A stretch of DNA of 64,000 nucleotides from Plasmodium brasilianum (lineage: Eukaryota > Apicomplexa > Aconoidasida > Haemosporida > Plasmodiidae). Location: NCBI RefSeq assembly GCF_023973825.1, contig NC_090125.1, positions 2,825,412 to 2,889,411 of the forward strand, in the 5' to 3' direction. The translations under genes were made by a program, and so were the position numbers. How positions within the stretch are numbered: position 1 is the first letter of the stretch; each line of letters starts with the position of its first letter. This document shows positions 1 to 64,000 of this stretch, piece by piece. The notes beneath the pieces were generated by a model that was not told the origin of the DNA, ran no database searches, and saw nothing but the letters and a program-made list of their open reading frames with translations.

Positions 1-1099
1 ACTCTTCAAATGACGTCGACGAATCAGATGGACGCGCTGAGCTCACTGTATACGATTTAGAATTAGTTCCATATGAATCTCCTGAAGGAGTTGATTCACT
101 GGAATAGGGTGACCCTATTGGACATGCCGAATCACTTGTATAGGAAATTCCGCTCACATGCGATACGTCTCTTGGACAAGAAGTGTCGGTAGGGGTTTCT
201 GGACATTTCAGTATTTTAATCTTTCGTTTTTTTTTTTTATATTGTTTCCTCTTTGACTTAGACGAATAGCTAGAATAACTGGAATTTGACAAAGAGGAAT
301 TTCTTTTTATACTTCTTGATTTATCTCCTTCGCTTGAAATATCCGATGATACTGTGTCCTTCGCATTACTTGATTCTTTCGAATATGATGAAGCGTATTT
401 TTTATCATTTTTGAAATATTTTTCATTTTTTACTCTTTTTTCCTTATTTTCATATTTTGCTAATTTTTTTAATCTGTTTTTACTATTATTAAGCGTTCGT
501 TCTTCCTTTATGCGCTCCTTTTTTTCTTTTACGCCTTCCTCTTTTTCCTTTACATGCTCCTTTTTTGTTTTTATGTGCTCCTTTTTTTCTTTTACATACT
601 CCTTTTCTTCCTTTAGGCTCTCCTTTGCTTCCCTTTCGTCTTCCTTTTTTTCCTTTTTAATTTTCAGAGCCCTTTGAAAATTTTCTAATTGTTTTCTTTT
701 TCTATCATTAAGCATATGAGTATTTTCGTTAGTGTTAATAGTTCGATTTTCACTTATGTTAAACTTTTCTTCTCTTTTTTTTTTTTCATAATATTCATCA
801 TATAGTTTATTTCTGTAATTATTAACTAGTTCCTCAACGCCTTCTTTACCTGTATCTCTCAGACTTTCTTCATATAAATGAACTTTTAATTCTATATTTC
901 TTTTATCAGAATGTTCAATGATAGAAAAATCGCAAGTATATTTTTTGTCAACTAGATTATTATTCATTTTTACTTCATTTCTAAATCTTTCATATTCTCT
1001 TAAAGTATTCCTAGCATTTCGAATATGTGCCATGTTCGTTTGAACGTATCCATTTGTTCCTGAACCTCTTGGAGTCTTCAACCCAATACCATTATACAT
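1..1099 (-). CDS. CWC21: CWC21/SRRM2-like pre-mRNA splicing factor (3' end outside window)
   Basis: The start codon is at 1099 and the frame stays open to the left edge of the window, about 366 codons, so the C-terminus is missing. The first residues (MYNGIGLKTPRGSGTNG) are the hallmark N-terminus of the Cwc21/SRm300 family, which joins the spliceosome near Prp8 and the 5' exon. A cwf21-type helix follows at about residues 86-112 (GVEELVNNYRNKLYDEYY). Beyond it comes a long Lys/Glu-rich helix-like stretch (about residues 130-230) and then a Ser-rich, SR-like tail. Yeast Cwc21 is only about 135 residues; the long tail resembles metazoan SRRM2. It is transcribed divergently from the methyltransferase gene. 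The family call is strong; details of the tail's function are inference. Confidence 0.85.
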   Translation of the reverse strand, partial: MYNGIGLKTPRGSGTNGYVQTNMAHIRNARNTLREYERFRNEVKMNNNLVDKKYTCDFSIIEHSDKRNIELKVHLYEESLRDTGKEGVEELVNNYRNKLYDEYYEKKKREEKFNISENRTINTNENTHMLNDRKRKQLENFQRALKIKKEKKEDEREAKESLKEEKEYVKEKKEHIKTKKEHVKEKEEGVKEKKERIKEERTLNNSKNRLKKLAKYENKEKRVKNEKYFKNDKKYASSYSKESSNAKDTVSSDISSEGDKSRSIKRNSSLSNSSYSSYSSKSKRKQYKKKKRKIKILKCPETPTDTSCPRDVSHVSGISYTSDSACPIGSPYSSESTPSGDSYGTNSKSYTVSSARPSDSSTSFEE

Positions 1100-2141
1100 T
1101 TTGAGACTTCAATCTTTAAACTTTAATCTCTTATGCATAAAAAGGGAGACAGTAAAATCTCTATTTTTAACTCAATGCCCAATGCATACATATATTCATA
1201 CGTACATAAGCACGTACATATATATATATATAATTTTTTTTTTTTTTTCCTTTAATAGCTTCTTATGTGTGAAAATGGGCTCTACAGTGTTTAAGTGCCT
1301 TCAATAAGTATATACATACAAACATTCATACCTTCATGTATATATACATACATACATACATACAAACATACATACCTTCATGCATATATATGATATATAT
1401 ATATATATAATTATATATTAAATTGTTGATTTATTTCCGCACAAGGTAATTGTTTATGCTGTGAGGAGTTCATGCATATTCATATATAATACGTAAATAT
1501 GCATATATACGATAAGTATTTATCTGCTTGTTCGCTTGCTTTATAGGTGTAATTTTTCGTAAAAACACTCTTGTGTTTTTATTTCTGAATTCAGCAATTT
1601 CCGTATTTCTTCCTTCATTAAACTTTTTAGCTTCTTTTTAAGTATATATAAAATGCTATTATTCTTTTTGAGTTATATTTATATTCTTCCTATAATTTCT
1701 TTAACATTACAATATTGGAAGTTTGTATGGAAAAAATAAAAAATTATTTATATATTTTTTTTATTTTTTTAAAGAAAAAAAAAAAGAAAAAATGTTTGAA
1801 GCAGGTCTGCTTAACTTTGGAATTTAATTAAAAGAAAAAAATAAAAATGTATAAAATAAAATAAAATAAAAAATTAAATTAAATTAAATTAAATTAATTA
1901 TAAATTAAAAAAAAAAATATATAATAAAAAAAAAAAATAAATAAATACAAAATTAAAATATAAAAAATTAAAAATTAAAAATGAAGAATGAACAACTATG
2001 AAAAAGAGTATATGAATATAAACATTTTTAGCAATATCGTATTGTAAGTAGGAAAAATTTGATCGTGCGATTAGAAGAGCAAACTCAAGGCGACACAATT
2101 GAGAAACGAATCAAACATTACTAGGATATTAGCTCTTCAAT

Positions 2142-2178
<37 letters not shown>

Positions 2179-2399
2179 GTGTACATTCACACGTTACACG
2201 CAACTACGTAGTTTATAGATATAATAAAAAAGGGGGACACGATAAAAACAAGGACGCTAGCATTTGTTATTTTTGTTTTTTAAGCATACCCCATTTTACG
2301 AGGTGTACTTATGTATGTTCGTACATACCCACGTGTGCAACTGCTTGGGCCATAATACATAAATAGACCTATTTAAAAAAAGTTATTTTTACGGCTCAT
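1100..2399. other. Divergent intergenic region between CWC21 and the methyltransferase gene
   Basis: No credible gene is seen. It holds CATA/TACA microsatellites (about 1310-1400), a degenerate AAATTAAATT array (about 1855-1915), an (AT)n run at 2144-2172 and several poly-A or poly-T runs. As both flanking genes point away from it, both promoters should lie here, but no specific element can be named. Confidence 0.6.
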
Positions 2400-4217
2400 A
2401 TGGTGACACTATATTCATTCATTAAAGACACATTTTTTTTTTTTTTGAAAAGGAATTGCAATTATTGGTTATTAAAAAGGAATATAATTCTATGTATCCA
2501 TAGTAACAAATATCATACACATGTTAATTATTTTGATAGACCTGTAAAGAGACCAACATTAATTGTAAACGAGAAATGTGTGAAGAATATACTTAATGGT
2601 TTTCCTTGGATATATTCCAAGGATGTGAAAAATGCAGAAGAATTATTTTTATATAGTCCTTGTTTAGTTAATATAAAAGATGAGTTCAATGAAAACATAG
2701 GAATAGGGATATACAATAAAAATTCAACTATTGCATCGCGAATATTAACTAGGAACATAAATGATAATATAAATGAAGAATTTTTTAATTGTAGAATAAA
2801 GAGAGCATATAAAAAAAGATTAGAATTATTTCCTAATGATAACTTTTTTAGAGTTGTAAATGCAGAAAGTGATTCGTTACCAGGTATTATTATTGATAAA
2901 TTCAATAAGCTTATATGTGTTCAAATAAATGCAAGTGGAATGGATATACTGTCTCATGTTATATTAAAAAGCATTGAAAATGTTTTAACACCAGATGTAA
3001 TTATTTTAAAGAATGATAATCAAATAAGAAAACTAGAAAAATTACCTCTAAAAAAAGAAGTATATAAAGGTTTATATACATCACCAATAGAAGTTAGAGA
3101 AAATGGGTTAACATTTTTTGTGGATATATTGAGAGGACAAAAGACAGGATGGTATTATGATCAAAGATATAATCGTTCAATGCTTATTTCATATTGTAAG
3201 AATAAAAATGTATTAGATTTATTTTCATATACAGGCTCCTTTGGTATTACTTTAGCTTATTATGGTGCTAATGAAGTAACCTGTGTTGATTCCTCTTATC
3301 TAGCTATTCAAAATGGAATAAAATCAGCTCAATATAATAACGTGTTAGATAAAATAAATTTTGTGCATTCCTGCGTTAAAAAATTCTTTAATGTATGTTT
3401 GCATGTTCAGTTAATAACTGCTTTCAGGAAAGGGGAAACTTCGAAAAATGGAAAGAGTTGTCATTTGGTAAGAATAAATCAAGAGAAAAAAAATAATGAA
3501 GCAAAGTATTTTCCAAGTGGAAGGGAAGAACAAAATAATGAAGCAAAGTATTTTCCAGGTGGAAGGGAAGAACAAAATAATGAAGCAAAGTATATTCCAG
3601 GTGGAAGGGAAGAACAAAGTAATGAAGCAAAGTATATTCCAGGTGGAAGGGAAGAACAAAATAATGAAGCAAAGTATTTTCCAGATGGAAAGGAGGAACA
3701 AGTTAATTCAACCAAACATGACATGAACAGTTCAGAAAAATCGAATTATATAAATAAACAGGAATGTGAAAAAGGGGAGCAGAAACTCTTTTCAGATATT
3801 GAGAATATATTTATATATGAAAAGAGTAATAGTAATACAACCCATATAGAGGATATAGAAAGCTTACTAATTAAAAACAATAATTATGATTTTTTCAAAA
3901 AAAAATATGATGTTATATTAATAGACCCACCTGCACTAGCACGTAACAGTTATTTATTACCATCTGCATTAAAAGTTTACGAAAAACTTTTGTATATTTC
4001 ATTTAAAATAATGCAAAAACCTGGATATGTCTTTGTGTCAAGTTGCAATAAATTAGTAGGTTATGAGGAATTAATTCTTTGTATAAGAAGATCATTGAAT
4101 TGGTCCAATTGCGAGGGTACAATAATAGGTGAAGGAAGAATTAGTTCAGATCATCCTATTCATGTTTCATTGCCAGAGACGAAATATTTAACGTCCGTTC
4201 TTTTAATGGTTACATAG
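2400..4217 (+). CDS. RlmI-like SAM-dependent RNA cytosine-C5 methyltransferase
   Basis: 605 residues, single exon. The first ~45 residues mix hydrophobic and basic residues and may be an organelle-targeting leader (inference). A PUA-like domain follows (about 55-120, NGFPWIYSKDV), then the RlmI-family linker (RVVNAESDSLPGIIIDKF) and the segment FVDILRGQKTGWYYDQR. The Rossmann methyltransferase core shows the SAM-binding motif VLDLFSYTGSFG (about 270) and the motif IV sequence DVILIDPPA (about 508), then YVFVSSCN with the family's catalytic-region cysteine. Bacterial RlmI methylates C1962 of 23S rRNA to m5C; an organellar rRNA target is plausible here. About 395 residues are usual; the extra length is a low-complexity insert at about 345-495, inside the catalytic domain, with a 14-residue tandem repeat. 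Confidence 0.85.
   Translation: MVTLYSFIKDTFFFFLKRNCNYWLLKRNIILCIHSNKYHTHVNYFDRPVKRPTLIVNEKCVKNILNGFPWIYSKDVKNAEELFLYSPCLVNIKDEFNENIGIGIYNKNSTIASRILTRNINDNINEEFFNCRIKRAYKKRLELFPNDNFFRVVNAESDSLPGIIIDKFNKLICVQINASGMDILSHVILKSIENVLTPDVIILKNDNQIRKLEKLPLKKEVYKGLYTSPIEVRENGLTFFVDILRGQKTGWYYDQRYNRSMLISYCKNKNVLDLFSYTGSFGITLAYYGANEVTCVDSSYLAIQNGIKSAQYNNVLDKINFVHSCVKKFFNVCLHVQLITAFRKGETSKNGKSCHLVRINQEKKNNEAKYFPSGREEQNNEAKYFPGGREEQNNEAKYIPGGREEQSNEAKYIPGGREEQNNEAKYFPDGKEEQVNSTKHDMNSSEKSNYINKQECEKGEQKLFSDIENIFIYEKSNSNTTHIEDIESLLIKNNNYDFFKKKYDVILIDPPALARNSYLLPSALKVYEKLLYISFKIMQKPGYVFVSSCNKLVGYEELILCIRRSLNWSNCEGTIIGEGRISSDHPIHVSLPETKYLTSVLLMVT
3487..3705 (+). repeat. 42-bp coding tandem repeat inside the methyltransferase
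   Basis: About five copies of a 42-bp unit encode the 14-residue unit EQNNEAKYFPGGRE with small changes (N/S, F/I, G/S/D). The unit length is a multiple of three, so copy number can change without breaking the frame. It lies between the SAM-binding and DPPA motifs, so it should loop out of the fold. Confidence 0.9.
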
Positions 4218-5291
4218 CTATTTATTTTCATTTATAACGTGTTCTGCGCTGGTATTTTGGTATGTTAGCATCCCAATATGTTGGCATCTTTGTGCTTGTG
4301 TGTTGTTTGTATACCTTGTTTACATACACTGTTTGCAAACTTCTTTGCCTGCTTACGTCGATTTTTGTTTATTTTATTATTTGCTTATTTTTGTGTTGTG
4401 GCATATTTATTTTTTTTTTTCAGTGAAAAGATAAGTAAACTACTAATTTTTTTTTAAATATATTAATAAAATAATTAATTTTTGACTAATTTGACTTTTT
4501 TTCAAATTTTAGTAACAGTTATTCTATAAAAGTTTATATATTTTAGTACTTCTCCATTTTTTATAGTTATATTCTTTAATATGTTTTATTTTATAAGACT
4601 TATATTCTTATGAAGCTTCTATCAAAATATAAAATGAATATTTAAATTTTTATTTATTAAAAATGTATAGCAGTTAAATTCATAACCCTCGCAGTTTTGT
4701 TGTAACATTTACATTTTCAGCAAAACGGGAAAATAAAATTATTTAAGCATGCAAAAATTGTTTTTTCGTGTATTCATATTTTAGACCTGTTCAAAATAAA
4801 GTACAAAATGCAACGGAGAACTCATTGTCAAATGCAAGAGCAAAGGTAGCAGCGAACATAATAGCAAGGATTACAACAGGTATAATTTTTCTTCGTGTAT
4901 TTATATATGTGCACACATTTTCAAGCAAAATGGATAAATAAAAAAGCAGAGAATTTAATAAAATAAAAATGCGAGTAATAAATGATTTTCCCTATTGTCC
5001 TGTATATATTAATCTACTTATAAATTACTCTTTGTGTAAGGAGTATATTTAAAACCATTAGTATTTCATTAAAAGTTTATAAAATTGTGGAAAAAAAAAA
5101 AAAAAAAAAGTATGATTTTGCTTTGTATTTTTTGTTATTACTAAAAAATTTATTTTCCCGTAATTTTACACTAGTGAAAAAAGGAAAAAATTGTGATATT
5201 CATATGATTTAAAATTATGTTGCATGAGGATAATAAATCTTTTTTAATTAATTTAAGAAATACTTCCGAGCTTACAAGTTTGCACGTATGC

Positions 5292-5336
<45 letters not shown>

Positions 5337-5815
5337 AGTATTTGTTGTGTTAAAAAAAAAAAAATAATAAATGAATAAACGATCATGAATAATGAGAAAT
5401 TTATATAATGATCATTGAACTAGTGACCGTGGAAAGTGAGTAAATAATAATTCATGAAAAATTGGTAATGCACAAAATAATGAATAAGCAAAAAAATGCA
5501 AAATGGTAAACTGGAAATTCCGACATAAAAATAATATGTCCATGTTCCCAATGCGAGACAGATATAATAGTTTTTATGTAATAATTGTTCTTATTTTTAT
5601 TCTTTTAATCCATTTATTTGGCGTGTGTGTGTTTTTTTTTTTAGTCACTGCAACGTTATGCTGATATGATGAAAAATGTAAATATATATATATATATTTA
5701 TATTCACGTGTGTATGTATACAACTTCCCAGTATTGTAGTGAAATTTTGTTTGAAAATTGTCCTTCACGTTAGTACATAAAATTGTTTTTTTCAGTACTT
5801 TATTTTTCATGAGTT
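4218..5815. other. Intergenic region 3' of the methyltransferase, 5' of NELF-B-like gene
   Basis: No gene seen. Contents are poly-A/T runs (5090-5109), an (AT)n run at about 5296-5331 and general AT-rich sequence. It must contain the terminator of the upstream gene and the promoter of the downstream gene, as both run on the plus strand. Confidence 0.55.
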
Positions 5816-8800
5816 ATGAGTACTGGCTGGAATTTTAACTTTAATCAAAAGTACGCCAAAAGGAAAAAAAAAGAAGAGTTACGATACATCAAATTATTTA
5901 ACAAGAAGGGGTTAAAAACCTCAAGAGAAAAGAATGACCTCTTTAGAGAAGGTTTAAATTGTGGACCCGCTGGACGCAATGCATTAATTAGATGGATTGA
6001 ATGTACAAAAAGGGCAAATAAAAAAAAAAAGAAAAAGAAAAAGCAAAAATAAAATAATACAGAATAATACAAAATAATATAAAATAAAATAGCACTTTCG
6101 AAAGTATACGAAAAGCTGTTTTGTATAAACTTATGAGTAATTAATATCATTTCTTTCCAATTTTAGCCAAGTAGAAAAAATAAAATCCCCCAAAACAATT
6201 TTTTTATACTTGTTCATTTTTATATATAGATAACTACGAATTGAAAAACGAAGAAGAAAATGGCTATCCAGCTGTTAGCGCTTGTAAAGTGTGGCAAAAT
6301 ACTCAGTCTTTTCAAGATATTACCTTATCAGGTTTGGTTGATTTTCTTAAGTTCCTAAATATTCCTAAACATATAACATACAAAAATGTTTTCGATAATT
6401 ACTTATCCCTCAAGTTCATTAGTAAAGTTAAATCGATCGAAAACTCGCAGAAGTGGTAATGAAAAGAAAAAAGAAAACACAAAATTGAAAAGAAAACAAG
6501 CAAAAACGAAAAATGAAAGCACAAAATTGAAAAGAAAACAAGCAAAAACGAAAAATGAAAGCACAAAATTGAAAAGAAAACAAGCAAAAACGAAAAAAGA
6601 AAAAAAAAAGTGTACCATAAAATGGATTTATTGCTGAAAATTGGCTCATTCGATAGCATCATTGCTCGTTATGAGAATGTGTGACCATATATATGTATGT
6701 ACGTACTTCTATACATTTGTGTATTCACTTTCATACGTGTGTATACATGCCAATAACATATATAATGTATGTACTTATTCACTGTTGCTCACAGTTTAAC
6801 CAAGCTTGCAAAAAAGATGATACTAATGTTTCAAGTACGCGAAATTCAACCACTGTTCTCTATGTTACTAGAAAAAATAGATGTGATACCATTAGGAATT
6901 TTAAATATTTTAATAGAAGAAACTCCTGCAGCTAAATATTTTTACAAAATAACGTCGATAAAAGTAAGAAGGAAAATATGGGTATTATGCCCCGATAAAT
7001 TTTATGAAGAAGTTGAACATATAATTGAAGAAATAATTTTAAGAATGAAATTAAGGAGTACTTATGATGAAACTATTACTAATTTAATTAATGAAATAAT
7101 TGAGCTAATTGGAGAAGAAAATGAAAAAACATTTCTTTATAATTTATGTATACACATTATACGATTGAAATGTTTGCAATCTATTTTGAATGAAAAGGAA
7201 AATTTTTCCTATGACGCTTTACCTGACACGGTATCACGCAGAGGTCAACAGTCTAAAGTAGAACCACATGATGATAAGATGTCACCTATAAAAACGAAGA
7301 TGCATAATATTATAAATGAAGAAAGTGTATCCCCTAAAAATAATACTATTAAAAAGGAGCACAGCGAAATAGATGAAACCATTTGTGAAATGATGTTAAA
7401 TTCTAATTGTTCCTCTAGTTCAATATCAGATAATATTAACAACAAGCTGAAAAGATTAGAAATATGTTTTGATAAAATTATGAACAAAAATGAAAAATAT
7501 GAAAAGAACTCATGGCGCTATAATGACAATTCCAAGCTATATTTTATAGCTCTTCGTGAATATAGCCAATATAATACTTCATTTCAGTATTTAAAGAAAA
7601 GGAAAAATAAAGAAATACATGATGAAGGTAATATAAGGCGTATGATGAAGAATAATAATATTAGTTTAAATAATGATAAAAACAAAAGAAGGGATATTTG
7701 TATAAATAATAATAATTACAGCAATAATTATTATGAACCGAAAAGTTCTCAAAAGAGAAGTTTAATTATAAGTGAAGAAAAGAAAAAAATGAAAAAAGTG
7801 AAAATGAATTCAAATAGTTTTAATGAAGTTAATATATTTAAAAAGGGTTGTTATTCAATGGAAAAGAGTCGCAGTGAAAATAAAAACAAATATGCCCCTA
7901 TGAAAGAAGTTGAGAAGGAAGAGGACGGAAGTGTTATGGGAAAAAGAGGCAAGAACAATTCAAACTGCATTGGTGTCAATAATGTGAAGGAAAAGGAGAA
8001 AAAAGAAGTATCTACGCAAAATTACACAGACAATATGAGTCATAAAAGGAACATGAATGAAAATCATCAAAAGAAAACATTGTTACCTTTTGACAATATG
8101 TTCTATAGCAATCTTCGCATATTGTTATGTTTACAATACAAGGAAAAGTACAATGTAAAGGACGAAGAAATGTTGGTGATAGACAAATATTTTTACATTG
8201 TTGAATTTATAAATAATATTATAAGAGATGGTATATTAAATTTTTCAAATGAAATTAAAGCAAACGATATAATTAAGAAAACAAAGAATTATATTAGAAT
8301 AAACAATATAGATGATTTGTGTGAATATTCTTTATTATTCAATAACATACATTTGAAATTTTGTATTATTGAAGGAATTTGCTTCTATTTTTATAAAAGT
8401 AATTTTGATATTTTAACACAGAAAAATAATATGAATTTTTGGACTTCTCTTTTCTATTTTGGTATTTATAACAACTTTTTCTCTTTAATTAAATACGCCA
8501 TAGATAAAATTGAATATAAAGACAGAAAAAAAAAAGTAAAGAACCTTTTTGAACAAAGGCGCAAAATTATGTTGAATGAAAATGAGCAGCACAAACATAA
8601 ATACTGCAGTGAGAATATACATCAGACGCTAATTGAGCAGAGGAAGGTAGAAGAAAAGTTAACTGATGATAGTGTAGAGAAAGACACAAATGATGAAAGT
8701 GAAGTAAATGATAGTGAGGGGCGTGCTGAGAGTAAACATGGATATGAACAGATAGAATACTGTGCTGAAGTTAAGGACTATTGTTGTGGTGATAGTGTTC

Positions 8801-11192
8801 CCTGTGAGACGTACATAAATGACGTTGAAAGTAAGGAGAGTTATCGTAATAGCCCAAACATGCATAATTCGGTAGTAAATGAATATGATAGCAACGTAAA
8901 TAGCTACTACGAAGAAGACATATGTTATGATAAACTATACAATAAAAAGGAAAGAGAAAACCAAGAACGAGCGCATTTTAAGTACATGCAGTGCCAAGAG
9001 GAAGAAGAAGAAGAAGAAGAGGAAGAAGCAGATGAAGTAGACGAAGTAGATGAAGAAGTAGATGAAGCAGACGAAGAAGCAGATGAAGAAGATGAAGAGG
9101 ATGAAGAAGAGGAAGAAGAAGATGAAGAGGATGAAGAAGAGAAAGAAGAAAAGGAAGAAGAAGATGAAGAGGATGAAGAAGAGGAAGAGGATGAAGAAGG
9201 AGAGGATGAAGAAGGAGAGGATGAAGAAGAGGAAGAGGATGAAGAGGATGAAGAAGGAGAGGATGAACACGAGGAGAATGAAGACGAAGAGAATGAAGAA
9301 GAAGAAAAAGAAGAAGAAGAAAACGAAGAGGAAGCGGAAGAAGAAAAAGTTGCGGATGAACAGGAAGATGAAAGTGTTGAGGAAGATAAGGAAGAAATGG
9401 AAAAGGTGTATGACCGCTACCATTACAAGCAGGAAAAGATAAAATTATCTCCTTTCAGCTCTAAATTGCAAATCAATAATCCCTATGGTTGGAAGAAGAA
9501 AAAAAGATATAGAGATTCATATTTTAAAGTGGAAGCACAAGACTTGAAAAACCTGAGTAAAGTAAAAGCAGAATTTACAACAAATAATGCAATTACATTA
9601 GAGGATATAAAAAATATAAAATACAAATTATTTCCTAATAATTGTAAAGACAGTTATTTTAAAATACCTTTAATTAGTGTCCTAAAATATATAGTAAATC
9701 CAATTAATGGACAAAGTACATTTCTCTCCTTTTTTAACTTTTTTGAAGAAGACAATAGTAATATAGAAGAATTAAAGTCAGATAAGGAGAAAAATAGTAT
9801 TTTATTATTGTCAGCTTTATTAAACATACCCCAAATTGATTATATAAAAATAAAAAATTTTTTTACAATAATTGATGAGTTTTTTTACCTCGAAAAAACT
9901 AATTTTAGAAATACATCAAATGGTAGTAATATGAAAGATGTTGTCTTTGTTCCTGAAAATATGAATGAAGTAAAAAGGGTAGGAGCAAACAAAAAAACAT
10001 GGGCCCCAAATGATATTTTTATTAGGGATAGTAATTATTACAACGATCATTGCAGGATGGATAAGGAAAAACTGGAGAGCAATACTACCACATTCACGTA
10101 CACAACTACAACTTCTGCTACGACTGCTACTACTGCTTCTATAAATAATAATTATAATATGAGAACAAGCCGAAACGATGCATTTAGCGAAATGAGCTAT
10201 AAAAGAGACTTGCTGAAAAGTAATTGTGAATATGTATCGAATTTTGAGAAAGAAATAAAATGGGTTAAATACAATGAAGAGAAAATAAACAATTCAGACG
10301 GTAAAAGTAACAACATTGCTCTGTTAAGGGATAAAAATACATTTGATAGTATAGGGAAAAAGCTAGTGAATCATATAAAAGACATGAATAAGGCAATAAG
10401 TGGCAACCAATTTTTAATAAATAATAATATAAGTTCCTTATGTGAGTACTTAAATGATATTAGTAGTGCCGATAGTTCTAATAATGATATGAACGAGCAA
10501 AACGCTAGTGCCATGCATGGTTCTAATAGCATGAATAGCACTATTAACGCCAATAATGTGAATCCCATGAACGGAGGAATGACTCTGTTAAAAGGAGAAC
10601 TGGGTGCTACATCTAAGAAAGTTACAAAGGAAAATAATATCTGTTCAATTAGTTTATTTTGTGAAATAACAAATGAAATTGTTCATAAGTTAACCAAGTG
10701 CAAAGGTACTACGTCTACTAGTACATCCAGAGCTACAACGATAAATAAGTACCTCCCGTATATTCTAAAAATATGCTTCCTAAATCTAGACTTTTTAAAA
10801 GGAGAAAAGCTAATAAATATGTACATAAAATATATGTATTTATATGAATATTTATACCATATGATTTTAAACAGAATTCTATATATTAGTACTGTTAAAT
10901 CGTTTCCATTTTTACAAAATATTATATTAAAGGAATTACATTTTTATTTTGAAGATTTTAAAAATAGGAAAGTTAAGAATCTGTGGAAGTTCTATTTGTA
11001 TGTTCATACCTTAATTGATATAAATAAAAACAAAAATAGTTTAATAACTAAATTGTTTCATAATAATGCTATTGAATATTTTATAAAACTTTTTTATTCC
11101 ATATCATTTTACAATCCAGCATTTTCCGTTCTTTTTCTGAAGCTTATTGAGGTATATATATGTAGTATATGCCCAACATATATGTGTGTTCC

Positions 11193-11243
<51 letters not shown>

Positions 11244-11427
11244 GAGCGTAATTACAATATATATAACAAAACACAAAAGTTGTTGCAGCCCCTTAGAATG
11301 TTTCTTTTTTTTTTTTCAGTGGATTTTAAAATATACTTGTTCAAATTTTTTTTTTACTCAGACCCCATTGTTTTATAGGAATATTGAAAATAAGAGAGAA
11401 GAAATATTACAAAATCTATGGATGTAA
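5816..11427 (+). CDS. NELFB: NELF-B (COBRA1)-like negative elongation factor subunit, multi-exon
   Basis: Reassembled from exons 5816-6002, 6230-6455, 6795-11151 and 11320-11427; all junctions agree in phase (1, 2, 0) and have GT...AG ends, giving about 1625 residues. Conserved blocks match metazoan NELF-B in order: GYPAVSACKVWQN then LSGLVDFLKFLNI (human NENGVLLPSLQSALPFLDL region), then REIQPLFSMLLEKIDVIPLG and SIKVRRKIW (human PSLQPVVMCVMKHLP and AVEVKRQIW), and a C-terminal helical repeat ending FLKLIEWILKY (human ALRLLIHLHP). NELF-B scaffolds the complex that pauses RNA polymerase II. The protein is more than twice the animal length because of Asn/Lys-rich inserts and a long Glu/Asp tract. 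The 3' end is uncertain: a good donor (GTAAGA) at 11424 and acceptor at 11547 could replace the last codon and stop by a short exon 11548-11623. Family assignment is from pattern memory, without a search. Confidence 0.62.
6478..6605 (+). repeat. 42-bp tandem repeat within NELF-B-like intron 2
   Basis: About three near-identical copies of a 42-bp A-rich unit (begins cacaaaattgaaaagaaaac) lie in the proposed intron 6456-6794. Reading through in another frame would give a Lys-rich 14-residue repeat (KLKRKQAKTKNEST). The flanking exon phases fit only if it is intronic. Confidence 0.8.
8998..9380 (+). repeat. GAA/GAT/GAG-rich repeat coding an acidic Glu/Asp tract
   Basis: About 125 codons of almost pure Glu and Asp, built from short units such as GAAGAGGAT, inside exon 3 of the NELF-B-like gene. 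It creates long false ORFs on the opposite strand. It separates the N-terminal and C-terminal conserved halves of the protein. Confidence 0.9.
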
Positions 11428-11692
11428 GATGACATGAACATTTAATGTCTTCGTTTAAATTAATTCGATTTTAACTCTAATGATTCTTGTGATATGAAGA
11501 CATGAATATATATGTACATATGTATTTATTTTTTTTTTTTTTTCTAGTGGAACGCATGAACGATCTTTTGCAAATATGTCCCCAAATAAAAAATGTCGTA
11601 TTGAGGTAAAAACGAAAATATGAGCACTATCCATATATGGCAGCTGATTTTACTTATGCATACACATATATGCATACACTATATGCATACAC

Positions 11693-11773
<81 letters not shown>

Positions 11774-13729
11774 TACTCCTTCACGAATTGCATGTACTTA
11801 AATATATATATGTCAACTCGTATTGCTTGTAGAAGCATACAGACAATATGTATATCTGTTTTACAACATTTTGCAGTATAAATTTTGGTTAGACTCGTAC
11901 AAGAAATTTTCCGAAAGATGAAGAGAGAGGTTTCTTTTTTTTTTTTTTTCTTCTGAAATTTCCTTTTTTATATAATGAGAGTATCAAAATTTTAAATTCT
12001 TCATTTATATTTGTTTTAAAAAATTTAAATAAATAGTTATTTGTACAAATTTGCGCAAATTTTTTGTTTCCTAAGTAACACATGATTTTCCTTCCTTATA
12101 ATCCAATTTGACTATTATACTTGTGTAAAAACAATTATATATATTATATTTTGGGTCTTATTTATGAGTCATATTTTTGGGTCTTACTTTTTTACGTTTT
12201 GTAAATTCTTAACATACTATAACTTTAATATGCAAACAAAATTGTTTTTATATAATCTTTTTTTTCGTTAATTTTTCGCTAAGATGCAAATATATATACA
12301 CATACTATATATATGAATTTAATATTTTTTTCGTCTTTTTCGTTCTTTTTTTTTTTTTTTTTTTGGAATATATATATTAGTTATCTTTTAATTTTCTCTT
12401 GAAAATAATAAAATAAAAATTAATATGTACTAATATAACAAATTTTTAATCAACTTTAAATGAACTGATTAAAAATATATCATACAATAATGTTAATAGG
12501 TATGTATGATGTTCCCTATTTTTTAATTTTATTGCCTTATATTATTTAAAAAACAAAAGTTGTAAAGAAAAACAAAAAAAAATGTGTTAGCCAATATAAC
12601 AGAAAATAATATTCAACTACAGGATTGAATATATAGAAATTTTATTTTTTAACTCTTTACGGTTTTTTTTTTTTTTTAGTTTTTTTTAATTTTAATAATT
12701 GCTTCGAAAATAAGTTATATAACAAAGGAAACTTTCTATTTTTATTTAAAGTTAATGAGTTATTTTTTTATTAACCTGCAATATGGGCATATAAAGGTAT
12801 AATACGATGAAATATTGACATAAGTAAATACAAATATGTTAGCAATTTATTACATATTTAGATAAAAATGGTAAAATTAATAAAATTGATAAAATGATAT
12901 CTGTAAAGTCATAATTGTACATGTACAAGGCATCTAAATTGTAAAATACATGTGCTATTAGAAATGGAAAAAATATCGTTTATCATATTTGTTCTTTTTT
13001 TTTTTAATTGGACTGCTAAAGAAATTTTTGTATAAATGATTTTTTTTTTTTTTTTAACAAAACATAAAGCAAAAAAATTGAAACAAAGGATAATATAGTT
13101 TCTATTATATGTTGAAATGTATAATACCATTAGTATTTTGCATATGTGCAAATAAGTAGGTATTATTATATAATATTATATAAACAAATATATATGTACT
13201 ACATATATATATACAAATTTGTTACGTAGTATATATATTATATGTATATATATAATTATATGTTTTATTGTATATATATATATATATATATATAATTCAT
13301 TGCATGTTAAAATATTAAGGGATTTATAAACTGTATTTTGAAGTATTAAAAAGATGTACTCAAGTAAATTTATAATATATTATATTTTTCACATAACGAT
13401 AAATATAATAATAAAAATGTTATAAATATGTAATGGGAGAATTAAAAAAAGAAAAAAAAAAAAAAGAAATATTATTTTAATAGTTACATAAAACCAAAAT
13501 GAAGAAATATAATTACCAACGAATACAGAATATACAGCCATAAAGATAAAAAAACAAAAAAAAAAAGGATAAGGAAAAAGGAAAAAGGAAAAAGAAGAAA
13601 AGATTACACTAATGTATACAACATATATACATAGCAACATTATAAATCCATTTTATTTATTTTAAAAGAAAATATGTCATGTTTGCGTTATATATTAAAT
13701 CCTGAAATTTATCATTTATATGCCGTGTA

Positions 13730-13772
<43 letters not shown>

Positions 13773-14111
13773 AATCTCGTCGTCTTGTTTTCTATATTTG
13801 TATATATATTTACATAATAAATAAATATATAATATGTACATATATTCAGTACGTATATATAGTACATACACATACGTACACATTTAATACATATTTTGCG
13901 ACAATTTTGTATTTTTTTTTTTTTTTTAATGTTAAAGTCCTTCCCCATTTTATTATTCCCTAACGTATATATATATATATTAATTTTTCATTTACTGCCT
14001 ATACATCACTTATAGGTATATGAATACATATATATATGTGTGATACTTCGGAATACAGTGTTTATGTATTTATATATACATATATATAACTATACATTGA
14101 GTAAAAAAAAA
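11428..14111. other. Intergenic region between NELF-B-like and ZNF598/Hel2-like genes
   Basis: No convincing gene. A possible extra terminal exon of the NELF-B-like gene is at 11548-11623. It holds an (AT)n microsatellite at 11703-11771, another at 13269-13292, a 34-base T run at about 13736-13769, and many shorter homopolymers. The right end must hold the promoter and 5' UTR of the ligase gene. Confidence 0.5.
11703..11771. repeat. (AT)n microsatellite, about 34 units
   Basis: Uninterrupted alternating A and T of about 69 bases, the longest pure dinucleotide run in the window. Such runs are hypervariable in Plasmodium. Confidence 0.95.
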
Positions 14112-17100
14112 ATGTATAGAAGCCGTGACAACCTTGTTAAAAATAACAAGAAGCATGAATTTGTCAAAAGTCAGGACGAAAAAAATTCGCAAGGAGAAAA
14201 TACCAAGTATATTAATATTTCCTATCATATAAGGAAACTGTTTAGTTATTGCGATGCAGACATATTAAGGATAGAAAATAATTTAATTATCTATAATAGT
14301 TTAATTGATAATATAAAAAAGAATGGAAATAAAATAATAAAAAAAGAGGTAGAAAAAATAATACGAGAAAAAGAAAAGAATGAAAAGTACTGTTTGAAAG
14401 AAATGAAGGAAGAAGTATTCAGAGTAAACAATTTTGATTTAAAGAAAGTAGAACTAGATTTTAAATTTATAGAATGTAGCTTATGTTTTGAATTAATTAA
14501 ATTTGTATGTATACAAGAATGTAATCATACCTACTGTTTTTTATGTTTTTATCGTTTATTATATATGGAAAAAAAAGAAAATGATACTGAAAATAATAAT
14601 AGAAGAAATAGTAATATTCGTGAAAACAATAGCAGTAACAATAATATGTATAGGAATTACACAATTAATCGTAATCCCCTGAGAGGTATAGATAATTTTG
14701 AATATTTTAATAATAATAATAGTAGATCAAATGAAAGAAGAAAAGAAGCAAAAGATGAAAAATATAATTATGATTTTGATAAAGAGAAAATGAAATGTCC
14801 TTTTTGTAAAGAACGTAACGAATATATTTTTTTTTGCCTAAATAACTTTTATACCTATTTTACTTACGACAATTTGCTACAAACTTTGCTCGAAAAAGAA
14901 AAAGATAAGTATGATTTTAGTAAAGAAACCATTCAACTTACTGACTTGAATGGACATCTTTTTAACAGGAAAAATCAGAACAAAGGAAGCGAAATAAATC
15001 GTTCATTGAGAGAAAACAGGGAAGGAGGCACCTTAGAAGAATATCATATATATACACATAGCTCAATAGATGAAAATGAAAAAGATCTAATTAGAACAGA
15101 TAACAATATTGACGAGAAAAAAGATAATTTTTTAAAAGGACAAAACGAATTAACAACAAAAAATGATATAAAAAAAGCCTTTTCATCATACTATGATGAT
15201 ATTATAATTTTGCGAAATATCCTAAAAATGAACAGTGAAGCAAACAGTCATAATAATAATAATAGTAATAGCAATACTAGTAACAATGCAACAAAAAAAT
15301 GTGAAAATTTGTATTTATTTTTTTATTATGAGAAATATATAAAGAGGAAAAAAGAGAAAATACAATTTCTTTTAAACGCTTGTGTTAGTTCTTTAAAACG
15401 ATATGCATTTTATTCAAAAATTTTTGTTGATACAGAAAAAAAAATATTTTATGAATATTTTTATATATTTAGCTTATCAACACTTCTTACTAGTTATGTG
15501 TGTTTATTAGCTCCTTGTATTGAATACTGGGTAATGATCCAAAGTAAAAAAGTAGAAAAATTTAAGTTAAATCATAAAACAGATAAATATTTTGAAAAAA
15601 TTTATATAGATAGTGAAAAGGATATAATAAGAAAAAAAAATGATTCTATATATGATAAATATCAACAACCTTCCAAAAATTTTGTTTGCATAAAAGAGGA
15701 AGAATCAGAGTTATCGGATGATTATTTTAAAGTTATAGATATATTTTCTAAAGCTTGCTTTACTAACCTGGACAATGTAAATAATTTAAGTAATTTAAAA
15801 AACTACTGTTATAAAACTTTAAGTGGTTTATGTAAGCATATAGGTGAACATAATAAAACGTATTGTGATATATGTGTAGGGAATAATGATAATATTTTTT
15901 TATTTGAATATAATATATTTTATAAAAAATATGTGAAAGTACATATAGAATATGGAGAAAAAATATCTGAAAATAAATATAAAACAAGGCATATATATTG
16001 TCATTTATGTGGGTTCTATTTATACGATTTCGATACATTCATGAATCATATAAATAAGTATCATTTCTTTTGTAAGTTTTGCTTTAACAAGAATCCGAGT
16101 GATGGAAAGGATGTTGCAAAAAATGGAATAGAGGATGTTGTCTACTACGATCTGCTACACCTTCATGTAATAAAATACGAAAAGAAAAAGAAAAATGAAA
16201 AAAATATTGGAAAATTTTGTAATTTTTTTTTTTTTTTTTTTTTTTTTGCACATTTTTGTGGTCCACATGTGCACACACATGTAGATGTACAAATGCGAAA
16301 GAATATATACACATTTATGTACACAACGAATACAATATATATTTTGCATCTTCATTTAACTGATTTTTTTAGGTATATAAAGATTACGAAAATTTATTTG
16401 ATCATTATAAGAAAAAGCATCATCCATGTTTGTATGAACAATGCATATTTGTTGTCTTTGATAACAAAATAGATTTGTGTTTTCATATAGCAGAGAAACA
16501 TGAAGAGAAAGGAAGTAATAAGAAAAATAAGATAACCTTCTCCATAGGAGGAGCATCATATAACGAAATACGTAATAATGGAATTAACGGAAATGGCAAT
16601 AATAACAGTGGTATTAGTGGAACTAGTAGTTATTATAATAACAATAAGAGAGATAGGAACAGTAAAGATATTAGTAACTCGCTGGAACATGATGATCAGT
16701 TAGGAAATAGTAAAAAAACATTTGACGTTAATAGTCACAGATGTCTATACAACTTTAAGAGATTTTATGATTCATGGTATTTTGATTATTATGTTGAATG
16801 CAATATAGTAAATTTTGTTCAATATTTTAGTACTAGAAAATATTTCTTTTTATATATTATGAGAACAGATATGGACATAATTTTAAAAGTGTTCGAAAAC
16901 TTATGGAAAAATAATTCTGATTTATATTTTTCACAAGATGAAATAATAGAATTAAACAGAAGTATAATAGAGGAAGATTTTCCTATGAGCAAAAATAATT
17001 TTTTTCTTTTCAAATTATTTTTGGATTATATAATAGAAAAAATAGATTTTTTATTATATAATAAAGAAGATTTAGAAAGAAATTATTTAAGCCTATTTTT

Positions 17101-19396
17101 CCATATAATTGTTCATAAATCATTTGTCCTGTATTACGCGTTCTTCTTTCTGTACCTAAACGAAAGATGTGTGAACTTGGACAAAGTTATTACCACGGTG
17201 TACAGCAGTGGTTCTACAACTAACAACAAGGCTGATAGTTCCATAAACAATCATACTTGTTCCAATAACATTCGAGGTAATAATTTGAAAAAAAACACAG
17301 AGAATATGCAAAAAACGAAGCATATATACAATTATGAAAAAGATATGATCAGACTAAGGAAAATAATAGAACAAAACGCGAAGATTAGCTTAGCCGAATT
17401 AAGCAAATATGGCTTTCTATATTTAATTTTTTTATTTTTTAAAATAGACAAAAACGGATTTGAAAGAGTATACACTTTTGTAAAGAATATTTCTTTACTA
17501 TGTAAAGACACGTACGATAAAATAAAAAAGGTAGATGCGAAAGGAGATATAAATAAAAACTGTAGTAGTAACAGGAACAGCAATAGCAACCACAGTAATA
17601 ATAATAATATATTAATACCGCTAGTTCAGAAGAAAAAGGAAAAGAGCAAACATGAAAACGAAATGGGGAATGGCAGCTCGCTCTTAGATGCAATTAACTC
17701 ACAAAAAGATTTTTCAGAATTAGAAGATGTGAATCAGTTAATTAAAAAATATTCGAAAAGGAAAGGAGCTCAAAGTAGTAATATAATTAATAATATATAT
17801 GATAAAAAATGGGATATATCAAAAAAGGTAGTCTTAGATTTACTTTATTATATTGATCCAAATTTAAATTTAGTTTCTTTCTTTTATTTATTTTTAAGTA
17901 ACTATTTTTGTGCTTATATGAAGGACTCTTGTATAAATAATATGGTTAATATATCGAATGAAAATAAAAAAAATATATTAAAAAGAATATCATATGATGT
18001 TGATTTGGCATCGTTAACTAGTATTTCAAAAGATTTAAGTAATTTTGTAAATGCAAAAACGTTGGAGGAATGTTTATCCACCGGACCAGAATATTATAGA
18101 ATAAGAAAAGATATAGAAATAATTCTAAAAACAAATGGACAAAATGGAAAAAATGGAAGAACTAACAATGAATCGGACAGAATGAAATATATGGATAGTA
18201 CAAAAATAAACGTCAACTTATATGATGTATCTTTGTCATTAAGAAATAGATTTCTAAATATAATTAAAAGTACCAAAGTAAATGAATTGTACGTCATTTA
18301 CTTTTATGTAAGTAGTATAATGCTTTCAAGCACAAGTTGCAGTAGTTCAAAAAATGAAGAATTTCCCTCCCTCTTTGATATGAACAATAATATGAACACT
18401 ACTTCTAATGGTATTAGCATAAACAATGTAGTAGGCGTCTACAGCAAAGAAACACTTAACATATTAAACAGAAACGCGTCTACTAGTATTAATAATAGGG
18501 TTAATTCACCAAATAAAATTAAAAATAAAAATGCAAGTTCATATAAAAACAAAGTAGAACAAAGCAAAGAAGAGTTTTTAAATACAAGAGGACAGAATAT
18601 CGATTTAGAGTATCCTCCACTTCCAGAAATGAAGCAAGAGGATACTGTTCAACTTTTATTAAAACAAGACAAGAGCAGCAAGAAAAACGAAAAGAATAGT
18701 AGTAAGAACGCCAAAAATAGTAATAAAATAAAAGGAAATAAAGATCATCGCTCAGATGTCGTTAGTCAAAATGTTACGTTAAATAAAAATAAGAAGGAAA
18801 ATAAATTTTCACCTAATAAGACAGTAGTAAATAACATGAAGATTAATAAGGAAAATGAGAACAATGCAAAAAAAATAACATGTACAAAAAGCACGACACC
18901 AGATTTTAAGTATTCTGATTTTCCTTCACTTTGTAGCAATATTAAGGCCGACGAAAATAAAACAAAAAAAAATAAAAATAATGAAAAAGGAAAGGATTGT
19001 AGAAATAAGAACATCGCAAATGTGCGTATTGAATCATTTACTGCTGAAGAATTCCCGTCTCTTCACCCAATAGAAGAAAACAAAAAAAAGATAAACAGAA
19101 GCAGTGGTAACAGCAGTAAGAACAACAGGAACAAAAAAAATAATAATAATAATAATAATAATTGTACAAATATTAATCATGTAAATAGGAACAGTGAAAA
19201 AGATAAACATAATAAATGTACCGAAAACACGAACGACACCCCTTTTGCTTTTAACCAAAAATCATATTTGAATGCATCAGAAGGCAATGTTACCTTCACC
19301 ATTAAAAAAAAAAGCAAAGTGAAGAGGTGCAACATGTGTACATACGAAAATCTTTTTGAAAGAACCAAATGTGAATTATGCGAAAGTCCTCTATAA
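14112..19396 (+). CDS. HEL2: ZNF598/Hel2-like RING E3 ubiquitin ligase (ribosome quality control)
   Basis: Two exons, 14112-16166 and 16373-19396, joined in phase 0 (GTAATA donor; acceptor after poly-T), about 1692 residues. The RING starts at C122 (CSLCFELIKFVCIQECNHTYCFLC) and is closed by CPFC near 229-232 after a ~75-residue Asn-rich insertion. C2H2-like fingers follow: CHLCGFYLYDFDTFMNHINKYH (about 630) and, across the splice, VYKDYENLFDHYKKKHHPCLYEQC then DLCFHIAEKH, the order typical of ZNF598/Hel2. The long tail has four F/Y-P-S/P-L motifs and ends with a RanBP2-type zinc finger (CNMCTYENLFERTKCELC). In yeast and humans this ligase ubiquitinates 40S proteins of collided ribosomes, for example on poly-A. 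The start is the ATG after an A10 run; an in-frame upstream GTG at 14040 was rejected. Confidence 0.83.
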
Positions 19397-20418
19397 ATAA
19401 TGTGAAAAAAAGAAAAAAGAAAAACATAAGCAAGTTTTGTATTTTTGTCATAAGGCTTATACATTGCTTCGGATGAAATTTCACAGCTACTACTAATTAT
19501 ATTTTATAAATAAAGTTAAATTATTTATGACGTAACTTTTTTTAAAATTATATATTTTTAAAGGAGCGAAGAAAAAAACAAGGTTTTGAAAAGTATATAA
19601 AAATACGCTATTTATGTTATATTCAGTTCCTTCACAAAAAAAAAAAAAATATATAGTAGAATAACAAAATAGCAAATGGAAAGTAGTATAGTATATCACA
19701 AATTAACAGATTATATCATTTGTTACATTTTTGTAGAAATGTTGCAAAAAAAAAAAAAAAAAAAAGTAATATTTTAATTTATTTCTCAATAAAAAATTTT
19801 AAATAATAAATACCGTTGTCACTATGAAAATCATATGCATGATGTAAAAAGTATGTGAGAAAAGGAAATTTACAAAATAGACAATTACTTAGATTTTATT
19901 CTCGTATGTTGTTACAATTCCATTAGTTTTTTTTCTTTTCATCCAAATGTCCATTCCCTTTTTTCACATTGCTTACGTGTGCCGTATATATTGTACGTAA
20001 GCGTGTGTTCTTAATAATTTGTTTGTTAATTTTACCTTCTATGCAATAAGGTTTAAAAAATTATTAAAAATAAAAGTGCACAATTAAGTCTTATTGTTTT
20101 TAATTTCATTATATGCATTCTCTCTTTATTTTTTTTTTTTTTGTAATATTTCATTTAACTGATACGTTCAATGGTGCGTAAATGTATATATACGTATATA
20201 CATATATATATGTATACAACATATGTTCATGTGAATATACACAAATGGGCGCACGAAGAAAGAGCTTCGCGTTCTGCGAAGGGCTACAATTAAATAACTG
20301 TCAAATATGCACATACATACATATATATATATGTATGTGCGTATTCTTATCGTATTATACATGACTTTCCTCGCTGCTCCCTTATTATTTTTTTTTTTTA
20401 CTTTCTATACATAAAGAA
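19397..20418. other. Convergent intergenic region, ligase gene and TAH18
   Basis: Both neighbours end here, so it should hold two terminators. No ORF of interest. Contains homopolymers (19637-19649, 19746-19764), TATA/CATA microsatellites (20183-20215, 20320-20337) and one G+C-richer stem-loop at 20263-20285. Confidence 0.5.
20263..20285. other. Stem-loop in convergent intergenic region
   Basis: The arms CTTCGC and GCGAAG pair perfectly around a 5-base loop, and two further pairs (AG/CT) form beyond a GG bulge. It is much richer in G+C than its surroundings. It could be a structured 3' UTR element of either converging gene or part of a small RNA; function unknown. Confidence 0.4.
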
Positions 20419-22995
20419 TTAATACCAAGATTCTAATATAATAGAGAAATCGTCTATTTTTTTTTTTAAAAATAAATTTATTTCTTCCATGCTTTTATTT
20501 TGTTCCTTTTGTTTTATAATATTAGCAAACATTTTAATTAAATTTTGCGAAAATGGACGAGATTTTCCTGATATTAAAATTATTGTATTTATATTTTTTA
20601 AATGTTCATAAATCATGTCTTGTAACATCAAAATTAGATCAGTTACATATAATTTTTTCTTTTCTTTCAAAAGTTGTTTCATTTCTTCGTAGTTCATTTG
20701 AATAATTCTATTTTCTCTTGTTTCGAAATATTTGTTCGGGTTTGTCGAGTTATTATATGTATTATCACGTGAACACTTTTGAACTTCCTCGTTATAAAAG
20801 AGAAAATTGTCCCTTTCGAGTCTGGAGAAAGCCACAAATATATAATTGAAATATAAATAATTTTGTAACTCCTCTTGAAAATAGAAATCGTTTAACCTGT
20901 TTCTAAAACCAAGGAAAAGAAGATCTTTATTGAACGAGTTGCATGACGAATAAACGTTTTTCTTTTCGTTTTGCTTTTCCTTTGGCTTGTTTTTATACAG
21001 ACGATTATACAAATAATGGCGATGTCGAATAACCCCTAGTAGGCTACTGAAAGCTGCTCCTATAGAAATATAAATAATTCTATAATTAAGATTTAATATA
21101 TTTTTATTTGTGCATAATAAGCTATTTTCAATTTTGGCATAAATGCAGGAGCCAGGTTTTAAATTTATTAAATAATCTGAACACAGTCCAACACATTTTT
21201 TATTTTTATTTATTGTAGTTTCGTATAAGCACACTAATAATTCAATAATATCTATCTTATTTTGCGTTATTCTATTTCTTATTATGTTGGTATATTTTAA
21301 CGAATAAATCATTTTCTCCATCATTATGTTATAGGTATAAGAAGACAAAATGTTTAACGCATTTTTTTTTTTATTTATATAATAATTTAATTTCAAAATA
21401 TGAATAATCCAAGAAAAATTTGGGTTTGTGCTAAAGTAGTACAAATTATAAAAGTTAAAATTTTTTAAAAAATAATAAGAATCTATAGTATTCAATATGG
21501 AATAACATCTCTCTTGAATAGATGGTAATGTGTTAATAAGAAAGGACACATCAATTTTTATATAATTATAAAAATCAAAAAATATATCATAATATGACCT
21601 TTTATCTTGATAAACGTAGGAAAAATAATCTGAAATATTGTTCGTGTCAGCAAGTTGTAAAAATTTCTTTTTGTGTATATCACTAACTGTTTTTTTACTT
21701 AAATATAAAAAAAAAAAAGGAGTAACAATTTTATTAAGATCTAGAAAATATATAAACAAATCTAATATTTTTATTTTTTTATTAACAGGAATAAATGTGT
21801 TATTTGTACAATGTACATGATCGTTTTGAATAATTATTATATAATCATTATAATTAATTTTTAATAAATTTAAAATATTTTTTGTCTTCTCTTCATTTAA
21901 AAATGGATGAACTTTTATTAAATCGCTCACATTAAAACATCGTGTTGGGGCTATTAAATCAATGTATCTAACATCTTGATGATACGATTCATCACTACAT
22001 TTTTCAGTTTTTAACACTTCAAATTTCATGAAATTTGACGACTTACAAAAATATTCATCTATACTGAAATCTGCATAATTTGTAATAATATTATCACTAC
22101 TAATAGTATTGTTCTCATAAATGTTATGACACTTTTTCCCTTCCAAATTTGAATATTCGTATTGCAGTTTCTTTACCACCTTATTTATTTCACCGCCTAT
22201 GTTAGTGCACGATTCCTCTAACTGCTCCTCCTTTGCTTGATATTTGTTCGTATTTACATTTACCACAACGGAAACTTTTCCATTATTTGTTTCATCATAT
22301 GGTGTAGTTACATTATCATCCTTTATCGTGTTTACTTTGTAAGAATTGCTTTTTTTGATTTTCGTTTTACCATTTTTATTAGCTGTGATTTCTTCTTTTT
22401 GGCTTATTTTTATTCCATTATCTTTTTGCTGTTCATTTTTAGAATGACTATATATATGCTTTACGTTAAACAAGCATGGAATATTATCATTTATTTGAAA
22501 ATGAAAAAAATTTTTTTTTAAAAACTCATAAACGTTCGCCTTCCAAATATTGAAATTTGTAAAATGCATTGAAGGATGTTGATAATTACCTAAGTTATAA
22601 TTAACAATATTAGCATCCAATGATTTTAGTTTTTTTCTTAATTTTTTAGCTACAATGTTATAATTATCATATGAACTATCACCTAGGCCAAATAAATGAA
22701 AATTCATGGTATCATAAAATACTAAGTTCGTCTTATGTAAGTCTTTCCAAAACTTGGACATGTTATGTGTATAGCAACCATATCCTGTTGTACTAACAAT
22801 TATAATAATATTTTCATATCTATAAAAGCTCATTAAATTTACATCATTCAAGCAAAAAAAATCTATATGAAAATGCATATACAGTTCATATAAAACATTT
22901 CTGCAGCAGTCGTAGGCCGTGCCATATTCTGAACCGTACAATAATAAAATTTTGCTCCTCTTCTTTATATCATCATCCATCGTACTGTTAAACAT
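20419..22995 (-). CDS. TAH18: NADPH-dependent diflavin oxidoreductase (TAH18/NDOR1)
   Basis: Single exon, 858 residues. An N-terminal flavodoxin-like FMN domain (about 10-175) shows LLYGSEYGTAYDC, IIVSTTGYG and FHLFGLGDSSYDNYN. A Lys/Asn-rich insert (about 180-330) is followed by the FAD domain with ERCYSI (about 493, the RxYS motif) and a degenerate NADP(H) domain: YISIGAAFSSLLGVIRHR, LLFLGFRNRLNDFYFQEEL, FVAFSRLERDNF, ISGKSRPFSQNL and an aromatic C-terminus (ESWY). Tah18 passes electrons from NADPH through FAD and FMN to Dre2 for cytosolic Fe-S cluster assembly. Typical members have about 600 residues. The GTGxAPF-like pyrophosphate motif and the late CG motif Cys are altered here. Cytochrome P450 reductase is the main alternative; the lack of a membrane anchor argues against it. 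Confidence 0.8.
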   Translation of the reverse strand: MFNSTMDDDIKKRSKILLLYGSEYGTAYDCCRNVLYELYMHFHIDFFCLNDVNLMSFYRYENIIIIVSTTGYGCYTHNMSKFWKDLHKTNLVFYDTMNFHLFGLGDSSYDNYNIVAKKLRKKLKSLDANIVNYNLGNYQHPSMHFTNFNIWKANVYEFLKKNFFHFQINDNIPCLFNVKHIYSHSKNEQQKDNGIKISQKEEITANKNGKTKIKKSNSYKVNTIKDDNVTTPYDETNNGKVSVVVNVNTNKYQAKEEQLEESCTNIGGEINKVVKKLQYEYSNLEGKKCHNIYENNTISSDNIITNYADFSIDEYFCKSSNFMKFEVLKTEKCSDESYHQDVRYIDLIAPTRCFNVSDLIKVHPFLNEEKTKNILNLLKINYNDYIIIIQNDHVHCTNNTFIPVNKKIKILDLFIYFLDLNKIVTPFFFLYLSKKTVSDIHKKKFLQLADTNNISDYFSYVYQDKRSYYDIFFDFYNYIKIDVSFLINTLPSIQERCYSILNTIDSYYFLKNFNFYNLYYFSTNPNFSWIIHILKLNYYINKKKNALNILSSYTYNIMMEKMIYSLKYTNIIRNRITQNKIDIIELLVCLYETTINKNKKCVGLCSDYLINLKPGSCIYAKIENSLLCTNKNILNLNYRIIYISIGAAFSSLLGVIRHRHYLYNRLYKNKPKEKQNEKKNVYSSCNSFNKDLLFLGFRNRLNDFYFQEELQNYLYFNYIFVAFSRLERDNFLFYNEEVQKCSRDNTYNNSTNPNKYFETRENRIIQMNYEEMKQLLKEKKKLYVTDLILMLQDMIYEHLKNINTIILISGKSRPFSQNLIKMFANIIKQKEQNKSMEEINLFLKKKIDDFSIILESWY

Positions 22996-23061
22996 TATCT
23001 AGATGCAAAATCCTCTTACTTTGCAAAGATGAAAAAAGAAATATTATGTACATATATATAT

Positions 23062-23106
<45 letters not shown>

Positions 23107-23143
23107 TACAATAACTGTATCATTATATAATTATGAGTAACCT
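22996..23143. repeat. (AT)n-rich spacer between two co-oriented genes
   Basis: Short 148-bp spacer dominated by (TA)n at 23052-23104. It must contain both the 3' end of the CX3C gene and the 5' end of the TAH18 mRNA, unless the transcripts overlap. Confidence 0.7.
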
Positions 23144-23785
23144 TCACATTCTGTCTCTGAGCAAATGACCATACTTTTTTGAACAAGCGTTAAGGCATAA
23201 TTCTTGTTCTATATCTTTGTAATTCTTTTCTAATTTTTTAATATTATCTTCATCGAAATTTATACTATTCTTATTACTGAAGATTTTATATTCTATAATA
23301 TCTTTTTCAAATCTTTCATACAAATTTTTTTTACATAAAGTAAAACAATTTCCTTGGTTCTCTGCGAAGTTTCTTAGCTTTTTTATATTCTCCCTCTCAT
23401 TGCTGCTATCTATTGCGTCTAAATTTTTTTTCCGTTCCTTAAACGCCTTAATTAATTCTGCAATTTCGTTTATGTTCTTACTTCTTAACTCCTTTAATCC
23501 TGAAAAAGATGCAGTAACAACATGCGTGGTAAACATATATTAAAGGTGGTGGGGATGACACAGCAAAAAAAATGAGGTTTAGGAAAAAAGACAAAAATGG
23601 GTTACAAAATGCTGCAATTGATGGTACGATAATAAAATTTACAAATTATAATAAATACATATATATATAAGAATAAACTTATAGAGTTAGCATATTTCTC
23701 CTCTCCCACGCATGAGCAATACACATTGGTTCAAGTCATTTTTTTTTTTACCTGTCGTTGTCTCGCAATTTTGATAACTTATCAT
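23144..23785 (-). CDS. Small twin CX3C protein, possible mitochondrial intermembrane-space protein
   Basis: Two exons on the minus strand, 23785-23752 and 23499-23144, joined in phase 1 (intron starts GTAAAA and ends TTTTTCAG), giving 129 residues. The first ATG of the unspliced downstream ORF would lie in the intron. The protein is charged and helical and has two CX3C motifs, CFTLC (63-67) and CLNAC (113-117), each in a predicted helix. Paired CX3C motifs are typical of small Tim chaperones and other proteins imported by the Mia40 disulfide relay, but the 45-residue gap is much wider than the 11-16 of small Tims. I do not recognise the family more closely; the intermembrane-space location is inference. 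Confidence 0.6.
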
Positions 23786-26250
23786 TATTATTAAACATTT
23801 AACAGTTAAAAAGAAAATTAAAGAAAATATATAAAAATGCAATATTATAAAATGAACCAACCGGCATACATATGTACCTAATCCAAGGATCTAAATATTA
23901 TTATCACAGAATATTACGTATGACAAAAATCAAAATGGTGAAGTAATGGAGTGACCTCTACAGTAGCGCTAAATTAAACATATAATACATATATATAAGA
24001 GTTAAATTACAGAATATGAGGGGTTTATTTTTATATTAGCTTATTACATTGAGTTTAAAAATAATCTGAACAACATTATAAATTTTTATATTACTCTTTC
24101 TCATATATTTTCGTACTTAGAGCGCAAAAATATAACTCTTCTATATTAAAAAAGAACTACTTCGCTTACATAGACTGACAAAAAAAGAACTTAATTTTAA
24201 ATAAACGATTCATTAAAACGAAAAAATTAAACGTATAAATACTTATTTAACTGACTATCAAAAAAAACATAAATATATTCTTATAACGGTTATGTAAAAA
24301 GTAAAGGTTACAAAATAGCTTCTTTTTTTTCTGTTAGCTAAAAAACAAAAATATTTCGTTGTGCATATATTTTTTTTTAGCATAAGCGCAAATAAAATTT
24401 ACTTATGCGTACATATAAATATGTATATAGCATAAATTTAATATATATATATATGTATATATATATATAATATATGTATATATGTATGTTTTTTTTTTTT
24501 TTTTTTACTCTTTTTGTCCGTGGCTCTTTTTTTTTTCATCCTCTATTTTTTATGGTCCCCTTTAAATGAACATTTTTTATATTTTTTTGAAAAATGTTTT
24601 AAAAAGTAAATTGTACATAGTTCATTTGTGTATAAGGCTGGACATATATTGGATTTATAATACTTTTATAGCAACATTTTATATCTTTAAGCAAATTATT
24701 ACTAATTGCGGTAGTTTACATATATAAAAATTATTATGTTATTATGTACGTCATAATATATGTAACGTTTATATATATTTATATGTTAATATATTATGTA
24801 TATGTAAAATGGAAGAATAAATACCTTTTTGGTTAATGGTAATAGCAGTCAATAAATTTATATTTTTATATATGAGTATACATATACTTTATATTATATA
24901 TATAACATATATATATGTATACGTAACAATTTACTGGTTCCTTACCTTTTTTTTTTTTTTTTTAATAAGATATATGAGTGATAATTTGCTAAAGAATAAA
25001 AATTATATGAATATATATATGTTTATGTATATGTATTTATTTATATTTTTCTTTATTAAAATTGGGTTAATTAGAGGCAAAACGAAGAAAAACAATATTA
25101 ATTTAGAATAATTCAGAATTGTAAATATGTGTTTATTCAGGAAGTGTAAAAATGGGCATGAAGAATGAACTGATTTACTTTATTTACAGAAAAAACTAAT
25201 ATATTTTTTTACTTTTTTGTGGCAAGGGGAATTGACGGTTAATTCGTGCTTTCTTTATATATATGTATAGTTATGTATTTATATGTGCCTTTAATGGATA
25301 AACCATTGTGTCAGATAAAAATATTTACCGCTTTCTCCTTATATTAATTGTAAAGCACATACAGAATGTTTTTGTAGAGTCATATCTCTTGATTTCGTGA
25401 ACTTTTTCGGCATACTCGTGTGCATATATATATATACATACATACATATATACCTACATATATACCTACATATATACCTACATATATACCTACATATATA
25501 CCTACATATATACCTACATATATACCTACATATATACCTACATATATACCTACATATATACATACATATGTACATACATATATACATACATGTCTGTATA
25601 AGTATGAATATTATTAATTAAAATATAAAGAGAAAAGAAACGCAGCTTTAAAAAAACAATTTTTTTTTTTTTGTTTTGTTTTGTCGTTTTTATTTTTTGT
25701 AATTTTATTCTATTTTATTTATTTTTTTTTTCCTTTTAAATTTTGAATACTGTTTTCCATTAAAACGATAATTCTTCAAAAGGTGCACTGCAAAGAATAA
25801 TTGTATAATAATACATTTAGTAAAAGGTTGATGTTGTAATTTTGTCATCAAATATTATCAGACTTTATGTGTATAATTCAAAATTTTTGGGTTAAAGGAA
25901 AAAAGACAAGTGCCTTTTTATATTATAATTAAAGAAAAAGGGAAGGAAAAACGTATCAAAAAATAGTTTTATAAAAAGCGTATATATATATATATATATA
26001 CAAACATATATAAAGCTATATATACATACATATATAAAGCTATATATACATACATATATAAAGCATAAACGAATAATAAATAAAATATTTACAATCAGCA
26101 GTCGGTGCCTCATTTTTATGTATTACAAGCTGTACATAGAACTGAAGAAGACGGAACTAAATAGTTGCCAGTTGGTGACAAAAGAGAAGAGGCCATTTGA
26201 AAAGACAAGTATTATAGAATAAAGAGAGGAAAGGAAAAAGAAACCACATA
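23786..26250. other. Divergent intergenic region, CX3C gene and SRP54
   Basis: Promoters of both flanking genes should lie here. Contents: (TA)n and TATG microsatellites (24440-24487), poly-T runs (24489-24506, 24950-24962), a 12-bp tandem array (25445-25564) and a 24-bp CATATATAAAGCTATATATA array (about 25990-26065). A 91-codon hydrophobic ORF at 24836-25111 is judged chance. Confidence 0.5.
25445..25564. repeat. 12-bp tandem repeat (catatataccta), about 10 copies
   Basis: Ten nearly perfect copies without spacers, open in several frames on both strands only because 12 is divisible by three. It lies about 700 bp upstream of SRP54. Non-coding minisatellite. Confidence 0.95.
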
Positions 26251-27753
26251 ATGGTACTAACAGAACTTGGAGCGCAACTTACGAATGCACTGCAAAAACT
26301 TCAAACATCAACTATTGCAGATGATATTGTTATTGAAGAATGTTTAAAGGAAGTGGTAAGAGCATTAATTTTGGCTGATATAAATGTTGTGTATTTAAAA
26401 GACATAAAAACGAATATAAAAAAAAATATTGAAAAGAATATTGATATATATGGGAACAATAAAAAAAGATTAGTTCAAAAATATGTTGTTGAAGAATTAA
26501 TTAATTTGTTAGAAGGTAAAAAAGAATGTTATGTACCAACAAAAGGGGGTAGGAATGTCATATTATTCGTTGGATTACAAGGTAGTGGTAAGACAACTAC
26601 ATGTACAAAATATGCCCATTATTACCAAAAAAAAGGGTTTAAAACAGCATTAGTATGTGCAGATACATTTAGAGCTGGTGCATTTGATCAATTAAAACAA
26701 AATGCAGCACAAGTAAAAATTCCTTTCTATGGTAGTTATTCAGAAGTAGACCCAGTAAAAATTGCAAAGGATGGTGTAGATGCATTTTTAAAAGATAAAT
26801 ATGATTTGATTATTGTTGATAGTTCTGGTAGACATAAACAAGAAAATGATTTATTTGAAGAAATGAAACAAGTTGAAAATTCTATTAAACCGGAGGAAAT
26901 CATATTTGTTATTGATAGTCATATAGGTCAAAGTTGTCATGATCAAGCTATGGCTTTTAAAAATTCAGTAACATTAGGAAGTATTATAATTACAAAAATA
27001 GATGGTCATGCAAAAGGAGGAGGTGCATTATCAGCAGTAGCTGCAACAGGTTGTCCTATTACATTTATAGGAACAGGTGAACATATAAATGACTTTGAAA
27101 AATTTGAAGCAAAGTCTTTTGTATCTAGATTATTGGGGTTAGGTGATATTAGTGGACTAGTTTCAACATTAAAAGAAGTTATAGATATTGAGAAACAACC
27201 ACAATTAATGAATAGATTATCCAAAGGGAAATTTGTTTTGAGAGATATGTATGATCAATTTCAAAATGTGCTAAAAATGGGTAGTTTAAGTAAAGTAATG
27301 TCTATGATACCTGGGTTTGGTAATAATATTATTAGTAAAGGTACAGAGAAGGAAGGAATTGATAAAATTAAAAAATTTATGGTCATTATGGATTCAATGA
27401 CAAATGAAGAATTAGATTGTATTAAACCTCTTAATGATAGTCGTACTTTAAGAATCTGTAAAGGTTCAGGTACTCGACTTCAAGATGTAAGGGAATTATT
27501 AGAACAGTTCAAATTTTTGCAAAAAGTGGCTTTAAAAATGGGTAAATTAGGATTAAAAGAAAATAACCTAGGCGGTTTAATGAGAAATCAAAAACAATTT
27601 TTGAGTAGGATGAATAATATAATGGATCCGAATATGCTCAGTCATATGGGAGGAGCTAACAATATGGTTAACATTTTGAAAGAATTTACAAAAATGGAAG
27701 ATTTTGGTGGTTCTATGGCTAATATGATGAAGCAGATGGGTTTGAAGAAGTGA
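26251..27753 (+). CDS. SRP54: Signal recognition particle 54 kDa subunit
   Basis: Single exon of 500 residues, the usual length for eukaryotic SRP54. An N-terminal four-helix N domain (1-90) is followed by the GTPase G domain: P-loop GLQGSGKTTT (about 107), CADTFRAGAFDQL, DSSGRH (usually DTAGRH), IDSHIGQS, TKIDGHAKGGG, then the closing GLGD loop. The Met-rich M domain (about 325-500; IPGFGNN, RNQKQFLSRMNN, LSHMGG, MMKQMGLKK) binds 7SL RNA and signal peptides. SRP54 recognises nascent signal sequences and, with its receptor, delivers ribosomes to the ER. There is almost no low-complexity insertion, in contrast to its neighbours. The identification is certain. Confidence 0.98.
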   Translation: MVLTELGAQLTNALQKLQTSTIADDIVIEECLKEVVRALILADINVVYLKDIKTNIKKNIEKNIDIYGNNKKRLVQKYVVEELINLLEGKKECYVPTKGGRNVILFVGLQGSGKTTTCTKYAHYYQKKGFKTALVCADTFRAGAFDQLKQNAAQVKIPFYGSYSEVDPVKIAKDGVDAFLKDKYDLIIVDSSGRHKQENDLFEEMKQVENSIKPEEIIFVIDSHIGQSCHDQAMAFKNSVTLGSIIITKIDGHAKGGGALSAVAATGCPITFIGTGEHINDFEKFEAKSFVSRLLGLGDISGLVSTLKEVIDIEKQPQLMNRLSKGKFVLRDMYDQFQNVLKMGSLSKVMSMIPGFGNNIISKGTEKEGIDKIKKFMVIMDSMTNEELDCIKPLNDSRTLRICKGSGTRLQDVRELLEQFKFLQKVALKMGKLGLKENNLGGLMRNQKQFLSRMNNIMDPNMLSHMGGANNMVNILKEFTKMEDFGGSMANMMKQMGLKK

Positions 27754-29972
27754 TTATGTTATTGGGGAACAGGGTTCACTTATTCTTGTTATGCATATAT
27801 ATATGCATATGTATATATGTACATGTATGTATGTACTTCTATACGTATGTACATATATAAGTATATAGTATACATAATTTTATAAGGAGTAATTAGTACC
27901 TATTCAGCAGGAGGAGACAATTTGTGATACAGTAACGTGCGCAGCATTAACCTCTGTTTAAGTAGATTTTTACTTATTTGAAAAATTGGTTAGATCGGCT
28001 TGATACAGAAGAACAATCGTCTATTGTAATTGCCATACAAATTTACATGTATACGAGTACGTAAATACACATGTATATATATAATAATATTATGTGCACA
28101 TATATCCAAATAATGCTCATCTTTGGAGATGGATAAAAAAAGGTAATTATAGTAAACCATGATTATGTATGCTCATGTTTGTATAGGATTGTACATATAA
28201 AAAAAAAAGAAAAAAATTGATCCTAATTTATTTACGTAATTCTTTTATCTCTCTATTATATGTACACATGCTTAAAAAATTGCCAATGAGCCGTAACTAG
28301 CAATTTTGTTAAAAAATTATGAAATGTTATATGTGCTCAAAACAAATAAATAAACTAAAGAAGGCACAACTAACAACTTTATGTAAATTTTTATGTTATA
28401 CATTTTTATGTTATACATATTTTTGAGCAACAAAGAAATAACACAAAACTTTTTTACTTCGTTATTTCTTTGTTTTGTTCATTCCTTCTTCCATTCTTTC
28501 CCACCATGTTTGTTTTTTTTTTTTTTTTTTTTTTTTTTTCTGAATTATATTCTTATTGAAATAATACGGATATCTCTCTCGCCCTCTTTGTAATATTCTT
28601 TGTTATTATTTTGTACAACACATAATAATGTTATTTATGTTAAAATATGAATATATTTTAAAAAATAATATGATTTTCCAGTTGTTTATTATTCTTCTGT
28701 ATATTGTTAATTGAACAGATATTTTTGAGCAATATGTGAGGTGTTAATATACGCATAATGCTTAGACATAATCACATTAAATCTGTATGGAAATACATAC
28801 ACACACATACGTACATACATATAAATGAATAAATATATACTCATAGATATTTTATAAAATGGTTACATCCCTTCGTAAAATAGATAAAACGCTTTTGAAC
28901 TGTACAAATGTCCATCTATATGTTTGCATAAGTGTCGTATGTTCAAAGTATACAATTCTACTTTTAAAGTCCCTGGATGAAATTTACTTTGCTGAATTTT
29001 TATATCCCTTGGAAAAGTTATATACAGCATTTATCATCAAACATAATATGTGTTAAAGAAATGATAGAAGCTTTCTTATTTTGCGTATAATTTCGTAGAA
29101 CCTTTATATATAGTGATAAACAATTTTAAATTTAATTGAATAAAAGTAAAAAAGAAGTAAACAGAAACGGAAACAGAAAAAGAAATGGGAACGGAAAAGC
29201 AAAAGGTTGTTTATTTAAATTGTCCTATAATAATATGCCTATTCTGAATAAGAAGGCAATTTATTAAAAAAACAAAATAACGTTTATTTTGTAATGGGTA
29301 TTGAGAAAGGAGTCTGGGAAAAAAGAGTTATAAAACATCCTTTTTGGTTTATAATTAAAATAATTGGAAATGTATATTTGTAAACATAAACATTAATTAT
29401 GAAATAAATTCGAAATAAAGGGGATATGAGAGGTGAGGGAAAAAAAGGACGAAAAATAAACAATAAATTTTGCTAATATAATAACAATTAAAACAATCCA
29501 GAAAAAGAAAAAAAAATACATATACATATATATAAGTATGTATATATATATGTATGCATATATATATGTATGTATATATATATGTATGTATATATATATG
29601 TATGTATATATATATGTATGTATACATATATGTATGTATATTTTTCAAAGAGAAGGGTCATGAGGAATAAATTAAAAAAAAGGTATTACACCATATATTT
29701 TATTTATGCCCATAAAAATGAAAACGTTTTATTGAAACAAAAAAATAAAAAATGATATAAAGCGTATTCAAAATTAATCAAAAATGAAATAAACAAAATT
29801 TAAATTTTAAAGAGGGTTATTTATTCAAGTAGTAAAAAAGGAAAATATAAAATACTGTCATCATTTGGAATATACATATATATATATATATATTAACATA
29901 TTGACAGCTAAAACCTCTTCCCAAATGCTAGAAAACTTATAAAAAGAGTACCTCTCGTCAAATGATAAAAGG
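27754..29972. other. Convergent intergenic region, SRP54 and protein kinase
   Basis: No convincing gene. Holds TATG/TACA microsatellites (27794-27870; 29519-29645), a 27-base T run (about 28513-28539) and short ORFs of chance quality (28393-28593, 28859-29056). Two terminators are expected. Confidence 0.5.
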
Positions 29973-30948
29973 CTAATTTGTTATTTTTTTTAAAAAAAAG
30001 GTGTATTTTTTTTTCATATTGGCAATAGAATCCTTTTCCTTATCAAATGATTTATCATTTATTTGGTTGTCTTCACAATTATCGTCATACGTATTTCGTT
30101 TTCTATCTAATCTTAATTTCCTACAAAAAAAAAGCGAGTTCAGTATATATGAAATGTACCACATAAATATTTAATGTTACGGAAAAAAAGACATCTGTAA
30201 AAGCCAAATAAATATATAATAATTATCATATATTACTTTATATACGATGCTGAGTTAAAAATTTTGAATTCACAGCTCGTCAGCGTTCCTCTTATCCATC
30301 GATGGTTTAGAATATCTGCACACTGTAAAAATGGGGAAAAAATATATATAAATAAATATGTACATAAACTTATGCATTCACATACACATCAAAAAGCACG
30401 TCTTAAATATACAACAATCATATAAAATGAAAAAGTTATATTTAATAAAGAAATATTCAATATTTAATATGCAATATTCGACGATCATGTTTTTCATATT
30501 TTTATGGTCATTTTCAATTCTTGCTTATTACGCTAAATCTTTTGTCTGGATCATGAACTAATATATTTTCTAATAAATTTTTGAGTCCCGGCTGAATATT
30601 TAAAGATTTTTCCTTTGACAATCTAAAAGGGTGAGAAAAAAAAAAATATTAATAAATAAACATAAATGGGTATATGTACAACTTGCATGCTTATTTATAC
30701 TGGCATAAACATAGAAATATACACATACATGTTTATAAAATATGTATGTACACAGACTACCACCATGCTTCCCATTTTTGTGCTTACAGTTCTGGGATGT
30801 TAGCTTTAAGAATGTTGTTATATAGTTCATTAGCATTTTTCCCGGTGAAGGGTACTTTACCCGTAATTATAAAAAATATTAAAACACCTAGACTCCATAT
30901 GTCGATCTGATGGAAGGAGGGGAAAATTAATAAAAAAATGTTAAACGC

Positions 30949-30991
<43 letters not shown>

Positions 30992-32618
30992 ATATATATA
31001 TGTAAATGTAAAAGTGCGTGTGTATGTATATATATAATACACAGTAGAACAACTGTCTCTATATATATATATCTAAATATCCCTACTTTTATTCCATATT
31101 CTTTGTTCTTTATAATTTCTGGAGCTAAATAAAAATCGCTTCCACAAACAGATCTACTTTTTACAACGGCTTGATTTGACGGAGTTATTTTGGCTAGTCC
31201 GAAGTCTGACAAGACTACACTTTTGACATTATCCTTAGTTCTAAGCAAAATGTTTTCTGGTTTAATATCTCTATGCATAATTTTTAAAGAATTTATATAC
31301 TGTATAGTTTTTGTTAACTTTATAATAATAACCCTTGCTTCTGAATGCGTGCAACTGCCATTTATTTTTATATACTCGAACAAGTTACCTCCCTCACAGT
31401 ATTCAAGAATTATTTTAACTATATAGTACTCTACAGGGAAATAAAATGAGGAGAAATTTAAACAAGGTGAAACAAAACATACACACAAATGAACATATAC
31501 ATATATATATACATATGTGCAAAGGTATATGTAAGCACAATATTTGCCCATTTTGTTATTTAATTTTCAATTTCTAACTTTTCCAAATTTTTTCATGATA
31601 ATCAAGAATTTTAACAATATATGGGTGTTTATTATTTATTGTTTTCATTATAAACAATTCCCTCTTAAAGCAGTTATAATGTGATGTTTTTTTAAGGGGG
31701 CAGCACATTAACTAAAAAGGGGGGGGGAAAAAAAAAAAAAAAGAAAGGAAAGATGTAAATAAGAATAATGCAAAGAAGTTGTATAACATAACTCATTCTG
31801 CATATAAAAGTTAACATTTTACTATCACTTTGTGTATGCACTTATGTATAACATATATTACTCTATAATATTCATGCATATAAGTTCGTTTTTTATTTTA
31901 TTATTTTTTTTATCTTTTATCTTTTTTCTTTTTTGTCGTTGTTACATACCTTCATTGCACATTTTTTTTTATTTTCACCTCTACAACAAAATACTTTTGA
32001 AAAGTTCCCACTGCAAAAAAAAACAAAACAAAATTTTTAAAAATTAAAAACAAAAATAATTTAACGTTTTTAACATTCGTACGTGTCAGAATTTTGCAAA
32101 AAGTACAGAATAAAACAAGGTTTATAAAATGAAAAATTATGTGATTACTCTCCAATTTTATTAATTATTTTATATTTTTTTATAAATTCCAAGTTTGAAT
32201 CGTGTTCTTCATTTTTCTTTTGTCTTTTGTTCTCGGAAGTGTCATTTTTTGTACTTTTATCTGAAAAAAAAAAGGAAGAATATTAAGTCAATTTTGCATT
32301 TTAAATAAATAAAAAATAATTTTTCTTTAACTATATCAAATATGGGTGCATAGATTATAAAAGACGACAATAAAAATAAATATATCGTATTAACAAATTA
32401 TAAATATTCACAAAAAAATTGAATATACACATTTCTTTATTTATCACTTGAGAGTAAATAAGTACAAATCACATCATATTTTAATTTATAAACGTATGCA
32501 CACTTGTATATGTATGTATATATCTATATATGTACGTGTAAAAAAACATTTTGTCGAAATTCTTGTACGCGTTTATCTTACCCAAATTGTTTTTTCTTTT
32601 ACTGATGGCTGTCCCCAT
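29973..32618 (-). CDS. Serine/threonine protein kinase, CAMK-like, likely N-myristoylated (9 exons)
   Basis: Nine exons (32618-32582, 32260-32149, 32010-31950, 31711-31579, 31430-31087, 30906-30788, 30622-30532, 30322-30237, 30120-29973) join in phase at every GT...AG boundary to give 376 residues. It begins MGTAIS, a good N-myristoylation signal. The kinase domain (about 43-305) is complete: glycine loop GDGNFSKVF, catalytic Lys in CAMK (71), C-helix Glu in KREL (89), HRDIKPEN (D170), DFG (D191), CGSDFYLAPE, KIDIWSLG, and DPDKRF with HRWI near the end. The activation segment and sub-domain XI look CAMK/SNF1-like; there are no EF hands. The tail (about 325-376) is charged. It should be an active kinase at membranes; the substrate is unknown. 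Confidence 0.87.
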
Positions 32619-33246
32619 TGTTTATGTTTTTTTTTTTTTTTTTAAAGAAATAAAATTTATTCATAATAAATTCAAAAAGAAAAATAAATAAAAAAAAATA
32701 ATATATTGTGCTTATGTTTTAATATTTCCTTATTTCAATAAGCTCAGTGGTAACAATAAATTACTCATATATTTTCGTTTCTTTTTTTCATTGAAATCCG
32801 AAAAATACAGGGTATACATAAAAACAAAGAAGAATCCTTTTGAATTAATACAGAAGAATTCTAATGAAATTTTCAATATCCGCTACACATTATTTAACAA
32901 AGAAAAGTAAGCATATCTATATATTTAAAGATATGTACACACATAGGTATGTATTTATGTATGCATGTATGTATGTCTGTATGAACATACGTATATATAC
33001 ACTTATTTGTATTATTTGTTAGCACGAATATTTGCATAACAATGACGCAAATAATAACAGAAAAAGGAAAAGTACTAACACTGATAACAGAACAAAAACG
33101 TTACAAATGAAGACGCTTTATCCAAAGGGTCTAACGGAAATACAAAAAATTCGAGAAAAGAAATAAAAAAAATTGAAATGATGGAAATATTCGCCTTATA
33201 TAATATACTGTTGTAACGACTAAAATGATAAAAAACAGCAAAAACT

Positions 33247-33284
<38 letters not shown>

Positions 33285-34777
33285 GTGTATATATGTATAT
33301 AAAAATAAAGCTAAAACATATATACTTAAAGTCTTTCTTGTAGATAAATTTTTTTCTATATAATAGTGGAATAATGTAAATGTCATAACAAATCTTGTCT
33401 TTTAAACGCTAGAAAAAAAGGCGTACAGCATAATTGTAATAATAATATACAATAAATAAAAAGAAAAAAAATTTACATATGGAAAAAAGAAATTATTCCA
33501 GGCAAAGCTTCAAAAAAAAAAAAAACTCTAAAAATTCATGAAATGTAAAATTACTTAAATGCATTTATTTATATGAACGTACATATTTTATTTCATAAAT
33601 TTAACTGAGCGTGAAAAAATATATATATAATATATACATTATTACATGTATTTACGTATATACATATAATATATATGAATAAACGCCATTTTTAAAATAT
33701 TTGTATATTATAACACAAGCTATTTCTCCAAAATTATGAAATCCTAAAAAAAGCGAGTTCTAAAAAATGTAATTTGAACATTTAAATATATTATATATAT
33801 ATGGAAACGTTCAATATTTTATATCAACAATTTGCATCTTTATTTCTTAAATAAATTGTATTTAGTTTAATATAAAAATTTTAAACATAAAAGGTCAAAA
33901 AAAAAATTTTTCGTTTAATGAAATTAGAAGAAAAAGGAAAAACAATTATAACATTTAAATAAGTATATAAATATAATATATATATTATATATATATTTTA
34001 TATATATTATATTATAATTATAAATATATATACTAATATATATACGAATTATGCATATATTAATTATATATATATATATGGATTAGTAATATATAGATTA
34101 ATAATTATATATATTAATTATATATTTATATATATATTTATAATATATACGTATAGATAATTTAAAAGTTTTCACTAGCATTTTTTTTACTTATATTTGA
34201 AGAAAAATTTCAATAAAATCTCCTAAAAGTCATAAAAAAAAGTCCGCGAAGCAAATACATATTATATATAATAAAGTTTCTTTTTTTTTTTGGCAAAAAA
34301 ATATTATAAAATGATCTGAATATAAACGGCTTTAGAGAAGAATTATCTATTAAATAACAAAATATATATATTATGAGTAATACTTTTCATACTATATTTT
34401 ATTATTTAAAATTTTGTGATGTGAAAAATTTTCTCAAAAAAAAAAGCATTCACTATGTTTCATTTTTTATTTTAAAAGGGAATAATATAAAATAAACGCT
34501 GGTAAATATTTGTTTGAACAATTATGTGAACATTGTAAATGATTATTTAATTATACAATACAAATATATATATAATAATATATGAATACAAAAGGGGGAA
34601 ACATATATATATATGTATATTTATGTATTTTTATATATATTAATATTTATGTATATATGTATTTTTATATATATTTATATATTTTAATATAAATGTAATA
34701 AAAAAAAATGGTTAAAATATAAAAAAGAATTAACAGAAATGGGTAAAATAAAAAGGTTAAAACTATGAAATAATAAA
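32619..34777. other. Divergent intergenic region, kinase and NSE3-like gene
   Basis: Extremely AT-rich with (TA)n-type runs at 33254-33280, 33618-33640 and dense TATATTA sequence at 33970-34160. No gene or RNA recognised. Both promoters should lie here. Confidence 0.5.
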
Positions 34778-35794
34778 ATGGGCGAAATTATGGGTGAAAA
34801 TGTATACGATAACTTTAATGCAAACATTCATACGACCACTTTTATAAATGATAACAATGACAACAATATACAACCAGAAGAAAGTAAGTATAGCGGAGAC
34901 AGTTTTGGCAGCTCGGAAATAGGAACTGATGATGACGATAATAATAATAATAATAATGGAAATAATAATAGTAATAATAATAGTAATAATAGTGCTAATA
35001 ATAATGGTAATGGTAAACGCAGGAAAAAGAAAAAAGCTGGTTCTAATAACATTGAGATTGACGATGATATCAAACTAGCAGTTAAAATAGCTTTACAATT
35101 TTTATTAAAAAATCAACCATTTCCTGTCAAAAGGGAAGATTTATTTTCTGTTATTAATCTTTATGTACCTACGTGTAACACCAATTTAAAAAGGAAATCA
35201 ATTTTAAAACTTTTAAAAAAGCATGTGAATGATATTTTAGCATTAAACTTATTAATATTAAGTACTAAAACTAAAACAGAATATGTATTAACACAAAACA
35301 TAACATATAAACAACACAATGATTTATTACTTTCAAAGTTAGATCACAATATAAGAGGCTTTCTAATTTTTCTTGTTCCCTTTTTTAAAGTTTTCCATAA
35401 TAAAATACCTTTAAATTATTTATTATACGAAATAAATAACTCAGGTTATAAAACTTTAAAAACGAAAGAAGAGATACTAAAAATTTTGAATACACCTACT
35501 CTTTTTTCAAATATTAAAAATAATTTAACCTTAAATAGGGAATTAATGGATCCATTAGATTACATAATTTATGCTAAAAAATTATCTTATATAGATTTTA
35601 GCAATGATCAGTATGATGAACATTCATTGGACGGCTTTTATATCACACCGACAATTCGCTTTGAATATGAAATTAATATGGAATATTATATAACGGAACT
35701 ACTAAATATTCCTAATAAGAAATTCCAGTTAAAAGATGTGTATGTTTTGTTTGAAGAGAAATATTTTATGAATCTGAATTACGACAACCTTTGA
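34778..35794 (+). CDS. NSE3: NSE3/MAGE-like SMC5/6 complex subunit
   Basis: 338 residues, single exon. An Asn/Asp-rich leader (1-90) with a basic KRRKKKK cluster (possible nuclear signal) precedes a region resembling the MAGE homology domain: winged helix A (about 98-180: VKIALQFLLKNQPFPVKRED, then a helix, then a Leu-rich TEYVLTQ strand) and winged helix B (about 190-300: RGFLIFLVPFFKVFHNKIPL, then YLLYEINNSGYKTL). The LLKNQPFPVKREDL...RGFLIFLVPFFK pair mirrors the LFKxxxxPIxRxDIL...GLLxxVLGxIFxxGNxI pattern of MAGE proteins. Nse3 with Nse1 and Nse4 binds DNA and the SMC5/6 heads in genome repair. The assignment rests on pattern memory; a general winged-helix protein is the alternative. Confidence 0.6.
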   Translation: MGEIMGENVYDNFNANIHTTTFINDNNDNNIQPEESKYSGDSFGSSEIGTDDDDNNNNNNGNNNSNNNSNNSANNNGNGKRRKKKKAGSNNIEIDDDIKLAVKIALQFLLKNQPFPVKREDLFSVINLYVPTCNTNLKRKSILKLLKKHVNDILALNLLILSTKTKTEYVLTQNITYKQHNDLLLSKLDHNIRGFLIFLVPFFKVFHNKIPLNYLLYEINNSGYKTLKTKEEILKILNTPTLFSNIKNNLTLNRELMDPLDYIIYAKKLSYIDFSNDQYDEHSLDGFYITPTIRFEYEINMEYYITELLNIPNKKFQLKDVYVLFEEKYFMNLNYDNL

Positions 35795-36527
35795 CGGCTG
35801 TCGCATGAATGTAGTATGGGCTTCGTATGAACTAGTATATATATATATATAGATATAAATGTATGCGTATATATACCTGCTCCGGTTATCCTTTTAGAGC
35901 TCTTTTTTGCTACTTCTGATTGGACATTAATATTAGAATTTTAAAATGACACTGTTTTTTTTTTTTCTTTTTTTTTGTTAAATTGACTTGTTTTTTGTTC
36001 CTTCACAAAAAAAAAAATAGTAATTATAAAAAATGATTTAATAATTATTCGTAAAATTGAGAGAAAATTTACGATAAATGGGTATAAAAAAAAAAAAAAA
36101 AGCCAAATAATATTTAATGCACTTTTAAAATAAAAGATTGCAAATAATATTGGAAACCACTTTAACAAAATTCGATGAATTATAAAAAATGTGCATCTCC
36201 ATTACACATACTTATATAAGTATATAACGCATATGTACATTTGTTTGTACATATATATATAACGAAAAAATTAACAATTTTAAACCCTTAAAGATGAATG
36301 AACCCCATTACGTAATAGAAATAAGCTACTCCCCATTTTTCCTTAACCCATTATATATATATATATTTTTTTTTAATGTATATGTATGTGTTGTGTCAAT
36401 ATATGTAAATATGGCATAACACACAACACATAAAATTATCCAGCAATGTCAACAATATAACCTTTTAAATTGCTTAAAATATTTTTGTTTACTCATTCCT
36501 ATTTTATTTGTCCTGTTTATTTCACAT
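35795..36527. other. Convergent intergenic region 3' of NSE3-like gene
   Basis: AT-rich, with poly-T/A runs (35955-35978, 36088-36101) and short microsatellites. No gene seen. Terminators of both flanking genes are expected here. Confidence 0.5.
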
Positions 36528-37016
36528 TTAATCCGCTTTTTCCTCTGTTATAAGAAATTTTTTTAATTCATCCCACATCTTCATTCTTTCTTCTCCAACT
36601 AAACTACCGTCCAATTTTGCAGAATGAACCTTTTTATCACAGAAATACCAAAGGCTATAAATTTCTTTACCATCAGATAATGGAAAACCATTTTTATCTT
36701 TTATATTTATTGGTGGACCCATTTCTAATAAATTTTTTTGTTCTCTTAAACATTCTGATTTTTGTACATTATTAATATATTTATGATATTGCGTTTCTAT
36801 TAAAATACCTGTACAATTCATGCAAAACATACTTGGGTGCCATTCACCAAATTCATGGGTCTGATATTCAATGTAAGTGTTTTCATCTATATCATCATAG
36901 CAAATTAAACACACCAAATTTTCAGGTACTTTTTCAACATGATTGTTTTCAGTTAACATCTTTGTGTTACTTAATTTCTTGTCTGTTGGTAAATTGTTTT
37001 CTTCTTCTTTGTTCAT
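36528..37016 (-). CDS. Small Cys-containing conserved protein, unknown function
   Basis: Starting at the ATG at 37016 (MNKEEENNLP) the protein has 162 residues; the same frame extends to an upstream ATG at 37091 (MGAYSCIF), which may instead be 5' UTR or intron, as an acceptor-like AAGCAG lies between. A compact core has two Cys pairs (CLIC, then CMNC about 32 residues on) with an intervening HEFGEWHPS, suggesting a zinc-binding site. The C-terminal half (NGFPLSDGKEIYSLWYFCDKK...MWDELKKFLI) looks like a folded, conserved domain with little low complexity. I do not recognise the family. It is transcribed divergently from RRP6. Confidence 0.7.
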   Translation of the reverse strand: MNKEEENNLPTDKKLSNTKMLTENNHVEKVPENLVCLICYDDIDENTYIEYQTHEFGEWHPSMFCMNCTGILIETQYHKYINNVQKSECLREQKNLLEMGPPINIKDKNGFPLSDGKEIYSLWYFCDKKVHSAKLDGSLVGEERMKMWDELKKFLITEEKAD

Positions 37017-37091
37017 ATTTTTCAATATAAGCAACTGCTTAATAAGTTCGACCAGCGTAGATGAGATGAAAATACATGAATATGCACCCAC

Positions 37092-38458
37092 TTATGTCGA
37101 ATATGCTCATAGGGGAGTCAAGTTATATGTGTGTATATATATGTATGGGTATATATATTTGTGCACACATGCATATACACAAATTTAAGTATATAGGTGT
37201 ACATAAATAAAAGGTTATGAAGAGACTATCAACTAACTATAAGTGATAGCGGTATAAGATGCTCACAAAAACAGGTCGTAATAATTTATATATGTTTGAT
37301 TAGCCTAAAATAAGGAAAACAAAAAAAAAAAATCTATATATTACTAAAATACGAAGAATCTAATATAGTATTAATATATGAAAAATATGCAATATAAACA
37401 CTTCATAGTGAAATTAGTTCTACATGTAAATTTTTGTTTTCCAAAAAAAAAAAATTGTTTAAAAAGGGGGTAATAAATGGGGAACGTTTTAACCATTTAT
37501 GTGAAGATTTTGAACCTTTTTCTTAATTTAAAAAATAAAAAAAAATGTCAAATTTGTACTTAAATAATATAGGGATAAAGGGGAAAAAAGAAAAAAACGA
37601 AAAAATGGGGAAAAAAATGAAAAAATGGGAAAAAAAAAAAAAAAAATGGGAAAAAAAAAAAAAAAAAATGGGAAAAAAAACGGAAAAAAACAGAAAAAAA
37701 TCAAAAATAATGAAAAAAATTGAAAACAAAAGTTTTTCTGTTAACCATTTTAAAATGCAAAAATAGAGGCTGATTTCATAATTTTTTATAAGTTATTTTC
37801 CGTTCTTCTGAGTATTAATTTTTTTTTTTTTTTTTATGTCAAAAATATATACGTATTCACAATATAGTTTTTCGGTCACTCATTGGAATATGATTGATAT
37901 ATTTTAAGTATAGTTTAATACTTTTTAGTTTTTAAAAATTGTGCTATTAGTAAATTTTTTTAGATATACCTTAGTAACATCGTTCATGAGGTAAAATTGT
38001 AAATACAATATATATGCAGTTTGTAAACTTGTAAACAATTCGTAAACAGTTTGTAAACAGTTTGTAAACAGTTTGTAAACAGTTTGTAAACAGTTTGTAA
38101 ACAGTTTGTAAACAGTTTGTAAACAATTTGTAAACAATTTGTAAACAATTTGTAAACAATTTGTATACAATTTATATACATACTTATATATATAATAAAT
38201 CATTAAATTCCCATTTTTTTCATCAACTCGCTAACGTTTCAGAAATATATTTTTCATATTTTGCGGTTTTTTAAAAGGAAGGAAAACCACATTTGCATAA
38301 ATTTATAGATAGCTGTAAGGACAAGAAACATATAGAAACGTGCGTACTCAATGCATACATGCAACATATATACGTACGTATATATATATTTATAACTACG
38401 TATATATATAATTCCATAGCGCTTCTTAAAAAGGTGCGCATAATTATGAAAGTAAAGG
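37092..38458. other. Divergent intergenic region upstream of RRP6-like gene
   Basis: Contains an 'atgggaaaaaaaaaaaa' array (about 37594-37680) and an 11-bp tandem array (38025-38165). Both give overlapping low-complexity ORFs that are artefacts. No gene seen; promoters of both neighbours expected. Confidence 0.55.
38030..38165. repeat. 11-bp tandem repeat (cagtttgtaaa), about 12 copies
   Basis: Unit length 11 is not a multiple of three, so all three minus-strand frames read the same 11-residue cycle with no stop. The left copies are CAG-, the right ones CAA-type. It lies about 300 bp upstream of RRP6. Confidence 0.93.
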
Positions 38459-41400
38459 ATGGAATACTGTAGTAAAAAAATTGAGGACTTAGTGAAGGGC
38501 AAGGTGCTATTGGGGGAGTTACAAAATGACGAAAACAACTATTTAATGAAAAAGTTACTAAATAATATTGTCGAAATAGTGAAATTAACAAATAAGATAT
38601 CTTATAATTGTTTATATAAGAACAATGTAGATAGTGTAATGTCTAATAGCTCAGAAATAAAAGACTTGCAAAATGAGTTATTAAAAACTGTATACGATTT
38701 ATTACTGTACAGTAGCAATGATAAAACAAAAAATATGTTAAAAGATCAATATGCAAAAGACTATTCTGTTTTACCGAATAATTATCATATTATATCCTCA
38801 ACATTAGAAGAGATAATTTCAAGGTCAAAAGACTGTTTCAAATTTTTCCATATAGATAATAAGGATACATCAATTTTAACATGCAGAAATACAAAAAATG
38901 TAAGTAGCAATTATTTAAATGATTCTGAAGGTATTGATAGAAACTATTTGAACGAAGTGGTTTATTCGCAGCTTACACAGAAAAAGGAAAAAAATGAAAT
39001 ATCTGATGAACATCATAATGAGGAATACCAGAAAACAGGAAATAAATGTAATTATAATATTCTCAGTATTGGTGAGAGAAAGGAAGAAAATAGCGGTAAA
39101 TGTTATGTGGAAAAATTCGACAAAAAGATGAATAACAGTGAAACAACTCTTATGAGGGATATAAAAGAAGAAGAGAGTACTATTTTTGAAAAAATACTTA
39201 ATCCTAATATTTTGATAATTGATAATGATTCAGAAGACAGTTGTATACTTACAGATGTCCAAAATAATAGTAATAAGAAAGTAAAAAAAGAAATATATAA
39301 AAATTCAAAAAGAAAAAAACAAAAAAGTACATCTACAACTGAGCGGAATAAGGGTAAATATAATAAGGAGGATGCTTTTCATCATAAGGAGAATACTGAT
39401 AAAAAAGTTCAGAATTCCTGGTTACACTTGACAAATAATTATGCAAAAATTTTTATTCCTCGTGTTCCATTCAAATATAACAAATTGGTTGATCTAAATG
39501 ACGATTTAATAGAAGCAATGGAATGTCAAGAACGCTATATCAAAAAGAAGAAATTATTATTGCAGTATCGAGAAGAATTTAATTGTAAAAAGTTAAAATA
39601 TACAAGTAGTGCTGATATTATAAAGGAAATATTTAATGACAACGAAATAAGAGAAATAAATGACGCAATAAGCGACGTAAGTGAGATCAGTGATATGGGC
39701 AAAAAAGAGGACCAGGTGAGTGTAGTCAACAAAATGAATTGCTCAAGTAACTCAATTAACGCGAATAACTCGAATAATGCGAATAACTCGAATAATGCGA
39801 ATAACATGGAGGAATGTAAAAGAGTAAAAGACGAAAAAGGGGGGATGTTTCCTCCCTCGTGTAGTAGTTCCGATATCTCTATTACAAATTACAACAGTGT
39901 TATTAGCGACGATTTTTTTTGTAAAATGTTAAAAAAATTGAACAAGGAAATAAACAAATATGATTACAAATTTAGTAGTTTAAGTCATCCTTATGAATAC
40001 GAAATAAATAACCTGATTGAACTATACAAGAATTGTGATGATAGCATTTCAAAGTTTGTAAAAATAAATGTGGAATTAACAAAGCCATTAAAAATAAATG
40101 AAAAAGAATATAAAATAATTGATAAGAGGAGTGAATTAATAGATATGATAAATGTAATAAAAACAAGACAAGATAGGTTTTCTATAATGGTAGCTGTAAA
40201 TTATAAAAACTCATATCGTGGATTCAGCTCTTTAATTCTAATAGGAACTAGTGAGCTTGATTATATTATTGATGTTTATACCATATTTGAGGATATATAT
40301 CTATTAAATGAAATAACAACGGACCCTAGTATATTGAAAATTACGTATAATTCTGAAAATGTTATCCTATATTTGCAAAAAGACTTTTCTATTTATTTTG
40401 TTAACATTATTGATATTTTAATTTGTTCAAATTATTTAAATATAAAAAATACACTAACGTATTTAGTTTACAATTATTTTAATGTTAGCATTAATTCCAT
40501 TGGGCTTTCTTCAAAATATTTGACTCGACCCCTTACTCCTGATGTTATTTATACTTTGAGAATTTCGTTTCACTATTTGTATTACCTATTTGACTATGTT
40601 CTTACGGACTTGTATTTCAACTTCGTATTTAATAAGTGTAGAAGTGATGATAGAAATGATGACCGAGTTAATGACAAAATTGAGGATGAAGACAAAATTA
40701 AAAAAAGTGACGAGGAAAACGATGAAAATATTACTGCAATATGGATCAACCATAAGGATTCTAATATCAGTGGTACAGGAAATATTTACGTGAATTTTGA
40801 AAAAATAAAATTTGTTGACTTATCTGAAGAGGAAAAAAAATATGGAGAAGAAATTATAAGGAACGTATTTATGCATAGTAATAAAGCATGTACAAAAGTT
40901 CATAAAGTAAAAGATGTTTGCGATATTATGAAGACGAAGGAACAAATAAAAACAATTATAAAAGCATCATACTGTTTGAATAATTCTGATAATTTAATAG
41001 AGGATATATTAATATGGAGAGAAAAATTATCAAAAAAAAAAGACGAATCACCTGATTATATAATTAATATTCATAATATCATTTCTATTATTCTAAATAT
41101 GCCAACATCCATGTCTAATTTAAAAAGTAATATAGTACCATTGTCAAACACGTTATCAGAAAATTTAGAAGCCTTATTTGAAATTATTATTAAATCGAAT
41201 ATGAAGAAAAAAGCGAATGTTCACTTTTACTTGAATTATATTAAAAATGATAGATTTAATAATAGTACCAATGGCAATGAAAAAAATATGATCATACATT
41301 ATTCATCCAATAAAGAAAAAGTAAATACAGAAAAATATGAAGAAGCTATTATCGTTCCCAGTATGCATTTTCAATGTATTTCTAATGATCACAAAAGCCA

Positions 41401-41971
41401 TTTTTCACATACGCAAAATGATGATAAAATAGTTCGAAGCGACCAAAAAGGTCGAAATAAGGCCTACGCAGTAGATGAAATATTTGCCTTAGAAAAAACG
41501 TTTTTTAGTGAAAGCGAAAATAATAGCGATTCGAAATGTCATAAAAGAATTAACGATAGTAAATGTATTAGTAATAGTGGTAATAATCATGGTAACAATC
41601 ATGGTAAAAATCTTGTTAACAATAATGATAATAAATATGGTAATAAATATGATAATAAATATGGTAATAAATATGGTAATAAATATGGTAATGAGAACCA
41701 TGAAAGCTACACACTCTTGTCTTCCTTACTTAGTTCTGTTAAAGATCGTAATGAGAGGGTGAGCTATGTGCATAATCACAGTAGTAGTAAGGACACTGAA
41801 CATAGTGTAAAAGCAGAACAGGGGAAGATTAAGAAAGACATAAATAAGAACAAAAAAAAACGCACTTATAATAACAAAAATAAGCAGATGTACCAGTCAT
41901 ATAATCAACAGTACAATATCAGAAGTAACAGAGGGCTATATTCCAGAAATATTCTGGATGAAATAAACTGA
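38459..41971 (+). CDS. RRP6: RRP6-like exosome factor with degenerate exonuclease site
   Basis: Single exon, 1170 residues. The N-terminal helical region (1-95) fits the PMC2NT domain that binds Rrp47. HPYEYEI (510) opens the exonuclease-like domain, which follows Rrp6 block by block: YRGFSSLILIGTSELDYIID, LLNEITTDPSILKI, YLQKDFSIYFVNIID, LTRPLTPDVIYTLR and a closing YLFD. An HRDC domain follows (about 845-910, W853; WREKLSKKKDESPDYIIN). The tail is Asn/Lys-rich with a NKYGNKYD-type repeat. Rrp6 is the nuclear exosome's distributive 3'-5' RNase. Here every DEDD-Y position appears changed: Asp to N581, Glu to K583, Asp to V635, Tyr to T699 and Asp to S703. It therefore probably acts as a scaffold rather than a nuclease (inference). 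Confidence 0.88.
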   Translation: MEYCSKKIEDLVKGKVLLGELQNDENNYLMKKLLNNIVEIVKLTNKISYNCLYKNNVDSVMSNSSEIKDLQNELLKTVYDLLLYSSNDKTKNMLKDQYAKDYSVLPNNYHIISSTLEEIISRSKDCFKFFHIDNKDTSILTCRNTKNVSSNYLNDSEGIDRNYLNEVVYSQLTQKKEKNEISDEHHNEEYQKTGNKCNYNILSIGERKEENSGKCYVEKFDKKMNNSETTLMRDIKEEESTIFEKILNPNILIIDNDSEDSCILTDVQNNSNKKVKKEIYKNSKRKKQKSTSTTERNKGKYNKEDAFHHKENTDKKVQNSWLHLTNNYAKIFIPRVPFKYNKLVDLNDDLIEAMECQERYIKKKKLLLQYREEFNCKKLKYTSSADIIKEIFNDNEIREINDAISDVSEISDMGKKEDQVSVVNKMNCSSNSINANNSNNANNSNNANNMEECKRVKDEKGGMFPPSCSSSDISITNYNSVISDDFFCKMLKKLNKEINKYDYKFSSLSHPYEYEINNLIELYKNCDDSISKFVKINVELTKPLKINEKEYKIIDKRSELIDMINVIKTRQDRFSIMVAVNYKNSYRGFSSLILIGTSELDYIIDVYTIFEDIYLLNEITTDPSILKITYNSENVILYLQKDFSIYFVNIIDILICSNYLNIKNTLTYLVYNYFNVSINSIGLSSKYLTRPLTPDVIYTLRISFHYLYYLFDYVLTDLYFNFVFNKCRSDDRNDDRVNDKIEDEDKIKKSDEENDENITAIWINHKDSNISGTGNIYVNFEKIKFVDLSEEEKKYGEEIIRNVFMHSNKACTKVHKVKDVCDIMKTKEQIKTIIKASYCLNNSDNLIEDILIWREKLSKKKDESPDYIINIHNIISIILNMPTSMSNLKSNIVPLSNTLSENLEALFEIIIKSNMKKKANVHFYLNYIKNDRFNNSTNGNEKNMIIHYSSNKEKVNTEKYEEAIIVPSMHFQCISNDHKSHFSHTQNDDKIVRSDQKGRNKAYAVDEIFALEKTFFSESENNSDSKCHKRINDSKCISNSGNNHGNNHGKNLVNNNDNKYGNKYDNKYGNKYGNKYGNENHESYTLLSSLLSSVKDRNERVSYVHNHSSSKDTEHSVKAEQGKIKKDINKNKKKRTYNNKNKQMYQSYNQQYNIRSNRGLYSRNILDEIN

Positions 41972-42315
41972 AAAGAGGATGATGAAATGATACTGGCTAA
42001 ATGAAAACCATCGTGAGAAAGAAGGATAACCAATGCAGATGAGTTATTTGCTTAATATAATTTGCTTCAGAGAGCACATGTAAATAAAAAAAAAAAAAGA
42101 AAAAAAATAATAAGTGAACAAGTGAATTTATGAACAAACGAACAAGTGAACAAACAAGCAAACGAACGTTACGAACATACGAACAACTTAGTATATAAGG
42201 GAAGTTGTTCAGTTGTGTATAAACAACAGCTGTCTTTTCTTATTGGATGAATATTTTGAATTGCCCAAAGGTATTACTTTTTTCAGTTACGTATTAGCTT
42301 TTTTTGTTCGTACTT

Positions 42316-42351
42316 GCGCATGTACTCTTCTTCACGCGAAGCACACTGCGC
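42316..42351. other. Hairpin in RRP6 3' flank
   Basis: GCGCA at 42316-42320 pairs with TGCGC at 42347-42351, with further pairs GT/AC and an inner TTC/GAA stem around ACGC. It is clearly richer in G+C than its surroundings. It may be a 3' UTR structure or small RNA; nothing in it identifies a known class. Confidence 0.35.
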
Positions 42352-42650
42352 TTATTGTGCATCACAGGAAATTGAGCATTCCTATTATTCAAAAAATGTA
42401 TAATATTTGTTACTAATGTACCATTATATTTTTGAGCCTGATATATATGTATTCATGAAAAACAAGCTATATTTTATTATCTTAACTTCGTACATGTCCT
42501 AAAATTCTGTTCTCATACATTTGAACAGGAAAATTAAAGAAGTCATTCGTCATATTTGTTTGTAAAGACGACAATGTTTAATGTTTTTTTTCTGTTTCTA
42601 TTCACCAATAATGATTAATTAGTAATTGGCCTTAACGCAATATTTTACTC

Positions 42651-42815
42651 TGTTTTGCTTTGCTGTATTATGCTTTGTTTTACTTTGCTATAATTTGCTT
42701 TGTTTTACTTTTCTATAATTTGCCTTGTTTTACTTTGCTATAATTTGCCTTGTTTTACTTTGCTATAATTTGCTTTGTTTTAATTTACTATAATTTGCTT
42801 TGTTTTACTTTATTA
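42651..42815. repeat. 25-bp degenerate tandem repeat
   Basis: Five to six imperfect copies of tttgctttgttttactttgc plus TATAA. Non-coding. Confidence 0.88.
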
Positions 42816-43459
42816 TTATTATAATTTCTTTTTTTTTTTGTGTATTTGAAATATAAATAAACACGAACGAATACGAGTCTAAAGGGGGAAATTAGTTAAT
42901 GCCATAAGGCAATTTCACAATTTTTTAGGAAATAAAAAAAGTAAAACATGGTGTAATACAAAATGAAAAAATAAAATAATAAAAACAAACAGAAAGAAAG
43001 AAAGAAAGAAAGAACAAAAAATAAAAATGAAGGATAAGAACGACAAAAAAAATAAAAATAAATACTGCTAATTTTAATTGCATGTTACAATTGCAGCAAA
43101 AAGTTGTGCATTATTTTTACGCTTTTACATATATTTAATTTACGTTATTTTAAACCTTTTAAAGAATATTTTTATGGTTGCTTCTCTGAGTAATTAAAAA
43201 ATATTACCCATTTAGGGGATGGAATTTTTTTTTTTTTTTTTTTTTTCGGCCAAATAGCTGTAACATGTAAAACATTTTATTCTTTACATGGATAATTATT
43301 TCACCCTTAAGACGTGTGATAATAAGTTTGTGAAAATTATTTCGTATTGTTTTCTTTGGCTGAACAAGTCTGGCATGTTGGTATTTTTAAAATAAATTCA
43401 GGATATTTTAATATTTTTTTATTTTTATGCTTACCCGCGCATCAGATAAGCAGGATAAG

Positions 43460-43755
43460 CAAAGTAAACGAAATACATAAAATACTTATAGTAGACGAAA
43501 TCTTAAAGTACGCAAATTAAACGAAATACATAAGGTAAGCAAATTAAACGAAATACATAAAGTACGCAAATTAAACGAAATACGTAAAATACGCAAATTA
43601 AACGAAATACGTAAAATACGCAAATTAAACGAAATACGTAAAATACGCAAATTAAAAGAAATACATAAAATACACAAATTAAACGAAATACGTAAAATAC
43701 TCAAGATAAACGAAATACATAAAATACGCAAGTTAAACGAAATACTCAAAATAAG
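43460..43755. repeat. 27-bp tandem repeat immediately upstream of a start codon
   Basis: About ten copies of a 27-bp unit (acgcaaattaaacgaaatac plus GTAAAAT) end only about 10 bases before the ATG at 43764, so the array probably forms the 5' UTR or core promoter. The minus-strand 9-residue repeat ORF it produces (ISFNLRILR) is an artefact of 27 being divisible by three. Confidence 0.92.
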
Positions 43756-43763
43756 GAAAAAGC

Positions 43764-45158
43764 ATGGCCAGCGTACCAGCTACAAACGGAGCAGCTGGGG
43801 AAAACGGATCAACAAATATGTTAAACAGTGATATAAGATACGACAAAAATAATGATGAAAATTACAAAAAGTTAAAAGAAGACAAAAAGAGGTTAAAAAA
43901 AGAATTATTAATTAAAGATAGCGAAATAAATAGCTTAAAGAAAATATTGGAGGAAAAAGATAAATCTACAAAAGTAAATTACATTCCTTTGAATGAAGCT
44001 AGAAAAATAACGTATAAAGCGTTAGTAAAAGGATCAGCAGCACAAAAATTTATTCATTTAATAGAAAGTAATAGTATAAATTTTAAATTAAAAAAAAAAG
44101 CTATAAACCAATTGGTACTTAATGCCTTTGGAGATATGCATCATCAGAAAAATAGATACCCTGAAATTTTAAAGTATACAGATTCTCATTTTAAATTATT
44201 TAGACAAGAACAATTAATTTTATTAGCTGAAAATGAAAGGCTCACATTACAAATGAAAGAATTAAAAAAACAACTTCTAGACAACAAAATAGAATATTTT
44301 AAAAGGAATGAAAAGAACCTAATTAGTACTATGAAAAGAAGTGCAATAGACAAGGGAAAAAAAACTTCAAGTTGTAATTATACAGGGGATGATAACTATG
44401 TCGAATTAGATGCAGATATTGTAGAAAAAAATTTTATTAATTTAATAAAGAACTTCAAAATTGCTCAATTAAAATTATTATTTTATGCATTCAGAAAATT
44501 AAGCAATAATTTATATTACAATTCTGATGCTGTAAATATTAATGCCAGTTTTATTTCTTCACTTAAAAGAGGTGTCGAGATCTTAAACAATATTTTAAAA
44601 TATAAAAAAATTGTAATTATATCAAACTCGTTTTATAAATTATTAAGTTATAATGATAGTAATTTCCTATATAATAATAATAGGAAATATTCTTACCTTA
44701 CTAATATTAATCATTACACTAAAAATGACTATACTTGTGAAAATATAAAAAAAAAAAAAAAAAAAAAAAGTCACGGCATATCTAATTTTGTGTTTAAACC
44801 ATATTATTATGATAATTTACCTAGTGCAACATATGATGTAAAAAATAAAAGATGTACATTAAACAAGTTGAAGAAAAACTGCATAATACGAGATATATTA
44901 AGTAATGATGATGCGGTTGATGAAACAATATATGACCCATTTTTTTTTCAAAATAAAATATTAAATAATAGTACTGCTACTACCAATGCCTACCATAAAA
45001 TTTACAAAAATTCGTACTTCGATTTAGGACTTGATAAGAACAATGATAATTCTGAAAAGCGCTCTTATTTTAGTGATCTAGATTACTTTGGCGAATTCAG
45101 CACATACGACAAGGAAAAGTTTATTGATATGTTCATATCTGAAACGTCTAGGAGATGA
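43764..45158 (+). CDS. Lysine-rich coiled-coil protein, unknown function
   Basis: 464 residues, single exon. Not recognised. After an Ala/Gly/Asn-rich leader, residues about 30-70 form a charged coiled coil (KKLKEDKKRLKKELLIKDSE). A conserved-looking helical region follows (about 75-185; ARKITYKALVKGSAAQKF, then a second coiled coil LLAENERLTLQMKELKKQLL), then a middle helical block (about 215-285). Residues about 290-464 are Asn/Tyr/Lys-rich. A run of 23 adenines at 44747-44769 encodes consecutive lysines. No signal peptide or membrane segment is evident. The low GC content and compact helical N-half suggest a real, conserved Plasmodium protein. Confidence 0.8.
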   Translation: MASVPATNGAAGENGSTNMLNSDIRYDKNNDENYKKLKEDKKRLKKELLIKDSEINSLKKILEEKDKSTKVNYIPLNEARKITYKALVKGSAAQKFIHLIESNSINFKLKKKAINQLVLNAFGDMHHQKNRYPEILKYTDSHFKLFRQEQLILLAENERLTLQMKELKKQLLDNKIEYFKRNEKNLISTMKRSAIDKGKKTSSCNYTGDDNYVELDADIVEKNFINLIKNFKIAQLKLLFYAFRKLSNNLYYNSDAVNINASFISSLKRGVEILNNILKYKKIVIISNSFYKLLSYNDSNFLYNNNRKYSYLTNINHYTKNDYTCENIKKKKKKKSHGISNFVFKPYYYDNLPSATYDVKNKRCTLNKLKKNCIIRDILSNDDAVDETIYDPFFFQNKILNNSTATTNAYHKIYKNSYFDLGLDKNNDNSEKRSYFSDLDYFGEFSTYDKEKFIDMFISETSRR

Positions 45159-45286
45159 AGCACTAGCATATTACCCTATTGTTTTGTTCCGAATATAGTA
45201 ACGTGTACGTTGCTTCTTTTCACCATATGTGTAATTAAAAGATGCTTACATTATGCGGCATAAACATGAACATTCAAATAATTACG

Positions 45287-45318
<32 letters not shown>

Positions 45319-47169
45319 AGCACATGTGAGTAGGTGAACACATGTGAATAAATTTAAAGTAATTGCAAGATACGTGCAGACCACGAGAAGTGCGTCGTTT
45401 ATTTCCTCATTTTGTAATATTAGCAAATAATTCTGTACGTGCGTAATTTGCATGTTTATATACGTACACACTTATATATATACACATATATTTGTTTTTT
45501 CTTTTTTCTTCTTACTAATTGAATGTGTAAAATAGCTACTTACAACTGCATCACTGCTTTTCTGGACATCACTTTTCGTTATGCCGAAGATTTGCATTTT
45601 ATTAAATTTTTAAGGAACATTTTTGAATTGTGTTATTTATTGCACTACTTTTTTGTACCACTGATTTTCTCTTTCAATTTTTTTTTTTCCCTATTGCTTA
45701 TAATTTATAATTTATCATTTTTGTTTTTTCTTCTTTTTTGTTATTTTTATTTTTTCTTGCGTTTTATTTTTATTTATGTATTTTACTTTTTTCCTCATTC
45801 TCTCGAGAAATTTTTAACACCATCAGCAAAAGTATAATAACTTCAATACATTTAACAAGACAAAAATTTTCGTTTCATCGGTGCAGTTTTAAGTTCATAA
45901 TTATTCAAATTTTTTTTGCAAGTTATGTTTTTTCACATCCAAAAAAAAAAAAAAAAAAAAAAAAGAGGACCGCTTAAAAACCGTTTAAAAGATTTATGCA
46001 CTTGGCAACAACACCTTTGCATGAACACGTTAAATTTATCAATTGTATCCTAATCATTATTTTAACTTAATGCATAAAGGTGTATATATATATAACTTTT
46101 TATAAAACTGAAAATTAATATTTCACTTGTACTAATTGTTATTAATTTAGATGCAATATGTACTATTTTATTTTTTTATTTTTTATTGAGTATTAAAAAT
46201 GATAAAAAAAAAAAAAAAAAAAAAAAAATTTACAAACAAAATGGTATACAAACAAAAATGTTAAGGGAAAAAACAATACCCTAATAAATAGAACGTATTA
46301 AATAAAAAAAACGAGTGGCAAAAAAAAAAAAAAAAATAAGGCGTACTGATGCATATATTCGTTTATATATATATATGTATGCATAATGTCAATTTTCAAA
46401 ATATAGGAGGATTATAAAGCGTCGAACAAGATATCACATGGAGAAGCGTACATGTACATGCTGCATTGAACAAATATAAATATTTAAATTTTATAATTGT
46501 ACAATCATAATTACATGTATACGTGCACACGCGTAGGTACACGATATATATATATATATATGTGTGTGTGCATGTATGAACTTATGTACATATGCACATA
46601 TTCACATTTGAGCGTATACACGTATGCATACACGGATTTAAGCACTCTGGTAGGGTAATCATAACAGGCATATGAATCTTTGGATGTGTTTTAACACTTT
46701 TTAAAAGCACCCTTTTCTTTTTTTATAATTATACTTAAAAATGCGCTAATTAAGATGTAAGGAATACAAAAGTAAAGCGTACAAAAATAGGCTTAACAAA
46801 TATAGTATAGGTTTTAATATGTATTTATACATACATAAGTATACATGTGTATATCTGTAAGCTAAAATTTGGATTTCAACTATGGTGGGTAACGACAATA
46901 ACATCTGCCATAAAAGCGCGTTAATTTGCATGCATAAATAGCACGAAAATGTGGAATAAAAACAAATAAAGGTACACATACGTTTCACATTTGTAGAAGT
47001 TTCACATTTGTAGAAGTTTCACACTTGTAGAAGTTTCACACTTGTTTATGTTTTAGATTCATACTGCACAAGTGTTTATGCTACACACTTGCTTTAAACC
47101 ACTTCCTTCACTTGGTTTATCGCTCTTTTCATGCTCTTTCCCCCTATTTACATTTTTTGTGCCTTGTAT
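45159..47169. other. Convergent intergenic region, unknown gene and ApiAP2 gene
   Basis: No convincing gene; a hydrophobic 104-codon ORF at 45523-45837 is mostly poly-T derived Phe/Leu. Contents: (TA)n at 45293-45316, A runs at 45941-45964, 46204-46228 and 46320-46336, and a 17-bp array at 46983-47044. Confidence 0.5.
46983..47044. repeat. 17-bp tandem repeat (tttcacatttgtagaag), about 3.6 copies
   Basis: Three full copies and a partial one, differing at one base (CATTTG or CACTTG). It lies about 130 bp beyond the stop codon of the ApiAP2 gene, perhaps within its 3' UTR. Confidence 0.85.
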
Positions 47170-47858
47170 TTACAACTTATCTAAGTAAAACAACTGATCC
47201 TTTAATTCCATGTGGCTTGGCAATTTGCTATTCTTAATACATTCGCTGAATAACTCGAGATAAGGCTCTAATTCATTAATGTGTTTTGTAAATTTTGCAC
47301 TTTTTAAACATAAGCGTAAAGAATTGGAATATCTTTCTCTCTTTTCTATACCAACAGGTATTTTTGGAATAACATTTTTTTTTAAGTCTTGTAAAATTAA
47401 TGCTAACGCTTCTCTAGTTAAATCTATAAAATTTGCTTTATATTCTTCTTTATTTTGGTAACAGTAATCTGAATAATAATCATTTGAAAAAATAAAATTA
47501 CAATCATTATCGTTATTGTATTTATTATTTTTTCCTTTGTTTGCATTTTCATTGTAATCATAAATGAGGGGTTTTATATAAATTATATCTTCATTTGTTT
47601 GTTCAGGGGAATCCATTTGAAAATCTTTGTCAGTTATTATGCAACTGCTATGGTTGTTTTGGAATTTCTCGTAGCTGTTATTTCTATCATTATATGCATT
47701 TCCATCGTAGCTATGGCTTCCACCATTACAGTAATTCCCATCGTGGTGCGTGTTATGGGTGCCATAGCTGTTATTACCATTATTATTATTATAATTATTA
47801 TTATTATTATTATTACTATTACTATTATTATAGTTATTACTATTATTATAGTTATTAC

Positions 47859-47894
<36 letters not shown>

Positions 47895-49256
47895 TACTAT
47901 TATTATAGTTATTACTATTACTATTATTATAGTTATTACTATTACTATTATTATAGTTATTACTATTATTATTATTACTATTATTATTACTCTTATTATT
48001 ATTATTATTATTATTATTATAATTATTATTATTATAATTATTATTATTATAATTATAATTATTATTATAATTATTATAATTATTATTATTAGTAGTAGTA
48101 TTATTATTATTATTATTATTATCATTATTATTATTATTACTATTATTATTATTAATATTATACAAATTCTTGTCATGTTTTACAAGGTAACTAAATTTAT
48201 CTTTAGCTTTCTTTTTTTTGTTTTTATTATCTATATAATTATTATTCAATTCATGTGTGTATTTATCGTTCTTTTCGTAAGAAATTTCGGGGTATGCAAG
48301 ATTATCTGTTTCGTCTTTTAGGATCTTATATATATCATTATTTATATTATTATTTATTCTACCATTCGTGTTCTTATTATTACGGCTGCTTCGACTGTTA
48401 TTATAATTATAAATGCCATTATCATTATGATTTGTAATTGCGTCGTTATTGCCATTGATATTATTATTACCATTGATATTATTATTACCAGTTTTATAAT
48501 AAATTTTGTTGTTATTGTTACATTTTTCATTTTCCTTTTCTATATCCGGGTAATACTTACAGTTCCCCCTTCGTGTGTTATATCTTCTCTTTCTATTTGT
48601 TGTTTCATATATTCCGTTCATATTTAATTTATCATTATTCATAACAACCGTATATTGCGGGTAATTCACATTAACTACATTTTTACTATTAACGCATGTA
48701 TCTGCTTCTATTTTCTCTTCAAAAGATTTCTTATTATTCTTGTAATTAAGATCGTTCATATATGCATTATTTATATAATCATTTCCATTGCTGTTACTTT
48801 CAATTTTTAATTCACTCGAAACATAATTTCTTTGCTTATGTTTCTCTTCGACATTTCCATTATTGCTATTATCCAAACTGTTGTTCACGCTGTTGTTCAC
48901 GCTGTTATTCACGCTGTTATTCACGCTGTTATTCACGCTGTTGTTTATGCTATTGTTAATACTATTGCTTGCGCTATTATTAACGCTATTGCTATAATTG
49001 TAATAGGTTGCATTTTTGCATTCTACGGCTAACATTTTAGCCTTTTTGAATCCATGTTTTTTTACTGAAAATACTCGGAGGTGTCTTCCACTTCCTTTCA
49101 CACACGCTAACCAACATTTCGTTCTAGCATTATACCACACCCCTTTATTTTTTGTGTTATCATCATTTGATTCGTAAATATCTGATTCGTTTATATCTGT
49201 CACCCTTTCGAATACTCCGTTTTTACATAAATTAGTCGTTCCGTTCTCTAATAACA

Positions 49257-49289
<33 letters not shown>

Positions 49290-49718
49290 ATATAGATATG
49301 GTAACAAATGAAACAAAGATGTGATAACAAATGACACGTATGTAGCATAAAAAGTTTCATATAAAATAGAGTAAACAATTTTAAAAAAATGGGAAATATA
49401 ATATTCATGAATCCTATTCGACTGAGTAGCATGTATATATATGTACACACATTAGAACTATATGAAGAAACAAATATGAAGATGCAGCAGTAGATATGCA
49501 TAAGTATAAATAATATATAACTAATATAAAAAATTACACGTATGTGTGTGTATAATATATGCATCCAAAAACCTGCAATAAAAATGAACATATAAAAAAA
49601 GCACAGTACATACTCTTATGTACATCATATAAAAATTATTTTGCAATTTTCTGTTATCATATATATTCTTACCTTTTTGACTCTCAATAATGTTTTTCTT
49701 TTCTCCGTAATTAATCAT
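47170..49718 (-). CDS. AP2-O5: ApiAP2 transcription factor, AP2-O5-like, with ACDC domain
   Basis: Two exons, 49718-49673 (MINYGEKKNIIESQK) and 49247-47170, joined in phase 1 (GTAAGA donor, TTATTAG acceptor), about 707 residues. One AP2/ERF domain lies near the N-terminus (about 48-95: KGVWYNARTKCWLACVKG, then GFKKAKMLAVECKNA). The C-terminal ~90 residues (TREALALILQDLKKNVIPKIPVG...LELFSECIKNSKLPSHMELKDQLFYL) fit the ACDC domain found only in ApiAP2 proteins. Between them are long Asn tracts and NNSV, YNNN and NINGN repeats. ApiAP2 proteins are the main sequence-specific transcription factors of these parasites. The AP2-O5 name rests on domain layout and on remembered gene neighbours (next to RRP6 and MUS81); AP2-O5 acts in mosquito stages. 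Intron 1 contains an A32 run. Confidence 0.87.
47760..48170 (-). repeat. Poly-asparagine coding tract (AAT/AAC repeats)
   Basis: Roughly 135 codons of Asn interrupted by Ser and Tyr (NNSNNYNNSNS units) inside the ApiAP2 gene. It generates false poly-Ile and poly-Tyr ORFs in other frames. Length is probably variable between strains. Confidence 0.95.
48875..48965 (-). repeat. Coding 15-bp repeat (NNSV units) in ApiAP2 gene
   Basis: About seven copies of a 12-15 bp unit encode INNSVNNSVNNS just after the AP2 domain. The plus-strand unit reads GTTATTCACGCT and similar. Confidence 0.85.
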
Positions 49719-50631
49719 TATTACTCTTTATTCTTAACTGCTGCTTGGTTCATGTATATGAGCATACGCACATATATATATTATAAATATGTGTGGACGT
49801 CGACCTAAATGTATGTGTGCATATAACCTTATTTTGTCGATTCCCTCACAGTATCTTATTCTCGTATTACCACTATAAATACCTATGCTATTACTAATGC
49901 TAATATTACTTTACTACTACTATTTCTTGTTAAATAATCTATTCAAGTTATGCTTATTTTTCTAAATTATTGTGGTGTTTAAACCAAGAGAACAACTTAG
50001 TTTCCCAATAAGTGCTTAAATAAATGTGCATAATACCTATCCGTACATGCATATATACACGTATATGTACAAAAATTAATAACTTATAGTATGTACTTAT
50101 ACGTATGTATATATATATATATATATATGCCTATTCATGTAATGTGCTATATTTATGATATGCAAATTCGTCAAGTCCTAATATAAAAAATAATAATAAT
50201 AAAATAAAAATGGTAATTATTTTAAAAAAATTCTATTAATGGGTGTAATATATATCTTTTAAACTAACAATTACAGTCATTGTTTTTTTTTTTTTTTTTT
50301 TTTCTTTTCGTTTTTATAAAAGCTTTATTTTTTTTTACGTGTATAGCTAAAAAATATATATATATATATATATTTATGCAATCAGTATACAATAGCTGAA
50401 ATGAAAAAAGAATAATCTATATTAAGAATATAACGATGAGGGAAAATAATAATGATTCTGCTTGTATTAATTGAACATTTATAATATATCTTATATGAAA
50501 ATTAAATAATATGTGAAAAAATAAAAAAAAAAAAAGAAAAGATATAAAAAGTACGAAGAAATAAGAAGAAATAAAAAGAGGTAAGAAAGAATAAGAAAAG
50601 AAGAGAAAAAATGAAAAGATTATATAAAGAA

Positions 50632-50718
50632 ATGTAAAGAAATATAAAGAAATGTAAAGAAATATAAAGAAATGTAAAGAAATATAAAGAAATGTAAAGA
50701 AATATAAAGAAATGTGAA
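50632..50718. repeat. 20-bp tandem repeat (atataaagaaatgtaaagaa)
   Basis: About four copies of an alternating AAATATAAAG/AAATGTAAAG unit within the ApiAP2 upstream interval. Non-coding. Confidence 0.85.
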
Positions 50719-53350
50719 GAAATAATAAAAAGGAAGATGAAGAAAAAAGAAAAAAAAAAAAAATAGTACAAACATAAATAATTAAAAAAAAAAGGTTACT
50801 GTAATTTATGAATGTAGTTACTCATTAAAAAGAAAAATATACTCGCGTTTCATATTTAAAATTTGTTAGAAAATGTGAAATATGTTATTACGGTGTGCTT
50901 ATGTATAAAATGAACATAACACATATTATACAAATGCTATTTGGTAAGTCTGTTAAAAGTTTAAATCTTTTTTGCAAAATATAAAAGATTATACTACTTC
51001 ATTAGTTCTACAAAAATATGTACCACACATTCATGTATTACATAAAATAATTAGAACAAAATAATAAATAGCTATCTAAAAAGAACTATATTATATTTTT
51101 GTAATCTATATATTATAACAATAATTCTTTTAATATTCAAATGTATATTATAAAACATTATTTTAATAAAAATTATAAAAAACTAGAAAGATTATACATA
51201 GCATTGAGTAATATTATTAAACAATAAAAATAGTGAGACTATAAGGAAAAAAAAAAAATAAAATAAAAAATAAAATAAAAAGGGAAATTTTTAAACACGT
51301 GCGAGCGTATATATATATATATAATTATATGTACTTTTATATGTATATATATAAATAAAATATATAAAGTATATACATGCGTAGGATGTTGCGCACAAAA
51401 TGAGCTCTTATTCTATTTCGTGCAAAGACAAAATGGTTTAATTAAATGATTTAGGAATTTATGATGTAAATAAAAAAAAAAAAAAATAATAATAAATAAT
51501 AAAAATGTGCATATATGTATGCAAACACATTATTTAGAAATCTTAAGAAATTCATAAACCTCAACAAAGATGTAGGAGGGGAAATATAAAATATAAAAAG
51601 AAAACTATTATTATACAATGAAAAAAATAAGTTTATTACTTTATTTTATATTAAATTATACTCATTAGTGTGTGATATATTCTCTTGGTGTTTATAAATA
51701 AGTATACATAATAAGTTTATATGTATATATATATATATACATACATACGTATATAATGTATTAACATAATATTTAAAATTTTTTCTTTTTTCCCTAAAAC
51801 GATAGGTCATAAAACAGTGAATAAAGCGATACACTCGTGGAACCACAAAATAAAAATAGTAATTAAGAACAAAGAAAATTATTCACGCACAATTAATTTT
51901 TATATTTATATGCTATGCAAAACCAAAAATAAGCATTTAAATATGAATATAAATATATAACCTATATATAATTTTATGAAAAATAATGAACAAGTAATTT
52001 TTTTTTTTTTTTTCTTAATTATAAATGTTATATATATCAATTATTATTAATCTACAAATATATAAAAAAGTAAAAAAACGATATTTATTTTTTCATTTTA
52101 GTTTAAAAAAAAATATTTCATAATAGCTCAATTAGGAATATGTAACTAAATTTTAAACATATCTGAAAATTTGAATTAATCCTTATGTATACAACATGTA
52201 TGTCATATATGTAAAATTAAATATAAATACTAGTTAAAATAAAAAGGAAAGTAATTGATATACACTTACATGAACAGGCACTTAAATAGGCATATGTATA
52301 ATTATATATATATATATATATATATACATATATACGCATAAAAATAAATATGCACAGATGTACGCTGCTTTACACACATGTGCAAAGGTTTATATAAATA
52401 TAAAATGCAAAGGGTAAATCTCTATATTGATACTACTACTCATGTATATAAAGAATAAGCAAAGAAAAAAATTATTTATAAGTACTTACAACATGCAAAA
52501 GATAAAACAAAACTTTTACACCATATGAAAACGATAGTAGAATGGCGTCATTAAAAATAGATATATGCATAAGTATATGCATATATATATATATTTATTT
52601 GTAAAAAATAATATATGTGTCGAACGAATATGGCCTGATTTAATATTAATATAGTTGTGTCATGTAGAATATTTAATAAAAAATAATATATTTAAAAAGG
52701 AGTCTATATTAGGAAACGTTACAATAAAAAGAAAAATATCTATGATTTATACTATTCTGAAATACTAAAATAAAAATAAAAATAAAAATTTTTTTTTCTC
52801 TTTTCATATATTACAGTATTTATTAAATATAATATTTATAAAACTTATTTTATTTTTATGAAACATTATTTTGGTTGTTCAAATTTACAGGAAAATCTAT
52901 AAATTTTTATTTATTTTATGAAGAATGTAATTTTTTAATTTATTATTATTTTATTAATTTTTCTTTATTGAATGAACATTATATATAAAAATAAAATATA
53001 GATGTATTTCCCTTATGAAGGAAAAAAAAAAAAAAAAAAGGAATTATCGAGTTCAAAAAATATTAGCTAATTTATGAATAAATAATTATACTTTATTTAA
53101 TTTTTTTTTATGCATACAGAAAACATTAGACACTTGTTATAACAGTTGTAAGTTATATAACCTTTCAAATTTATTTGTAATGATGTTTTAAATTAAGTTT
53201 TATTAAACATTTTCGTAAGTATTTATATATATATATACATATATATTTACATTACTTATGTACTCATAAGCAACCATTACATATTTCAATTTTCTGTTTA
53301 CTATTCTAAATTTACGTTTACATTCAAGTTTACTTAGTGCATAAATTTTA

Positions 53351-53386
<36 letters not shown>

Positions 53387-53533
53387 CTTTTATTCGTAGG
53401 TTATTACTTTTACAACTTAAAGGTTAAATTTTTTTATTACTTTTCAGTATACACACGAGAATATAGTAAATAATTTAATAAGAAATGGAAAAAAAAAATT
53501 GTATAAATGACACATTATCAACACTATTATATT

Positions 53534-53564
<31 letters not shown>

Positions 53565-54077
53565 AGAAGATTTACAAAACGAATGATTTTATATGTATCA
53601 GATCGATATTGTTGTAAAAATAATTTTTTTTTTTTTTTTTTCTATGTACACAGTAATTGCTAAATCAAAATAATACAAAAAAATTCAATATTATAAAATA
53701 TTAAATTTAATTTTAAATTTCGCATAGGTTGACTCTTAATAAAAAAAATAAAATAATAAATAATAATAATATTAATTGAACAATATATGTATATATTTAA
53801 ATATTCTTAAAATATTTTTAATTTTTTTAATAAAAATAGTTGTCTGTATAATTTAATGCCAAGAACAAATACATGTTTGCACAAATTATATCTTGCATTT
53901 TTTTTTTTTTATTACATTAATTTTTATCTTCTCCATAAAAAAAAATTCTTTTTTTTTTTTTTTTTTTTTGCTTATTTTTAAAAAGTATATCAATCTTTAT
54001 ATAATAAATAAATGTAAATTTTTATATTTTATGTGAGTTATATTTATATATTTATTTCTTATTTTATTTTCTGAATA

Positions 54078-54132
54078 ATATGCTCGGATTGTCTCAGTTT
54101 CTCACCGGCGTGTGCTGCTTTATTTGTGCTGA
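54078..54132. ncRNA. G+C-rich island, candidate structured RNA (class unknown)
   Basis: A ~55-base stretch (contains tgctcggattgtctcag and ctcaccggcgtgtgctgc) far richer in G+C than anything else in the surrounding 6 kb. On the plus strand it runs into GCTGATTTTTT, a T6 that could be a Pol III terminator and includes a CTGA like a snoRNA D box. No tRNA, snRNA or clear C-box sequence is present, so this is only a candidate. Confidence 0.25.
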
Positions 54133-56074
54133 TTTTTTATTAAAAAAAAAAAACAAAAAACAAATAATATAAATATATATTTGTACATGCACATTTCTGC
54201 TATTTTAAGAAGAAAGTTATTTCCTTTTTGCATTTACTATTTTGAATTATATTTTAAAAATTTCCTCAAAGTCATATTTATAAATAAAAAAAAAATGGTG
54301 TTTCTCTAATGCGTTTTTACAACTACCATTAGCAAATTATGCTTATATTATTTTTTTTTCATTTAACAGTAATTTCTTCTCTAATTAAAAAACTTTGTAA
54401 AACGTGTACACATTTATATGTATTAATTCATTAATAAAATAAAAGGGAATAAAATAAAAATTAGAAAAAGTTTACATGCTTACTATTTAGCATTTACTTA
54501 CCTGTATAAATTTTCCCGAATTAGCAGCTTCTAATAATACTTATAAGAACGATAAAAAGAAAAAAAGTGATAGTAAAATGAAAGTATATATATATTAGAA
54601 GTAATGAGTAATAAAAAGTATAAAATTGCTCAGTTAATCATCGTTCTCAAAAAGTCTATACATATCTATATGTTATTTATTTTATTTTTAGTTTTTTTAC
54701 CTTTTTAATTCAATTAACAAAACATTTTGTGTGTTTGTATTTCGCAATTATTTTCAACTTCATATATTGCTATTACAGCTTTTCTTGTTTTTCTGTTTTG
54801 TTTTGTTTTTTATATACACATTACAAACAGTTTAACTTTAATATACTGCATGATGTATAATTGGTAAATATATAAAATTGTTGAGGGTTAAAGAGTGTCA
54901 CTTTTTCCTCAGTAGTACAAATGCACATGTAATATTTATTCTCAAAAACCTCCTATACGTGCAATGGGTTTTTAGAAATAAAAAATAAAAAAATATAAAA
55001 AAAGTAAGATAAGAATAAAAGACTGTAAGGAAATTAACTAAATATAAAATATAAGATCAAATGTGTAAATTAAAAATATAATAATTCCATTCATAGGAAG
55101 AAACATGTAGTATTTTAAATATAATAAATCCCTTGTTTTGAGATGGAATTACAAAGTATTGCATTTATTTTAATAATTATTTAGTGGAATATATATTCAA
55201 CAATCACACTCTCACAAAATTTAATATAAATTGTTAAAGAAGGTTCTGAATATTAATTAGGGGAAATTGCAGTGTTATAACAAAATAAAGAAAAGAACAA
55301 AAAATTGATTTTTTTTAGCCTTTCTTTCAATACGTTCATATACATATATATATATATATATATTTGTATTTATTTATTTACTAAAGTCTCATTTGTTCTA
55401 TTCTATTATGCCGAGTTTTTATTTTTATGTGTGCTATAATTTTTTGAATATTATGAACACATCATGTATTTCCAATTTGTCATTCATAAAAAGAAAAGCT
55501 GTTTTTTTTTTTTTTTTTTTTTACAGCTAAAAATGAGCATAATTAAATAAACAAATAAATAAGTATATTCATATAAATAATAGATTTATAACCTTTTTTG
55601 AAAAGTGCGTATTTATTATTAAATTGTATTGATAAATTTGCCATGTACTACTATAATGTAAGCATGAGTATATATATATTACCTGCCATGTCTGTGTTTA
55701 GTGCAACGAAAAAGGAAAACCAATATTATTCAAATTTTGTGATATGTACAAAAGGAAATTATGTCCGAAGAATAAAAAAATAAAATAGCAAAATTTTATG
55801 TCTTGCACAGATTAATTTTAGTATTCATTCTTTTTTTATGATTTTATTTTATTTTATTTTTCTTTTACTTCCCCTTTACTACAATAAGCTGTTTTTTTTT
55901 TAATTAAATGTGAATTATGTTTTTCCCAACATTTTTACATTTATATTCGATTATAAACTTGATCTATCATTTTGTTCCTCTGTTTTGTTCTGCTGCTTTG
56001 TTCTGCTGTTCCGTTCTTTTGCTTTTTTATTCTTTACTTTTTTGTTTCATGAGAAAGTATCAGATTGTACGTAA

Positions 56075-59000
56075 ATGGAAGATAATAACTATATGAAAAA
56101 GCTAGCGAATAGAAAAATTAGAAGGAATTACAGTATACACCCTGAAAATATAATTTTTTATGACTACTTTAACAGTTTAAAACGGAAAGCACTGGCGCAA
56201 GGTCACAATAATTTGGTTATTTCTTTTAAAAAAATTATTAGTTCTATTTTAAAATACCCATTACCTATTAAGAATAGCCTGGACGCATATAAATTAAAAG
56301 GCGTAGGTAAGCGTTTTTCTTACTATTTTGAAAAGGCCTTATCACAAACCAAAGAAGAAAATAGGTATAATAATGTCAATGACAAGAATGGTTCTTCCAG
56401 TGGACATTTGTTACGCATTAGCAATCACATAAATAAAGTTATTAACAATGCAGATAACTTTATAAGGGAGTTAGATGATGAGCTTTATAATATAAGAATA
56501 ATTGGGGAATCGTCAGAAGATAGCATTTTAAGAAACATAAAAGAAATAGAAAAGGACTACTCGAATAGTAATAATAGTAGATGTAATAATAAAAAATTTA
56601 AAAGAAAGAAAAAAAAAAAAAAGATAATATAATATCTGATGAGAGCAGTTATAACCGTTCCAATGAAAAAAATAATACTTTGCATTTAACTGCAAAAGCA
56701 TATATATATACGAATAGTAAAAATTTAAATAATACTATAGTATCAGATAATACAATATATAGAAATAAATCATTCTTAGAATGTGAAGAAAAATCTACAA
56801 AAAGGAGCATTTCCTTTGCAAAGGAACGAAGAAAAAATAATTCCAATAATAAAAGTACATTGTGCCAGAAGAGCAAAAGGATAGAATTAAATGATTTTGA
56901 AAAAACTGTTCTCACTTTTCTAGATACATATGGTCATTTATATAACGAGGGTGCAATGAGCAAAGAAGAAATAACTATCGGGTTTTTAAAATCTTATAGA
57001 AATTCGGTAAATATTAATTTTAGGACCTTACGTAGGCTAATAAAATTAGAATATATTGAGAAAGTGGAAATCTTCGACAATAATTCATGTAATATTTCTA
57101 CCACTTTTTCTATATCTAAGGCAAAAAAAAGTAAATTAAAAGTTGTTAGCAAGATTAAATTGACACCAAAAGGAAAACATTATTTGGAGCATTTGGATCA
57201 TGTGGAGTACTTGCAGCAGAAAAAGAGTAACTTACAAGAAGAAATTGTTTTTACAAAAGAGGAAAGAAACAAAACATCAGAAAAGGAAAATAATGGCGAC
57301 AAAAAAAATATCTTATCTGACATGTTAAGTTCAGAAGAAAATTTTGAGAATGCTGAAAATGTATCAACGAGAATTAAAAAATTAGAAGAATGGATGAAAA
57401 AAGAAAATACTTATAGTAATAAGGAAAATGATATTGACCTCGTAAATTGTGATAAAGCGAGTGAGAAACATTTTGATATATCTTCGTTTGTTACAGATGA
57501 TCTTAATGGATATGACATACAATCGATAGACAGTAGTGAAGAATGGAAAGAGTTAAATAGAAAATATGGTACAAGTAAATATAATACGAAAAGAGAATAC
57601 CAAAAAAATAATGATAAATCTGAAAAGGAATATACATACAGTTCTTCAGCATACACTAATTATAGTATATCATTTGGAGTTACTACTAAGACAGAAGTGA
57701 ATAATTGTAATAATAAGGAGAGAATAAATTCGGAGAATGAAGAAGATTTTATAGTGGATAAAAATAATAACGAGGGTAGTTCACACAATTTACATAATTT
57801 ATATGTTAAGAAGAAAAAACAAGACAAAAGTGATAATATTAATTTAAATTTTGAATTAAAAAAAAAAGAAATTAATAAAAAGCTAAAATCAAGTCTCAAA
57901 GATAGGTTACAAAGTAGAATTATGAACATGAACAAACAAAAGAGTAATTCTAGTGTATTATGGAGTAACGTATCAAAGTGGAATGACTTTTACGATAATT
58001 ACAAATTAGATGGCAATGGAAATGGTAAGGGAAAAAAACTAACTAAGTTGTTGTTCAATCATGAGAACAAGGATGAGATTATTAATGAAAATAGAGATGA
58101 AAGAAATGATCATGGGGGACATGATACGAAAAAATGTACAAATGATGATACTAATACTATTAATAAAAATGGAATGAATTGCATTAGTCATTGTATTATA
58201 CCAAATATGGATAATAACAAAGTAAAATTAAACGGAGCTGAAAAATCAGTAGATAAAGAATACAAGAATAACAAATCAGTTCTACCATCTTATAATAAGA
58301 CAGAACAGCTATCTTATTATAGTGGAGATTGGTGCAAAATAAATTACGACATTAATGAAAATATAATTAGTTACGATAAAAAGGATGAAAAAAAAGAAAA
58401 CACAAAAGGTTATTACCTTGACAGAGATACTGTAAGAAGTCAGGAAAAGGGAATTCTTGAATATTGCAAATCTGAAAATTGTAATAATCAAAATTGTACA
58501 AAAGATAACTGTACCATTGAAAATTGTAGCACTAAAAATTATAGCATTGCAAATTATAACACTGAAAATTATAACACTGAAATGAATTCATCACTAATGA
58601 AGGGTATATCCGTACTTAAGAAATTTGGTCCAAATAATAAAGATAATGTAACAATTAGTGATAAACAAAATATTGTGGACCTAATTGATTTGTCAGATGA
58701 AGCATCAAATAATACTATAAGAAGCTATGCATCTACTGATAAGTACAAACGGAGACCTGAAAACTGCAAGATGAAGAAAAGAAATGCTTCAAATGAAGAA
58801 GGTAAAATAAAGGAGGACACGAGAAAAAAGAAAAGAAGGAAGAAAAAAGGGGAAGTAAAAGAAGAAGCAGAGGAGATGACAGAAGTGGGAAAGGAGAAAG
58901 AGGAAATGTTGAAAAGGAAAGGAATAAAAGGTAAAAACATACATGAAATAAATGTAAAGGATAAGGACTTGAAGGACAAAGACGTAAAGAACAAAGATGT

Positions 59001-60411
59001 AAAGGGCATAGACGTAGGTATTGGTATAGAAAAGGACCATATAAGCGAAGGAAAAGGAGAAAATAAGGATTGTCATGTTAGGTACGGGCCATTCGAAATT
59101 GTTATGGTGATTGATAATAGAGATGTGTCAGGTGCAAGCTATGAACAAAATGAAAAAATGAAAAAAATTTTTAACAATTACAAAGTAAAATATATAACTA
59201 GAAATTTACCATTAGGTGACATTATATGGTTATGTAGGAGAACAATATATTATAAGAAAAATTCGTCAAAAAAAATAAGTCGAAAAAATAAGAAGAAATT
59301 TAAAGGTGAATATGAAAGGGTAACTAATGAAAAGAAATATGGGGGCATCTTAAATAATGGTAGCAGTGGTAACGACAATAATAATAACATCAACAGAAAT
59401 AAGGGAAACGAAGAGGAAAGTGGAGAAGAAATGAAAGTAAAGGGAGATAAAGAGGCAGCAGAACAGGAAGTTAAAGATGATGAAGAAATAGAATACGAGG
59501 AATACGTTTTAAAATGGATTGTTGAAAGAAAAACTCTAAACGATTTAAGTGCTAGCATAGTTGATGGAAGGTATGACGAACAAAAATATCGTTTAATGAG
59601 ATCAAGAGAAATATATCATATAATATATTTAATAGAAAATAGTAATAATTCTTTCAAGAATTATATGAATTCTACGAAAGTACCATATGAAATGTTAACG
59701 AATGCACAACATAGCACTCAGCTAGTTAACGGTTTTTCTATATTGAACAGCGAAAATATGAAACATACCTTCTTTTTACTGTGTGAAATGCATATACAAA
59801 TTATACAAAATATAAAAGAATATTGTCATATAGGAGAGAATGAATATATACTACATAGTGATAAGTTATCTTTATACTTAAAAAATAATGCTTCATTATG
59901 GGATCATTGGAATAATGAATCTAAAAAATCCAAAAACAATATTGTTAAGGAGGTATTTGGTAAGCAGCTAAGACTTATAAATATGTGTGGATCTGAAGCC
60001 ACTGAACTTATTTTATCCCTGTGGCCAACACCTTTCAAATTATATGAAGCACTTAATAAGTATACATATGATGGTATACTTGCTGAAAAGATTAAACGAA
60101 TTTACTTAAAAAATCGTGATATCATAGGTAAAAAAAGAGTCAAGTCTCCCATTGATACACAAGTAAGTTTTCGTTCTGTTGTTCATTCATGTATATGTGC
60201 AGATGTTTACTTCTCAAAAGAGAAGTTAATCGCCTATGTTATTCGTACATGTGAGTCGATATGTATATAGTAATGCATGCATATGTATATACTTATAGGC
60301 ACATACATATATATGCAGATACTTACATGTACATATTTATCTCTCCCTGCACACCCTTTTTTTCAGTTGATAGCACAATTGAGGCAAATGTATGCACCTG
60401 ACTCAATTTAA
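56075..60411 (+). CDS. MUS81: MUS81 structure-specific endonuclease (frame interrupted in an A13 run)
   Basis: The N-terminal part (56075-56632 frame) and main part lie in different frames; both sides are coding up to an A13 run at 56609-56621, where one extra (or two fewer) adenines would join them. A final intron 60163-60366 (GTAAGT donor) leads to a 15-codon exon (LIAQLRQMYAPDSI). The whole would be about 1377 residues. Domains: N-terminal HhH (about 60-95, YKLKGVGKRF), winged helix (about 275-380), Lys/Asn-rich linker, ERCC4 nuclease with VIDNRD, LPLGDIIWL and the VERKTLNDL catalytic motif followed by SIVDGRYDEQKYRL, and a C-terminal HhH. With EME1-like partners MUS81 cuts forks and recombination intermediates. 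A ~90-residue insert splits the nuclease domain. Metazoan MUS81 has about 550 residues. Confidence 0.9.
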
Positions 60412-61848
60412 ATGTTTGAACGTATTATCATAGGTCCTATTTAAAGGGATATAAAAATAATCATGGGGGAAAAATATGGTCATAATTAATTTATACCGTC
60501 TTATTAATACTAGTATTTTGTTAAGCATAACTGTTTTGTAATAACATGAGCCTTGATCCTTATCGATCTTTAATACATAGTTCTTCATTAGCGGCATCTT
60601 AAAATTGTAGAAGAGTACAATTTTTATGTAAAAACGATCTTTGTTTATTATTCACACTGTGTATATATACATGGGATGTTGGTACTTACATATGGGTAAA
60701 CGTAATTACATTTTCGTTTGCGTTTGTTTTTGCTTTCTCCTTCTTTCCCTTTCTTTCCGCTTTTAAACTATATTTGTGTCCCCTTTTTTATGTTGCCCTA
60801 TTATTTTTTTTATTTTTTTTTTTTTTGTCATGTTAATGTTCATTATAAGCATTAAAGAGAAAAGTTCGTTGTTAAAATGTATTGTCTGAAACAAAATATT
60901 TTCAATTGAAAATTTAAAGACATCTATAGATAAGTAAAAAAGCATAATAGAAACAGTAAAAAAAAAAATATAAAAATAGAACAAATAATTAAAAAACAAC
61001 TTAAAAAAAAAAAAAAATAATAAAGCACACATTAATAACTACTTCAGATAAATGGTTACTGGGGAGGGGGTAAAGTAAAAATATAGGAGGAAAAAGGTGC
61101 ATGGTTAAAATGAAAATCATAGTAAAATAAAATTCAGAATATGGATTAGGATATAAGCTAACTAATAATGGGAAAATATAAATATATCAATATATACACA
61201 CATTAATATATCAATATATTATTATAGCAATATATCCATATATTATTATAGCAATATATCCATATATCATTATAGCAATATATCCATATATCATTATAGC
61301 AATATATCCATATATCATTATAGCAATATATCCATATATCATTATAGCAATATATCCATATATCATTATAGCAATATATCCATATATCATTATAGCAATA
61401 TATCCATATATCATTATAGCAATATATCCATATATCATTATAGCAATATATCCATATATCATTATAGCAATATATCCATATATCATTATAGCAATATATC
61501 ATTATAACAATGCAAATTTTTAAATATTAACATATATACATATGTATAAACATATAAACAGCACAAAGAAATGCAAAATAGCATATTCGCATGTCTGTGT
61601 AGAAATCATATTTGATATGGTTAGTGAGCACAAAATTACAAGATTTCCATAAAAAGAACTAAAAATAATTATTCATTAACAATTATGCACTCTTATGTGG
61701 GAAAACAAAAAAAAGGGAATTCACATATATGTGGTCTATGTAAAAATGTACATATATGACTATATATGTAAGTATCCAAGTATGCACGTATGTATGCACA
61801 CACTCTGCAACATATAACCGATATGGCAAAAAGAGGTATACATTTTTA
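60412..61848. other. Convergent intergenic region, MUS81 and BRF1
   Basis: No gene seen. Contains poly-T/A runs (60807-60826, 60958-60968, 61001-61018) and a prominent 24-bp tandem array at 61207-61505. Both terminators should lie here. Confidence 0.55.
61207..61505. repeat. 24-bp tandem repeat (atatatccatatatcattat), about 12 copies
   Basis: Highly uniform copies of a 24-bp unit (ending AGCA), with the outer copies slightly changed (TATTATTATAGC). Because 24 is divisible by three it opens several minus-strand frames (IYGYIAIM repeats), which are not genes. It sits roughly midway between two convergent stop codons. Confidence 0.95.
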
Positions 61849-64000
61849 TCAAGAGGAAAAAAGAGATTTCAATACTTGGTAATTAATTTTCCCAGAAAGA
61901 TTTCTGTCTGATTTTTCAAGAGCCCTCAAAACAGAATCTCCTGTTGATTGAGTATCCTGAAGATCATCTACTTTTTTTTTTTGTTTGTTTCTCATTTTAT
62001 TTTTTCCATTCGTAGTATTATCAGTATTATTTCTTTTCTTTTTTTTTCTCAACTGTTTTGATAAATGTGGTAAATAATTTTTCATCATGTCATCCCATAT
62101 GAGCATTTTTATTTCCTTTTCCTTTTCAGATAACATAATATTCTCCATTTCACTATCATAAATGTCGCTTAATGTTTCATCATCAGGTTCTATCGATGTA
62201 TCTGAGTTTGAATTGAAGTTAACACTTTGGTCATTGGTACAATTAGAGTTATTTTCAAAGAAATAGCTCAAGTCGGTTAGAGCACTGCTAACATTGTTCG
62301 CACTCTTCAATCCATTGAAGATATTGTCACTACATCCAATTTCTGTATTATTTATATTTTTACCTTGTATATTATTACATTCTAAATAGTTAAATTCATC
62401 TACATCATTAAGTACACTACTTAGCTCTGAGTTTACAGTTTCTTTCAGGGTAGAGCAATAAAAATTGTTATCTGTCAATTCGCTACCTTTGTTTGAACAT
62501 TCTTCTTCAAATAAATTCGTTTTGCTACTACGGCTTAGATTATCTAACTGATAAGTAGTACTGCAACCATCAAAGCCTGTAAAATCACTACAACTATTAC
62601 TATTCATAGCATTATGAAGTTTACTAATATTTTGGGGCTCCCTTATTTCATCTGCGTTTGCAAAATTTTTACAACTATATGCACACGTTATATTACTTTT
62701 ATTTAATTCATTGTCTTTGTCTAAAATGGGTGAAGTAGTTATTGAATACTCTAAATCTGACATTTTGTTTGTATTAGGAATTGAAAAAACGGATTTCATG
62801 GATAAGGCATCCACATCCTTTTCTTCCCCTTTCTGTTTCATATACTCCCTTTCTACGTTATCGTGCTCTTTTTCATTAATGCTGCCAGTGGTGCTAATAC
62901 TGCCAATACTACCTGTACTACTAGTAGTAACACCATTACTGCAAGCCTTGCCTGCTTTACTTTTTGCAAAATTATTATTTATTTTGAGCTTGTCACAACT
63001 CCCTTCTATACTAATAGTGTTCATAATTTTTAATGCTAAATTATCTATATCATTTCCCTCAGGATTGTCATTACATATTTCTTCTAAATTTATTCCACTA
63101 TTCGATAAAATCCCACTTTCTTGATTTTTCTTTTGTGCTATATTATTTACTAGGTCCGTTCTTTCCCTCTCTCTTCCCTCTTCCGCTCCCTTTTGCATTT
63201 CCCTTTCCCTTTGTTCTTCCCCTTGCTTATCCCTTTCGATATCCCTACCCTCACTCACAGCACAACTAACCGTAGTGCAATATTCTAGCTCATTACAAGA
63301 TGAGTGGTTATCCACAAAAGAAAAGTTATTACAAGTATCAGCATCATTATAGACATCATCATATATGGTATTAATAACACTATTGCGCAATGAACTACTG
63401 TCATCGAGAATTTTTGGCGTGTATACTTCTTCCGTTAGATTCTCTGAATCATATAACGATTTTGTACTAGCAGTAAACTGTTCTTCGGAGTGAAGCAAGG
63501 ATAATGTTTTATTTTTTTCTATTATTTCATATTTTAATTTTCTTTTATTATACGAAATAACACATGGAGGTATAGTACTTGAAGGTATATCATTAATACT
63601 GATTGAATCAAATTCGCTAGCTTTAATTTTAGCAGTATTGGTATTTTTAAATTCTGACAATCTTTTAATAATAGTAGGATTTGAAATTCTAACAATGTTA
63701 GCTATCGTATTCGAATTAATTGGAATACCATGCATCCTTGTTGATATTAAAAGAGCAGCACCACATAAACCTGTTGGTCTTCTACCTGTACTTATCCAAT
63801 CTCTTGTCATCGCTTGAATGAGTTTGATACCTGTATAAGTAACTTTATATATATCATTCTTTAAATTAAGTTTATGAGCAAATCTTTCTAAGAATAAAGA
63901 GGGATCTATGTTTGGAACATTGATATGTAATAATCTTAATAATTTTAAAAAAGTTTTTCCTAAAGGTTTTACAGGTGTTTGTAATATATCACTAAAATCT
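61849..64000 (-). CDS. BRF1: BRF1, TFIIIB subunit (5' end outside window)
   Basis: The frame is open from the right edge to the stop at 61849, about 717 codons; the zinc ribbon and first cyclin fold lie outside. The visible N-part is the second cyclin fold (RDWISTGRRPTGLCGAALLI and RISNPTIIKRLSEF), very close to BRF1 (RRPSGLCGAALLVAARMH, TLRKRLTEF). A long Asn/Ser/Glu-rich linker follows, and near the C-terminus a block ETLSDIYDSEMENIMLS then EKEIKMLIWDDMMKNYL matches BRF homology block II, which binds TBP. BRF1 with TBP and BDP1 recruits RNA polymerase III to tRNA and 5S genes. The conserved RRPTGLCGAALL block rules out TFIIB. Basic KKKKRN and KQKKKV clusters near the end may be nuclear signals. 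Confidence 0.92.
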   Translation of the reverse strand, partial: DFSDILQTPVKPLGKTFLKLLRLLHINVPNIDPSLFLERFAHKLNLKNDIYKVTYTGIKLIQAMTRDWISTGRRPTGLCGAALLISTRMHGIPINSNTIANIVRISNPTIIKRLSEFKNTNTAKIKASEFDSISINDIPSSTIPPCVISYNKRKLKYEIIEKNKTLSLLHSEEQFTASTKSLYDSENLTEEVYTPKILDDSSSLRNSVINTIYDDVYNDADTCNNFSFVDNHSSCNELEYCTTVSCAVSEGRDIERDKQGEEQREREMQKGAEEGRERERTDLVNNIAQKKNQESGILSNSGINLEEICNDNPEGNDIDNLALKIMNTISIEGSCDKLKINNNFAKSKAGKACSNGVTTSSTGSIGSISTTGSINEKEHDNVEREYMKQKGEEKDVDALSMKSVFSIPNTNKMSDLEYSITTSPILDKDNELNKSNITCAYSCKNFANADEIREPQNISKLHNAMNSNSCSDFTGFDGCSTTYQLDNLSRSSKTNLFEEECSNKGSELTDNNFYCSTLKETVNSELSSVLNDVDEFNYLECNNIQGKNINNTEIGCSDNIFNGLKSANNVSSALTDLSYFFENNSNCTNDQSVNFNSNSDTSIEPDDETLSDIYDSEMENIMLSEKEKEIKMLIWDDMMKNYLPHLSKQLRKKKKRNNTDNTTNGKNKMRNKQKKKVDDLQDTQSTGDSVLRALEKSDRNLSGKINYQVLKSLFSS

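What the first reader, a model, noticed from the sequence alone, without database searches (positions are those of the whole stretch)
40196..40570. RRP6-like protein has lost all five DEDD-Y catalytic residues
Aligning by eye to yeast and human Rrp6, the domain keeps its framework (YRGF, LNEITTDPSILKI, YLQKDF, TRPLTPDV, HYLYYLFD and the HRDC domain) but the catalytic positions read N581 and K583 (for Asp and Glu in VDLEH), V635 (for Asp in the MDIIWLQ-type motif), T699 (for Tyr) and S703 (for Asp in ARxDTHFLL). The gene is a clean 1170-codon ORF, so this is not decay. It suggests a pseudo-enzyme that keeps Rrp6's scaffold or cofactor roles while Dis3 does the cutting, or an RNA-binding role.
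Basis: partly seen in the sequence, partly recalled or inferred. Interest (0 to 1): 0.82.

Follow-up and report, generated by a model that had tools for sequence, protein, structure and literature searches.

The report
Malaria parasite Rrp6 lacks catalytic residues
This gene encodes the malaria parasite's version of the RNA-trimming protein Rrp6, which keeps the enzyme's shape but none of the residues known to be needed for cutting RNA; the loss was already published in 2020, and whether the protein still cuts RNA remains unsettled.

Summary
Confirmed with a correction, and already in print. ORF 38459-41971 (+, 1170 aa) is the Plasmodium Rrp6/EXOSC10 ortholog and its genome's best match to T. 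brucei Rrp6. Alignments to human EXOSC10 put the five DEDD-Y positions at M577, A579, V635, T699 and S703. In 21 sequences (window plus 20 orthologs) none has any of the five residues, and none has an acid at the first three. Fan et al. 2020 (PMC7267889) already reported that DEDD is absent from all malaria parasites, named the P. falciparum set 'MKIE', and claimed activity that their four-site mutant did not abolish.

Added here: MKIE occurs in 3 of 21 sequences only, and the five columns drift at least as freely as the rest of the domain, which argues against a conserved substitute site. Of five other DEDD-type loci in the genome, four keep the motif.

Best reading: a probably essential pseudo-nuclease that serves as scaffold or RNA-binding exosome subunit, with Dis3 cutting (inferred). 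Published in vitro activity is the main contrary evidence. No ortholog outside Plasmodium/Hepatocystis was reached, so the loss is not dated further back.

The parts
38459..41971 (+). Rrp6/EXOSC10 ortholog, single-exon ORF, 1170 aa
   Evidence: best match to a T. brucei Rrp6 fragment in the own genome, 68.5 bits against 29.7 for the next
38459..38848 (+). N-terminal helical region (residues 1-130), in the place of PMC2NT; PMC2NT itself not detected
   Evidence: helices in a low-confidence full-length model; PF08066 not found; best solved-structure match of residues 1-140 E 0.051, unrelated
39410..39499 (+). conserved linker WLHLxNNYAKxFIPR (residues 318-347), perhaps co-linear with a human EXOSC10 stretch DNSNTPFLPKI
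   Evidence: FIP and NN in 21 of 21, FIPR in 20 of 21; the match to human scores -1.7 bits, suggestive only
39971..40612 (+). EXO (RNase D-type) domain, residues 505-718
40187..40189 (+). M577 at the first catalytic Asp (human D313)
40193..40195 (+). A579 at the catalytic Glu (human E315)
40199..40207 (+). N581-Y582-K583: Y582 and K583 invariant in 21 of 21 sequences; not the catalytic register
40361..40363 (+). V635 at the second catalytic Asp (human D371)
   Evidence: its place in the model is in a stretch of pLDDT < 50
40553..40555 (+). T699 at the catalytic Tyr (human Y436)
40565..40567 (+). S703 at the last catalytic Asp (human D440)
40991..41131 (+). HRDC domain (residues 845-891)
   Evidence: Pfam E 1.9e-4, 21.7 bits against cut-off 23.8; 15 of 21 sequences match at E <= 10; 26.8 bits, over the cut-off, in the six-frame search
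41756..41968 (+). basic C-terminal tail with conserved SYxxxYNI; candidate counterpart of the RNA-binding lasso
   Evidence: last 70 residues net positive in 20 of 21, +9 here, P0021 -11; SYxxxYNI in the last 60 residues in 20 of 21

Best explanation
The gene is the Plasmodium ortholog of the nuclear exosome subunit Rrp6. Its RNase D-type fold is kept, but all five residues of the two-metal DEDD-Y site have been replaced, so it most likely cannot bind the catalytic metals. The fold, linker, HRDC domain and basic C-terminal tail remain conserved, so it most likely works as a scaffold and RNA-binding subunit. In that role it would dock on the exosome core, hold structured or nascent RNA and an Mtr4-type helicase, and hand the 3' end to Dis3. 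Shown here: orthology, fold, absence and drift of the five positions, intact sites in most other nucleases examined. From papers: exosome co-localisation, RNA association and failure to obtain a knockout in P. falciparum. Inferred: lack of activity, transfer to Dis3, RNA-binding role of domain and tail.
For: No D/E at columns 577, 579 or 635 in 21 of 21 sequences; column 699 has E in 1 of 21 and Tyr in none; column 703 has E in 3 of 21 and S, P, H or T in 18. Five columns less conserved than random fives of the domain's 162 sites, P 0.002, not tree-aware; parsimony changes 3, 6, 5, 7, 5 against a median of 2.5 per site, P 0.028 for the five and 0.086 for the four DEDD columns. No obvious new acid to rebuild the site: of 12 columns acidic in at least 17 of 21 sequences, 9 are also acidic in human EXOSC10; the other three are 527 (no human counterpart), 539 (human Q) and 611 (human S). 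Domain model closest to Rrp6 structures. Own genome, motifs read by eye: 4 of 5 other DEDD-type loci keep D, E, D, Y and D; 1 has Asn for the last Asp; both RNB-domain loci keep DPxxAKDLDDA. Yeast: D238N alone makes Rrp6 exonuclease-dead, and the Rrp6 C-terminal domain stimulates Dis3, with Mpp6, about as exo-dead Rrp6 does (PMC5553935 passages; that D238 is the counterpart of human D313 is recalled). Precedent: the MAEL domain lost DEDD in animals; Bombyx Maelstrom is inactive and binds RNA (PMC4408791 abstract and one section). P. falciparum: knockout attempts failed, Rrp6 co-localises with Rrp4 and enriches rRNA, tRNA, snoRNA and RUF6 (PMC7267889).
Against: Jiang 2018 and Fan 2020 report ssRNA degradation by recombinant GST-PfRrp6 531-740, with GST as control. 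Fan 2020 reads the MKIE residues as 'likely involved' in activity and ascribes RUF6 decay to PfRrp6. P. falciparum and its two closest relatives keep one acid (E) at the last position. The tree-aware test for the four DEDD columns alone is not significant (P 0.086). PF01612 is matched in only 16 of 21 sequences even at E <= 10, so the family signal is weak in some. The models are of moderate (66.7) and low (37.1) mean pLDDT, V635 lies in a stretch under 50, and no metal site was measured. In yeast, Mpp6 stimulation of Dis3 was also seen where Rrp6 was absent, so a scaffold is not strictly required. PMC2NT was not detected; an Mpp6 was not searched for. No ortholog outside Plasmodium/Hepatocystis was reached. 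No binding of Dis3, Mtr4 or Rrp47 was tested.
Confidence: 0.7

Rival explanations
1. Active nuclease with an unconventional site: the substitutes (MKIE in P. falciparum) or nearby residues support catalysis, as Fan et al. 2020 propose.
For: Two papers report degradation of ssRNA by the recombinant domain. Y582 and K583 next to the old site are invariant in 21 of 21.
Against: MKIE occurs in 3 of 21 sequences only; other lineages have, at the same four columns, M/A/V/S, T/L/V/S, S/V/I/P, I/L/L/H and others. Aliphatic side chains are not Mg ligands (established chemistry). The published four-site mutant still degraded RNA, as expected of a contaminating RNase; that is my inference, the paper asks for more experiments.
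Confidence: 0.13
2. Exosome-independent role: the protein is an RNA-binding or chromatin-linked silencing factor (RUF6, heterochromatin) rather than a scaffold for Dis3.
For: RUF6 RNAs were enriched by PfRrp6 and not by the core subunit Rrp4; knockdown derepresses heterochromatic genes (PMC7267889).
Against: The same paper reports co-localisation with Rrp4 and rRNA, tRNA and snoRNA among the RNAs captured by Rrp6 or Rrp4; HRDC and basic tail are retained here.
Confidence: 0.14
3. Decaying pseudogene or misalignment: the domain is degenerate and the residues are meaningless.
For: Five losses at once, a weak HRDC score, and PF01612 matched in only 16 of 21 sequences.
Against: Open frame over 1170 codons and 20 orthologs with a conserved framework; the best structural matches are Rrp6; three sequence alignments and the published MKIE agree on the register.
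Confidence: 0.02

Closest known systems
Plasmodium falciparum Rrp6 (PF3D7_1449700; PMC7267889, PMC6282785)
   Same: Same gene by orthology; DEDD loss already reported for malaria parasites; the P. falciparum sequence P0016 carries the published M, K, I, E at columns 577, 579, 635, 703
   Different: This window's residues there are M, A, V, S: no acid left, whereas P. falciparum keeps E at the last position
Yeast Rrp6 / human EXOSC10
   Different: All five catalytic residues replaced; PMC2NT not detectable by sequence; long low-complexity stretches
Maelstrom MAEL domain (PMC4408791)
   Same: DEDD-fold nuclease domain that lost catalytic residues in one lineage and is kept as an RNA-binding module
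   Different: Different family, with a structural zinc site; keeps the first of the four residues in Bombyx; tested biochemically
Exd1 and Egalitarian exonuclease-like domains
   Different: Not exosome subunits; lower structural similarity than Rrp6

Membership tests
Rrp6/EXOSC10 (by descent) | EXO domain closest to Rrp6 in sequence | tested here: met
   All 14 PDB sequences listed at E <= 10 are Rrp6/EXOSC10, 13 through the EXO domain and one (E 1.3) through HRDC; best match to T. brucei Rrp6 in its genome
Rrp6/EXOSC10 (by descent) | HRDC domain C-terminal to EXO | tested here: met
   Below the Pfam cut-off in hmmscan (21.7 against 23.8), but aligned to the T. brucei Rrp6 HRDC and over the cut-off in the six-frame search (26.8)
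Rrp6/EXOSC10 (by descent) | N-terminal PMC2NT domain (binds Rrp47/C1D) | tested here: inconclusive
   No match in 21 sequences or the genome; the region is conserved and helical in a low-confidence model; a C1D/Sas10-family ORF exists
Rrp6/EXOSC10 (by descent) | Association with the exosome core | not testable with these tools
   Co-localisation with Rrp4 reported for P. falciparum (PMC7267889)
DEDD-Y exonuclease (as an enzyme) | Asp, Glu, Asp, Asp metal ligands and Tyr | tested here: not met
   0 of 5 residues in this protein; 0 of 21 sequences have any of the five native residues (an E in place of the last D in 3)
DEDD-Y exonuclease (as an enzyme) | RNase D-type fold | tested here: met
DEDD-Y exonuclease (as an enzyme) | Metal-dependent 3'-5' exonuclease activity | not testable with these tools
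   Published claims of activity exist, with mutants that keep it

The most novel reading that the evidence does not exclude
A whole parasite genus runs its nuclear exosome with an Rrp6 that is an obligate pseudo-nuclease, turned into an essential RNA-binding/silencing scaffold, so that Dis3 is the only exosome exonuclease; the published in vitro activity would be an artefact.
Probability: 0.5. Interest if true: 0.65.

Novelty: already known. Interest (0 to 1): 0.4.

Why it matters
Rrp6 is one of two exosome-associated exonucleases and has been tied to silencing of variant genes in P. falciparum (PMC7267889). If it is dead as an enzyme, 'RUF6 decay by Rrp6' must be re-read as recruitment, and Dis3 would be the sole exosome exonuclease. 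The drift of the site across the genus gives a direct test of the disputed activity: orthologs with quite different residues should behave alike if none is catalytic.

Tried and rejected
Dating the loss outside Plasmodium failed. Three protein searches returned 19 Plasmodium records and one labelled red colobus (P0021). P0021 is taken as Hepatocystis because the red colobus assembly is known to hold Hepatocystis sequence, a genus nested in Plasmodium (PMC7425995 passages); I did not test that record itself. The third search, with a T. brucei row added, scored 7993 candidates and gave 4 hits, all Plasmodium. No piroplasm or coccidian ortholog was seen, so I cannot say whether the loss is older than Plasmodium.

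The full-length model (mean pLDDT 37.1) was too poor to use beyond secondary structure. No coordinates were returned for either model, so the metal site could not be superposed residue by residue. A search of solved structures with residues 1-140 gave nothing useful. The weak RPA43_OB match (1 of 21 sequences) is taken as chance. Pseudogene and misalignment readings were rejected (see rivals). A literature search for 'Plasmodium, Rrp6, pseudoenzyme' gave 0 papers; figures and supplements of PMC7267889 were not seen. dN/dS was not computed: only the window's DNA is held, orthologs came as proteins. Mpp6 was not searched for.

In my MAFFT run the paralog L003 is shifted by one column at its D-x-E; its motif was read by eye instead, as were those of the other paralogs.

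Full report
The ORF at 38459-41971 (+) is open for 1170 codons. It hits Pfam DNA_pol_A_exo1 (E 7.5e-12) and, under the curated cut-off, HRDC. Against solved structures all 14 listed sequences are Rrp6/EXOSC10 from human, T. brucei and yeast, best E 3.7e-25. In the 31.4-Mb genome that holds the window it is the best match to a 135-residue T. brucei Rrp6 fragment, 68.5 bits against 29.7 for the next. So no second, better Rrp6 was found there, in six frames without regard to introns. Nineteen Plasmodium records, named Rrp6, 3'-5' exonuclease domain protein or hypothetical, match residues 500-920 at 52-62% identity, and P0021 at 44%. The species is not given; GC near 25% and a genome of 31 Mb suggest a Plasmodium such as the P. 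malariae group, which is my inference.

The catalytic register. HMMER alignments to human EXOSC10, with the single sequence and with a profile of 21 sequences, have no gap in the D-x-E strand; they and a MAFFT alignment with human added give D313 = M577, E315 = A579, D371 = V635, Y436 = T699, D440 = S703. The first two (N581, K583) match YRGF to YRSF and need a gap. Two outside checks agree with my register: the published P. falciparum residues M, K, I and E (PMC7267889) fall on columns 577, 579, 635 and 703 of P0016, and the domain model (model residue + 497) puts M577 in strand 76-81 and T699 and S703 in helix 197-229; V635 is at the start of helix 138-142, but in a stretch of pLDDT < 50. 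Human D313 and Y436 are named in PDB titles; the other human numbers are counted from D313. That yeast D238 corresponds to D313 is recalled.

Comparison across 21 sequences (the window, 19 other Plasmodium entries, and P0021). Columns in order: the window M, A, V, T, S; P. falciparum and P. reichenowi M, K, I, V, E; Plasmodium sp. DRC-Itaito M, K, I, L, E; P. ovale (2) T, L, V, T, S; vivax-type species S, V, I or V, N or H, P (P. gonderi H at the last); rodent species I, L or I, L, I, H; avian species M, R or K, V, I, S or T; P0021 M, I, A, E, S. No sequence has D/E at the first three, and none has any of the five native residues. By a similarity score the five columns are less conserved than random sets of five of the domain's 162 columns (P 0.002); that test ignores the tree. 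By parsimony on a FastTree tree the changes are 3, 6, 5, 7 and 5 against a median of 2.5 (P 0.028 for five; 0.086 for the four DEDD columns without Tyr). So the safe statement is that these columns drift at least as freely as the rest of the domain; a working active site would be expected to be fixed. Some deep nodes of the tree are weak (supports 0.31-0.39). Next to the old site Y582 and K583 are invariant in 21 of 21, perhaps a new RNA or protein contact (inference).

Could another acid rebuild the site? In one search, columns acidic in at least 17 of 21 sequences are 515, 527, 539, 605, 611, 618, 622, 642, 652, 695, 712 and 717, twelve in all. Human EXOSC10 is acidic at nine of them (515, 605, 618, 622, 642, 652, 695, 712, 717), so these look like framework; 527 has no human counterpart, 539 is Q and 611 is S in human. 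None of these three lies at a metal-site column in the sequence alignment; the geometry was not measured.

Surroundings in the genome. A search with PF01612 gave 7 matches in 6 loci including the window. Read by eye, 4 of the 5 others keep D-x-E, the second D, and Y-x3-D: L001 (also DNA_pol_A, so probably the apicoplast-type DNA polymerase), L003, L004 and L006/L007; L002 has N for the last D. Both RNB-domain loci, on C7 and C11, keep DPxxAKDLDDA, so a Dis3-type nuclease is available; which of them is Dis3 was not settled here. Two DSHCT (Mtr4/Ski2-type) helicase loci and a small C1D/Sas10-family ORF are present as possible partners. PMC2NT was not detected. The last 70 residues are net positive in 20 of 21 sequences and carry SYxxxYNI near the end in 20 of 21. 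In yeast the Rrp6 tail (lasso) is needed for Mpp6-dependent stimulation, and the C-terminal domain alone stimulates Dis3 about as exo-dead Rrp6 does, though stimulation of Dis3 by Mpp6 was also seen where Rrp6 was absent (PMC5553935 passages).

What is in print. Searches. Fan et al. 2020 (PMC7267889; passages, and sections 6 and 7 read; [quoted passage not shown] They failed to obtain a knockout, saw derepression of heterochromatic genes on knockdown, co-localisation with Rrp4, and enrichment of RUF6 and structured RNAs. Jiang et al. 2018 (PMC6282785; passages seen) report ssRNA degradation by the same fragment, used at 6 uM against 2.5 uM for Dis3 and 10 uM GST as control. Those results are the main evidence against my reading. 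My view that a contaminating RNase is a simpler account than a largely aliphatic active site is inference: it rests on the mutant result and on MKIE being confined to 3 of 21 sequences.

Verdict. The pseudo-nuclease interpretation is the best reading but is contested by published assays. The comparison across the genus made here is the main added weight. I did not find it stated in the passages I read, and Fan et al.'s supplementary alignment, which I could not see, may show the same residues.

Noticed in passing
L002 (G000:C5:364220-364792, -): Another RNase D-like protein of this genome has Asn in place of the last catalytic Asp while keeping the D-x-E, second Asp and Tyr (by eye); possibly another weakened exonuclease.
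   Followed up: partly
L014 (G000:C12:3060951-3061094, -): Small ORF (149 aa from its first Met) of the Sas10/Utp3/C1D family, a candidate Rrp47/C1D partner for Rrp6.
   Followed up: partly
41756-41968: Conserved short C-terminal motif SYxxxYNI at the end of a basic tail in 20 of 21 sequences; function unknown. P0021 ends differently.
   Followed up: partly
47170-49257 (-): ORF with AP2 and ACDC domains, an ApiAP2-type transcription factor.
   Followed up: no
61849-63810 (-): ORF with a TFIIB repeat and a Brf1-like TBP-binding domain, probably the RNA polymerase III factor Brf1.
   Followed up: no
2400-4217 (+), 20419-22995 (-), 26251-27753 (+), 30784-31551 (-): Neighbouring ORFs: PUA/SAM methyltransferase, flavodoxin/FAD-binding reductase, SRP54, and part of a protein kinase.
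   Followed up: no
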